NCBI GenBank assembly: GCA_947650285.1
Contig: CANTFL010001467.1
Coordinates: forward strand, 248,001-312,000
Source of the DNA: Hyaloperonospora brassicae
Lineage: Eukaryota; Oomycota; Peronosporomycetes; Peronosporales; Peronosporaceae
Direction of reading: 5' to 3'
DNA length: 64,000 nt
In this document: positions 1-64,000 of the stretch, piece by piece
How positions within the stretch are numbered: position 1 is the first letter of the stretch
Layout: each line of letters opens with the position of its first letter
Position numbers and translations under genes: made by a program
Notes under the pieces: generated by a model
Told to the model about the DNA's origin: nothing
The model's input: the letters and a program-made list of their open reading frames with translations, nothing else
Databases searched by the model: none

Positions 1-3000
1 GCGAAAATCTGCAGTACTATATATCAATATTACATATTTTCAAATCCAAATACAAATATATTAGGATATGCTTCAAACGACTGCCGATTTTCCATACAAC
101 GCAGTAGAATTCTAAGCGCATCCAATGGTTTCTGCATAATAAGCTGCTTCTATTTATCTATTTGCACCGTTACCAGGGCTATTTCTAAAAAAATGGTTTT
201 CGATGAAACATTTCTCAAGGTCGTCTGGCCTAAATAATTTTAGAATGCTACGATCTGAAAGACCTAGGATTAGTCCTCCTTTGTAATATCAGTCAATGGT
301 TGTTTGCGGCGTGATAGGCTAAGTTATTTGATATCCAGACTTATTGTCTAATCGCGCTCAGTAAGTAGTCAAATGCTCGCTACAATGAACCGCGATGAGT
401 ATCGTCGACCATTCCCTACAAATATTGAATTAAAATGTTCCTTGTATATATAATGTAAATATGATCTCGTCATCTTATAATCATATTAAATTTCGTTAAC
501 TAGCAGCAATTTGAGTGCACGCTCACCACAGGCGGGCGGGAGTTCGTTTAACGCTGTCTAATGGGATAAGTGATCTCGGTCGAGCTATTCTACAATCTCT
601 ATGACCTAATGCCGTCAAAGCTGTACTTTTATCGTATCGGTATTGTAAAGGTGTATATTTTAAACCATTACGATTGATAACGATGACCTTCCATGTTTAC
701 CAGACCGGCAGTCTCACAGTGAAGAATTTGGTACATAAGACTTTTCTTTAATCACTTACCTTACATTTTCGACTGTTGGTCTGGATTTAGGGCTTCGTAA
801 GGGTCTTAAACGGTGTCAATTTTTAATGAGATTATTACTAAACATGAATTTTTGCTGCGCAGAATCTTTACAAAGAAATTTTGTACGAGCGATGTCATTC
901 TAAGATGAGTCGATCGTCTGTCGTTTTACCTTAATACCATTTGTTCAGACATATCGCCCATCAATACCGCGTTCAGGTCACGAAGTACCGCTGTTAATAT
1001 ATATTTATCCCTGATCACAATTTTGATTTATTAGCCTGGATCGGCTGTTACAATCTGATAGCACCGGGTTGCATATTATATCTGACCAAAATTGATCGGT
1101 TAAGACTGTAAAAACCGTAAATCTATAACATTTGTTAAACCTAGTATCGCGGTCACGATCTATAACTTAGATCATAAAGCAATTGTTCAATGTACGTGCA
1201 GCATTATATCCGTATATAAAGACACCGTTCGTTGAATATACATATCACTTCACTTCACTATGGTCTTTGTTAACCCATGGACCCCGATCTATCCGACGGG
1301 ATCCTGGTCCAAGTCGATTAGGTAGTTCCCGATCCATCCAGATAAACTAATCATGCTTATAATAGTTCCAATTAAAGCACAAATTAAGGAATCGTTTCAT
1401 CATTCTCGACACCGATGGTCCGTCCTCCATACATTTAGTAAGGCTCGTTAATTACTTAGGCAAAGATCTGACGACAAGAGTATTCCCTTAATCGATCGTC
1501 CTCAACATGATATTAGCCGACTTCATCTCAGCTCATTTTCACATCACATATGGCGCTTTATCTTTCCAAGGGATACGATCTAAAGACATTACGTTCTTTA
1601 TTGTATTCATCGGCCTTCACACTGGTAACAGGGGTACTATCGTTAAATATACAATAATTTGCAACTTGAAGTGCTCAATCCCCGTACAATAATGTTGTAT
1701 TAACGGAGAGACGACATATCACACAAGCCTACCGTGGAAATGAGTCATGCGGCAGGAACATCACTTGAAGTGTTGTTCCTCAAAGCCTAGTTGTAATTAG
1801 CCAGCACCCTATTTGCACTATTCGCCGACACAAGGTAATCGCATCCTTACCTATGGCTCCATTCAGGGCTCGCCATCAACCAAATAGACTTGCAAGAACC
1901 TGCATCCAGCTACACCATTGTATTAAAATTTTAGTTTTATTAAAATATCTGAATTACCGATTGAAGATAAACGGTTAAGATACTTCTCCTAACCATTCCG
2001 CCATCTGTAAATTAAATTCGCTTTCTTGATATAGAGCAGCTTATATATAGTGCTTTTATATATACACAGATACACAGTTTCATAGGCGGTGACACGTGAC
2101 GTACATATTTTTTATTAGTGATCACATAGATAGTCCATAGATTTTCCTTACTTCTCACGGGGCAACGTAGATCCAGTAACCCACCCGAGGTGTTCTTGAA
2201 TTTTTAAAATCGATCGCTGCAGATAAATAATTGGCAGTTTGCAAAGTAGGATAGGACCTAACAGCCTAAACATGTATGCTTAAGTATTTCGTCTAAATGA
2301 CTTGCGTGGTAGTGAGTACGCTGAATGTTATGTTGTTGAAATTATTATAAAATCATTGCGGATTTAAACATCCACCTATCTCCTTCGTAGACATGAGTAT
2401 TGAATTGTTCGAAGAAGAAGGTGTTGGCATTCATCTAACACTATTCCAGGATAGTTTTTTTGCTACAAGACATATAATGGAAGCGCGCAAAAGCGATTTT
2501 TTACCGGACCCGGCCTGATATCTTTGTAGGCCTTGACGCGATGGACCGAGAGAAAATGTTATCTTCGTCTACATCCTACTGGATTTTTATCGCGGCTGTT
2601 CCGTAAATACATATGATACTTTTAAACTTCCATTGCAAAACCCAATTTAGATCATATAGGTCTTCGAAGGTCACATCGATACGAATGCTTGGCACTAAAT
2701 TCACTTTTCGATGGGTGTCACGATGGACGACCGCTTTTTTGATCGCAAAATCTGGGCCGATATTGAAATTGGTTGGACTTATCCGCGTGCATCTTGTATT
2801 TACGAAGTATAAAACGTCCTATACATGGAGCGGCGTACCGATTATTCCCCTCGGATGCCCGGTAGCTCAATTCCATTGTTCTTATCGAACAATCTTTCCA
2901 AGAAATAACTTATACATGCGATAAATAGTTAGGCGGCTATAACCAACCTTCTATGTTTCAAAATTACCCATGTGTCATAGGAAATGAAGGACATGCACTA

Positions 3001-4650
3001 CTTATCCCGCATAATAGCGTAGGAGCGAACATACTGTGAATATGAAGAGAGCAAAAAATTGCCTCGTGAAATAAATTGGACGATAATAGCCATGATCAAA
3101 TCATTTTAATCGACCTGGAAGGAAAATGGACCAACTACGAATCGATGTTGCAAAAAGGACATTGTCAAACTATTGGATGTCTGGAAACATCCGGTTAAAT
3201 ATACCGATATGAGGCGATGCACAATTTCGGTCGATCTCCTAAATTTTTAGCATGAATTAGAAAAACATAAAGCTTACAGCCCAGAGCAGATAGTCAACGT
3301 ACTAATTAAAGAAAGAGACATATTTCAAACTGATAGCGATTGATAAATGTTGGACAATAGTTCATTCGAGACCTAACATCGTATGCCGATAGATGTATAA
3401 TTAGGACGCGATGATATACGGTGATTCTCCCTGGCCGATTCGAGTACTTCGATATATATTGTAAACAGAAAGGATTAAATATGTGTATTTTTAATTTGAG
3501 AGTATAAATATTGACAATACATCGTGGATATCGATCTCGATATTGAAGACACATTTGGACATTTGGACTTCCGGTGAATGCATTTGCGTCCTCATATTTT
3601 GTGGAAGCCTGAAATGAGGTATACATGTTCAGAAAACGTAAACTCAAAATTGTTACGCGTCAAATAATTCACCAGTTTCCGCTATGGAGACATAAGAGCA
3701 CAATATCATTTATGTTGTCTATCGAGGACGGATACATATTCAAAGGTACAAGACAGTGGTTCGGGTCAATATTACCAATATCTCGAAACAAAAGATCCTG
3801 ACTCACTAGTAAATGTCTTTAAAGTGACGCCATGAAATTGATTCGGACACGCTGGAAATTTATTATAATATGTATACATACTAAATGTTTGTATGTTATT
3901 TGTATCCTAGCTCCAATACTTAAGTGATACACGCTAGGTTTCTATACAAATCCCATGGACGCGATCGCTTACAATGCAAAATAAGGGTACAAATGATACG
4001 ATGTACCTCAGCATTACGTTTCTGTTATTAATCTAATTAATTTATATAAACCGTTTTTACTGAAACATTTGAGCACCGAAGCGCGTGCAATTCCTCCAAA
4101 TAATATCACATAGCTTTCCGACGGCTATGTGTACGTAAATCAACCGCAATTCGATTCTAAATATTTAAATTTTTATCCATACTCCGCAAAATCTATCACG
4201 AAATGATACATAGTTGTAATTGATTAAGAATGCAAAAATTGAAATCCTTAGAGAATTAATTAAAAGCCGATACCGCTCATACTTGAATTTCAAACAATTT
4301 TAAGTCGTAAGTAAGAGAGATAAAGAATATATCAATAGGCGCAAACAAGTAATATGGGTGTACACACATTTTTTGGTCAGAAAACAAGACCTATTTAAAT
4401 CGACGAACTATATCGCAAGTACAATTTCAAGTAGTTCAGATCGCGAGATAGAATATTTCTTAAGGAATAGCGATATATAAGAATATAAGACGAGACCTAA
4501 CATAGGGAAAAGATACAATTATGCTCGACAAGGACGACACTTGCCAGAAGCTCCTGACAGATAAGGGGTAATTGCAGGGTCAGCATCAGTTGAATTGACG
4601 TAATGAGCATTCGATTTATCTCTTATAACGCGAATCGACTATCTTTTTCT
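1..4650. other. AT-rich, gene-free stretch
   Basis: I see no gene here. The composition is clearly richer in A and T than the rest of the window, with many short TATA-type runs. Open frames are short (about 113 codons at most) and none resembles a known protein on either strand. No LTR, tandem repeat or RNA gene is recognisable. It could be a decayed repeat or a heterochromatic spacer beside the retroelement cluster; the sequence does not decide between these. Confidence 0.6.
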
Positions 4651-5911
4651 GGCGCCACATTTTTGGCCCCCAGCGGTCACAAGAAGCTTTCGTACTCTAC
4701 TCTGGTTTTCCTTGACTGTTTAAACTGCATGCAAGTAATCTTATGAAACCACCAATCTGCCTCCCGAACCAGCAACGAAGTAACGGAAAAGGTGCAGATG
4801 TGGTGAGGCAATGTCCAAAAAATTGCTGGTGGTTTCCCGCCTCTGTGTTATTACCCAGACGACCGACTATTAAAGGGGGGTTCCTTGGTATTTGTGTAAT
4901 GAGACCTCTTTATATTGAGTACCCGTCAGTAAGGCGGGCTGCACTCTTCTCGGTGTGCTCGTGTCGATGCTAAACTTGACCGTGCTTAAATCGTGAGTGA
5001 TCGCGCGGAAATCATTATACTTTCAAAATTCACTTGTAGTTACTTGGTGTGAGCTAAATGACATAGTCTTGTCCAATACGTAGATTGGGATCTGCTTGAC
5101 CTTTTGACCACTTAAGCCGTCTCGCGATCTTGATCACTCTTTCTTTATTATTGCTCCCGATCTCACTTTTATTGATGTTTGTGAGTCTTAAATTCAATAT
5201 GCAAACAACCCACGTGGGAGAATTGTATAGACGAGCGGCCCAACTATTTTTTTGCCAGGAGGCCAAATGTCCAGCCCAGAAGACATGTCGCGTGTTTTTT
5301 AAAGTATATTGAACCATGTTTAATTTAGTTAACCAATTGAGATGCCTACGACCTAGCCTATCTATTTTGAAATCCACTCGCCACGCGCTGTCCAAATAAT
5401 CAATCTATCTCTTGCACAACGTAGGCTCCTTAATTAATCTCCTACTTCTGACTCAGGCCAAAATCTCTTCTTCGATCGAACCGGATATTAGATCGATCCC
5501 CTCTAAGTTCAGAACCCTCTTCGATCGGATCTCCTTTTTTATCAGATCCTACCTTAGTACAGATCTCCTCTTAGGTATGTTCCCTTCTCCGATAGGGCCA
5601 ATGTCATATAAGATCGGATCCGATTGTCGTGATCCGACCTTTCAGATATTGTAACTAGTCCGATTACCAAAATAGTCCTTCCTCAGCATGTTTTTCGATC
5701 ATTCTTCAATATACTTCTTCACAATATCAACGTCAGTGTGGATTTTCTTAAGATAAGAATCGCTATCAGGATCAACTGGCTCAAGATCATCAAATTTAGG
5801 TTCATCACCAATATTGTAAGCAAGTCATCAGTATCGCAGAATTCATCTGTAATATGACTTAATATTGGCAATTTTATCGGACGAGTGAGATACACTGTAA
5901 GACGTTGGTTA
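4651..5911. other. Gene-free spacer with a GATC-rich patch
   Basis: No supported gene. Composition shifts from the AT-rich block on the left towards that of the retroelements on the right. Between about 5478 and 5640 the tetramer GATC recurs roughly ten times, which is dense but not arranged as an exact tandem repeat. Short frames on both strands have no recognisable domain. Confidence 0.5.
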
Positions 5912-6287
5912 GACGTAGGCGCACTTGTGCAGTAGTAGTAGGAAGCAAAAGCAAAATATATTAAGAGTTAACTACCTTTCGTTGTTAATCCTACCATATG
6001 CAGTTGATGGCCACCACCGCAACTTGACCCAGTCAGGTTACACCTGGCACACATCCAGCGTGCCCATCACCATGTGTCATCCCTAGCTCCATATGAAGTC
6101 CGTATGTCTTCGTCTCACCTATCATCTCCGATTGAACTTCGACATGACTATTTTATGCCCAGTCTTAAATTTCAAGGTGTCGCGTTTTGGTCCCACCTGA
6201 CAACTTGTTAGCCAATCAGGTAAGGTTGTTCTAAACATGTAACAGGTCTTTCAGTCACATCTAAACTAACGCAGCCTGTCAGAAACT
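5912..6287 (-). repeat. Copia 3' LTR
   Basis: This segment matches 10813-11193 almost base for base from the shared motif GCAAAATATATTAAGAG to the shared end at CTGTCAGAAACT. It lies directly downstream of the RNase H relic on the minus strand, the position of a 3' LTR. A short stretch in its middle (about 6148-6178) differs strongly from the 5' LTR. Confidence 0.8.
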
Positions 6288-6291
6288 TTAA

Positions 6292-6790
6292 TTACCTACA
6301 TTTCTCCTCGACGGTAGTCTGAGTTGCCTTCAAACTGAACATTTTTCGAAGCTCCTCCAGTTTCAACACTGGCAACGACTTCGTCAGAATATATGCCATC
6401 ATATTCTCGGACTTGACGTATTGGGGCACCACAGGTGCTTCACGCGCGTAGTGGTATATGAACTTGAACCTGATGTCTATGTGTGTCGCGCTTGTTGTGA
6501 TCTTCTCTGCCTCGAGCTGCTTGACCGCCGCTTGATTGTCCATCCACATGGGTATCGGCGTGCACACCTGCATCTTTAGCTCTAGCAATAACTCTCTTAT
6601 AACCAGCAGTTCGCGTCCTGCTTGAGAGGCGGATATAAAATTCGCTTCCATGGTGCTCAGAGACACACCTGACGGCTTCTTTCACGACCACAGAACAACG
6701 GAACCGTCCATTGTTAGCACATATCCAGGCACCGACTTACGGTCCGCCTTGTCTGCAGCAAAGCCTGGGTCGCTCTAGCACTCGATCTTG
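6292..6790 (-). pseudogene. Copia RNase H relic
   Basis: The minus-strand frame 6666-6292 carries a copia-type RNase H tail: MDNQAAVKQLEAEK, then HIDIRFKFIYHYAR, and near the end MMAYILTKSLP, corresponding to the family's usual ADxLTK motif. Upstream, in fragments to about 6790, the piece GFAADKADRKS matches the start of the domain. At least one stop and one frameshift separate the two parts. The frame ends just before the 3' LTR, as expected for the end of pol. Confidence 0.8.
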
Positions 6791-6963
6791 ACATCTTGTT
6801 GAGTTGGTCTGTTGCCGTTCAGGTGCACCTTCAATCACTTCGTCGCCTTTAGGTATCTCTTGAGACGCTTCGTGGCCTTCCAATCTTTGGTGGTCGGCTT
6901 TTGCGTTTTACGAGTTGCCTTGTGCACTGCAAAGCAGATATCGGGCCGCATGCACCTTGCGAT

Positions 6964-7975
6964 TCATATCAAGCTCCCAACCGAAGACTTAAAAAGTCTC
7001 GAACTCGGTTCGCTACTTTCACCTCTCGCGAGTAGATAGTCTGCATTGTCGTTGTCATCCGCATTGTATTCATCTCTTATTGGTGTTCGCACACCATTTG
7101 TAGACTTCAACTTTAAATCCCTGAGTAGCACGTCGATCATGACCTCTTGATTCAAAACATATCCTTGAGTGTCGACCAATGCAATCCCGAGTCCCAGAAA
7201 CTTCTAAACGACATCCAGATTTTCATGGTGGACATTGTCTTCATCCCCGCAAAAAACGCATCAACTGCGCACTGCTTGGTTCCGTGACCAGGAGGTCATC
7301 CACGTGCACTCCGACGATTATCCATTCTTCTCCGTTGTGCTTGTAGTAGATGCACATGTCCGTTGTGCACTGCTTGTAACCGATCACGGTTAACTTAAAG
7401 TGTAAAAGCTTGCTCCAGAGTCGTCCCGCTTGCTCCAATCCGTTCAGCGATATCTTCAACATCAGCGCGACTTCACCAGGATACTGCATACCGAAACCTT
7501 GAAGTTCCTTTCTGAAAACTCTCATGCCTCTCGAGGCCTTTATAAAGATATCCTGATCATCCTCCCTTAATGCCTCCACGTAGGAGTTCACAACATCTTT
7601 ATGACGTTCGGGAACGTTTCACCGCCTGTGGATCAACAAAATCAGCTTGACGGTCACCAAATTATTGACAGATGCAAACGTGAGATGGTATTCAATGCCG
7701 AAAATTTGTTTGTTTCCTCAAACCACCAGTCGAGCCTTGTATCGCTCGATGTTTCCGTTCGCTTCGGTCTTTGTCTTGTAGACCCACTTGTTGTGCAACA
7801 CGTGTGCATTTCTTGGTGGCACAAAGATCTTCCAGAAGTCGTTTTTCTTAAGTGCTTCCAGTTTTTTGGTCATGGCAACGAGCCATTGGTCGCAATATTC
7901 ACTCTTCATCGCCTCACCGTAGTGTTTTGGATCTTTCTCTATTACTGCATTCACGATATCGCAACTGTCTACTGA
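6964..7975 (-). pseudogene. Copia reverse transcriptase relic
   Basis: Three minus-strand frames together cover a copia reverse transcriptase. 7954-7718 has the N-terminal part (NKWVYKTKTEANGNIERYKARLV). 7591-7241 has the palm with VHVDDLLVT, the equivalent of the catalytic YVDD box, with histidine in place of tyrosine and valine. 7179-6964 has the C-terminal part leading towards RNase H. Frameshifts and deletions between them rule out an active enzyme. Confidence 0.85.
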
Positions 7976-8259
7976 GGTATCATATTGGCCACATTTGATT
8001 GGCTCGACATTGTCGACCTAGTTCCATGGAGCTCTCTGGTCCGTGTCGTCTTTCGACCTTTTCGAACCTTCTTCGCACGCTTAACACCATCACGAAGACC
8101 TTCTACATCCGCTTGATGATCATGTCCTGGCTCCTCCTGACGTCGTACCGTTTCATTATAAGTCTTTCTTCCATCTTGATCATCCTGTGGTGCTTCAACA
8201 CTTTGAAAGTGTTAGGTCACCACGACCACCTTATCCAATGGGACGTACACTTCGTATCC

Positions 8260-9315
8260 CTTCGTTTTGCTGCCTCACACAACGATGATGCCCGCCTTCC
8301 CTCTTCCACCAAGCTATTTTTTCTTCGGGTCTCTGTGCGCATTGCATGTCGACCAAAAAACACGATGCCTGTCAGCACGGGAGCCTTGTTCGTCAGGATC
8401 TACATGGGCTATGCACCTCCAGGGTTGGACTTGGTCTTGCTTCGGTTCAGTATGTACAAATCGTAATCTGCAGCATCACCCCTAAACGATAGGGGCAGGT
8501 TCGATGCAAAGATCATACTGCACACCATGTTCATGATGGTGCGGTGCATCATTTAAGCCTTGCCGTTGCTCGCTTGGTTTCTCACCTCACTCACTAATCG
8601 CGTGATACCTTCCGACGAGCAGAAAATGCCGAGCGTCTTATATTCGTCATCTCTATTGGTGCGTAAGACTTGATACTTGCAATTGGACACGCGCTCGAAG
8701 CGTTCCGTTAAGAGCTTGAACTTCAACGCGGCTGCATCTCGACTTGGCCAAGAACACCTGACAGCAACTTGATTGGTGGTCGATGAAATTTACCATGTAC
8801 CTATTTCTCGAACGATCTCGGGTGGTCATGAGACCCTTGAGGTCCGTAAAAGTGACACCCCCGGTCACGTCGATTGGAAAATTCGTGCCCGTGTCTCTCT
8901 TCGACTGGACTCCCTTAATAAACTTCCACTTGGCATAGGCCAGACAATTTTGACGTGTTAAATCGGTCAGTCGGATGCCTGATGCCCGGTTTTCTGCCAT
9001 CTTTACAATCATGTCGAAACAAAGGTGTCCTTGACGCCGATGAAATTCCATCAAGGTACCCCAGTAAACATCCAGATTGGATTTGCATTCAGGCGATTTG
9101 ATGACAGTCATCACTACCTCTTGTGGTGGCCTAGAATTACGAACGCCGTGATTCGTCACTGGACAACCAAAACGTTGTTGCAGCATTCCACATCCATAAT
9201 TGGCGTCCCACCCATACCAGATGATTACACGCACCCCCCCTCCTCGATATTCCAGTACGAAACCTTTAGCCTCGGGCAACCCGTAGGAAAGGATGTTACG
9301 CTCGAGGTATTTCAA
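8260..9315 (-). pseudogene. Copia integrase relic
   Basis: The minus-strand frame 9315-8653 contains HRRQGHLCFDMIVKMA and a degraded cysteine part (NCLAYAKWK, second cysteine missing) of the HHCC zinc finger, then DVTGGVTFTDLKG and NRYMVNFIDH of the catalytic core. Fragments further left (about 8500-8440) read LPLSFRGDAADYDLYILNRS, the usual end of the copia integrase core. Many stops interrupt the path. This is a dead integrase. Confidence 0.8.
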
Positions 9316-10806
9316 GAACTTAACAATGAGAAGTCTCCCTGATTTATGTCTCCAAGTGCAACGACTTGGATGTCCACAGTCCCTTGTAGATTGATACGCA
9401 TTGCACTTTCATCGGTGGTTGCGGACAGACACCCACTTAAACAATTAGTCGGATCGGTGAGCAGACTCGAATCATGGACCAAATGTCTGCTCGAATCGCC
9501 GTAGAGTATCCATTGACCAGGAGGACGATTAGAATTATGGACAACCGCAAAAACGAAGTTCGCCCCGAGGGATTCGTCTTCAATTTTGGGTACCGCGACC
9601 AAATAGGTCCTACTGCACCACATCTGAAGCAATTCCGGAAATTGGTACGTAGTGGCAATGATATTGGTTTGGACTTGTCCTTGACTCCTTCCCAGACTCG
9701 ACATTTTTCACCACATCGCGCCCATATTTTTTCGAGTGAGCGCCTACCTCCGTCGATTGGGCAAATTTCTCCAATTGTTTAGCTTGCCGCAGATAGTCAG
9801 TGCGATGGATGTCCGATCTGGACAACATCGTCGTTCGCATGTGTGGCTCAGCATAGTGAACGATGCTGTCCAGCACAATACTGTCTGCACCTCCACAGGC
9901 ATCACTGACGGCCGTCAAGTACAGCAAATAATCCGTCAAGCTTTGAAGAGGTGCACTGGAAGCCGTGGAAACTTCATGCTCTTTTCCAGTGATATCTTCG
10001 TCGTGAAGTTCTTCATTACTCTCAGCATTGCGTGCTCTAGAGTTTGTCTTTCAAGTAATCGCGTCTCCACTTGACGACGGTAGCAGGTCTGCGCCTTGCC
10101 AGCTAGGTTCTAATCCAGGATATCCACCTTGATATCCTCCGTCCACACGAAGCCCCATGCCCGCCCTGCATACCCGACTTTTCTGAAGAAATTGTTTTCA
10201 CTCCATAAATTAATAGCCGACCCCGGCGTAGAGACCCTTTAAATCGAAAGGTTGCAACGCAATCTTCCGTTGTTGTGCGTCCGGCATGCCGATTCTCGTA
10301 TGCCCGGGGTGCACATACTCTCGGTTGGGGATACCCATGCCATGATGGTATCCCGCAGGTAAACCCGCCCCGTATGCCCCGAGGTCGGGTTCCTGACCCA
10401 TGTTGACGTCCGAGTCCGCGTATCTTGCAGGGGGTATCTCAACACCTGCCTGTTTTTGTCAACGAGCACCAAAGCAGGTAGCTGACAACCCATTTAGAGA
10501 TTCCTTGGGAGGGATACGCTCCAAGGTCCGTAGATTTATCCATGCCCCGACCCTTCTCTCGCGACTGACGACACTCGACTCAAGTGAGTCATCCCAATCC
10601 TTGTCGCCTTGCTCTCTATGGGAGACCTCCATCCGCTTCATTCTGTCGGAGAGGTCCCCAAGCATAACCAGCATCGGGTTTATCGCCGCCAATGTCTCTG
10701 CCCGCTTTTCCTCCAAGTGGTCGTCGCCGGCCTTGTATTGACCGTCGAAGACCTCGACAGGTGCAGCTTGGTTAGACGCAACATCGTCACGATTAGTTAA
10801 GCTCAT
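9312..10806 (-). pseudogene. Copia gag-protease relic
   Basis: Gag starts at 10806, a few bases inside the 5' LTR, with MSLTNRDDVASNQAAPVEVF. It reads to 10459, meets an in-frame TGA, and continues in the same frame to 10210, where another stop follows FDLKGLYAGVGY. The capsid part resumes in other frames at 9939-9610 (LYLTAVSDACGGAD; HYAEPHMRTTM). A degraded zinc knuckle lies near 9610 (CFRCGAVGP...), and a protease-like WILYGDSSRHLV near 9500, the remnant of the W-DSGA-H motif of copia proteases. From 10136 rightwards this sequence is repeated in every unit of the tandem array. Confidence 0.8.
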
Positions 10807-10812
10807 TACCTC

Positions 10813-11193
10813 TTAGACGTTGGCGCACTTATGAAGTAGAAGTAGGAAGTAAAAGCAAAATATATTAAGAGTTAACTACCTTTCGTTGTTAATCCTACCA
10901 TATGCAGTTGATGGTCATCACTGCAACTTGACCCAGTCAAGTTACACCTGGCACACATCCAGCGTGCCCATCACCATGTGTCATCCCTAGCTCCATATGA
11001 AGTCCGTATGTCTTCGTCTCACCTATCATCTCCGATTGAACTTCGACATAACGAATTTCTTCCCCAGTCTCATATGTCTAGTTGTCGCGTTTTGGTCCCA
11101 CCTGACAACTTGTTAGCCAATCAGGTAAGGTTGTTCTAAACATGTAACAGGTCTTTCAGTCACATCTAAACTAACACAGCCTGTCAGAAACTA
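10813..11193 (-). repeat. Copia 5' LTR (array unit 1)
   Basis: Partner of the LTR at 5912-6287. It lies directly upstream, on the minus strand, of the gag start at 10806. Near-identical copies sit at the same place in array units 2 to 4, and a more divergent one in unit 5. Confidence 0.8.
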
Positions 11194-12050
11194 TATCTTT
11201 TAGCATACACTTGTTGATTCGGGTATGCATTGATTAGACATGAAGACATGAGGGCTACCTACATCTGTTGCATGAGCAATGTGGACTGACTAACTCAACG
11301 TTATGTTCCTTACAGATATCCATACTTTGTCGCTTTTTCTATTAGTGGGCAGGTCCATCCAGCGGTCAGCTTGACTTGTGCGTTAGACATACATTTATAC
11401 ATTCCGACGAGTGGTGTCATTGTCAAACGACGGCTTCCATGTTTCTTCGTATTTGGGAAAGAAGATAAGTGTACACACCTAGAAAGTGTAGTAGCTTGTT
11501 GTAATGTAAAAGAGAGAGAGAGAAGAGGTGATTGATATAGAATAGTTACGAACAGTATAGGTATACTGTTTAACCAATAAAGTATATTATATTAACATAC
11601 GGAGGTTCAGGCACCTTATTGGAAAATAAGGCCCACTAGCTGCCCCGATTCAAATTATCGAATACAATGTGCTTTTCGATTCATTGACTTACTAATCACG
11701 AAAAACGAAGAAAAAGGCTGTCTCAAGAAACGCTCTATTAGTCATTCACTATCGTATCTTTCGCATTGCGCAGAAGTCGTCGCGTGTACTGGTCCGGACT
11801 GACTTCTATGTCTGTGTCAATTATAACTCGCTGGGGTGACGTTTGTGGCATGTATTGCATATTTCGAAAGGAGGAAAACGTTGCGATTGCATTAACCGCG
11901 ATTATGAACGCACGTATAAAAATATTTCATTTTGATTTTAACCTCAAGATCTTTGCGACGCCACGCAGTAAGTGCATCACCAACTTTTCGTCATCGATTG
12001 CCGCGTTGAATTCCGCTATAGCACGTACTGTCGATTAAAGTAAAATACAG

Positions 12051-12112
12051 GTTTTTTTGTAAGATGTGATACAAAAACGAAACTTTTGCAAGATGTGATA
12101 CAAGGTATTTTA
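12051..12112 (+). repeat. MULE-like inverted end, left copy in unit 1
   Basis: The stretch contains two imperfect direct repeats of AAGATGTGATACAA and is followed about 320 bp later by the transposase relic. Its reverse complement recurs at 32622-32680 beyond the array. Equivalent copies lie near 17359, 22666 and 27973. I infer that it is the terminal inverted repeat of the MULE. Confidence 0.65.
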
Positions 12113-12435
12113 CAAAAGAAAATACATTTTAATAACAACGATCGGTAGCTATTTATGCAAAGATCTGAAGCTATTCATGCAACGAACTAATGCTGTTGAT
12201 CTCGATCTGAAGCTATTTATCACGATCTAAGGCTATTTATGACAGCGTTTTGCATATCAGGCAATGCTATTATTTTAGGTTCAAACAGTCTGAAGCTTAT
12301 TATCTCGATCTATGATATTTATCACGATCTGTGAGTCAATTATGAAAAGTTGTCCCAAATCAAGCAAATTTCTCCTTATAGCACTCATGCTCCTAATTTA
12401 GTGTGCTTGTTCGTGCGCCAACGTAAAGATAATTA

Positions 12436-14211
12436 ATGGAAGACTTCAAGGCGAAAAAAGGGACTACAGGAAAGGCAGCTGTCCAATCACCTAAAGATGT
12501 TGCACTCGCGCGAGTTAAATGCGCTGTCGCGTCGACGAGAGGTGAGACATATCGTTTATTACAGTGTAACAGTGCGAGCTCGGGCTGCGAATCGCATATT
12601 TATTGGCACGATACAAAAACAAACATGGCCCAGATGATTCGAATGTGACGGATAGAAATCTCGATCACCGGAATTGCGTCAGCATCGGGAAGCCTTCGAC
12701 AGATCAACTGGTCACCAGCTCTATAGTCCGTGGTCCATTGTCTGCATAACCGACCACGTACGCAAGAATTTTAGTAAACCAACTTATTCACCAATCCAAT
12801 GTTACTGTGTCCTATCGTGTGATGTATCGTGCCAAGGACACAATGAATAAAGAGCTGTTTTTTTAATTTTCAACGAAGGTTACTCTTTCACCAAGTCTAC
12901 CGTCGGAATTTTTGCGTCTGATCCCGGGAACACTTACGGAGATCCGGTGCGAAGATAAGGGGCATTTGAACCGGGCAATCGTTGTGCTAGACCCGAAAAG
13001 GCTTTCAAATGACCAAGAAGTTTTCGTTGTTGATGCAGCTCACATGGAACATCGCAGATACAACGGGGTTCTAATTGTATTGGCCAGTCGCGACGGAAAT
13101 GTTAGTAACAAAATTGCTGCAATTGCGCTCGTCCCTGTTGAAGACTACGATAATTACTCGTGGTTTTTTTCGTGTTCTATACCATGGTGTCACTGACTAC
13201 TAGTCCCATCTTCAATGGTCAAAATGCTGGTGTGGTATCTGCCGCCGAAAAGCTCAACATATTTAACATGTTCTGAATTTGTCACATTATAGGTACGGAA
13301 ACAGCCAAATTATCAGCAGTTTAGTTCTAAGTTGTCTTATATATCTGTACAGGTAATATGAGAAATGACAAGATGGTACGACTATTGGTCACCCAAGAGA
13401 TGTTCGTATGGGAAGCGAATGCTGCAACACGTCGACAAGATTTCGATATCGCGATGAACAAACTATACGCGATCAATTCAGCTGCTGCTATATATTTAAA
13501 TGCAGTTCCACTTCATAAGTGGAAATTTCACGCCCACTACGACGCAACTCCACTTTACGGAAGGCGAACGACCAACTTTGTGAATAGCAAGCAGGCAAAG
13601 AGTCTCCGCTTGAATCCACGTCTTATGATGCCGTACGAATTCTTCAAGGCTTACACGACTATTATGATGGATGATTGTCACATACGGTTTCAATTGGGCA
13701 TGCTATGGAGGAAATAGGGACGTACAGTGACGCCTGGGCCGAACAAAAGTTGCAGAAACAGGTTATGGATGATAAAGGATATGTTGTGACGTTCAGTTCT
13801 GATAACGTAGCATTCGTCGCTCGATTCAGCAATCAACCGGATCAACACCGTGTCGACACCAAGCAAGCATCATGCTCATGTGAAACATGGAAACAGCACA
13901 AAATGTATTGCCGCCATTTGATCGAGATCTTACGATCGCTAGATAAGCCTAAGATTGCGTACGAGCTGATGGGTAAGTGTTACAAAGTTTCGGCATATTA
14001 AGCAAGCGTCGGTACGCTTGAGGTTGCTGAGGACCACGTCTTTAAGCGTGAGTTAAGTATCCTACCCGCAGTTTATATTCGACAAGCCGGACGTCCGAAG
14101 AAAAGACGTATCAGGTCACAAGTTGAGTCAGGCGAGAACGCAAGGAAGCCTTACAAATGTAAGCAGTGTGGTACATCGAGAAACAACGAGGCTACATGCC
14201 GCTGTTATTGA
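12436..14211 (+). pseudogene. MULE transposase relic, unit 1
   Basis: Frames in order resemble a Mutator-like transposase. 12436-12648 is an N-terminal zinc-binding-like piece (RLLQCNSASSGCESHIYWH). 12912-13196 holds the start of the catalytic core, with VVDAAHMEHRRYNGVL (first acidic residue) and IAALVPVED-like sequence ending DYDNYSWFF. 13358-13717 holds the post-core region. The frame starting at 13675 includes a SWIM zinc finger, CSCETWKQHKMYCRHLIE (CxCx(n)CxH). After one in-frame TAA at 13999-14001 the same frame runs on to 14211 through a CCHC-like knuckle, CKQCGTSRNNEATCRC. Stops between the parts, and no recognisable second catalytic aspartate between 13196 and 13358, make it inactive. 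Confidence 0.85.
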
Positions 14212-14431
14212 AGTTAGACTACCAGGATGTATTGTGGTAAAGCGACTATGGAAATTCGCTATGGAGGAACTGATCGCATTCTCGTTATGTCCGAGACAGT
14301 TTACGGGCTACGGCCCAGTCCCACATGTGGTCAGATCGCGTCCATTGAACAGTCAGACTAAAATGGATATCAGATCGGGCAGGTTGGGACCTGCGATTTT
14401 GGATCAAGGTATGAGGCGGAAGGTAACGTTG

Positions 14432-14735
14432 GCGATCAGTCGATCAAGAAGAAAACCGCGATCAGCAAGGCAATCGCGATCAAGATGGCGATTGAGACCG
14501 TGATTAGTGATCAAGATCGTGATCAGTGATCAGGTATGCGATCGCAATCGTGATTAGTGATCAAGATCGTGATCAGTGATCAGGTATGCGATCGCAATCG
14601 TGATCATTGATCAGGTAGGTGATCGCGATCAAGTTGGTGTGGAGCACACCATGTGATCCGCGATCAGCAAGGTGATCGCGATCAGGAAGCGATCGAGATC
14701 GTGATCAGTGATCAGGTATTTGATCGCGATCAGAC
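14432..14735. repeat. GATC-rich cluster, unit 1
   Basis: About 28 GATC sites fall in roughly 300 bp, against about one expected by chance. Many are nested in self-complementary contexts such as GCGATCGC, TGATCA and CGATCGCGATC. A 50-bp block starting TGATTAGTGATCAAG is repeated directly (14501 and 14551). The cluster starts inside the tail of the MULE coding region's downstream frame and has no coding sense of its own. Confidence 0.9.
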
Positions 14736-16120
14736 AAGTATATCAGGTGTGGGCCACGCAAGTACATGATCGCTACCGTCTAGAGAGAGCAACATGTGGC
14801 AAACGATGTTCAAGACATCTGGATAGGGATAAGGTTGTTGGGTTCGATTGGTTAACATTGAACAGAGTTTAATTTGCTTCAAAGTGCACGTGTCGACTAC
14901 TCCTCCGGGTGGATCATTGGCCACCCGACGTCAAGGAAAGGTTTACATACTTTAATCGAGTAATATCCCTGGATTGTTTGGTCAGGGATCAAGATCTATC
15001 AAACAACACCCCAACTGCGACTGGACGCAGGAAACCATTTGTGGTTGATGACCCAAGATCGCGAGACGGCTCAAGTGGTGAGAAGGCTCGCAAATCAAGG
15101 TCTACATGTGGACAAGGCGATCTGTGATCAGGGTGACTCATATCGAGCACTCCACAAGCATACAAGTGATCGTGCGACGAATTCCACGTAATCAAACCAA
15201 CCCCGATCGTGGTGTGAAGATTTCCGCACCGTGATCGAACCTCGACCCCATCGCAAACATGGTCAACTTTTCCATTGACACGAGTCCACCTGAAATAGTG
15301 CAACCCGCCCCACCGACGGGTACACAAGGTGAGGTAGGCTTTCGAGAACACGGAATCAAAGTACCCCCTCCGTTGGTCGGTCGTCCGGGCGCCAGTGGAG
15401 AGTCGGGATCGACTCCTCAAAAGAGCGATCACCACTCCACCACACCTCCGTCCACACGAAGCCACATGCACGCTCTGCATACCTGACTTGTCGAAGAAAT
15501 TGTTTTCACTCCATAAATTAATAGCCGATACCGTCGTAGAGATCCTTTAAATCGAAAGGTTGCAACGCAATCTTCCGTTGTTGTGCGTCCGGCATGCCGA
15601 TTCTCGTATGCCCGGGGTGCACATACTCTCGGTTGGGGATACCCATGCCATGATGGTATCCCGCAGGTAAACCCGCCCCGTATGCCCCGAGGTCGGGTTC
15701 CTGACCCATGTTGACGTCAGAGTCCGCATATCTCGCAGGGGGTATCTCAACACCTGCCTGTTGTTGTCAACGAGCACCAAAGCAGGTAGCTGACAACCCA
15801 TTTAGAGATTCCTTGGGAGGGATACGCTCCAAGGTCCGTAGATTTATCCATGCCCCGACCCTTCTCTCGCGACTGACGACACTCGACTCAAGTGAGTCAT
15901 CCCAATCCTTGTCGCCTTGCTCTCTATGGGAGACCTCCATCCGCTTCATTCTGTCGGAGAGGTCCCCAAGCATAACCAGCATCGGGTTTATCGCCGCCAA
16001 TGTCTCTGCCCGCTTTTCCTCCAAGTGGTCGTCGCCGGCCTTGTATTGACCGTCGAAGACCTCGACAGGTGCAGCTTGGTTAGACGCAACATCGTCACGA
16101 TTAGTTAAGCTCATTACCTC

Positions 16121-16501
16121 TTAGACGTTGGCGCACTTATGAAGTAGAAGTAGGAAGTAAAAGCAAAATATATTAAGAGTTAACTACCTTTCGTTGTTAA
16201 TTCTACCATATGCAGTTGATGGTCATCACTGCAACTTGACCCAGTCAAGTTACACCTGGCACACATCCAGCGTGCCCATCACCATGTGTCATCCCTAGCT
16301 CCATATGAAGTCCGTATGTCTTCGTCTCACCTATCATCTCCGATTGAACTTCGACATAACGAATTTCTTCCCCAGTCTCATATGTCTAGTTGTCGCGTTT
16401 TGGTCCCACCTGACAACTTGTTAGCCAATCAGGTAAGGTTGTTCTAAACATGTAACAGGTCTTTCAGTCACATCTAAACTAACACAGCCTGTCAGAAACT
16501 A
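16121..16501 (-). repeat. Copia LTR in array unit 2
   Basis: Near-identical copy of 10813-11193, offset by about 5308 bases, with the truncated gag segment on its left. Confidence 0.85.
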
Positions 16502-17742
16502 TATCTTTTAGCATACACTTGTTGATTCGGGTATGCATTGATTAGACATGAAGACATGAGGGCTACCTACATCTGTTGCATGAGCAATGTGGGCTGACTA
16601 ACTCAACGTTATGTTCCTTACAGATATTCATACTTTGTCGCTTTTTCTATTAGTGGGCAGGTCCATCCAGCGGTCAGCTTGACTTGTGCGTTAGACATAC
16701 ATTTATACATTCCGACGAGTGGTGTCATTGTCAAACGACGGCTTCCATGTTTCTTCGTATTTGGGAAAGAAGATAAGTGTACACACCTAGAAAGTGTAGT
16801 AGCTTGTTGTAATGTAAAAGAGAGAGAGAGAAGAGGTGATTGATATAGAATAGTTACGAACAGTATAGGTATACTGTTTAACCAATAAAGTATATTATAT
16901 TAACATACGGAGGTTCAGGCACCTTATTGGAAAATAAGGCCCACTAGCTGCCCCGATTCAAATTATCGAATACAATGTGCTTTTCGATTCATTGACTTAC
17001 TAATCACGAAAAACGAAGAAAAAGGCTGTCTCAAGAAACGCTCTATTAGTCATTCACTATCGTATCTTTCGCATTGCGCAGAAGTCGTCGCGTGTACTGG
17101 TCCGGACTGACTTCTATGTCTGTGTCAATTATAACTCGCTGGGGTGACGTTTGTGGCATGTATTGCATATTTCGAAAGGAGGAAAACGTTGCGATTGCAT
17201 TAACCGCGATTATGAACGCACGTATAAAAATATTTCATTTTGATTTTAACCTCAAGATCTTTGCGACGCCACGCAGTAAGTGCATCACCAACTTTTCGTC
17301 ATCGATTGCCGCGTTGAATTCCGCTATAGCACGTACTGTCGATTAAAGTAAAATACAGGTTTTTTTGTAAGATGTGATACAAAAACGAAACTTTTGCAAG
17401 ATGTGATACAAGGTATTTTACAAAAGAAAATACATTTTAATAACAACGATCGGTAGCTATTTATGCAAAGATCTGAAGCTATTCATGCAACGAACTAATG
17501 CTGTTGATCTCGATCTGAAGCTATTTATCACGATCTAAGGCTATTTATGACAGCGTTTTGCATATCAGGCAATGCTATTATTTTAGGTTCAAACAGTCTG
17601 AAGCTTATTATCTCGATCTATGATATTTATCACGATCTGGAGTCAATTATGAAAAGTTGTCCCAAATCAAGCAAATTTCTCCTTATAGCACTCATGCTCC
17701 TAATTTAGTGTGCTTGTTCGTGCGCCAACGTAAAGATAATTA

Positions 17743-19518
17743 ATGGAAGACTTCAAGGCGAAAAAAGGGACTACAGGAAAGGCAGCTGTCCAATCACCTA
17801 AAGATGTTGCACTCGCGCGAGTTAAATGCGCTGTCGCGTCGACGAGAGGTGAGACATATCGTTTATTACAGTGTAACAGTGCGAGCTCGGGCTGCGAATC
17901 GCATATTTATTGGCACGATACAAAAACAAACATGGCCCAGATGATTCGAATGTGACGGATAGAAATCTCGATCACCGGAATTGCGTCAGCATCGGGAAGC
18001 CTTCGACAGATCAACTGGTCACCAGCTCTATAGTCCGTGGTCCATTGTCTGCATAACCGACCACGTACGCAAGAATTTTAGTAAACCAACTTATTCACCA
18101 ATCCAATGTTACTGTGTCCTATCGTGTGATGTATCGTGCCAAGGACACAATGAATAAAGAGCTGTTTTTTTAATTTTCAACGAAGGTTACTCTTTCACCA
18201 AGTCTACCGTCGGAATTTTTGCGTCTGATCCCGGGAACACTTACGGAGATCCGGTGCGAAGATAAGGGGCATTTGAACCGGGCAATCGTTGTGCTAGACC
18301 CGAAAAGGCTTTCAAATGACCAAGAAGTTTTCGTTGTTGATGCAGCTCACATGGAACATCGCAGATACAACGGGGTTCTAATTGTATTGGCCAGTCGCGA
18401 CGGAAATGTTAGTAACAAAATTGCTGCAATTGCGCTCGTCCCTGTTGAAGACTACGATAATTACTCGTGGTTTTTTTCGTGTTCTATACCATGGTGTCAC
18501 TGACTACTAGTCCCATCTTCAATGGTCAAAATGCTGGTGTGGTATCTGCCGCCGAAAAGCTCAACATATTTAACATGTTCTGAATTTGTCACATTATAGG
18601 TACGGAAACAGCCAAATTATCAGCAGTTTAGTTCTAAGTTGTCTTATATATCTGTACAGGTAATATGAGAAATGACAAGATGGTACGACTATTGGTCACC
18701 CAAGAGATGTTCGTATGGGAAGCGAATGCTGCAACACGTCGACAAGATTTCGATATCGCGATGAACAAACTATACGCGATCAATTCAGCTGCTGCTATAT
18801 ATTTAAATGCAGTTCCACTTCATAAGTGGAAATTTCACGCCCACTACGACGCAACTCCACTTTACGGAAGGCGAACGACCAACTTTGTGAATAGCAAGCA
18901 GGCAAAGAGTCTCCGCTTGAATCCACGTCTTATGATGCCGTACGAATTCTTCAAGGCTTACACGACTATTATGATGGATGATTGTCACATACGGTTTCAA
19001 TTGGGCATGCTATGGAGGAAATAGGGACGTACAGTGACGCCTGGGCCGAACAAAAGTTGCAGAAACAGGTTATGGATGATAAAGGATATGTTGTGACGTT
19101 CAGTTCTGATAACGTAGCATTCGTCGCTCGATTCAGCAATCAACCGGATCAACACCGTGTCGACACCAAGCAAGCATCATGCTCATGTGAAACATGGAAA
19201 CAGCACAAAATGTATTGCCGCCATTTGATCGAGATCTTACGATCGCTAGATAAGCCTAAGATTGCGTACGAGCTGATGGGTAAGTGTTACAAAGTTTCGG
19301 CATATTAAGCAAGCGTCGGTACGCTTGAGGTTGCTGAGGACCACGTCTTTAAGCGTGAGTTAAGTATCCTACCCGCAGTTTATATTCGACAAGCCGGACG
19401 TCCGAAGAAAAGACGTATCAGGTCACAAGTTGAGTCAGGCGAGAACGCAAGGAAGCCTTACAAATGTAAGCAGTGTGGTACATCGAGAAACAACGAGGCT
19501 ACATGCCGCTGTTATTGA
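17743..19518 (+). pseudogene. MULE transposase relic, unit 2
   Basis: Copy of the unit 1 relic with the same stops, the same missing core segment, the same SWIM finger (frame starting at 18982) and the same in-frame TAA before the C-terminal knuckle. The lesions are shared, so the transposase was already broken before the unit was amplified. Confidence 0.85.
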
Positions 19519-19738
19519 AGTTAGACTACCAGGATGTATTGTGGTAAAGCGACTATGGAAATTCGCTATGGAGGAACTGATCGCATTCTCGTTATGTCCG
19601 AGACAGTTTACGGGCTACGGCCCAGTCCCACATGTGGTCAGATCGCGTCCATTGAACAGTCAGACTAAAATGGATATCAGATCGGGCAGGTTGGGACCTG
19701 CGATTTTGGATCAAGGTATGAGGCGGAAGGTAACGTTG

Positions 19739-20042
19739 GCGATCAGTCGATCAAGAAGAAAACCGCGATCAGCAAGGCAATCGCGATCAAGATGGCGATT
19801 GAGACCGTGATTAGTGATCAAGATCGTGATCAGTGATCAGGTATGCGATCGCAATCGTGATTAGTGATCAAGATCGTGATCAGTGATCAGGTATGCGATC
19901 GCAATCGTGATCATTGATCAGGTAGGTGATCGCGATCAAGTTGGTGTGGAGCACACCATGTGATCCGCGATCAGCAAGGTGATCGCGATCAGGAAGCGAT
20001 CGAGATCGTGATCAGTGATCAGGTATTTGATCGCGATCAGAC
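19739..20042. repeat. GATC-rich cluster, unit 2
   Basis: Copy of the unit 1 cluster with the same internal 50-bp duplication. Confidence 0.9.
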
Positions 20043-21427
20043 AAGTATATCAGGTGTGGGCCACGCAAGTACATGATCGCTACCGTCTAGAGAGAGCAAC
20101 ATGTGGCAAACGATGTTCAAGACATCTGGATAGGGATAAGGTTGTTGGGTTCGATTGGTTAACATTGAACAGAGTTTAATTTGCTTCAAAGTGCACGTGT
20201 CGACTACTCCTCCGGGTGGATCATTGGCCACCCGACGTCAAGGAAAGGTTTACATACTTTAATCGAGTAATATCCCTGGATTGTTTGGTCAGGGATCAAG
20301 ATCTATCAAACAACACCCCAACTGCGACTGGACGCAGGAAACCATTTGTGGTTGATGACCCAAGATCGCGAGACGGCTCAAGTGGTGAGAAGGCTCGCAA
20401 ATCAAGGTCTACATGTGGACAAGGCGATCTGTGATCAGGGTGACTCATATCGAGCACTCCACAAGCATACAAGTGATCGTGCGACGAATTCCACGTAATC
20501 AAACCAACCCCGATCGTGGTGTGAAGATTTCCGCACCGTGATCGAACCTCGACCCCATCGCAAACATGGTCAACTTTTCCATTGACACGAGTCCACCTGA
20601 AATAGTGCAACCCGCCCCACCGACGGGTACACAAGGTGAGGTAGGCTTTCGAGAACACGGAATCAAAGTACCCCCTCCGTTGGTCGGTCGTCCGGGCGCC
20701 AGTGGAGAGTCGGGATCGACTCCTCAAAAGAGCGATCACCACTCCACCACACCTCCGTCCACACGAAGCCACATGCACGCTCTGCATACCTGACTTGTCG
20801 AAGAAATTGTTTTCACTCCATAAATTAATAGCCGATACCGTCGTAGAGATCCTTTAAATCGAAAGGTTGCAACGCAATCTTCCGTTGTTGTGCGTCCGGC
20901 ATGCCGATTCTCGTATGCCCGGGGTGCACATACTCTCGGTTGGGGATACCCATGCCATGATGGTATCCCGCAGGTAAACCCGCCCCGTATGCCCCGAGGT
21001 CGGGTTCCTGACCCATGTTGACGTCCGAGCCCGCATATCTCGCAGGGGGTATCTCAACACCTGCCTGTTGTTGTCAACGAGCACCAAAGCAGGTAGCTGA
21101 CAACCCATTTAGAGATTCCTTGGGAGGGATACGCTCCAAGGTCCGTAGATTTATCCATGCCCCGACCCTTCTCTCGCGACTGAAGACACTCGACTCAAGT
21201 GAGTCATCCCAATCCTTGTCGCCTTGCTCTCTATGGGAGACCTCCATCCGCTTCATTCTGTCGGAGAGGTCCCCAAGCATAACCAGCATCGGGTTTATCG
21301 CCGCCAATGTCTCTGCCCGCTTTTCCTCCAAGTGGTCGTCGCCGGCCTTGTATTGACCGTCGAAGACCGCGACAGGTGCAGCTTGGTTAGACGCAACATC
21401 GTCACGATTAGTTAAGCTCATTACCTC

Positions 21428-21808
21428 TTAGACGTTGGCGCACTTATGAAGTAGAAGTAGGAAGTAAAAGCAAAATATATTAAGAGTTAACTACCTTTCG
21501 TTGTTAATCCTACCATATGCAGTTGATGGTCATCACTGCAACTTGACCCAGTCAAGTTACACCTGGCACACATCCAGCGTGCCCATCACCATGTGTCATC
21601 CCTAGCTCCATATGAAGTCCGTATGTCTTCGTCTCACCTATCATCTCCGATTGAACTTCGACATAACGAATTTCTTCCCCAGTCTCATATGTCTAGTTTT
21701 CGCGTTTTGGTCCCACCTGACAACTTGTTAGCCAATCAGGTAAGGTTGTTCTAAACATGTAACAGGTCTTTCAGTCACATCTAAACTAACACAGCCTGTC
21801 AGAAACTA
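21428..21808 (-). repeat. Copia LTR in array unit 3
   Basis: Near-identical copy of the unit 1 LTR, with the gag segment on its left and the unit spacer on its right. One visible change is GTTTTCGCG for GTTGTCGCG near 21697. Confidence 0.85.
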
Positions 21809-23049
21809 TATCTTTTAGCATACACTTGTTGATTCGGGTATGCATTGATTAGACATGAAGACATGAGGGCTACCTACATCTGTTGCATGAGCAATGTGGG
21901 CTGACTAACTCAACGTTATGTTCCTTACAGATATTCATACTTTGTCGCTTTTTCTATTAGTGGGCAGGTCCATCCAGCGGTCAGCTTGACTTGTGCGTTA
22001 GACATACATTTATACATTCCGACGAGTGGTGTCATTGTCAAACGACGGCTTCCATGTTTCTTCGTATTTGGGAAAGAAGATAAGTGTACACACCTAGAAA
22101 GTGTAGTAGCTTGTTGTAATGTAAAAGAGAGAGAGAGAAGAGGTGATTGATATAGAATAGTTACGAACAGTATAGGTATACTGTTTAACCAATAAAGTAT
22201 ATTATATTAACATACGGAGGTTCAGGCACCTTATTGGAAAATAAGGCCCACTAGCTGCCCCGATTCAAATTATCGAATACAATGTGCTTTTCGATTCATT
22301 GACTTACTAATCACGAAAAACGAAGAAAAAGGCTGTCTCACGAAACGCTCTATTAGTCATTCACTATCGTATCTTTCGCATTGCGCAGAAGTCGTCGCGT
22401 GTACTGGTCCGGACTGACTTCTATGTCTGTGTCAATTATAACTCGCTGGGGTGACGTTTGTGGCATGTATTGCATATTTCGAAAGGAGGAAAACGTTGCG
22501 ATTGCATTAACCGCGATTATGAACGCACGTATAAAAATATTTCATTTTGATTTTAACCTCAAGATCTTTGCGACGCCACGCAGTAAGTGCATCACCAACT
22601 TTTCGTCATCGATTGCCGCGTTGAATTCCGCTATAGCACGTACTGTCGATTAAAGTAAAATACAGGTTTTTTTGTAAGATGTGATACAAAAACGAAACTT
22701 TTGCAAGATGTGATACAAGGTATTTTACAAAAGAAAATACATTTTAATAACAACGATCGGTAGCTATTTATGCAAAGATCTGAAGCTATTCATGCAACGA
22801 ACTAATGCTGTTGATCTCGATCTGAAGCTATTTATCACGATCTAAGGCTATTTATGACAGCGTTTTGCATATCAGGCAATGCTATTATTTTAGGTTCAAA
22901 CAGTCTGAAGCTTATTATCTCGATCTATGATATTTATCACGATCTGGAGTCAATTATGAAAAGTTGTCCCAAATCAAGCAAATTTCTCCTTATAGCACTC
23001 ATGCTCCTAATTTAGTGTGCTTGTTCGTGCGCCAACGTAAAGATAATTA

Positions 23050-24825
23050 ATGGAAGACTTCAAGGCGAAAAAAGGGACTACAGGAAAGGCAGCTGTCCAA
23101 TCACCTAAAGATGTTGCACTCGCGCGAGTTAAATGCGCTGTCGCGTCGACGAGAGGTGAGACATATCGTTTATTACAGTGTAACAGTGCGAGCTCGGGCT
23201 GCGAATCGCATATTTATTGGCACGATACAAAAACAAACATGGCCCAGATGATTCGAATGTGACGGATAGAAATCTCGATCACCGGAATTGCGTCAGCATC
23301 GGGAAGCCTTCGACAGATCAACTGGTCACCAGCTCTATAGTCCGTGGTCCATTGTCTGCATAACCGACCACGTACGCAAGAATTTTAGTAAACCAACTTA
23401 TTCACCAATCCAATGTTACTGTGTCCTATCGTGTGATGTATCGTGCCAAGGACACAATGAATAAAGAGCTGTTTTTTTAATTTTCAACGAAGGTTACTCT
23501 TTCACCAAGTCTACCGTCGGAATTTTTGCGTCTGATCCCGGGAACACTTACGGAGATCCGGTGCGAAGATAAGGGGCATTTGAACCGGGCAATCGTTGTG
23601 CTAGACCCGAAAAGGCTTTCAAATGACCAAGAAGTTTTCGTTGTTGATGCAGCTCACATGGAACATCGCAGATACAACGGGGTTCTAATTGTATTGGCCA
23701 GTCGCGACGGAAATGTTAGTAACAAAATTGCTGCAATTGCGCTCGTCCCTGTTGAAGACTACGATAATTACTCGTGGTTTTTTTCGTGTTCTATACCATG
23801 GTGTCACTGACTACTAGTCCCATCTTCAATGGTCAAAATGCTGGTGTGGTATCTGCCGCCGAAAAGCTCAACATATTTAACATGTTCTGAATTTGTCACA
23901 TTATAGGTACGGAAACAGCCAAATTATCAGCAGTTTAGTTCTAAGTTGTCTTATATATCTGTACAGGTAATATGAGAAATGACAAGATGGTACGACTATT
24001 GGTCACCCAAGAGATGTTCGTATGGGAAGCGAATGCTGCAACACGTCGACAAGATTTCGATATCGCGATGAACAAACTATACGCGATCAATTCAGCTGCT
24101 GCTATATATTTAAATGCAGTTCCACTTCATAAGTGGAAATTTCACGCCCACTACGACGCAACTCCACTTTACGGAAGGCGAACGACCAACTTTGTGAATA
24201 GCAAGCAGGCAAAGAGTCTCCGCTTGAATCCACGTCTTATGATGCCGTACGAATTCTTCAAGGCTTACACGACTATTATGATGGATGATTGTCACATACG
24301 GTTTCAATTGGGCATTCTATGGAGGAAATAGGGACGTACAGTGACGCCTGGGCCGAACAAAAGTTGCAGAAACAGGTTATGGATGATAAAGGATATGTTG
24401 TGACGTTCAGTTCTGATAACGTAGCATTCGTCGCTCGATTCAGCAATCAACCGGATCAACACCGTGTCGACACCAAGCAAGCATCATGCTCATGTGAAAC
24501 ATGGAAACAGCACAAAATGTATTGCCGCCATTTGATCGAGATCTTACGATCGCTAGATAAGCCTAAGATTGCGTACGAGCTGATGGGTAAGTGTTACAAA
24601 GTTTCGGCATATTAAGCAAGCGTCGGTACGCTTGAGGTTGCTGAGGACCACGTCTTTAAGCGTGGGTTAAGTATCCTACCCGCAGTTTATATTCGACAAG
24701 CCGGACGTCCGAAGAAAAGACGTATCAGGTCACAAGTTGAGTCAGGCGAGAACGCAAGGAAGCCTTACAAATGTAAGCAGTGTGGTACATCGAGAAACAA
24801 CGAGGCTACATGCCGCTGTTATTGA
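23050..24825 (+). pseudogene. MULE transposase relic, unit 3
   Basis: Copy of the unit 1 relic with the same lesions. One base near 24314 differs and changes residues in two overlapping frames (methionine to isoleucine in one, alanine to serine in the other). Confidence 0.85.
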
Positions 24826-25045
24826 AGTTAGACTACCAGGATGTATTGTGGTAAAGCGACTATGGAAATTCGCTATGGAGGAACTGATCGCATTCTCGTT
24901 ATGTCCGAGACAGTTTACGGGCTACGGCCCAGTCCCACATGTGGTCAGATCGCGTCCATTGAACAGTCAGACTAAAATGGATATCAGATCGGGCAGGTTG
25001 GGACCTGCGATTTTGGGTCAAGGTATGAGGCGGAAGGTAACGTTG

Positions 25046-25349
25046 GCGATCAGTCGATCAAGAAGAAAACCGCGATCAGCAAGGCAATCGCGATCAAGAT
25101 GGCGATTGAGACCGTGATTAGTGATCAAGATCGTGATCAGTGATCAGGTATGCGATCGCAATCGTGATTAGTGATCAAGATCGTGATCAGTGATCAGGTA
25201 TGCGATCGCAATCGTGATCATTGATCAGGTAGGTGATCGCGATCAAGTTGGTGTGGAGCACACCATGTGATCCGCGATCAGCAAGGTGATCGCGATCAGG
25301 AAGCGATCGAGATCGTGATCAGTGATCAGGTATTTGATCGCGATCAGAC
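25046..25349. repeat. GATC-rich cluster, unit 3
   Basis: Copy of the unit 1 cluster with the same internal 50-bp duplication. Confidence 0.9.
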
Positions 25350-26734
25350 AAGTATATCAGGTGTGGGCCACGCAAGTACATGATCGCTACCGTCTAGAGA
25401 GAGCAACATGTGGCAAACGATGTTCAAGACATCTGGATAGGGATAAGGTTGTTGGGTTCGATTGGTTAACATTGAACAGAGTTTAATTTGCTTCAAAGTG
25501 CACGTGTCGACTACTCCTCCGGGTGGATCATTGGCCACCCGACGTCAAGGAAAGGTTTACATACTTTAATCGAGTAATATCCCTGGATTGTTTGGTCAGG
25601 GATCAAGATCTATCAAACAACACCCCAACTGCGACTGGACGCAGGAAACCATTTGTGGTTGATGACCCAAGATCGCGAGACGGCTCAAGTGGTGAGAAGG
25701 CTCGCAAATCAAGGTCTACATGTGGACAAGGCGATCTGTGATCAGGGTGACTCATATCGATCACTCCACAAGCATACAAGTGATCGTGCGACGAATTCCA
25801 CGTAATCAAACCAACCCCGATCGTGGTGTGAAGATTTCCGCACCGTGATCGAACCTCGACCCCATCGCAAACATGGTCAAGTTTTCCATTGACACGAGTC
25901 CACCTGAAATAGTGCAACCCGCCCCACCGACGGGTACACAAGGTGAGGTAGGCTTTCGAGAACACGGAATCAAAGTACCCCCTCCGTTGGTCGGTCGTCC
26001 GGGCGCCAGTGGAGAGTCGGGATCGACTCCTCAAAAGAGCGATCACCACTCCACCACACCTCCGTCCACACGAAGCCACATGCACGCTCTGCATACCTGA
26101 CTTGTCGAAGAAATTGTTTTCACTCCATAAATTAATAGCCGATACCGTCGTAGAGATCCTTTAAATCGAAAGGTTGCAACGCAATCTTCCGTTGTTGTGC
26201 GTCCGGCATGCCGATTCTCGTATGCCCGGGGTGCACATACTCTCGGTTGGGGATACCCATGCCATGATGGTATCCCGCAGGTAAACCCGCCCCGTATGCC
26301 CCGAGGTCGGGTTCCTGACCCATGTTGACGTCAGAGTCCGCATATCTCGCAGGGGGTATCTCAACACCTGCCTGTTGTTGTCAACGAGCACCAAAGCAGG
26401 TAGCTGACAACCCATTTAGAGATTCCTTGGGAGGGATACGCTCCAAGGTCCGTAGATTTATCCATGCCCCGACCCTTCTCTCGCGACTGACGACACTCGA
26501 CTCAAGTGAGTCATCCCAATCCTTGTCGCCTTGCTCTCTATGGGAGACCTCCATCCGCTTCATTCTGTCGGAGAGGTCCCCAAGCATAACCAGCATCGGG
26601 TTTATCGCCGCCAATGTCTCTGCCCGCTTTTCCTCCAAGTGGTCGTCGCCGGCCTTGTATTGACCGTCGAAGACCTCGACAGGTGCAGCTTGGTTAGACG
26701 CAACATCGTCACGATTAGTTAAGCTCATTACCTC

Positions 26735-27115
26735 TTAGACGTTGGCGCACTTATGAAGTAGAAGTAGGAAGTAAAAGCAAAATATATTAAGAGTTAACTA
26801 CCTTTCGTTGTTAATCCTACCATATGCAGTTGATGGTCATCACTGCAACTTGACCCAGTCAAGTTACACCTGGCACACATCCAGCGTGCCCATCACCATG
26901 TGTCATCCCTAGCTCCATATGAAGTCCGTATGTCTTCGTCTCACCTATCATCTCCGATTGAACTTCGACATAACGAATTTCTTCCCCAGTCTCATATGTC
27001 TAGTTGTCGCGTTTTGGTCCCACCTGACAACTTGTTAGCCAATCAGGTAAGGTTGTTCTAAACATGTAACAGGTCTTTCAGTCACATCTAAACTAACACA
27101 GCCTGTCAGAAACTA
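26735..27115 (-). repeat. Copia LTR in array unit 4
   Basis: Near-identical copy of the unit 1 LTR in the same context. Confidence 0.85.
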
Positions 27116-28357
27116 TATCTTTTAGCATACACTTGTTGATTCGGGTATGCATTGATTAGACATGAAGACATGAGGGCTACCTACATCTGTTGCATGAGCA
27201 ATGTGGGCTGACTAACTCAACGTTATGTTCCTTACAGATATTCATACTTTGTCGCTTTTTCTATTAGTGGGCAGGTCCATCCAGCGGTCAGCTTGACTTG
27301 TGCGTTAGACATACATTTATACATTCCGACGAGTGGTGTCATTGTCAAACGACGGCTTCCATGTTTCTTCGTATTTGGGAAAGAAGATAAGTGTACACAC
27401 CTAGAAAGTGTAGTAGCTTGTTGTAATGTAAAAGAGAGAGAGAGAAGAGGTGATTGATATAGAATAGTTACGAACAGTATAGGTATACTGTTTAACCAAT
27501 AAAGTATATTATATTAACATACGGAGGTTCAGGCACCTTATTGGAAAATAAGGCCCACTAGCTGCCCCGATTCAAATTATCGAATACAATGTGCTTTTCG
27601 ATTCATTGACTTACTAATCACGAAAAACGAAGAAAAAGGCTGTCTCACGAAACGCTCTATTAGTCATTCACTATCGTATCTTTCGCATTGCGCAGAAGTC
27701 GTCGCGTGTACTGGTCCGGACTGACTTCTATGTCTGTGTCAATTATAACTCGCTGGGGTGACGTTTGTGGCATGTATTGCATATTTCGAAAGGAGGAAAA
27801 CGTTGCGATTGCATTAACCGCGATTATGAACGCACGTATAAAAATATTTCATTTTGATTTTAACCTCAAGATCTTTGCGACGCCACGCAGTAAGTGCATC
27901 ACCAACTTTTCGTCATCGATTGCCGCGTTGAATTCCGCTATAGCACGTACTGTCGATTAAAGTAAAATACAGGTTTTTTTGTAAGATGTGATACAAAAAC
28001 GAAACTTTTGCAAGATGTGATACAAGGTATTTTACAAAAGAAAATACATTTTAATAACAACGATCGGTAGCTATTTATGCAAAGATCTGAAGCTATTCAT
28101 GCAACGAACTAATGCTGTTGATCTCGATCTGAAGCTATTTATCACGATCTAAGGCTATTTATGACAGCGTTTTGCATATCAGGCAATGCTATTATTTTAG
28201 GTTCAAACAGTCTGAAGCTTATTATCTCGATCTATGATATTTATCACGATCTGTGAGTCAATTATGAAAAGTTGTCCCAAATCAAGCAAATTTCTCCTTA
28301 TAGCACTCATGCTCCTAATTTAGTGTGCTTGTTCGTGCGCCAACGTAAAGATAATTA

Positions 28358-30133
28358 ATGGAAGACTTCAAGGCGAAAAAAGGGACTACAGGAAAGGCAG
28401 CTGTCCAATCACCTAAAGATGTTGCACTCGCGCGAGTTAAATGCGCTGTCGCGTCGACGAGAGGTGAGACATATCGTTTATTACAGTGTAACAGTGCGAG
28501 CTCGGGCTGCGAATCGCATATTTATTGGCACGATACAAAAACAAACATGGCCCAGATGATTCGAATGTGACGGATAGAAATCTCGATCACCGGAATTGCG
28601 TCAGCATCGGGAAGCCTTCGACAGATCAACTGGTCACCAGCTCTATAGTCCGTGGTCCATTGTCTGCATAACCGACCACGTACGCAAGAATTTTAGTAAA
28701 CCAACTTATTCACCAATCCAATGTTACTGTGTCCTATCGTGTGATGTATCGTGCCAAGGACACAATGAATAAAGAGCTGTTTTTTTAATTTTCAACGAAG
28801 GTTACTCTTTCACCAAGTCTACCGTCGGAATTTTTGCGTCTGATCCCGGGAACACTTACGGAGATCCGGTGCGAAGATAAGGGGCATTTGAACCGGGCAA
28901 TCGTTGTGCTAGACCCGAAAAGGCTTTCAAATGACCAAGAAGTTTTCGTTGTTGATGCAGCTCACATGGAACATCGCAGATACAACGGGGTTCTAATTGT
29001 ATTGGCCAGTCGCGACGGAAATGTTAGTAACAAAATTGCTGCAATTGCGCTCGTCCCTGTTGAAGACTACGATAATTACTCGTGGTTTTTTTCGTGTTCT
29101 ATACCATGGTGTCACTGACTACTAGTCCCATCTTCAATGGTCAAAATGCTGGTGTGGTATCTGCCGCCGAAAAGCTCAACATATTTAACATGTTCTGAAT
29201 TTGTCACATTATAGGTACGGAAACAGCCAAATTATCAGCAGTTTAGTTCTAAGTTGTCTTATATATCTGTACAGGTAATATGAGAAATGACAAGATGGTA
29301 CGACTATTGGTCACCCAAGAGATGTTCGTATGGGAAGCGAATGCTGCAACACGTCGACAAGATTTCGATATCGCGATGAACAAACTATACGCGATCAATT
29401 CAGCTGCTGCTATATATTTAAATGCAGTTCCACTTCATAAGTGGAAATTTCACGCCCACTACGACGCAACTCCACTTTACGGAAGGCGAACGACCAACTT
29501 TGTGAATAGCAAGCAGGCAAAGAGTCTCCGCTTGAATCCACGTCTTATGATGCCGTACGAATTCTTCAAGGCTTACACGACTATTATGATGGATGATTGT
29601 CACATACGGTTTCAATTGGGCATGCTATGGAGGAAATAGGGACGTACAGTGACGCCTGGGCCGAACAAAAGTTGCAGAAACAGGTTATGGATGATAAAGG
29701 ATATGTTGTGACGTTCAGTTCTGATAACGTAGCATTCGTCGCTCGATTCAGCAATCAACCGGATCAACACCGTGTCGACACCAAGCAAGCATCATGCTCA
29801 TGTGAAACATGGAAACAGCACAAAATGTATTGCCGCCATTTGATCGAGATCTTACGATCGCTAGATAAGCCTAAGATTGCGTACGAGCTGATGGGTAAGT
29901 GTTACAAAGTTTCGGCATATTAAGCAAGCGTCGGTACGCTTGAGGTTGCTGAGGACCACGTCTTTAAGCGTGAGTTAAGTATCCTACCCGCAGTTTATAT
30001 TCGACAAGCCGGACGTCCGAAGAAAAGACGTATCAGGTCACAAGTTGAGTCAGGCGAGAACGCAAGGAAGCCTTACAAATGTAAGCAGTGTGGTACATCG
30101 AGAAACAACGAGGCTACATGCCGCTGTTATTGA
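28358..30133 (+). pseudogene. MULE transposase relic, unit 4
   Basis: Copy of the unit 1 relic with the same lesions. It is the last transposase copy, because unit 5 ends at its LTR. Confidence 0.85.
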
Positions 30134-30353
30134 AGTTAGACTACCAGGATGTATTGTGGTAAAGCGACTATGGAAATTCGCTATGGAGGAACTGATCGCA
30201 TTCTCGTTATGTCCGAGACAGTTTACGGGCTACGGCCCAGTCCCACATGTGGTCAGATCGCGTCCATTGAACAGTCAGACTAAAATGGATATCAGATCGG
30301 GCAGGTTGGGACCTGCGATTTTGGGTCAAGGTATGAGGCGGAAGGTAACGTTG

Positions 30354-30657
30354 GCGATCAGTCGATCAAGAAGAAAACCGCGATCAGCAAGGCAATCGCG
30401 ATCAAGATGGCGATTGAGACCGTGATTAGTGATCAAGATCGTGATCAGTGATCAGGTATGCGATCGCAATCGTGATTAGTGATCAAGATCGTGATCAGTG
30501 ATCAGGTATGCGATCGCAATCGTGATCATTGATCAGGTAGGTGATCGCGATCAAGTTGGTGTGGAGCACACCATGTGATCCGCGATCAGCAAGGTGATCG
30601 CGATCAGGAAGCGATCGAGATCGTGATCAGTGATCAGGTATTTGATCGCGATCAGAC
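30354..30657. repeat. GATC-rich cluster, unit 4
   Basis: Copy of the unit 1 cluster with the same internal 50-bp duplication. Confidence 0.9.
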
Positions 30658-31366
30658 AAGTATATCAGGTGTGGGCCACGCAAGTACATGATCGCTACCG
30701 TCTAGAGAGAGCAACATGTGGCAAACGATGTTCAAGACATCTGGATAGGGATAAGGTTGTTGGGTTCGATTGGTTAACATTGAACAGAGTTTAATTTGCT
30801 TCAAAGTGCACGTGTCGACTACTCCTCCGGGTGGATCATTGGCCACCCGACGTCAAGGAAAGGTTTACATACTTTAATCGAGTAATATCCCTGGATTGTT
30901 TGGTCAGGGATCAAGATCTATCAAACAACACCCCAACTGCGACTGGACGCAGGAAACCATTTGTGGTTGATGACCCAAGATCGCGAGACGGCTCAAGTGG
31001 TGAGAAGGCTCGCAAATCAAGGTCTACATGTGGACAAGGCGATCTGTGATCAGGGTGACTCATATCGAGCACTCCACAAGCATACAAGTGATCGTGCGAC
31101 GAATTCCACGTAATCAAACCAACCCCGATCGTGGTGTGAAGATTTCCGCACCGTGATCGAACCTCGACCCCATCGCAAACATGGTCAACTTTTCCATTGA
31201 CACGAGTCCACCTGAAATAGTGCAACCCGCCCCACCGACGGGTACACAAGGTGAGGTAGGCTTTCGAGAACACGGAATCAAAGTACCCCCTCCGTTGGTC
31301 GGTCGTCCGGGCGCCAGTGGAGAGTCGGGATCGACTCCTCAAAAGAGCGATCACCACTCCACCACA

Positions 31367-32393
31367 CCTCCGTCCACACGAAGCCACATGCACGCTCTGC
31401 ATACCTGACTTGTCGAAGAAATTGTTTTCACTCCATAAATTAATAGCCGATACCGTCGTAGAGATCCTTTAAATCGAAAGGTTGCAACGCAATCTTCCGT
31501 TGTTGTGCGTCCGGCATGCCGATTCTCGTATGCCCGGGGTGCACATACTCTCGGTTGGGGATACCCATGCCATGATGGTATCCCGCAGGTAAACCCGCCC
31601 CGTATGCCCCGAGGTCGGGTTCCTGACCCATGTTGACGTCCGAGTCCGCATATCTCGCAGGGGGTATCTCAACACCTGCCTGTTGTTGTCAACGAGCACC
31701 AAAGCAGGTAGCTGACAACCCATTTAGAGATTCCTTGGGAGGGATACGCTCCAAGGTCCGTAGATTTATCCATGCCCCGACCCTTCTCTCGCGACTGACG
31801 ACACTCGACTCGAGTGAGTCATCCCAATCCTTGTCGCCTTGCTCTCTATGGGAGACCTCCGTCCGCTTCATTCTTTCGGAGAGGTCCCCAAGCATAACCA
31901 GCATCGGGATTATTTCCACCAATGTCTCTGCCCGCTTTTCCTCCAAGTGGTCGTCGCCGGCATCGTCTTGACCGTCGAAGACCTCGACAGGTGCAGCTTG
32001 GTTAGACGCAACATCGTCACGATTAGTTAAGCTCATTACCTCTTAGACGTTGGCGCACTTATGAAGTAGAAGTAGGAAGTAAAAGCAAAATATATTAAGA
32101 GTTAGCTACCTTTCGTTGTTAATCCTACCATATGCAGTTGATGGCCACCACTGCAACTTGACCCAGTCAAGTTACACCTGGCACACATCCAGCGTGCCCA
32201 TCACCGTGTGTCATCCCCGGTCCCATATGACGTATGTATGTCAATGTCTTTCCCGCTGTCTTTAGGTGTCAGTATGACATGACGATCGTCTTTCTCCATC
32301 CGATATTTTAACTTGCCAACCAATTCGGTATGGTTGCCGTAAATCTGCAACAAGTCTTGCAGTAACACTCAAACTAACGTAAACTGTCAGAAA
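31367..32393. repeat. Array unit 5, truncated after its LTR
   Basis: The gag segment follows the other units up to about 31810 and then diverges (amino-acid changes cluster in the minus-strand frame 32036-31689). The adjoining LTR (about 32042-32393) is recognisable only for its first 160 bp as the same subfamily. From about 32205 it matches loosely, sharing only conserved pieces such as the CTGTCAGAAACTATATCTTT end. The right end therefore appears to derive from a different copia copy. Confidence 0.8.
32042..32393 (-). repeat. Divergent copia LTR at the array end
   Basis: The left 160 bp are nearly identical to the other LTRs. From about 32205 to the end only scattered blocks match, and the length differs. 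This is a mosaic or a different LTR subfamily and marks the outer edge of the amplified region. Confidence 0.7.
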
Positions 32394-32621
32394 CTATATC
32401 TTTCAGCACCGTTCGCTGCTAGTGCGTTGCCATACGTCACTTCTAACCCCCTAATGAATTCGCAGTATATTTTTCAGCAGTTAGCGCCTCTCCCGTCTTC
32501 TCGTGCGGAATCAGATGCGAATAGCGAGACGTTCCCCCTCAATACTTGATCAAACATACAGTAAATGGCCTTAAGATAGCTATCATTTCGACCGTTGTAT
32601 TCAAAAATATTTCCTCTTATA

Positions 32622-32680
32622 GAATACCTTGTATCACATCTTGCAAAAAATTTGTTTTTGTATCACATCTTACAAAAACG
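32622..32680 (-). repeat. MULE-like inverted end, right copy
   Basis: Reverse complement of the array's left MULE end, with the same pair of CACATCTT-containing repeats spaced the same way. It lies 230 bp beyond the last LTR. No convincing target-site duplication is visible next to either end. Confidence 0.65.
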
Positions 32681-32690
32681 GAAAAATTTT

Positions 32691-32754
32691 GCCCCAGATA
32701 ATTGAAAAATAAAAAAATGCCCCACGTCCTAGTCTTATTAAGTTAATGTGGTAT
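32691..32754 (+). repeat. Left inverted end of the 1.25-kb element
   Basis: Pairs with 33883-33944 in inverted orientation. The best conserved block is GCCCCACGTCCTAGT. Confidence 0.7.
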
Positions 32755-33043
32755 ACAATCATCACATATGTCCTAGATCATTTTTCTTAGTGTATTTACT
32801 GCATAACGTTTATAGACCAGAAGTTTTTCGTCCCATACAGGGTTTTCTTCGCTATAAATATAGCAATTTCATTTTAAGTGCATACTCATTGATGCAATAT
32901 CTTACTGTGGCGTAAAACTATGCCAATATTCTGGAGTGATTATACACTTTAACCAAACCAAACGTATTCCCTGTCTTGTCATCCCCTTTGGAACTCTCTA
33001 CGTGCACCTTGTTGTAATTTAAAGTATTTTTCAATAAACACCG

Positions 33044-33517
33044 TTGAATTCCTTAATCAGCGCTGGTGTTTCTCCATCAGCACTGTATACGGCAATATAT
33101 CTAGTTTTCCTATTGCTTAAAAAAGACAAGTTTGTCTTGTACAAAAAATTGAGCATGCAGCAAGTTCGAACGGCACCTTCAATTTTACCCGATAAAAACG
33201 ATATTGATATGACAAATTTACATACAATGCCAAACCACAACATCATGACAAAACCGTATCTAAACACGTTGTCGCTCAATAAACTGACAAAATGGTTTGA
33301 CGAATACGCTTCAGGCATCATCGCACGTTTCCTCCCAGAACTATGCCTGCATACGAAGAAGTTTAAAGTCATCAATAAGAACTTAACAAAAGTACCAGAT
33401 TCATTGGGGTCTATTGATATGATTATGCGTTTTAAGATTTCCAAATTTATTAGCAGAAAGCGAAATGCGATCCTACAACTCAAGCAACTCCAACAGCAAC
33501 CGTATCACCTACGATAA
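33044..33517 (+). CDS. Hypothetical 157-codon frame inside the 1.25-kb element
   Basis: Not recognised. The translation is rich in lysine, leucine and asparagine and includes LNKLTKWFDEYASGIIARFL and KFKVINKNLTKVPD, which read like a real, mostly helical protein. It lacks any signal peptide or known catalytic motif. The frame ends in a glutamine-rich run where the CAN repeat begins. An opposite-strand frame (33483-33031) covers the same bases and is less protein-like. It may be a fragment of the element's own protein or of a captured gene. Confidence 0.35.
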   Translation: MNSLISAGVSPSALYTAIYLVFLLLKKDKFVLYKKLSMQQVRTAPSILPDKNDIDMTNLHTMPNHNIMTKPYLNTLSLNKLTKWFDEYASGIIARFLPELCLHTKKFKVINKNLTKVPDSLGSIDMIMRFKISKFISRKRNAILQLKQLQQQPYHLR

Positions 33518-33665
33518 CAATAGCAGCAGCAGCAGTAGCATCATTATCAACGCAATACGAACATCAACCACAGCACCTACAATGAAAACAGCAACAACAG
33601 TAGTAGCATCACCAGTAGTAGCAACAACATCAACAATAACTACTGAAAGTTTAATAAAAAAAGCA
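33480..33665 (+). repeat. CAN-type trinucleotide-rich tract
   Basis: The tract is dominated by CAA, CAG, CAT, ACA and AGT triplets, an imperfect microsatellite. It would encode a serine-, asparagine- and threonine-rich run in one frame, but no surrounding gene supports that. Confidence 0.7.
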
Positions 33666-33882
33666 ATACCATCAGTCTAAACAACATTAGCACACCCCGA
33701 CTGGGGATGGCTGTTTCCCCCCGCCCTGTTTGGGGCCGGACCGAGGAGACATTCTGCAACTGGCGGCTGCAAGCGCAGCACGACCGCTGCAGAACCCTCT
33801 CCGCAGATTCCCGAACCGGGCGGGGGTTGGTCACGGCCGTGAAGGGGAAAACAAAAATGATTAGAGACGTGTGGTATAATTT

Positions 33883-33944
33883 GTACCACATTAACTCAAT
33901 AATACTAGGACGTGGGGCGTTTTTATTTTCGTAATTAAATAGGC
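33883..33944 (-). repeat. Right inverted end of the 1.25-kb element
   Basis: Reverse complement of the left end, with a few substitutions and a one- or two-base length difference. Confidence 0.7.
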
Positions 33945-34276
33945 TATTTTTGTATTTTCCCTACAAAAAAACCAAAATAAACTGTTGCGGTCACATCTGT
34001 ATACGAGAGAGGCACGGAATCCAGTGCGTTGTTATCCGCGCCGCCGCTTGTTAACACCGTTACGTGCCTCCTTTTTAAACGTTGAAGCAATTGCTTAACA
34101 TTCGTATTTGAACCATTTTGTCATCACATTCAGTGTCCTGGCGCTCTGCACCTGATAGAATCATGCCGTGTAATTCCTCGACCGACAAACTGAGCGTTTG
34201 CTTTGACAATGCACCGGCAGCAGAAAATTTGTCTCCGGCTTCGCCAGTTCTGACAAAACGTGGTGGATCCGTTGGC
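33945..34276. other. Spacer left of the Ty3/gypsy element
   Basis: No gene recognised. A short plus-strand frame from 34118 runs into the LTR and has no recognisable domain. The five bases flanking the two LTRs do not match. Confidence 0.5.
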
Positions 34277-34669
34277 AGTAACGGGGCACACCCTTGCCTG
34301 ATCTTAACGCAAGGGCTTGGGTACCCCGACAGACGTACACGAGGCGAACGAGGAAGCGTAGGATTAGGAAAAAGTAAAAACTATTATATTAATATAATTA
34401 AGTCTTTTAACTTTTGTCTCTCTGTTTGACTTAACTTAATTATGCTAATATAACTGAGTGTATGGTGACGTCTCGTCACCACTCATTGCGCGCGTCTTGC
34501 GGCGATTGGTGGGTTGATATCATCAAGATATCAACCAATGAACAGACTCTTTGGTCGACCCTTCAATATCACCACTTTGGTGATATTGTTCAAAGAATAT
34601 ACAACTTCATATTCTTTATTGTCACTTTCCTTAAAGTGACAATTCCATGTAACGGGCTGCCCCGTTACA
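34277..34669 (-). repeat. Ty3/gypsy 3' LTR
   Basis: Matches the LTR at 41877-42270 with 13 differences. It ends in CCCCGTTACA, the inverse of the TGTAACGGGG start, although the first base here is A instead of T. Strong hairpins lie at 34512-34536 (10-bp arms GGTTGATATC/GATATCAACC) and 34647-34670 (ATGTAACGGG/CCCGTTACAT). Confidence 0.95.
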
Positions 34670-34670
34670 T

Positions 34671-34690
34671 CACTCCCCCATAACCGATAG
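34671..34690 (-). promoter_or_regulatory. Polypurine tract of the Ty3/gypsy element
   Basis: Just inside the 3' LTR, the minus strand reads ATGGGGGAGTGA immediately before the LTR's TGTAACGGGG. A purine run at this position is where plus-strand DNA synthesis is primed in LTR retrotransposons. Confidence 0.65.
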
Positions 34691-34824
34691 TCACCGTGTG
34701 ACTATCGAAAATATGGTGGCCACTCGTTGGTCACCATTGGGATAGGGAGCACTTGTTGGGTCCGTTCCATTCACTTTCCGCTTGACCTCGCATAGTTAAC
34801 ATGTCTATGCGAGGTGACTCATGA

Positions 34825-36408
34825 CCTACACAGCCCGGTGCTGTGCCAGCCTCTGCGGCAGACAATTCGTCGTCTACTGCTCCTTCTTCGCCTGCAGCAA
34901 CAGGTGCTGCAGGTGCACGCGGTTCAGCACCGCGTGCGCATGATGACCCCGACATTGAGGTCATCTACTCTGGCGAGTCAGACGTGTCTGACTCTGGCAA
35001 TGCTCCAGAGGCGTCTCGATCACCGGCGACGCCTCATTATTCGCCAAGGCCACTACCGAACGAATGGAATCGTGAGTTGCATCACAGTCTGTTCGGCAGT
35101 GATGACGATGATCGGGGTGGTGAGGAATATTGTTTCTTACCACCGCCGGATCGTGCCTCTTCACACGAGCGTGATGACGATGGCGTGAGCCGTCGTCAAT
35201 CTGGGAGCCGTGGTACCAACAAAGGTACCACTGTGAAGCGTGATGAGCTAAAGCCGTGGCGTTTGCCCGAACGGCTCATCAATAGCTTGTCTCACGAGAC
35301 AAGCCAACACCATCGAATATCCTTATTCGATGCGACTGAGCTTCACGGCTTGAGCCCTAGCGCTAAGAACTTTCGCGCTGAAGAAGATTTTTATCTCGAT
35401 GTCTTTCTTAGACATCGATGGTACAACAGCAACCAAAAGCGTGACAAAGCCTCGCTTTTGGCTGCGTGGAACGCGTTCGTCCAAAACGTAAAGAATTTTG
35501 GACGAGAAGGGTGGCTCAAGAAACTTGAGGCGACACGCCTCAGGTTCGAAAAGCGAACGCCAACCGGTGCCAGGTACCGGTTGCACTATTTGTCTAGTGA
35601 GGCAGACATTCCTTGCCTCACATGGGGAGACACTTGTGCGAGTTGTGTTGACAACTCGCAGCGTGCACATATGGATGTGTATTCCCTAAGTTCGCCCTGG
35701 GGAAGGGCACACATCTCGTCTGAGATGCTTGACGCGATTGCAAACTTGCAATCCGTCTACAAGCGCCTAGGGCGCGTGTTTACCGATGGGCCCGAGGAAT
35801 CATCGGACAGGTCTCGTCATATTGGCGGACGAGACCTTCAACATCCATCAACAGCTATGAGCAGGGCTCCCAGCTGATCCAAGAGGGTGTATACCCCAGC
35901 CACCGGACGAGGTAGCTCGTCCTTGATCCTGAATCGTCACGGTGATTCAAGATACGCTCCACTAGAAAGCGTTGATCACCGTGAGCATCCACCAAAGGAT
36001 GTGGTGGAGGAGGAAAGACCTCCTCCAGATGATTTGGTTCACCATCTCGACCATTACGAGATGGATCGCGCAATCGATGAATTGCGCGATGACTTGAAGC
36101 ACGAGCGCGACCGGCGCTACGCTTTGACCGATACCGTGCGGAAGAACCGCAAGGATCACGAGGCTGATCGGGCGAGGTATCGTGCCGATTATGCCACAGC
36201 GCAGCTTCAGGTCGAGCGGGATGTCCGCTCCCTATTCGGCGATCTTGCGACAGCTCGCGGGGAGATATCTCGGTTGAGTTCCGAGGTATCATATCTGCGC
36301 GACCAGACGGATCGTCTGGAGCGCGAACGCAAGAACTTGATGGATGTTCTTGAACGTGGGTGCTATCTTCATCGGAAGAAGAAGGCTCGTACTGACAGTA
36401 CGGCCTGA
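34825..36408 (+). CDS. Long antisense accessory frame in the Ty3/gypsy element
   Basis: On the strand opposite to gag-pol a single frame is open from 34825 to 36408 except for one TGA at 35875-35877. Part one (344 codons from 34843) has an acidic, serine-rich N-terminus, then a globular-looking region (residues about 165-310) with VFLRHRWYNSNQKRDKASL, WLKKLEATRLRFEKR and four cysteines. Part two (173 codons) is a strongly heptad-like coiled coil (AIDELRDDLKHERDRRY; EISRLSSEVSYLRDQ; RLERERKNLMDVLE) ending in a basic KKKAR tail. No in-frame ATG precedes the globular region, so a start may have been lost or supplied by splicing. Part one lies beyond the end of pol; part two overlaps the linker antisense. 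Function unknown. Confidence 0.5.
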
Positions 36409-36418
36409 GCCTCCCCAC
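35855..36418 (-). pseudogene. Ty3/gypsy linker and chromodomain
   Basis: The frame starts GRLRPYCQYEPSSSDE, the usual junction after integrase. A long proline-, serine- and arginine-rich linker follows, and then a chromodomain: FLVERILNHRDDSG, SYLVRWLGYTPSWISWEP. The aromatic and W-EP positions of a chromodomain are present. TAG at 35857-35855 ends the frame right after EPCS, slightly earlier than relatives, in which a short helix follows. Chromodomains direct integration to particular chromatin in chromoviruses. The same bases are read on the other strand by the antisense frame. Confidence 0.85.
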
Positions 36419-36419
36419 C

Positions 36420-37989
36420 TAAAACGTAGGATTCGTGCGCATCCTACGTGTCAATTCGAGTGTGTATGCATTGCCCTTGCGATGCAACACTCGAAACGGC
36501 CCAATGTACTTCGGCAGTAGTAAACTACTGCCGACACTAGTGACTGCATGTCCAGGTAAGTTTACCGTAGACATTAGTACTAGGTCGTTAACCTTAGATT
36601 AAAAAAACATTTGCTCTTCCATTCTTGTCTGCGTTCCGTTTCTGGCGGTCCACCGCATTTGCGATGGAGTCCTGAACGAAACGGACTACAGCCTCTCGAG
36701 TCAGCAGGAAGTTCTATGCTGACTCGTTGTTTTGTCTTTCAGTGCGCTTCGTGCGCACTGCTGAGAGGTTCTTCTCTTTTTCAGCGAGGTTGTCGTTTTC
36801 CTCGCTGTCATAAGCGTTGGCGATGCTGAATATACCAGCATCTTCATCATCATCCGAGTCAATAATAGCGTCGTTGCTATTTTTGAGGTGATCTTCTTCA
36901 TCGATGTCGACCTGATCGACATCGGCATCATACGTGACGACTTTAGCGTCGACACGTGATGAGCAAGAGCCAAAACGGTTTTTGCTTGAGCAAGTCCCTC
37001 CCCCCTTATCCAAGAGTCACACTCTAAAAGGGCGTGCACACGTGGATGGCGTAAGCCATTCACGTAAAACGGTGTGTGCTTTGTGGAAGCATGCACCGAA
37101 TTTTGATGGCGAATTCCACCATGGGTAGGAATTCGCTCCAACTCGGAAACGAGTGGACATATCCTCGAAGGATCTCTTCGAGGACACGGTTCGCACGTTC
37201 TTTCTGACCATCTGTTTCGGGATGGTCAGAAGTGGACATCTTCAATCGTGTTCCAAGAGAACGGAACACGGATTGCCAAAACGCCGCCGTGAACCGAGGG
37301 TCACGGTCGGATACGAGTTCACGGGGCAACCCGTGGAGTCTAAAGACCGTGTCGAGAATGGAACGAGCACAACCTTAAGCCTTGATCGACTCAGGGACAG
37401 CAGCAAGATGCACCATCTTGCTGAACCGGTCAACAAACACAAGAATACCATTATTCTTGTGAGCGTCTTCGGGAAAACCGAAGACGAAGTCCATTGAAAC
37501 GGACTGCCAGCATTCTGTCGGAACAGGCAGAGTCTACAATGGCGGACGGGATGAAGGACTAGGCTTCACCCGTTGAAAAAACTCGAAAGCACGTATGTAC
37601 TTGCGGACAAACTGATACTGGCGGGGCCAGTTAAAGTCACGACTTACCGTGAGGTAAGTGTTTTCTCTACCACGATGGCCGTCTTTTGAGGCATCGTGAC
37701 ACTCATACATGACGCGTAAATGCAAAATATGATGAGCGGGTACGACGACACGAGGCGTGTCGTCGGCAACAGCTGTATAGTACAGCAATCCGTTGCGTGT
37801 ACTATAGCGATTCGATGAGGATCGGTACAAAGCCGGTAAATTCTTCAATGATTTACTGGATGGATGCACCAGATGATCCATCAATCGCAGAAAATGCTTA
37901 TCTTCCGCGTATGCCTTTCGTACGTCGTCCAGTAAACTTGACGACGGGACACTGACTGACAGTGTCGCAACAGTGGGCTTATCCTCACT
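36420..37989 (-). pseudogene. Ty3/gypsy integrase
   Basis: The N-terminal zinc finger has its histidines (ECHDASKDGHRG), but the cysteine pair is replaced by phenylalanines (RAFEFFQRVKP where CxxC is expected). The core follows in pieces: SVSMDFVFGFPEDAHKNNGI with the first aspartate, VDRFSKMVHL, then after a stop near 37377 LVSDRDPRFTAAFW with the second aspartate, and DHPETDGQKERANRVLEE with the catalytic glutamate. The C-terminal part continues through further frameshifts (STKHTPFYVNGLRHPR near 37100). Several lesions make this copy inactive. Confidence 0.85.
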
Positions 37990-38370
37990 GTTGACTCGGG
38001 TCGTAGGCTCGAAATCGGGCCGGCGCGAGAGCGCATCAGCGACGACGTTTAGTCGTCCTAGCTTGTACTCCACGGAGAAGTTATACTCCGCGAAGAAAGA
38101 CAGCCACCTCGCCATCCTTTGCGACAGGTGTGGGCTGTTTACGGCCGTTCGTAATGACACATGGTCCGTATAGACGATGAACGGTCTATCTCCCAATAGA
38201 TAGACCCGGAACTTAGCCAGTGCGTACTTCATGGCAAGAAGTTCCTTGTCATGCACTGGGTAATTACGCTCAGCTGCTTACAGCTGACGCGACTGATAAC
38301 AGATGACGCGCTCCGCGCCATCTGCATCGAACTGCATTAACGCACAGCCGATTGCAAATCGCTGGCGTCA
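37990..38370 (-). pseudogene. Ty3/gypsy RNase H
   Basis: After the frameshift near 38336 the frame resumes through one in-frame TAA near 38280, then HDKELLAMKYALAKFRVYL (catalytic glutamate), FIVYTDHVSLRTAV (aspartate) and NVVADALSRRPDF at the end. All expected catalytic acids are seen across the two frames. This is the tethered RNase H of Ty3/gypsy. Confidence 0.85.
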
Positions 38371-39608
38371 CAGACCACATGAAATGGTCTGTCCTGATCT
38401 GCAATCGCCAAGATCGGCGATTGCATCAAGCTTTGCTTGCTACCCTCAAAGGAACGCTGGCACTCAGCGTTCCATGACCACTTGACATTTTTCTTGAGCA
38501 AGCAAGAAAGATGAACAGTCATCTCGGCGTAGTTGCGCGAGTACTTGTGCAAGTACGCCGCTAGACCAAGGGACTTCCTTAGTCTCTTGACATCGACTGG
38601 CACTGGCCATCCGGTGATTGCCTTGATCTTTTCGAGATCAGGGCGGACGCCGTGTTTACCCACGATGCACCCAAGAAGTGGTATTTCGCTGGCCGCGAAT
38701 ATATACTTCTTGAGGTTGGCGTACAACTTATACTTGCGCATAAGTTGAAGAACCTGACGAACGTGAGTTCTGTGAACTTCAACGTCCGTCTTTCCGTCCA
38801 TAGCCCGGCTATGGACGAACACATCGTCGAAGTAACTCGGTGCGAAGTCTCGCACCGGGCTCAACAGATTTGTGACACATCTGTTGAATGTTGCAGGGGC
38901 ATTGCTCAGCCCCTGTGGCATAAATAGCCACTCCCACAGCATCCCGCTGGGGTAACTCACTGCCGTGAACGGGATGTTCCGTTCACGCATGAGGATCTGA
39001 TAGAATCCATCCATCAGATCCATGGACGAAAAGATGGTACTCTTTGACATACCATCTATGATTACTTCCTTCCTCGGTATCGGCGTCTGAGCCGGTACCG
39101 ATGAAGCATTCAACTTGTTGAACGCGTGCACTATCCGCCATCCTCCTGCGGCCTTTCGCACACAGAATGTCGGAGAGCTGTGAGGGGAAGTTGATTCCCT
39201 GACATGGCCCGCTGCTAAGCGATCGGCAAAGAACTTGTCGATCGCTAGTACTTGTTCACGAGGCAGTGGCCACTGCTTCATCACACAATATTTCGAGCCC
39301 GGTTTGAGCTCGATCTCGTGTCGAGTGCCTTTGTCCTTAGGCAACTCGCAAGGTACGGATTCAGGGAACAGGTCCTCGAATTCGATCAAATCCTTATACG
39401 AAGGATTTGCCTGAAGTGACTTCCAGGATTGAGATTCATATCTCTTAATCCGAGTCTTCTCATCGAGGACACTTTCGTCCATTGATGAGCTGCTGAGAAC
39501 CCGTTCGTTCTCAGCAAATAATGTGGCCGACCGAGTATCGGCCACATACTCGTCCTCCGCGACGAGTATGCAGACCTGCTTGACTTTGCCACTACGGAGA
39601 TCACGCAA
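38337..39608 (-). pseudogene. Ty3/gypsy reverse transcriptase
   Basis: A 423-codon frame with the linker to protease, then RT motifs in order: HEIELKPGSKYCVMKQWPLP, the aspartate in FSSMDLMDGFYQI, FMPQGLSNAPATFNRCV, the catalytic YFDDVFVHS box, and LLGCIVGKHGVRPDLEKI. It runs into the start of RNase H (VCDASD) and is then lost by a frameshift near 38336. The enzyme itself looks intact; the break separates it from RNase H. Confidence 0.9.
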
Positions 39609-39640
39609 GAACCGTTTCGGTTCTAGCGTTGGAAATTGAG

Positions 39641-40692
39641 TTATCTCCGAAGCGAAGTTAACTTCGGAGGCACAATCAGATCAAGCGTATAAGCGCCTAC
39701 GCTTGATCCGTCATTAATCAAGACGTTCAACGTCTCGGTTACTTCCTGGGAGATTCTTTCCACAGGTTGCTGAAGGCCTAATCCTTCATCAAGTGACTCT
39801 TGAGGAATTCCTTCCTCAAGTACGTGGAGACTTATTCCCTCGACGTCTTCTGACTGTGGCTGTGCAACCACAGTCAGGTACCGATCCTCTACGGTCGACT
39901 CTCCAGTCGACCTAGGATATCCGTGTTGCCGCTTGTGGGCAACCGGTTTACTCTTGCTAGGATGTCGCCCGCTAGGCGTACATCCACGTTCCGGTCCACT
40001 CGACTTCTTCGAGTGGTGGACCTTCGGCGCACCCTGTACTCCTGTACAGCCACCGGGAGCTTGCTCCACAGTGTAGTGATCAACTACACTGTGATCTTGT
40101 GCAGTCGTGCTAGCGACCGAACCGCAAGTGAGGCAATCGCACTCACTCGCAGTACATCCACACGCTTGTGGACGCTCCAAGATGTTCATCAGATGGCCAT
40201 CTGGTGAACAAGCGGCAGGCATCTTCACGGATCGATGCTGCCAGCTCAACCTTGGCTCGTACTTTCTGAGCCAAGGCAATCCCAGGATGACATCAAATTT
40301 GTCATCCAGATCTAGTACGATGAAGTCATCATCGTACTGTTCGCCCTCTAACGTGTGGTGGATTTGTACTACACGTTTCTCAACGGTTATCGATGCGCCT
40401 GTTGCAAGGCGCACCGTCATCCTCGTGAGGGGAATGTCGCGCTCAACGAACTTGAGCCTACGACCCTCTAGTAACTGGCGACGAACAAAGTTGTTCGACG
40501 CCCCACAGTCTACTAGGGCACGAAGCGACAAATCATATGTCGCGTTCAACTTCAAGGTGATGAGCAAACCGTCATCACCAGGTGCAGAGACACACAATGA
40601 TTGTGTATCTGGAGCAACTTTCGTCAAGAGATTTGCAAATTCTCTTGAGGTTGCTGGATCAGTAGGGCGCTCCGCCCCTACTGACCCCGACC
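39641..40692 (-). pseudogene. Ty3/gypsy protease region of pol
   Basis: Contains LRALVDCGASNNFVRRQ, the aspartic protease active-site region with DCGA where DSGA or DTGA is usual, and downstream FDVILGLPWLRKYEP, the typical second part of the retropepsin fold. The remainder is a hydrophilic spacer rich in basic residues. The frame ends at 39641 and reverse transcriptase continues in another frame, so a frameshift has occurred there or a few bases have been lost. Confidence 0.85.
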
Positions 40693-40699
40693 ATTTTTT
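40678..40699 (-). promoter_or_regulatory. Candidate -1 ribosomal frameshift site, gag to pol
   Basis: On the minus strand the heptamer A-AAA-AAT (40699-40693) is in the correct phase of the gag frame, four to five codons before the gag stop (40680-40678). A -1 slip there enters the protease frame, which is open from this point to 39641. Eight bases after the heptamer a hairpin starts with 9-bp arms TCAGTAGGG/CCCTACTGA, the typical spacing for a stimulatory structure. Because hairpins are common throughout this element, the hairpin alone is weak evidence. Confidence 0.55.
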
Positions 40700-41832
40700 G
40701 ATGGTCCGTCTCGCTGTTGCGGCTTCGCAACAGCGCTGGACCCACGCCCATTGCCCTTCTTGGCAAATGGTCGTCCATTTCGCTCAGTACTGTTTGGTAC
40801 TGGGCGCGGAGCACTACACTCGTATGAGTAGTGCCCTAACTTCTGACAGCGATTGCACCTTTGCAACCGCTTGTTGTTTGAAGAGCGAGGTCTCTCGCTC
40901 TCAACATAGCAGAGGTCCATTGGTTCTGGACCTCCGATCTCTTGTCGTCTCGGTGGACGGTAAGAGTTTGAGCTAGCATGAGCCTGTCTTATGCTTAAGT
41001 CTTCCTGTTCCGCGGCTGATATCGCTTCTTCAAGCGTATTCAGCTCAAGGCGGAACAGGTGGCTCCTGACGGGCCCTTCTGCGAGCCCTTGCATGAACAC
41101 CGTAATCAACGTGTGTTCATGAACTGGGTTAGCAGTTATACTACTCGCAAGGAATCGTATATGTTGAGCGTTAGCGTGCACATCACGCTTACCCTGCTTG
41201 AGTTTCAGGAGCTCAGAACGAGCCCTGAACTCAGCTCGTGGCGGCTCAAATGTTTGTCTGAGCCGGGACTTGAAGTCATCTAGCGACCTAAACACATTTG
41301 GGTCGCTACTCTCGAGCCCCAGGGACCAAGTTTTGACACGCCCTGCCAAGCGTGTTTAAGCGAATGTGAGCGTCATTTGCTCATCTTCGACGCGACGAGC
41401 CCTTAAGGCTCTGTCGAGTTCGACAAACCATAGTAACAGGGAGTCCTCCGGGACTCCACTGTACTTGGAGATGTCAACCTTCATGACCTCGGGACGACGC
41501 GCATGTGCCGTCCCGCCCACAGCAGCATGGAATTGCTGCTGTCTCAGCTGCTCTGTCTGTTGAGCACCGAGTTCTCTCAACTGCTCGGCCTGTTGAGAGC
41601 CTTGCTGGTGAAGCAAGGCTACTTTCTCCCTTTCGGCGACAAGTTCATGTTGAATGAACTTGGCGAAAGCGGCATGTTGTTGGTCTCTGTCTAGAGACTC
41701 CAACATGGCGCTAATGGCGAACTCGCCTACGGTAGAACTCATTCGTTCTACCGCACCCCATTCGATTCCACTCAAATGGGTAAACCCTTCACGCGTGGCG
41801 TGAAAGGTCTCTTCGTCATCCAACATGTTCAT
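40678..41832 (-). pseudogene. Ty3/gypsy gag with one in-frame stop
   Basis: The frame starts MNMLDDEETFHATREGF at 41832 and runs to 41356, where TAA follows EDEQMTLTFA. It then continues in the same frame (TRLAGRVKTWSLGLES...) to 40678. The second half is a capsid-type retrotransposon gag domain followed by one CCHC zinc knuckle, CNRCQKLGHYSYEC, with ideal spacing (CX2CX4HX4C). A glutamine-rich run (QQ...EQLRELGAQQTEQLRQQQ) precedes the capsid domain and may be helical. Apart from the single TAA, gag is about 384 codons and intact. Confidence 0.9.
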
Positions 41833-41876
41833 GTTGGATGCTGTGGTCCTTGAAAGGACTACAAAGTGCTAGCAGG

Positions 41877-42270
41877 TGTAACGGGGCACACCCTTGCGTG
41901 AACTTAACGCAAGGGTTTTGGGTGCCCCGACAGACGTACACGAGGCGAACGAGGAAGCGTAGGATAAGGAAAAAGTAAAAACTATTATATTAATATAATT
42001 AAGTCTTTTAACTACTGCCTCTCTGTTTGACTTAACTTAATTATGCTAATATAACTGAGTGTATGGTGACGTCTCGTCACCACTCATTGCGCGCGTCTTG
42101 CGGCGATTGGTGGGTTGATATCATCAAGATATCAACCAATGAACAGACTCTTTGGTCGACCCTTCAATATCACCACTTCGGTGATATTGTTCAAAGAATA
42201 TTTAACCTCATATTCTTTATTGTCACTTTCCTTAAAGTGACAATTCCATGTAACGGGCTGCCCCGTTACA
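41877..42270 (-). repeat. Ty3/gypsy 5' LTR
   Basis: Starts TGTAACGGGG and ends CCCCGTTACA on the plus strand, so it has the TG...CA ends of LTRs. The gag start codon lies 45 bp inside it on the minus strand. The intervening sequence should hold the primer-binding site, but I could not match it to a particular tRNA. Confidence 0.95.
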
Positions 42271-42853
42271 TCTTACGAGCCCTAGCAATGAACCATTCCA
42301 CTATAAACAATCCGAAACGCACAGGATGGACCTCGTCTGATTTATCGTCCGTCAGAGGAAGTGGACTAATCGCAACTATCATGTGTCTTGCTATGTCATG
42401 GACAATGCAGCCGTCGCGTGGCAAGTTTTTTCTGGTGATATTTCGTCTACAAAACTTGATCAGCTTTACATTCTAATGCGTGCATGGCTGCTTCATTGCA
42501 AATTGCGTCACTTACAGCATCAAAAAAGTGTCGCGGGGTCGACAAATGCCCAACAGCTACGCATGATGAAAGCGGTACTCGCGTATTAGGAACCAGTTGT
42601 CCAAGATGCAAGCGTCTGCATTACACAACACACGCCTGATACAAAGATCGGTAACGCTCGCAGCTTTAATCGCACTTGCCCATTCCGATCAGGACTCGTG
42701 GACAAGTTTCATACTGGACCAGTACGCAGCAAGAGGCCCTACATGTCGTCAAACGCAAGTCAAGTATTGCTGATGCGCATGTTCAGTGGTAAGAAGCTAC
42801 TCCGGTCGTAACAGGTGATCGAGCCGCATCACCTCGCGTAGCAAGCACGCGCG
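42271..42853. other. Spacer between Ty3/gypsy element and eIF5B
   Basis: No gene recognised. Short plus-strand frames have no recognisable domain. The right part should include the 3' untranslated region of eIF5B. Confidence 0.5.
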
Positions 42854-45808
42854 CTAAATGATGTCGAACACCTTCTTTAGCTTGATCACGAGCTGCCAAT
42901 CCTCTTTCTGAAGATCATCCCGAAAATTCTCTTTCAGCGCATCGATACTCTGACGGGTCAAGCGCGACACTAGCTTGTTCTTGTGGTCAAAGTGACGGCC
43001 GTACATGACACTGCTCTCGTTGTCTATCCGCACAGCAACCGATGCACCCTTCTTCGCACGGTCGACCTCTTTGTGCTCGCGTTCGATCGAACCCACCTTG
43101 CCGACCAAGAAGCCACCGGCGGATGGGACTACGAGAGGCGTGCCTACTTTGAGAATGCCCTCTTCAACGTCGACACCAAGAATGATTGGGTCCTTCTTGT
43201 TAAAAACACAGTTGGGAACGATCTTGAGCACGCAAGGAAACACAGCAACTTCCTCGAATTCCTCGCGACGGGCCATCCGAAAGTTTTCCATATACGCCGT
43301 AAACTGGTCAAACAGGTGGTAAATGATGTCAGCTGTAAAAATGCGCACGCCAAGCTCGGAAGCCAACTCAGTCGCGTCGTTGTGAACCTTCACGTCAAAC
43401 GCCAGTATGGTCGCGTATTCCGGCTGGTGCTCGAGTTGCACAGAAGCTCGCATCACGTCTTTCTTGTATACGGGGCCAATGTTCACACAGGACACCGGAA
43501 TAGGCGGATCACATGTGCGTAAGAATTCCAGAAGCGCTTCCAAAGCACCAAGAGTGGAAGCTTGAACCATCACACCACGACGGGTGGCCTTCACCGAGTC
43601 CAGAATACTCGTTAGATCGGACATTACAGAATCCTTCAGCTCCTCAACATCGTCGTCGGGGCCAACCACGTAAATCTGTGTACCGGCTACAGCTTTTTCA
43701 AGACCTTGCGCGCAGATTTTTACGCCCATGGCAGCCTTTATCGTTTGGTGGTGGATATACTCACCCTTGACTCGGATCTCTTTCATTGGGTGTGGAGTCA
43801 GTAACGAACGGATGGTTGTCACTACGGGCCCGTCCAAGGTACACACTACGATGGTTGACCCTTCTTCCAGTGTACCGTTTACCAGGATCGTATCAATTGT
43901 CGTACCGAGACCCTCGATAACCTTCACTTCTAGCACGGTACACTGCAAGATGTCGACGAAGGCCAAAGACTTGGCCATGCGCTCCTGCGTCAAGCGTGTC
44001 AGCATCATCAACAAGTCCGGCACACCTTCGCCGGAGATGGCACTGGTAGGGATAAGCGACACTGTGTGCGCCAGGTTTTTGTTGCGCCAGTAGACCTCGG
44101 CATTTAACTTCTGCTCGGCAAACTCCACGATAATCGCTTTCATTCGATCCTCAAACTCACGAATGACGTGCTCGTTCTGATGCTTCAGCGCTTCCTGGAC
44201 AGGCATATCAGGCATCGTCTTCCAGCCGTAACATCGGTCGATTTTGTTGAGTGCCACGACAAACGGCGCTTTCTTTTGACGCAGTAGGCGTAGCGATTCC
44301 AGAGTCTGAGGCTCCAAACCGTGCATTATGTCAACCACCAAAATGGCGATGTCACATAGCGACGAACCACGATTACGCAGATTCGTAAATGACTCGTGGC
44401 CAGGTGTGTCAATCACTAGCAAACCGGGCAGACGGAACTCGAGCTTCATTGTCTCAATAAGCCGAGCCGTCTTCTGCTTGATAGCTTCCACAGGAAAAAA
44501 GGTAGCACCGATTTGCTGAGTGATACCACCGGCTTCGGCGTCTTGCACTTTGGTCTTACGAATGTTGTCAAGCAACTTCGTTTTACCGGTATCAACATGA
44601 CCCATGATACAGCAAATGGGGGAACGCAGGTTGTCCAGAGACACGTTGGCTCGTGCAACGGCCTCGCGTTCGCGACGTCGATCAGCAGCCTCTTTCTTTT
44701 TACGGTCCGCCTCGATTTTGGCCTTGGAGCGTTGATGCTCCTCCTCAGCCTCAGCTCGCATCTGCTCTGCCTGCTCCTCTTGGCGTTTCTTCAGCGCAAT
44801 GCCCTGCTGACGTAGACGCTCTTGCTCCTTCTTTTGCTCCAGCACCAAAAGATCCTCGTCTCCGCCATCATCACTGTCTACGGCAGCAACTCCTTCGTGT
44901 ACTTCTTGGAGCTTATCTTCCAGCGAGGCCACGACGTTGCTAGTCTCCCAGTCGTCGTCGTCCCACGCATCGGGCGCTTCAGTCTCCTCTTCTTCTTTCT
45001 CCTCCTCCTTCTCCTTCATCTGCGGCTCCACGTCGTCACGTGCCGCCGGCTTATTGTCTTCTACCTCTTCGTCACTCTCGTCCCCACCATCTTCGGTTAT
45101 CCCGGCTTTCTCGGCTGTCTCCTTCCGCTCATAGTTTTGCCGTTTCTTGTCGGCATACACCACCTTTTTCTTCTCGCCAGTAGCTTCCGGCACAAGACCG
45201 GCCTGCTGCATGGCTTCCAATGCCGCCTGCGCTTTGGCCGCTTTCTGTTTCTGCGCCTTCGTCATGTACGTGCCTTCCTTCTTCTGCCGCTCGATCTTGG
45301 CTGCACGCGCCTCTTTCTTCTTGCGCCGAAGCTCTTCTTCTGCCTCCATCTCGGCCAAGCGCTTGGCCTCTTCCTCCTGCGCAATGCGCTCGAGCTCCAG
45401 TCGTTCCTGCTCCGCGCGCTCCTGCTCGGCCCTCAGCGCCGCCTGCCGCTCCATCAGCACCTTCGCAGCCGCCGACATGGGCTTCTTCTCGTCGTCCTTC
45501 TTCACGTCGCCCGTGGGCTTCTTCTTGCCCTTCTTCTTCTTCTTCTTCAGCTCGTCCTTCTTCTCGTGGCCAGCGACAGGCGCTACGCCCAGTGACGCCA
45601 AGTACGCAGCAGCAGCGGCGTCCACGTCCATTGCCTTCTTCGCGTCCTGTTGCTGCTGCTCCTTTTGCTGCTGCTGTTGCTGCTGCTGCTGCTCCTTCGT
45701 CGCGCCGTCATCCGCTTGCGGCGGCGCGAACTCACTCAGCAGATCGTCCAAGTCGGCGGTCGTCGACGGCTTTGTCGCGCCCTTCTTTCCCTTTCGCGCG
45801 GGTGCCAT
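42854..45808 (-). CDS. Translation initiation factor eIF5B
   Basis: A 984-residue intronless gene. eIF5B is the cytosolic GTPase, homologous to bacterial IF2, that joins ribosomal subunits at the end of initiation. The start chosen is ATG at 45808 ([15 protein letters not shown]); the frame is open further upstream but only into the hairpin region. The N-terminal 390 residues are charged and low in complexity, with a glutamine run near residues 39-60 and lysine-rich blocks, as usual for eukaryotic eIF5B. The G domain starts about residue 400: GHVDTGKT (G1), [13 protein letters not shown] (G2), DTPGHE (G3), NKID (G4), SAISGEG (G5). Domains II to IV follow, ending [16 protein letters not shown]. 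The symbol is left blank because species naming is unknown. Confidence 0.97.
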
Positions 45809-45897
45809 TGCGAGGCGACGACGCGAGTGGCTGAGGCGGCTCTTGATCAATGGCTCGCGTGCGTCGACGCGCTGTGGGGCCCCGAGAGCCACAACAG

Positions 45898-45976
45898 TGA
45901 CAAAAGCGGAGGGGATTTCGAGCACCGGCTGCTTTGGTGCCGCAGCCGGTGCTCGAAATCCCCTCCGCTTTTGTCA
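45898..45976. promoter_or_regulatory. Perfect 35-bp inverted repeat upstream of eIF5B
   Basis: Two 35-base arms (45898-45932 and 45942-45976) are exact reverse complements around a 9-base loop. The outer ends read TGACAAAAGCGG and CCGCTTTTGTCA. It begins 90 bp upstream of the eIF5B start codon, so it lies in the promoter or 5' leader. It may be a fold-back insertion, a regulatory palindrome, or part of a hairpin in the mRNA leader. Confidence 0.9.
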
Positions 45977-48352
45977 GAGGATCTGAGAAGGTAGACGACA
46001 GTACGTACGCCTGCCTGCCTCGATGACAAAAAAACGGGGTCTTTTTTGTTGTTTCTCCCTCCGATACGTGATGGATGGATGCCGTGGATGGCAGGGTGCG
46101 AGAACCTCGCGGAGGTTGGGCTTACTCGATCGCTGTATCGCATGGGCGTATATTGTGTCACGTGACTTTCGACGTGCGGCGAAAAAAGCGCACTGCAGCA
46201 GCGGCACACAGAAGGAGGTTTCCGACTTCAGCGAATCAAAAGCACCCACAACTACAGACAGGAAACCGACGCTGAGATTACTAAGGGGAGTGTTCAATAA
46301 AGTCGGATACGATGCTTCTTTACCTGGAGGATCATCGGTCGTCAGTAAGCATATGTAGGTGTTATAGGTGTGGTGATCCATTGGAGTGACCTCGTGGTCT
46401 AGTGTACATCCGTTTATGACGAAGTCAGGGAGCCACGGAAGTCCGAATCTTTTTGATGCACTCTATTGGAGAGCATGCGCACTGCTGGGAGACGTGAGAG
46501 GCTTCAGCAGATTATAGCTGTCCAGGCGTCTGCTCGTAGGTAGCAGGGGTCCCGGCAGTACGAAGGAGCCCCCGTTTGGTCTGGACAGTGAGTGAGTGAG
46601 TGAGTGAGTGGACTGACTGACTGATCGTCGGAGGTATCGAAGCGGCAATCAAATGGCCGGTACGTAAAGACTTATGGAAGGCAGGAAGTGAGTACCAATT
46701 TGACGATGCTTGGAACGAACGTGTCAACCAGGGAATAATGCAGCAATGGGAAAAAAGCTCGCACCTGTGCCAGAAAGGTCCACGCAGAGAGAAACGACCA
46801 ACGTTCGACATGATGCCTGCTCGCACGACATAGCGGGTCGCTCGTGTACCTGAATAGACACATTAACTCCTCGCTCTCACGACATGGCGGGTCGCTCATG
46901 TGCCTGAATATACCTTAACTTTTCACTAACGATTCGAAGCCTGCGCCCCGCGCAATCTTTTGCAAGAAAGTCATCGGGCCACTTGTAGAGTTCTCTCGAC
47001 CTCTCAATCGATAGCCGCAGCGCACACAGCACCCAAATACACATAACTTGTCGTTCGAGTAGGTCCCACATCGCATCAGCACCGACAACGGCTTCTTGTG
47101 CATCCTACTACTGTCTCTATCCCACATGCAACGAACCAGCCGTAGCCGCTGTCGAAGAGAATGCATTTACACAGTTGTAATGCGTTTTCTGGCTCCAACT
47201 TAGATGTCTAAACTCAAAGCTTAGCTGCCGTCGGACGAGGCATATGGACGCTGAGCTCGATTCCTGACCGAAGGTTGTGTCTTGATCGAGGACAATAGCG
47301 CGGACGGAGCACATTACGCCGTGATGCCCACACGTTACAGTGGTCGCACACCTCGTCGTACAAACGTATGCACGCTCGGGACTGCTTTGACAGTAATACG
47401 CAGTCCGACGTGGCACGTGATTCGCCGCAACGAGTGGAAAGGAAGACGGGCTCGCACATCACGAGGATCGCAGCGTCTGGCTGTGTCTTCTGTTCGCTGG
47501 CTATCGCATCTGCATCATCCTACCGGTGCTGTTTGAGCCATGCAAAGGACTCTCCCGACTTGCACGATACACACTCGTTCACTGGTGAATTCTAACTCGA
47601 AGCTGCCTCCAGTCAATTGTAGCGGCCACCTGATCACTAGGCGATGGACGGGTCAACGCGTCGTCTTTGCTGTAGCCGCCAACTGATTGACTCACGATAC
47701 CAATCGTTGCCGGCAGCAATGATCACGTGGGTAACAACAGTCCGCCGAATGTCGCAGTCAGCGCTGCGCGCTGAGATGCCTGACAGATTCGTGGAAAGAA
47801 TCGAGTACGGCGACGGCAAAGTGCAGTGACCTCGTGAGCGAAATAGCTGGCAACGTGGCTCGTCGACCCTCCTGCTCATGGCATGTCCACAATCAAGCAC
47901 GACACACGAACAAGGGTCAGAGGCGACATGTTGAGTGGCACACTGCATGACACGGGGCACAATGTACATTACGACATTCCACTGTCAAGGCTGCCGGTCT
48001 TGAGCCACGTCAGTGCCCCTATGGACCTCATCGTCCAGATGGCGCCCGCGCAAAAAGACACTCCAACCAGATCGGCGTATTTACGGATTCGTGACATAAC
48101 ACGCCCTTCACTTGAAACCCGATTCCAGCCACATCGAAATGCTTTATTCAAACTCGGACGCGCGTGTCACGATGAGGCGCCTGTCAAGTCGACGCGACAG
48201 CATATCGAAGGCAAATCCAAACACCCACTCGCCACGCGCGTCCATGAAATGCAACACAACTACGCGTAATCGCCAGGATAACGTTCTTGAGCACGATTTG
48301 TTACCCGGCAAGCACCAAGCGTCCTTTTTACACCAGTTCCACGGCCTTCTCT
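45977..48352. other. Intergenic region between eIF5B and the ALYREF gene
   Basis: I find no supported gene. A TGAG microsatellite lies at about 46588-46612. A roughly 36-bp block with CGACATxGCGGGTCGCTC is repeated directly at 46822 and 46876. Short frames on both strands have no recognisable domain. Confidence 0.5.
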
Positions 48353-49806
48353 TTATGCGTCATTCATGTACGTGTCCATCTCATTGTCAAGCTCTTCAGT
48401 GGTCTTGGACGGGGCGGACTCGCGGTCGCTGCACAACAAACAGTTTAGTTGAGAATACGACACGATACAGCAGCAGGCCCACGAGCTACCATACCCCTGA
48501 CTGCTCTTCTCGTTACCGCGCCCACGACGTCGGTTTCGGCGGCCGTTGGGCTGCTCGGTGTCTCGGTTTCCTCTACCGAATGTACAAAAGCTGATGTCAA
48601 ACACTGTTTCCACGACGATCTCTCGATGCGACGAGCTCGGGGCATCAGCTTACCCGAACGACACCTTGAACTTCACGTCCTTGTCGTCACGCTTCAGTGC
48701 CGTTCCAAACAGTCCGTTGCGGACGTTCCTGTCAGAGTCCAATGTAATCTGCATTGGCTGGCCGTCCAGCGTGCGTCCTACGGAGGGTGTCACACCGCGC
48801 AAGGTTAACAATGTCGATAAATCTGATACTCTAGCCCGATCGTACCGTCGTATTGCTTGATTGCCTTGTCCGCATCCGATCGACGGCTGAACCAGACACG
48901 AGCAATGCCTTTCGATCGACCAGAGCGATCGTACACAATCTCTGCCTTCGACACTTCGCCCACTGTGCCAAAGAGCTCGCGCACTTCTTCCTCCAGAATG
49001 TCAAACTTTAGGTTCTTGACCAGGATCTTCGTGCCGGAGCTGCTCGGGTCCTTGCTACCGAGACGCGATAGAATGGACACGCCACCGCCTACATGACATC
49101 CACAACAACAGCCGCCAACATCGCAACATCAATACGCCATCCTGCAACGGCCCATAGCAACAAAGGCTGTTCCACGCACCTTTCTTGCCTCCAGCGCCGA
49201 GCTTCTTGATGACCACAGAGCGTTTCTTGCCCCCACGGCCACCGTTGCCGCTGTCAGCAGCAGCGTCGTCCACGTCCATGTCCATGTCGTCGTTTCCGCC
49301 GCGCTTCACGACAGCAACGAAGAAGCAGCAGAACGAGCACAAGCAGAAGCAGAAGCAGCAGCACGACACGTGTCAATGTTGGCACCAAGTAGCAACGGCC
49401 TGCTCTCTCCTCTCGCCAGCAGCCACCACAGCCCTTTCCAGCAGAGGCCGACCGATCCAGCGGCAAGTGCGTCTACCAGCTCTCTGTCAGCTTATCGGAC
49501 AGCAGACGAGCAACGCGAGTGCAAACGTCCACCGCGCAAAGCGGAGCAGCAGCAGGAGGAGGAGGAGGGGGACAGATGCAGAGCAACCGCTTCAGCAGAG
49601 AGCGGAGCAGCACTTACAGGTCGTGCGTAGGGCTGCGCCTTCCGACTCGCCGCGCGCCGACGCCCCCCGCGCACGGGGCCAGGCGCCTCCTGGTCCCTGT
49701 GCGGCTTCGCAGGACGCGCCGCCGGGTTACTGCTGCTGGCTCTGGTCTTCTTGCGCGCAATGAGGTCGTCGAGACTCATGTCGAGCGACGCGAGGATGGA
49801 CGACAT
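48353..49806 (-). CDS. ALYREF/THO complex subunit 4-like mRNA export adaptor
   Basis: Six exons joined in frame by GT-AG introns: 49806-49618, 49303-49180, 49088-48846, 48777-48654, 48572-48495 and 48428-48353, giving 277 residues. ALY/REF proteins bind nuclear mRNA and link it to the helicase UAP56 and the exporter NXF1. The N-terminus has the UAP56-binding type motif DMSLDDLIARKK. The middle carries an RRM: TKILVKNLKFDILEEEVREL (RNP2 region), then RSKGIARVWFSRRSDADKAI (RNP1 region) and LDGQPMQITL. Arginine/glycine-rich pieces flank it (RRNRRRGRGNEK). The C-terminus KTTEELDNEMDTYMNDA matches the conserved second UAP56-binding motif. Both ends being typical supports the exon model. The gene is divergent from the V-ATPase accessory gene, 477 bp apart. 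Confidence 0.92.
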
Positions 49807-49894
49807 CGTGCGAGACGGACAAAAGGGCTCTTAGCGGGGGCGGCGGGAGACTGTGTCAACACAAAGCAAGCGACACACACACACACAGAGAGAC

Positions 49895-49925
<31 letters not shown>

Positions 49926-50283
49926 CAAAGAGAGAGACAGAGAGAGAGAGACAGAGAGAGAGAGACAGAGAGAGAGAGACAAAGAGAGAGACAGAGAGAG
50001 AGAGACAGAGAGAGAGAGAAGTGAGTGGTCAGCGCAGCGGATGTGGGGCGAGAGGGGCACGTGCGACGGGTACGCGAAGAGCTGTTCAGGGAGCAGAGGG
50101 ACTGGGGGCGCACCTGCGGGTTCGTGGAATGACTCGGCCACGAAGCGCGAGGGGACGGCCGGACGGGGGCCTTGGGGCGACCTTCGAGCGACCGTCGAGC
50201 GGGTGGGTCGCTGGCGCGCCAAGCCCAACAACCCGACACAAAAGATTGGTTTGATTCTCGCGTCGTGAAGTAACAAACACAAC
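49807..50283. promoter_or_regulatory. Shared divergent promoter region with GA-rich microsatellite
   Basis: The 477 bp separating two divergent start codons must contain both promoters. About 49873-50019 is an almost pure GA/CA tract on the plus strand (CACACA, then AGAGAGACAGAGAG and AGACAAAG variants). No TATA box is evident. Confidence 0.75.
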
Positions 50284-51463
50284 ATGAAGACGAGCTGGCG
50301 CGTGGCTCTCGCCGTGGTTCTGGTCGCTGCGGCGTCGCTCGCGTCGGCATCGACGACGCTGTATCCCCACGTGCCGCTCGTGATGTGGTCCAACCGCCCG
50401 TTCGTGCTCTTGTCGTGCTCTTGTCGCTTTCTTGCCGCGGCCACGAGCAACAGTGCTCACTGATCTTTATGTGTGTTTTTTACTCGTTTTCTATGTGTTT
50501 TAATCAATGTGTGGTTGCATCGTCGGGGGCAGAATATTTGCGAGCGCTAACGCCTACTTCAGCTCCGAACTCGACGAAACGGCCGTGGCATCAATTCTAA
50601 AGGTCACGGTACTGCACGATCCAATGAGCAGCGACAACGAGGTGTGCACGAAAGCAACGGGGTATCCGGTATCCAGGCGATCCACCTACTGACTGTAACG
50701 TGCCTCTGCTCGCTCCGTTTCCATGTTGTAGGGCGTTTTCAGCACTCTGCCACCTGCAGCTCCGCCGTCCGAAGTCGTGTGTCTGTACCTCGTGCCGACT
50801 CTGACGCTGGAAAACGTGGCTCAGCTCTCCAAAAGCACGAGTGCCTTTGTGCAGCACGCCGTCCAGCGCTCCGCATCGTCGGTCGTAGTCCCGCAAACGA
50901 CGCGCTCGACGCCTCTTCTGCCCGAGCTTCAGGCTGTCCAGCCGCACTTGGTAGACGTGGAGGGGCTGGCTACTTTTCTTGCATCTAGTGAGGGGCAGGC
51001 GCTGGTTTCGAACGGCAAGACGGACCTCCTCGTTGTGCAGTTTCCAGCCGAGGTGGCGCTATCGGACGTGGACGACGCCATTGCGACAGCGTCGGCGACA
51101 CTTTTGGCAGCCTCGAACGGCATGACGGACTTTGCGTTGACTGGCAACGACGTCGCAGTGGTGGAGGTCGAGGACACAGTCGCTCGACGTCTTGCTGTTC
51201 AAGCCAAGGTCAAACCCACGCCCAAGTCGAGCGACACGCTGGCCGACATCGTCTGTGAAGCAAACTACCTCGTCGGGTACAGCGCAGCCGGCAAAGCGTT
51301 CTGCTTTTCGCACTACGTTAACATCACGCCCGACATTATGGCGGGTCTCCTCTTTGGACTCCTCTTCCTGTTCCTCGCGTACGTCGGCCTCAGTGTCTTG
51401 CATCAGATCCAGACGCCGCAACGATTTCCATCGCAAGGGGCGCCGCGTGGCAAGGAGTTCTAA
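50284..51463 (+). CDS. V-ATPase accessory subunit S1/VOA1-like membrane protein
   Basis: Three exons: 50284 to about 50414, 50533-50641 and 50732-51463, about 323 residues. The first donor is ambiguous between GT at 50412 and GT at 50415, which differ by one codon. The N-terminus is a signal peptide (MKTSWRVALAVVLVAAASLA). The C-terminus has VNITPDIMAGLLFGLLFLFL, a membrane helix, followed by SVLHQIQTPQRFP and a short cytosolic tail ending GKEF. This arrangement is typical of the Ac45/VOA1 family, which joins the V-ATPase Vo sector during assembly in the endoplasmic reticulum. The lumenal part is poorly conserved in the family and is not diagnostic here. Two conserved-looking cysteines precede the helix (IVCEANYLVG and AFCFSH). 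Confidence 0.8.
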
Positions 51464-51539
51464 GGTCTGCAGTACATGGAGGGCGCGAGTGCAGCAAAAA
51501 GACGCACATTGCCTCGAGGAATGTGTGATGCATACATGC

Positions 51540-51629
51540 AATGGATGACTGGATGAGCGAATGACTGGATGGATGACGGGGTGGTAAATGGATGGATGAA
51601 TGAATGAATGATTGGATGGATGGATGAGC
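51540..51629 (+). repeat. ATGGATGA-type tetranucleotide repeat
   Basis: Imperfect GGAT/GAAT tandem tract between the 3' ends of two convergent genes. It has no coding sense. Confidence 0.8.
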
Positions 51630-51680
51630 GTTGAGATTCACCTGCTTGTGCCTTAAGGTCCATGTCGTCGTCGTCCACGA

Positions 51681-52160
51681 CTACTGGGCAGTGTCCACCA
51701 GCACCCGAACGTGCAACGAGCAGCCAGCGCACGGCACAACATCTACGCCGTCCCAGAGCTCGTGTTCAGAGACCTCGTACACGTCTCCACAGCGGCACTC
51801 GTGTGTGTACACCACGTCGTTGTCGCCGTCGTGGTCTCCGTCTTGCAGCTGGACGCGATGCATAGCGCTGAGCGGAACGTCGTCCGACACGACGACGACC
51901 TCCTGCTGCCTCTTGCGCCTTCGCGTGTGCTGCTGTAACTTGGCGTCGTACTGCCGCCTCAGCTCCGGGTGCCGCAGCGTCTCGTAGGCGGCCTGTACGC
52001 GCAGGAAGTGCTGCTCGCTCGTGACGGCAGCGTCGGTGGCGGTCGAGCGCTTGTCCGGATGGAACCGTCGAGCCATCTGGTGGTACGCGCGGCGAACGTC
52101 ATCGGAGCTGCAGGTCGTCGGGACGCTGAGCACCTCGTAGAATGATGGCGCGAAGGTCAT
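51681..52160 (-). CDS. DPH4/DNAJC24-like J-domain protein
   Basis: A single exon of 159 residues starting MTFAPSFYEVLSV. Residues 1-75 form a J domain with the HPD motif (RRFHPDKRS) and the closing VQAAYETLRHPELRRQYD. Residues about 120-155 form a CSL-type zinc finger: CRCGDVYEVSEHEL, then VPCAGCSLHVRVL, with the CxC and CxxC pairs in place. This combination is specific to DPH4, which supplies electrons or iron during the first step of diphthamide synthesis on elongation factor 2. The length fits the family. The gene converges with the V-ATPase accessory gene, 217 bp between stop codons. Confidence 0.92.
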   Translation of the reverse strand: MTFAPSFYEVLSVPTTCSSDDVRRAYHQMARRFHPDKRSTATDAAVTSEQHFLRVQAAYETLRHPELRRQYDAKLQQHTRRRKRQQEVVVVSDDVPLSAMHRVQLQDGDHDGDNDVVYTHECRCGDVYEVSEHELWDGVDVVPCAGCSLHVRVLVDTAQ

Positions 52161-55100
52161 TAGGACTGGTGCACGGCGGCTGAGATGTATTAGTTTTGAC
52201 AGACACGAAGAGAAGCTACGGCGAGTGAATCGTCCGTGGTGACGTTTATTTTACTTCCTTGACGACGAAACATTGCTTTCAAATACAGCACTGTACTCGA
52301 GCGTGAGTGTGAGCGTACTCGCGGTATACACCTAAGATAGAGAATCCACGCGTCGCAATCTCAAATAGATGTTTGCCTCATCTATTTTCCGACGATCGCA
52401 GAGCGCCGACACACGCAGCAAAGACGTGCGCACGCGGGTTTCTCCACGTTTTTCTTTCCCCTCGTCGTTTTGACTGACGGAGGTGACGTATCAGCACATG
52501 CTCCGTTTTCATAAGTCAGATATGGGATTCTGTGGGGCACAAACATAAGTGCCGTGATCAAGTCGGGCCCGTAACGATAGAGGAGACATCTCGTTCCAGA
52601 GCGAATGATGGCCTCGATGTAATTCTGCAGGAGCAATGACGTTGGAGTATCGCACGCACGTTTGAACTCTATCGATATGCGTAGTATTCCTGGGTGTCTA
52701 GACCCGCGATACGCTGCATCTATCTACCAACACCATTTCCAGCGACCTGCGTAGTCGCCGCTGACTATTTTCTTTCTCTCGTTGCATGAGAGTCCGCACA
52801 CTCGATGGTGTCTGTGCGGTACCGCTCGCTCGGGACAAAGTTGCGATCTCGCAGCGAAGACCCGACGAGAATGGTCCCGATGCTTTGACGCAATGAGAAG
52901 AGCGCTCATCGTATGTAGCTATATAACAATCGGCCAGTACAGAAGATGTCAGCTGCAGTCTTCACGGACGACGTGCATCTTAGCCTGATGCTATCGGAGT
53001 TGATGTTGCACCTGGTGAGGTAAAGCACCGGCCGAATTTGCACCCAAGTAGAAGGCTCGCTGCCAAACAATAGACGACAGGGATACATGATCGACTACGT
53101 TCGCCAGAATCAATAGGCTCACTCCGCCGCGGACACTTATTTTATGCCTGCACAATGCTGACATGTCGATGCATCCTGGCGCTTCCTTTCGTCTTGCAGC
53201 CTAGGATCTTGAACGCGCGACGCAAACCCAGAGATCTTACCACGTGAAACACGTGTTCACCTGGATTCTGCTTGAGCAGATACATGTCTCCGATGCATTG
53301 GAAGTACAGGTCAAGGAAGTCCTGTATCCTGTAGGTAGACTACTTTGTTGATGTGGTCAGGGAGCCCACTCACATCACGATGGATGCGATTGCGTCTTCC
53401 AATGCGGCTCACTGCGCTTCGTAACAGGTACTGTGGGACACGTGTGCTCGGGTGGTGTAGCTCGTCAGGTGCTGGATGTCGTGTACCTCTGTCCGAGTTG
53501 ACTTGCGTAGAGTGGACTGGACAGCCGCGCAACATCGTGAGTATACCTGTAACTAAAAGCTGTCCCCGATAATGGTGGCATTGCGTCAACATCGACAGAG
53601 AGCTTTATCGCCATTGCAGATGGACAAGAAAGGTTCATTGTACGTACGCATTCGCGACAGGAATCTGAACGGTCTCGCGTTTCTGCATTGGCTTGAGGCG
53701 CTTTTTGCAAAAGTGTTTAGGCTCGAAATAGCCGTCTTTTCCGAGATCGAGGTTCTCGGTCGTGGGTAGAACTCATGAATAAAGGTGGTGGTGGTGGTGG
53801 TGGCGGTACGTCCTGAAGCGAAGACGATTGGAAGCTGGCGTACACCAAAGATCTGTCAAGGACTTCAAGCGCCTAGACGTTATCTTCTGGCCTTCATGTT
53901 TTCCTTGTTGAGGCAGAGTATTACGAAAGAGACTGCACTGTTTTATAAACTGATGCAAGGCAGTCCACCACATACAAGGCTGTGACTTTCTGAGACGTGT
54001 GAGAAAAAGTCTACGGCACTAATAAGACTGAGAGAGGCGAGTTCGCTACTTGCATAGCTTTCCACGGCTGATCAAACCTCTTTCGTTCCTTTCCAGCACA
54101 AAATGTTGGCCTCGTCACACGAAGACGGAAACAGCAATTTACGCTTTCTGCGCCTTGTGGAACATCTCGACACGAAAAAGTGTTCTATGAGGCGTGAAAG
54201 CTGGTCAAAACGCCGCCGTATCATCACCATCTTGCAGCGTTTGTCGCCCAATGTGTGATATCAGAGACTGTTTTCGAGAAACCTCTCAGTTCCTTGTTGA
54301 CCATAAGGCCTGTCGAGTATCGCTACGTGCGCTTTTGGTCAGTGATGTTGCATCTCGTACATGTGTATTCGTGCGTACCGAATTACCGGCTCTAGCCATC
54401 GCTTGGGTACTTCGCAACGGCCGAATCCTTGGATGGTTTGCAGAATTATCGTCCGGTGCGTCAAACTTCCGTCAAAGTCGTAATGAACTCGTCTTGGGTT
54501 TTTCATCTCGCATCAGTATCAACTACGCTTGCCGTACTTCAAGCACGTAGTTTGGGTATCCAATGGGGTTAACCAGCGAGAAACCACGTGCACATCAGAA
54601 GCCTGACGTGATCGAAAAGGTCGGTCCTTTATTTATGAACCATGTGCGTGGTTACATTGGAGGCATTTTTGACCTAGCATGTAGATTCACCGCAATCGCC
54701 ACCTGGACGGCCAGTTTGACCACAGATGAATGACTCGCACTGGTGGTGCTGAAGCGTTAATGCCGAGGTTTGCTGCAAGTAAAGCAACGAGTAAGTAGGA
54801 AGGTATGACTAGTGTCTTGACGAGTCCTCAGGTTGCATCAACGTCAGGATGAGCTGGTGGCATGAGGCACAGCCCAAACCAGTTGGGCGGTGTTTGGAAC
54901 TGACCTCATTCGTTTTTTTGTACCCTGCATCTCGACGTGTGTGTCATCTCGTACACATTCGATGGCAATGACTTATGCTCTAGTGAAAACGGGTGACGGC
55001 GGTCATGACGACGTAGGTTGTATAATGTTTGTAAAAGCACGGCATTTTCATCGGTAGTTGTAGCTCTATCTACGAGAAATAGTTGCAATACCGCAAATTT

Positions 55101-57810
55101 GGGCAAACCGTTGTACTTTTATGATAGCAAGTGCAGACGGTGGGGTCTCGGTTCATATATAACGTCGATCAGAAGAGATCAGAAGAGAATGATGTGGCAT
55201 AGAGAATGCCTCCAAGTAGTGTTGAAGACTCGGACATGTTCGATGCTCTACATACCTTGTCACATGGCTGAAATGCAGTCGTCGATCATTGCGCGCGCAC
55301 TCGATCGAGCGGCTCATCGACTTGTGTCCATAAATTACACAGAATACCGCATGGATAGTAGACGCTGCCCGAATGACACCGTTGTGCGACAAGTTGCCAA
55401 CCTCGAGCATCGGCGGTGACTTATAATACTAAAATACTCGATCATGTCGAGTCATGTATTCCTTGCGTTTGAAGGATCGACAGCTAGCAAGCACGCGCGC
55501 AATCCGCGCACGCAAAGACGAGTGATAAGTGACTGTCACTCTCACAACTGCGAGTCCTTTGAAGCAGGGGAGTCAAAGGAATCTGAGTCGTTCCCCGTAT
55601 TCAATTCCAATTTCTGTCTTTATACAAGGTATCGCCTTATTGTGCTGTGTTTACGAAAAGGAGGCGGCGAAGTAAACGCTACAGATGCGTTATCGTTTCG
55701 TACAGCGGTGTCGGGAGAATGCATCTGCTAGTGACGAGGACTGTATTCGTCATAGTCTACTGGTCGACTTTCAGTGTGACGTTAGTTATCACAACTAGCC
55801 TCTACACAAGATCAGTCTGCGTCTGCGTTAAAGTGGTTTATTTGAAAATATACAGCTTCGCACGTAATACTTTATCAGCTTGCAAATCTAGAGCACCAAC
55901 AAAGCCAAGATCAAGTCGCCTTCTACCTTATCTCGACCCAGTTCAGGCATAGGGTGTTCGTGAGCCCTACAATACAGAACCTGTCATTTCAAATCTATCC
56001 TGTCTTCTATATTTGCGCTACAACGACTCACTGACGACTTCTGCTGGGGTGATGCGGGCCGCAACGTACTGTATGGTCATGAAGCAAAACATGCATTAAT
56101 GGTCATGCTATTCTTTTCATTTGTCCGTCCACAAATGACCTTGCGAAGGTTCGATAAGCAGGTGCATGGATAACGTCCAAATTGCCAATGTAAAAGAATT
56201 GGTATATGCTGTTCTGTAAACATTGGAGACATGTTGCCCGGGAAACGTATGCGCGATTAAGCATTTTATATCCGGATACTGTAGCAATATCGTGCGGTCG
56301 TATTTTATTACTACCCGGGTACGAAATGTTTGCAATTAATCGTAATGAAGTTCCAGATACCGGTGTACATAAGGCGAAACTGGGCACTGTGGCTGTTCGT
56401 TATGTGACAACTGGTGCAGCAACTTTGCCGTGATTCCAATTCGTGAAATGTAAGACGATATATCGACAAATGCTGACAATGCGATCTTCTGCACAGGCCT
56501 TTCGACTGGCACCAACGACTCAATATTTAGGGTTGTGTCATGGACGCCGATTGTCAATGTATCTTATACAGCATTTCGTAGCAACAAACTGGCGACGTTG
56601 CTCCAATCGTAGCTGATGGCTGAGATTAGTACACGTACTCCGTAACCCGAAGGCGAAAGCATGTTGTCGATGTCATGGGGCAGCACAACCGCTCTATGAC
56701 TCGTTCCTCGCTTGGTATAGCTCAGGTCGCTCTCGGCCTTCGCATAGCCGCAGCCTCGTTGACGGATAGTCCTATCAGTCCCGAGCGAGCTATTCCACTG
56801 GTGTTACAAGAAAGTTTCCGTCTTCGCACGAAGGGAACAAGAACATACAAGGAACTGATGCTACACACGGATCGAGAATGGCATCACAAGTATCATGTCA
56901 AGTAGCTTTGCAGTTTCTTGGGCCATTGCGAAGCACTGGAAAGTTCGACCTATCAGAACACGCATTGAGGCAACGCAACAGCGCAAATGCTGCAAAGCGA
57001 CACTTGTGCTAATTGTGAGAGATTGATGTTGATCTGTAAACTCGCGAAGAGTGCTACACGCGTGTCGATGCAAATGGCGCGCAGAACCACGAGACTCTCA
57101 TGTGAAGCAGCTTCGACTAAGCTTGAGGGGTCCGTGATTAAAACTGAAGAGCACAATCTACATGGTAAGAGCGGCGTCAATGCTTAGCGTGGGCAACGTC
57201 TTTCGCGAGATTGTGTCGGTCGTGCCGCAAGACAACTAAAACATGTTCGATGCGGACCTCGCTTCACGTTTAGCTCCCCGCTGTTCGTTGCGTCTGTGTG
57301 CATCTCATCTGGGTAGTTCCATTTTGCGCCTACGTGTATCCTGCTGATTACACGTGCGCCAATTGTCAAGGATGCTGACCCTGTGCGAGAAAAGAGACGA
57401 ATGTAGCGAGACACAGTAGCCCTAAAAATCTCAGGTCATTTTGTCGAGACGAACGCATCTTTCTGACTGTCTGCCCGTAGGCCAAGCACAGAATCCTTCC
57501 TCTTGTGACAATTATAGCCCTGTATCCCAAATCAACTATCGGACCCACGCACACACGTGATGTGATTCTTGCTCAGATCATACAGCACAACGCTGCGATC
57601 TGCGAGTCCAAGTTCCGATTTTATTCATACAACTACAACTCTCGCTCCCCTAGCAGGTAGTAGTTATAGTAGTAGTAGTAGTTATAGTTGTTGTTGTTGT
57701 AGATCTAACGACTAGATCTCCCGTGAAAAAGAGCTGCCTACTACCCCATCCTCTGCACGTCGCGGGCAAGTGGCTTGACGACCTGCTTTCTACATTCTAC
57801 GTTTTTTTTC
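52161..57810. other. Gene-poor region
   Basis: I see no supported gene in 5.6 kb. Short frames occur on both strands, the longest about 133 codons, without recognisable domains or consistent exon chains. A GTG microsatellite lies at about 53786-53808, and a GTA/GTT tract at about 57657-57703 precedes the effector relic. Undetected multi-exon or effector-type genes cannot be excluded. Confidence 0.45.
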
Positions 57811-57819
57811 AGCAGCGCC

Positions 57820-58670
57820 AGGCACCTCCGTGCCGTGCGTCTACTTTGCCGTCCGCTCACGGCCCTCGTCATCTTTTAGTGGAACAAGTGCTCAAGCGAT
57901 AACCGCTGGGGATGACCAAATCGGGCAACGAGACCGACTTCGGCGACCAGGATGACGATGAGGGGGGTTGGATGCCACTGCAACGTACAGGCTATGCACT
58001 CCACGAACTGCTTATGCAACTATGGCTTTCGCAGCAAAAACAACCCTCGGACGGTTTAGGCACTTCAGCGTTCATCCAACGAAGAATAGACCCATCAACC
58101 TTCGAGAGTTTGTGCGGTGGCTTGGGTTGGTGGACTTATATGGAAGCCGGGGGCACATGTATAGCGTCGCTGATGAAGCTGAGCTGCTGGTGGACGTCTT
58201 CGGAAAATAGGATCTCGTGGCACATTTACATTCGCTTCGGAACGTTTCCGTGCGCAAACTCGCGCTGACGCTTGCATTAGGAGCTGGCTCTATCATACTT
58301 AATGCTCTTGGATCTGATGGAATCGATGTGGCTGAAGGATCAATTGAGCCCTGACGACGTCTACAACATGATGCGTATTGCCTCGGCGAAATCAGTTGTA
58401 AAGGGTCGCGGTGGGTTAGAAGCGTTCATGCAGTGGTTAAAGTATGTCGAGCGGCTCAACAAGATTGCTTCGAGTTTACACGGCAGCATATCTGTGTTCA
58501 ACCAGCTCGTGCAACACATAGGCAAAGTAGAGCTGGCAAAACTGTTCCATTCTCTTCGAGGTGAGGCATGCATGGACACTCGTCCTGACGTCTGGCAACA
58601 AATGGTAGCTGAAGCGTACCCAGACACCGTAGAGGACACGTTCGTGGCTGGCGTCAAAAAAGAAACTTGA
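57820..58670 (+). pseudogene. RXLR/LWY-type secreted effector pseudogene
   Basis: Pieces in three frames line up in the order of an oomycete LWY effector, a family of host-targeted secreted proteins. At 57820-57879 a hydrophobic signal-peptide-like stretch begins with AGG where ATG would be expected and ends in TAG. A second frame has an RXLR-like basic motif (RDRLRR) near 57938. A third frame (ending in TAG at 58208) has REFVRWLGLVDLYG, then after that stop LVAHLHSLRNVSV, typical of an L-motif module. The frame 58302-58670 has WLKDQLSPDDVYNMM and FMQWLKYVERLN, the W and Y positions of a WY fold. Lost start, stops and frameshifts make it a dead gene. Assignment rests on motif order and spacing, not on a search. 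Confidence 0.65.
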
Positions 58671-61600
58671 GGAGGTCTATCACTCGATGCTGATCGCACT
58701 TATTCTAAAACGTACGCTTTGGCGTCAAAAGAGAGCGGACGTAGAGTGCCCTCTGTGGCAAAAGAGAGTAAGCGGCGGACAGATTGTGCTGATCTGTACA
58801 GCGTTGTTATAGCGAAGAGAAAGGATGACACATAGTGACGATCATGTGCTCGAGCAACTGATACATAACTAAATCGAGTCTGGGTTCAGTTAAGCATCAG
58901 TTGCTCAACCACATTACCGTCATTGTATATTTCTTTCGTTGTCTCCAAGACGCCGCTGGCATGCTGGATCGCGCTTACAGATGGGAGCGGTCGCGAGCTA
59001 GGAAACATGAGTATAAATTGGCAAGGTGCGAGATGTGGGTCGGAGGCAAAGATGGACCTTAATGAAGCCGGTATATCGTTGCGCAGCGAAGCGCAGAAAG
59101 CCTTGTAAGTGCCGATATACAGACTAAGGAGCGATGGCTAGGTCATTGATGGGCTGTCTGCAGTTTCGAGATAGAAATACGAAAACGGATTCAATTGAGC
59201 CTTATTTGCTTTGAGATGTTCCAGAGAGATACACGCGCGGCGACTGATTGCTATATACTTGAGGTAAATCTTTGCGCTTTTCATTGCAAGAACCGATCCA
59301 CAACATCAGATACAACGTGTTGCAAATGCTTATCGAAGACATTGGCAGCATGCAAAGTCGCAACACGCACTCTGGTTAAGCATACGCTTCCTCGACTTCA
59401 GCAACGGCTACGCTCGCATGAGGGAGATATACCAACTTTTTTCTCTCAGCCAGACAACAAAAAACCAGAATAAAAAACCGGCAAAACACTAAGACAGCGC
59501 GAGGTAGACCGAGCCCCTTCTTTCGCAATACGATTGATCTCGCCCTTGTGCCTTTGCGCCGGCCAAGAACACGTCGTTCCAGGTTGGTCCGTGTTTGTAA
59601 AACATATCTGTAGCTGACGAAGGCCAGCCGCAGTCAACCTACGTGCTTTTCGTCAGCGTGAAAGCTCATGCGAGACAAGAAGAGGATGCTGGCACGTCAT
59701 CATAACATCTCTGAATACACATCATGCTTGTCTCTTGTACTAACTTGCTGCCAATGCAACACAAGTGTTGCCAATGCTCCTTCTATGTCGCCCACATCTC
59801 TTCTTCCGCACACATTGCTGATGTTCGTTATCGAAGAGGTACTGACGTCGTGTGCGGTCGTGCACTTTTGTATCAGCATAGTAATGCAAATGGCGCGAGT
59901 CGAGCACTGCCGAGATACTTCCTGTCGAGCGGTACCGTATACTCTCTCTGGACCTCATCTACCATCCATATCTTGTAATCGAATTGATGTGGGTATGGCC
60001 ATCCGTTCAGTCTTTGCTGCACACAGTTTACGTGGCGACTGTCGATGTGTGGTAGAAGTTACCAACAATGATCGGTCACTATATCCATATAGTTATCGCG
60101 TTCGCGTCAGTGGGTCCGATATGACTGCAGACAAACTAGGCTACACCGACTACTCTAGAGGCGTTGTACGCGCAACACAATGTCCGACAGGCGCAGTTTC
60201 CATCCTGGGTATGAGCCCAACACCATTGAGTGCAAGCGATCCTTGCAGCATTAAGACGCTTGACTGTGTATGAAATACCCATTATGTAACGGTATATCGA
60301 TGCGGGACGTCTTCAGCTACAGAGGCCCTCACCGTAGAACGGATAGTACACGCGCGAACGCTCACATACAATCGTCTCGATACATACAATCGTCTCGATA
60401 CATACAATCGTCACCATTGAAACGAAAGCTGTGCGTGGAAAAACAGTTATGTGAACGCTGGCGTCACCTTTCACGGTGCTGCGTCTTGAGGCCATCGGCC
60501 CACTTGCCAAATTATTGATTAGTCATCATTGCGTAACCCGTGTAGAGAGATATCGTCCATTGTCAAGAGCTTTTGTCGCACGTGACGGCAGCATTTGCGT
60601 GACCCAGAGATTTCTTGCAGAGTAGATGGATGTTGGGAGATCCGATTGGGCGGAAGAAAGAGCCTAAACGACAATGCTTCTAGCACAATGAGGTTTCCGT
60701 TTGTCAACGTCATGAGCTTCTGGTGACAATAACGTTCGGATTGGCGCGAACGGGCCACGGACAGACGCGTGCTTAAGCTCGGCTTGCGCGGGGTAGGATC
60801 ACTTTCTTTCATAATGTTAGCGGTGAATCGCTACCAACGTGGCGTCTTGCTTCCAAGCTACGTGTTAGTCGAACGATATCCGTAATGGTGTCGTAAGCGC
60901 TGCTGATCTTGCGCAGGAACTCCATCAGTCACGTAGATAGCAGCGCTATGAAGGTTTGCCGCTTGTAGCTAACGACCCACGCAGTTCCAATAACAGCGAG
61001 GAAAGGTACTTGCATTGGTAATGATTCGCCGTGCGGGCATCCAAATGAGCCTGGCAGCACGTAGCAAATTACGTCCGGTGTCTGCAACAGCATCGGTGAT
61101 TCACATGGTGTATCTGCGCTGGCTGTGCAGTGCCGCTTTCGTGACCACCGCAGCATCAGTCAAGCTCTCGACCATCGCTGCTGCGCTTGTGAGAGAAATT
61201 GCTCCGTCGTTCATTGTGTGTCTACAATCTTCTTCTTGAGATCACTGTCACTCTCCAAACCGTTCAGCTCCGTCACTCCGGCAGCTGATGTTGTGGCGTG
61301 ATCGCCAACCAGCTCATTCCGTTTATGCGTGACATTGGCTCTGCGAAAGTCGACGAGGAGCTCTTGAATGCGTGCGTATTGCTGATCGAATGTATGTGAA
61401 CGTGCACGAGCGTTTTCACAGTCAGCTAAGACGACGGCACTTGTACAACAGGACTCATGCGAGGCACAAACCTCGCAACGAGAGGCGATCGATCACGTGA
61501 ATCTTATCGCAGTGCCAATTGCAACCTCTTCTTGAGCGCAAGCAGCTCTTTGAGATTCACGTCGGACGTTGCGAGCAGTATACCATTATCACCAAGTTTC

Positions 61601-62639
61601 ACAGACGCTCACGCAGTAGGGAATAGAGACGGAAGATGCATCGACTGCTCGCCGTACCTTTGATCGGGTGGCAGCGTCTGTATGGCAGGTCTATGCAGAA
61701 GGGCCACTGGGCTCACGATCGCATCGATTTGGTTCGTGACGTAGCTGATCGTTAGCGTGCGGGTTGCCCTGATCGGACTATCTCGTTGTCTGAGCCAAAC
61801 GCGGATGCTGAGCTGGTCCTCAAGCTGCAAAAATACGCTCTGACACACGGGACACACTGTGGCTCAACTCACGCACAGATTTTATCACTTGCCAGCGTTC
61901 GTGCACGACAAACAGTATTCAACTCGAAACATTGCAGTGACTTACGCTAATGCGCCGAATTCTTGACACCAATGGACCAGTTTTGCCGCAACTGTAACGT
62001 TCAAAACGCACACAAAGAGCCCATCGCTCGTTAAACTTGAGCTCATCAACGCATCGTCGACTGCACGACATTCCTTCTCCGAGATGGCGCGTGTGTCAAA
62101 GTTGCAAGCGCTCGATTGGCACTTGCAATAATTTTGAATCATAGGTTGGAGCAGACTCGCTTGGCTCATGTCAGGGTCAACTGAATCGAGTGATCAGCTC
62201 GATCGAACATATTCTGCGCATGCCACTACCAGACCGAATTTCTCGACGTGCTAGTGCGATGACACATGATTCATACCTCAAAGGCAACAACACCGCGTAA
62301 TGCCAGCAGTATGTTGGCTTGCTCCAAAGGAATCTATGTGATTATCTTAGTGTCAATTTGGAATCGAGTGCGACGCATGCCTCAATATGTTGGCTTACTC
62401 TAACGAGATCTAACTGATTATCTTGTTGACAGTTTGGATGCGAGTGCATTGCATATCTCCTCGAAAAAGATGCTGCTGCGTCGAGTAGTACTTGTACCGA
62501 CGAACGCACTCCGACAAGTGTGCGCTGTACGTTCAGTAACGTTGCTCAACACACGCCGTCTGTCGCCTTGCCTTTTTCTATTTTCTCTCATATCTGTACT
62601 GTACGAACCTCGTACAGCCTGGCCATACAATCAGCTCGA
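58671..62639. other. Gene-poor region
   Basis: No gene that I can support. The longest frame (59668-60273, 201 codons, plus) has no recognisable domain or signal peptide. A run of CATACAATCGTCTCGATA is repeated near 60364-60400. A 76-bp block is duplicated near 62310-62460. Confidence 0.45.
62310..62460. repeat. Two-copy 76-bp direct repeat
   Basis: TATGTTGGCTT starts at 62310 and again at 62386. The copies share TGATTATCTT and GCGAGTGC-like blocks with about one mismatch in five bases. An old local duplication just downstream of the peptidase gene. Confidence 0.7.
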
Positions 62640-64000
62640 TTACGCTGCCTTCTCGCTCAACCCTTCCTTAATACCGGCAACTACTTGGTGGTACTGCGGA
62701 AATCGAGAAATGTCTCCTGAGTATACGAGGCTAGGCGGGTGCTTCATGGCCTCCTTCACAACTCGCTGGATGTCATCGGCAGTAACGCGGTCGATCTTGA
62801 CACACACGGATTCAGGCGTCTCACGCATTCCATACGTAAGCAGCTGGCGACCGATGTCTTCGTACAGGATCATGCGGGACTCGAGGTTCATGAGCACAGA
62901 CGATTTCAGCTGGTTCTTGGCACGAGCCAGCTCAATGGCACTGACCGGTTCCTTAGCGACGCCGAGCATCTGGTTGCACAACAGCGCCACGAGGTTGCTG
63001 GTGTGGGACGGAATACAAGCACCATATATACCCAGAAGGCCAACGTCCGTATGTATGGACGAGAACGCAAAAGCCGACTCGACCCAATAGAAACGATTCA
63101 ATACGCTTGTGTACAAGCGCGAGTACATGCCTTTGCCTGGACCTCCAGCCGAAAAGCTGTCCCCGCCACCCAACAACGTGTGCAAGACACAAATGGGTAC
63201 CAGATCTTCGTCATGCCAGCCGCCTGTAGGGAATGCCAAGGCAGCGTACGAGAATTCCGACTCGGGCTTCGGCAGCGGATATAGTCCGCCTGTGTAAACC
63301 ACTGGCTCCACCACTTTTCGTTTGACTGGTGTTGTCATCTGCGCATCTATTGGAGCTACCGGGACATTTGCAAACAGCTTTTCCGCGTGCTTGACCAGTC
63401 GCGCGTGGTCCACACCCGAGCCAGCCAGAACCATCTTCTGAACCACAAAATGCTCGGCCCGGAACTTCTGGACCTTGTCCACCGTCAGGGCATCAATCTT
63501 GTCCAACGGACACTGGAGCGGCCGTCCCAGCGGCTTGTCGGCGCCATATGCTGCCGCATGGATGAACTCCTGCAGCATGGCCTGTGGGTTCTCCATCAGC
63601 TCTTCCGTCTGGATACGCATGACAGCTTTCATGCTCTCCATTTCCTCAGGCAGCAGCTCGACATTCAGAATCGCGTCGGCCAGCAGCTCGAGCCCTTTTT
63701 CCACATTGTCCCGCAGCAAATCAATCGTGTAAATAATTTGCTCGCGCCCAGCGGACGACGTCGTGAGCGCACCAATGTCCTCAATCTCCCGCACGAGCGC
63801 TGCGTGCGAGCGCGACGTAGTGCTCTTGAAGCCCAAATGCTCGAGCAGATGGCTCACGCCCACGCTCTCGTCGCCCTCGTCGCGACTGCCGGCGTCGATA
63901 AAGAGTCCGAGCGTCGCCGCTTGGCCGTACGTCTCGTGCGAGACGACGCGCAGACCGGACGGCAGCACGGAGAGCTCCGTCGCGGGCGCTTTCAATTGGC
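62640..64000 (-). CDS. Mitochondrial processing peptidase alpha-type subunit, 5' end missing
   Basis: A minus-strand frame, still open at the right edge of the window, covers about 453 residues to the stop near 62640. The presequence and true start lie outside. MPP cleaves targeting presequences in the mitochondrial matrix as an alpha-beta dimer. Visible features in order: LPSGLRVVSHETYGQAATLG, the M16 motif region HLLEHLGFKST, and the glycine-rich loop GGGDSFSAGGPGKGMYSRLY that identifies alpha subunits and binds presequences. The C-terminal half has ELARAKNQLKSSVLMNLESR, typical of M16 proteins. Unlike usual alpha subunits the HxxEH pair is intact. The third metal-ligand glutamate of beta subunits appears to be glutamine (MRIQTEE). 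Confidence 0.93.
   Translation of the reverse strand, partial: QLKAPATELSVLPSGLRVVSHETYGQAATLGLFIDAGSRDEGDESVGVSHLLEHLGFKSTTSRSHAALVREIEDIGALTTSSAGREQIIYTIDLLRDNVEKGLELLADAILNVELLPEEMESMKAVMRIQTEELMENPQAMLQEFIHAAAYGADKPLGRPLQCPLDKIDALTVDKVQKFRAEHFVVQKMVLAGSGVDHARLVKHAEKLFANVPVAPIDAQMTTPVKRKVVEPVVYTGGLYPLPKPESEFSYAALAFPTGGWHDEDLVPICVLHTLLGGGDSFSAGGPGKGMYSRLYTSVLNRFYWVESAFAFSSIHTDVGLLGIYGACIPSHTSNLVALLCNQMLGVAKEPVSAIELARAKNQLKSSVLMNLESRMILYEDIGRQLLTYGMRETPESVCVKIDRVTADDIQRVVKEAMKHPPSLVYSGDISRFPQYHQVVAGIKEGLSEKAA

Follow-up and report, generated by a model that had tools for sequence, protein, structure and literature searches.

What purpose can short perfect inverted repeats serve when they fill an entire retrotransposon, its terminal repeats as well as its genes? 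The question arises from an element at 34277..42270 of the window, i.e. the whole 64,000-nucleotide stretch of DNA that was analysed, in which an initial annotation had reported hairpins throughout. Its genome is most probably that of Hyaloperonospora brassicae, a plant-parasitic water mould. As judged by its sequence, the element belongs to the Ty3/gypsy LTR retrotransposons and carries a chromodomain; we take the name chromoviruses, used for chromodomain-bearing Ty3/gypsy elements, to apply to it. Its parts and the hairpins laid over them are as follows.

34277..34669, minus strand: 3' LTR in the element's own sense, direct repeat with 41877-42270
41877..42270, minus strand: 5' LTR in the element's own sense, TGTAACGGGG...CCCCGTTACA, with inner hairpins of 8-11 bp
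40681..41868, minus strand: gag, two open stretches (41359-41868 without Pfam match; 40681-41355 Retrotrans_gag, PF03732, 1.2e-11)
39644..40783, minus strand: aspartyl protease stretch (PF08284, 8.3e-10)
38340..39680, minus strand: reverse transcriptase (RT) stretch (PF00078, 1.7e-21), YFDD motif read from the translation
37063..38277, minus strand: RNase H and integrase stretches (37537-38277, PF17917, 1.8e-17; 37063-37374, PF17921, 3.3e-11)
35858..36418, minus strand: stretch with terminal chromodomain (approximately 35864-35965; PF00385, 6.9e-08)
34825..36408, plus strand: antisense frame opposite the chromodomain, 350 + 176 codons, one stop in the window copy
34291..42271, no strand assigned: perfect hairpin array, 86 hairpins at arms of at least 8 bp and loops of 3-12 nt, 110 at arms of at least 7 bp
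38795..38817, minus strand: 10-bp hairpin over the codons adjoining the RT active site (hairpin scan and translation)

The element limits 34277 and 42270 agree with the LTR ends. The LTRs are 97% identical along 300 nt and 91% along a further 44 nt; TG...CA ends are present in the LTR at 41877-42270, the other has A for the first T, and where the plus-strand start of the latter reads AGTAACGGGG, its partner reads TGTAACGGGG. A target-site duplication is absent from this one old copy in the window (ttggc precedes the LTRs and tctta follows them). Pfam matches follow the order gag, protease, RT, RNase H, integrase and then chromodomain, all on the minus strand. The zinc knuckle of the gag stretch at 40681-41355 is weak (PF13917 and PF00098 under their cut-offs), and the integrase combines a firm zinc-binding match with a weak core (PF00665, 0.004, under cut-off). 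Rfam yielded nothing at gathering score in 33000-44000, a tRNA scan with the bacterial code found none in the window, and scans of viral contigs and genome contigs returned no relatives outside the element's own genome. The antisense frame has relatives in downy mildews. Its C-terminal part contains many charged heptads, a coiled coil by eye; the predicted protein fold is of low confidence (mean pLDDT 57), and no match was found at E<=0.001 in two libraries.

The reported saturation with hairpins is real. Against the 86 hairpins at arms of at least 8 bp, 200 dinucleotide shuffles gave a mean of 1.09 and a maximum of 4, and at arms of at least 10 bp the 31 observed compare with a shuffle mean of 0.06. 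The array spans the LTRs, both coding strands and the non-coding stretches. With the window cut into bins of 2 kb, the four that cover 34 to 42 kb have 25-27 hairpins each (arm at least 7, loop 3-12), and the remaining 28 have 0-8, the 8 belonging to the bin with the LTR tail. Three flanks of element length carry 9, 2 and 3 hairpins at arms of at least 8 bp, with approximately 1.2 expected. The left flank, in which a repeat-rich tandem array lies, has a mildly raised count. All 11 hairpin sites named by the initial annotation outside 35515-35583 were recovered with coordinates within 1 bp; in that cluster, three of the named hairpins appear at arms of at least 6 bp, and GTTCG/CGAAC, with an arm of 5, can be read from the sequence itself.

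Shuffles that preserve codons, 300 for each frame, likewise lose the hairpins. The element has eight open stretches; at arms of at least 7 bp, seven of them lie above all shuffles, and the integrase stretch (4 hairpins vs 0.40) ties the largest one. At arms of at least 8 bp the RT stretch has 15 hairpins vs 0.34. In the pol frame of the L026 copy the count is 54 vs 1.0. Two flanking frames, including eIF5B, which had been described as ordinary and indeed is, lie inside the shuffle range at both arm lengths. A further 29 copies carry 46-52 hairpins (arm at least 7) in the 3 kb that have 38 in the window copy. That the hairpins stem from chance, base composition, codon bias or an assembly artefact is practically impossible: both kinds of shuffle and the counts in the other copies speak against it, GC is approximately 0.51, and nothing was found in favour of such an origin. 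Direct, mirror and plain-complement repeats were rejected as a source, since none is raised in L026 (7, 2 and 5 matches of 7-mers at gaps of 3-12, compared with 243 inverted ones).

That selection for pairing acts on the element is well supported by the copies. Among 30 of them, shared synonymous changes per opportunity amount to 14/817 in stems, 22/224 in loops and 74/1729 elsewhere, i.e. they are approximately six times rarer in stems than in loops. Singleton synonymous changes show a smaller contrast, with stems still lowest (22/817, vs 11/224 in loops; 84/1729 elsewhere). When four different copies successively define the stems, the rate of shared changes per site ranges from 0.010 to 0.023 in stems and from 0.086 to 0.101 in loops. 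Each of the 29 copies set against L026 is less diverged in stems than in loops; stem divergence is biased somewhat downward because stems were chosen as intact in the reference copy. In addition, the phase that pairs wobble position against wobble position is depleted (28/9/26 of 63; 36/14/35 of 85). Together with the shuffles and the synonymous constraint, this bears out the earlier proposal that codon choice serves pairing.

Pairing is also retained across greater distance. The relative L065, at 50% protein identity over the diverged part, retains some of the hairpins in place, re-matched on both arms; covariation of arms in relatives had been named as the check to make. Twenty stem pairs differ on both sides between L065 and the window copy, and 14 of them are Watson-Crick (chance approximately 1/3, p=9e-4); the reverse comparison, which is not independent, gives 11 of 14. 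Nine of 18 hairpins have at most one broken pair. Two sites illustrate this.

35285..35304, plus strand: hairpin GCTTGTCT/AGACAAGC; the aligned L065 site reads AGTGGTAT/ATACCACT, four pairs kept and four changed on both sides
35637..35660, plus strand: hairpin TGCGAGTTGT/ACAACTCGCA; in L065 two pairs are changed on both sides yet paired, the outermost is broken and the loop is identical

Across 186 hairpins the median span is 24 nt. The span is tighter than independent arm and loop lengths would give, only 2 of 5000 permutations being as tight (170 hairpins, loop up to 16). An arm is continued at rates of 0.81, 0.84, 0.69 and 0.55 up to 10 bp and then at 0.28 and 0.15, where chance gives 0.25. 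These rates support lengthening of arms by selection to approximately 10 bp and extension at the chance rate beyond; the early idea of selection against arms above 11 bp was rejected, the fall being that of chance extension. This saturation at 10 bp is the number for which any mechanism must account. Spacing between hairpins is random (CV 1.05), which is not as expected from optimised coverage. Loop sizes ranging from 3 to 12 led to the rejection of fixed dimer-binding sites. A preference for a 5'-end pyrimidine, apparent in L026 (56/89), was not upheld in the pooled set (91/164, p=0.18), and an excess of A in loops is weak and varies between stretches.

Predicted folding energy lies far under that of order-shuffled controls along the whole element, and gaps of 60 nt or more that separate perfect hairpins fold too (mean z -4.3, 17 stretches). 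Fold excess in sense and antisense is 51.7% and 50.5% for L026 and 39.7 and 40.1 for the window copy; the controls gave 27.6/19.8 (MS2), 28.4/20.0 (Qbeta), 13.2/10.3 (L063, a sister family) and 7.6/1.1 (eIF5B). The sense/antisense energy difference per 150 nt is nil in L026 (-0.48, SE 0.94) and -3.22 in both MS2 and Qbeta (SE 1.52 and 1.40), which sets element and phages only approximately two standard errors apart. The host eIF5B frame folds better in sense as well (-2.74, SE 1.45); hence, folded RNA genomes are not alone in such asymmetry. G-U pairs make up 5.4% of predicted pairs on both strands of L026; the window copy has 8.2 and 7.1% and the phage plus strands have 11-12%.

The reading we prefer, with a probability of approximately 0.4, is that the hairpin array keeps sense and antisense RNA locally folded and thereby may evade Dicer/Argonaute silencing. 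Selection has made most of the element a succession of short perfect hairpins, whose key property, we infer, is local folding everywhere and in both polarities. The sense genomic RNA and the antisense RNA of the conserved antisense gene would be held as compact local hairpins, so that they would neither anneal to long double-stranded RNA nor offer open target sites; small RNAs cut from the hairpins would fold on themselves, and the element would escape silencing. Small RNAs of 21, 25/26 and 32 nt in P. infestans lie mostly on transposable elements, predominantly LTR retrotransposons, according to the excerpted text of PMC3522703. A stricter version is tentative: a silencing-proof code of self-folding units of approximately 24 nt over most of either strand, genes and LTRs included, each lengthened by selection to approximately one helical turn (10 bp) but not beyond it. 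Since such units fold on themselves, sense and antisense could not anneal, targets would be closed and guide RNAs would be self-complementary.

The initial annotation had offered an ordered RNA fold, cruciforms in DNA or a copying mechanism as causes, and the evidence favours the fold. Ordered structure on the sense genomic RNA only, serving compaction or packaging, RNA stability or translation control, is a less probable alternative. The antisense would then fold because perfect Watson-Crick hairpins are symmetric, and the structure over the whole length with less diverse paired sites resembles what is described for RNA viruses (below). The absent strand difference in L026 and the low G-U share compared with the phages argue against it, as does the region of the antisense gene, where the coding strand is reversed and which is likewise full of hairpins. 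It is compatible with the mismatch test, in which interior G-U and A-C mismatches number 11 and 14 in the element and 5 and 4 in MS2 plus Qbeta at the same setting; this near equality in the phages too leaves the strand test with little power, and the count was dropped as a sign of strand-symmetric selection.

Equal folding of both strands also keeps a DNA-level role in play, either as cruciforms in the integrated copy or, while reverse transcription proceeds, as hairpins in the single-stranded cDNA; such structures require Watson-Crick pairing on either strand. It would account for hairpins in the LTRs and for strictly Watson-Crick stems (1323 perfect pairs and 39 single interior interruptions, 25 of them G-U or A-C), but it is unlikely: cruciform extrusion is favoured by small or absent loops, and inner loops of 0-2 nt are few (10, compared with 21 in the class of 3-4 nt and 22 in that of 5-6 nt, at arms of at least 8 bp). 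The arms of the element are short for cruciforms, and no benefit to the element is known. Very unlikely is fold-back copying, in which the reverse transcriptase copies arm into arm and perfects hairpins without selection. The perfect stems would fit, as would two-sided Watson-Crick changes at seven stem pairs among the copies, five of them in the LTR. However, it predicts mostly two-sided inherited changes, and of 36 shared non-majority states of stem pairs (G-U scored as a break) 31 are one-sided breaks, three are one-sided and still pairing and only two are two-sided. It also predicts a near-neutral stem rate, whereas the shared rate lies 4-10 times under that of loops. Direct and mirror repeats show no excess, and the RT protein stays 82-92% identical to its closest homologues.

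The element shares gag, protease, RT, RNase H, integrase, chromodomain and LTRs, in the usual order and on one strand, with other chromodomain Ty3/gypsy elements; it differs by the hairpin array over its whole length and by a long conserved antisense gene on its 3' side. We know of no other retrotransposon in which codon choice over approximately 8 kb serves base pairing. A literature search for hairpin-built retroelements and neighbouring matters found no account. Yeast Ty3, of the same retroelement group, has a structured genomic RNA, of which stable well-folded regions make up at most approximately 30% by SHAPE in the available part of PMC11381356; there the structure was probed, and here it is predicted and extends over LTRs and genes as well as the gaps that separate perfect hairpins. 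The genome-scale ordered RNA structure (GORS) of RNA viruses, as set out in the accessible portion of PMC7642675, likewise covers the genome and leaves paired sites less diverse. Pairings in GORS are little conserved between relatives; those of the element are not conserved against L062 and are partly conserved, with covariation, against L065. The element differs in being an LTR retrotransposon and not a single-stranded RNA virus, in a predicted excess of 39-52% compared with a maximum of 23.4% given there for vertebrate RNA viruses, in perfect hairpins with arms mostly of 7-10 bp and equal strands, and in keeping some sites with covariation across approximately 50% protein identity.

MS2 and Qbeta are highly structured coding RNAs as well, but they contain 1.0 perfect hairpins (arm at least 8) per kb compared with 11.6 in pooled stretches of the element, have a fold excess of 28% compared with 52% in L026, and fold better in the plus than in the minus strand. 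Folding of both strands in these phages probably prevents strand annealing. To our knowledge, no coding sequence is more strongly folded than this element, as predicted.

Many copies, a diverged covarying relative and sister families without these hairpins occur in one genome and form a natural experiment on the purpose of genome-wide RNA structure and on whether structure shields a mobile element from RNA interference. Relatives lacking the inverted repeats at the same sites had been named as a refuting outcome, and this outcome is seen in part: L063 has no such hairpins, and L062 has a weaker form of the excess at other sites (one of 13 hairpin centres coincides to within 1 nt, where 0.4 would be expected), while L065 keeps half of the hairpins compared. 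Like the random spacing of the hairpins, two findings on the sister families count against the preferred reading. The overall fold excess of L062 shows no gain over hairpin-free L063 (11.0% vs 16.6%). Three places carry exactly the score of L063 and the same 1606-codon open frame; hence, an element can succeed in this host without the hairpins.

The Ty3/gypsy element at 34277-42270 is saturated with short perfect hairpins. Each of the four 2-kb bins from 34 to 42 kb contains 25-27 hairpins with arms of at least 7 bp and loops of 3-12 nt; the remaining 28 bins of the window contain 0-8 each. The initial annotation had described this saturation, and all 11 hairpin sites it named outside 35515-35583 are present at positions within 1 bp. 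It had further proposed shuffled controls, and these bear it out: with arms of at least 8 bp, the element carries 86 hairpins against a mean of 1.09 and a maximum of 4 in 200 dinucleotide shuffles, and three flanks of equal length carry 9, 2, and 3. The features of the element are as follows:

41877-42270 and 34277-34669, LTRs flanking the element
41868-40681, minus strand, gag
40783-39644, minus strand, protease
39680-38340, minus strand, RT
38277-37063, minus strand, RNase H and integrase
near 35864-35965, minus strand, chromodomain
34825-36408, plus strand, antisense gene, interrupted by one stop in the window copy

The reading frames of the window copy are split into several open stretches. 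Codon-preserving shuffles, in which synonymous codons are permuted while protein and codon usage stay unchanged, yield means of 0.1-0.5 hairpins (arms of at least 8 bp) for eight open stretches of the element, which contain 3-15 each. The RNase H-integrase stretch is the only one of the eight to equal its largest codon shuffle (3 hairpins); at arms of at least 7 bp, it is the short integrase stretch that does so (4 hairpins). The adjoining frame of the host gene eIF5B has 1 hairpin against 0.27 in codon shuffles. In L026, another copy of the element in the same genome, 7-mers recurring at gaps of 3-12 are inverted in 243 cases, direct in 7, and mirrored in 2.

A 3-kb piece of the element served as query; of 2487 candidate places, 40 were scored, and each of these 40 matched. 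Thirty copies, the window itself being one of them, were taken as 6-kb loci. The 29 others carry 46-52 hairpins (arms of at least 7 bp) in the 3 kb for which the window copy has 38, and hairpin number tends to fall with distance from L026 (Spearman -0.57, n = 29); the hairpins are therefore a property of the replicating lineage and seem to decay after insertion. Changes confined to a single copy are mostly decay, and those that at least two copies have in common were probably carried through replication. Per site, stems show 0.010-0.023 shared changes, loops 0.086-0.101, and the remaining sequence 0.087-0.097, four copies serving in turn to define the stems. Singletons are also fewer in stems, with a smaller gap (0.058-0.087 per site versus 0.100-0.123 in loops), and Fisher tests of shared versus singleton against stem versus loop give p from 2e-10 to 2e-4 for the four stem definitions. 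At synonymous sites of the open pol frame of L026, counted relative to opportunity, shared changes number 14/817 for stems, 22/224 for loops, and 74/1729 for all other sites, the corresponding singletons being 22/817, 11/224, and 84/1729. Stems diverge less than loops from L026 in 29 of 29 copies, a comparison biased by the choice of stems intact in the reference copy. Within the 30 copies, two-sided changes that give another Watson-Crick pair occur at seven stem pairs, of which five are in the LTR. That pairing is under selection is well supported. Three of the seven changes, all in the LTR region, occur in the diverged copy L004, which has 50 hairpins (arms of at least 7 bp) in 3 kb, lies 4.1% from its nearest copy, and is perhaps a separate active lineage.

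Opposite the element's chromodomain is the antisense gene, which is conserved, measures about 540 codons in many copies, and allows for comparison with diverged relatives. Its protein has 97 related proteins among the matches listed, those named by organism being from Hyaloperonospora and Peronospora, and the C-terminal part is kept in Peronospora matthiolae (44% over 170 aa). The gene occurs at no fewer than 150 places in the same genome, with open frames of approximately 490-540 codons in most of those listed. The first 350 residues, in a low-confidence predicted model, give no fold match at E<=0.001. L065, a stretch of the antisense gene from a diverged relative in the same genome (50% protein identity over 210 residues, 59% over the full 358 aligned), carries 18 hairpins (arms of at least 8 bp) in 1110 nt, where codon shuffles predict 0.62. 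At arms of at least 7 bp, 18 of its 19 hairpins align gap-free with the window, and 9 of these 18 keep all pairs but at most one. Co-variation of the arms, which the initial annotation had suggested examining, is found: pairs altered on both sides are Watson-Crick in 14 of 20 cases (p = 9e-4 versus one third), and in 11 of 14 when the comparison is reversed, a result that depends on the former. In one hairpin, four of eight pairs are replaced and all are still paired. The 27 one-sided changes between L065 and the window comprise 6 G-U, 7 A-C, and 14 others. Another relative, L066, interrupted by an internal stop, yields small counts: 7/14 (p = 0.15) and 2/2 two-sided changes are Watson-Crick against the window, and 3/3 and 0/0 against L065. 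At this locus (G000:C781:67200-68050), one-sided stem changes favour G-U on the sense strand of the antisense gene (12 versus 2 against window hairpins, 9 versus 4 against L065 hairpins), which the other comparisons do not. The hairpin DNA of 35878-36408 is 78-96% identical to L065:740-1110, and that upstream 40-85%. This more similar part overlaps the integrase-chromodomain stretch on the opposite strand, as would be expected if it coded on both strands or had recombined.

Among the stretches read, only some families show the hairpin trait, and over long periods its sites are replaced, since the sister gypsy family L062 has its hairpins at different sites, L063, L061, and L064 have none, and 30 additional RT loci have 0-0.8 per kb. 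The RT region of L062 (G000:C14:91200-92900, 57% protein identity) features 8 hairpins (arms of at least 8 bp) against 0.41 expected, with one centre out of 13 lying no more than 1 nt from one in L026 (0.4 expected); the second sister family L063 (58.5% protein identity), as well as L061 and L064, has zero at this arm length. Because the excess in L062 is weaker and at unrelated sites, the trait either has more than one origin or has had its sites replaced. The initial annotation counted relatives without hairpins at the same sites against its reading, and such are L063 (none) and L062 (other sites), but not L065 (9 of 18 kept).

The hairpins have a median span of 24 nt. Among 177 hairpins with arms of at least 6 bp from three stretches, an arm gains one further pair with a probability of 0.81, 0.84, 0.69, and 0.55 up to 10 bp, and of 0.28 and then 0.15 beyond (chance 0.25); selection on arm length therefore seems to act only up to 10 bp. 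GC content is lower in longer arms (rho -0.20, p = 0.03, n = 111). The span is less variable than with independent arms and loops, only 2 of 5000 permutations being as tight (170 hairpins, loops up to 16). The 17 gaps of at least 60 nt between hairpins fold strongly too (mean z -4.3), as interrupted hairpins.

Predicted folding was judged by the energy gain of 150-nt pieces over dinucleotide shuffles. This excess is 51.7% in L026 (antisense 50.5%), 39.7% in the window copy (40.1%), and 38.8% in L065 (39.7%), with 13.2% in L063 and 7.6% in eIF5B as controls. The RNA phages MS2 and Qbeta, likewise controls, reach 27.6% and 28.4% (antisense 19.8% and 20.0%), and values given for vertebrate RNA viruses in PMC7642675 are 7.5-10.7% for hepatitis C virus, approximately 15% for SARS-CoV-2, and at maximum 23.4%. 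Over codon shuffles, the excess is 48.8% for pol, 60.9% for gag, 35.1% for the antisense gene, 32.6% for L065, and 7.2% for the eIF5B frame; despite its perfect hairpins, L062 (11.0%) folds no more overall than the hairpin-free L063 (16.6%). No account of such an element was found in the portions of open-licence literature searched. The element belongs to a known type of retrotransposon, and genome-scale structure is a property already known in kind; new is its degree and form, not met in the portions of literature examined.

Of the reasons considered for the pairing, evasion of RNA silencing by folding of both strands seems the most likely. In the oomycete P. infestans, small RNAs of 21, 25/26, and 32 nt are described, most of which map to transposable elements, chiefly LTR retrotransposons (PMC3522703). 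Both sense and antisense RNAs of the element should exist because it has a gene on each strand. Perfect hairpins of approximately 24 nt would close target sites and hamper annealing of sense to antisense, and guide RNAs cut from them would fold on themselves. Against evasion of silencing count the persistence of a hairpin-free sister family with open frames and the random spacing between hairpins (CV 1.05). The sense RNA may instead have a purely structural function, or the hairpins may act in DNA. The sense-antisense difference in folding is -0.48 kcal/mol per 150 nt (SE 0.94) in L026, whereas the plus strand folds better in MS2 and Qbeta (-3.22, SE 1.52 and 1.40). Strand symmetry of folding is suggested but not proven, since the host eIF5B frame also favours sense (-2.74, SE 1.45; L063 lies between at -1.14, SE 1.56) and mismatch counts have little power: single interior mismatches are G-U in 11 and A-C in 14 cases in the element, and this strand test is given no weight because the phages are also near equal (5 and 4).

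The window copy lacks a target-site duplication (34272-34276 versus 42271-42275), and its left LTR, in plus-strand view, has an A where the terminal T should be; these features hint at recombination or at subsequent change. Left of the element lies a tandem array (about 10223-32200) of 5.307-kb units, approximately four in number to judge from the intervals at which a 185-codon frame recurs. Two adjacent units are 99.8% identical, and every unit carries a GATC-rich tandem repeat, for example at 14441-14733.
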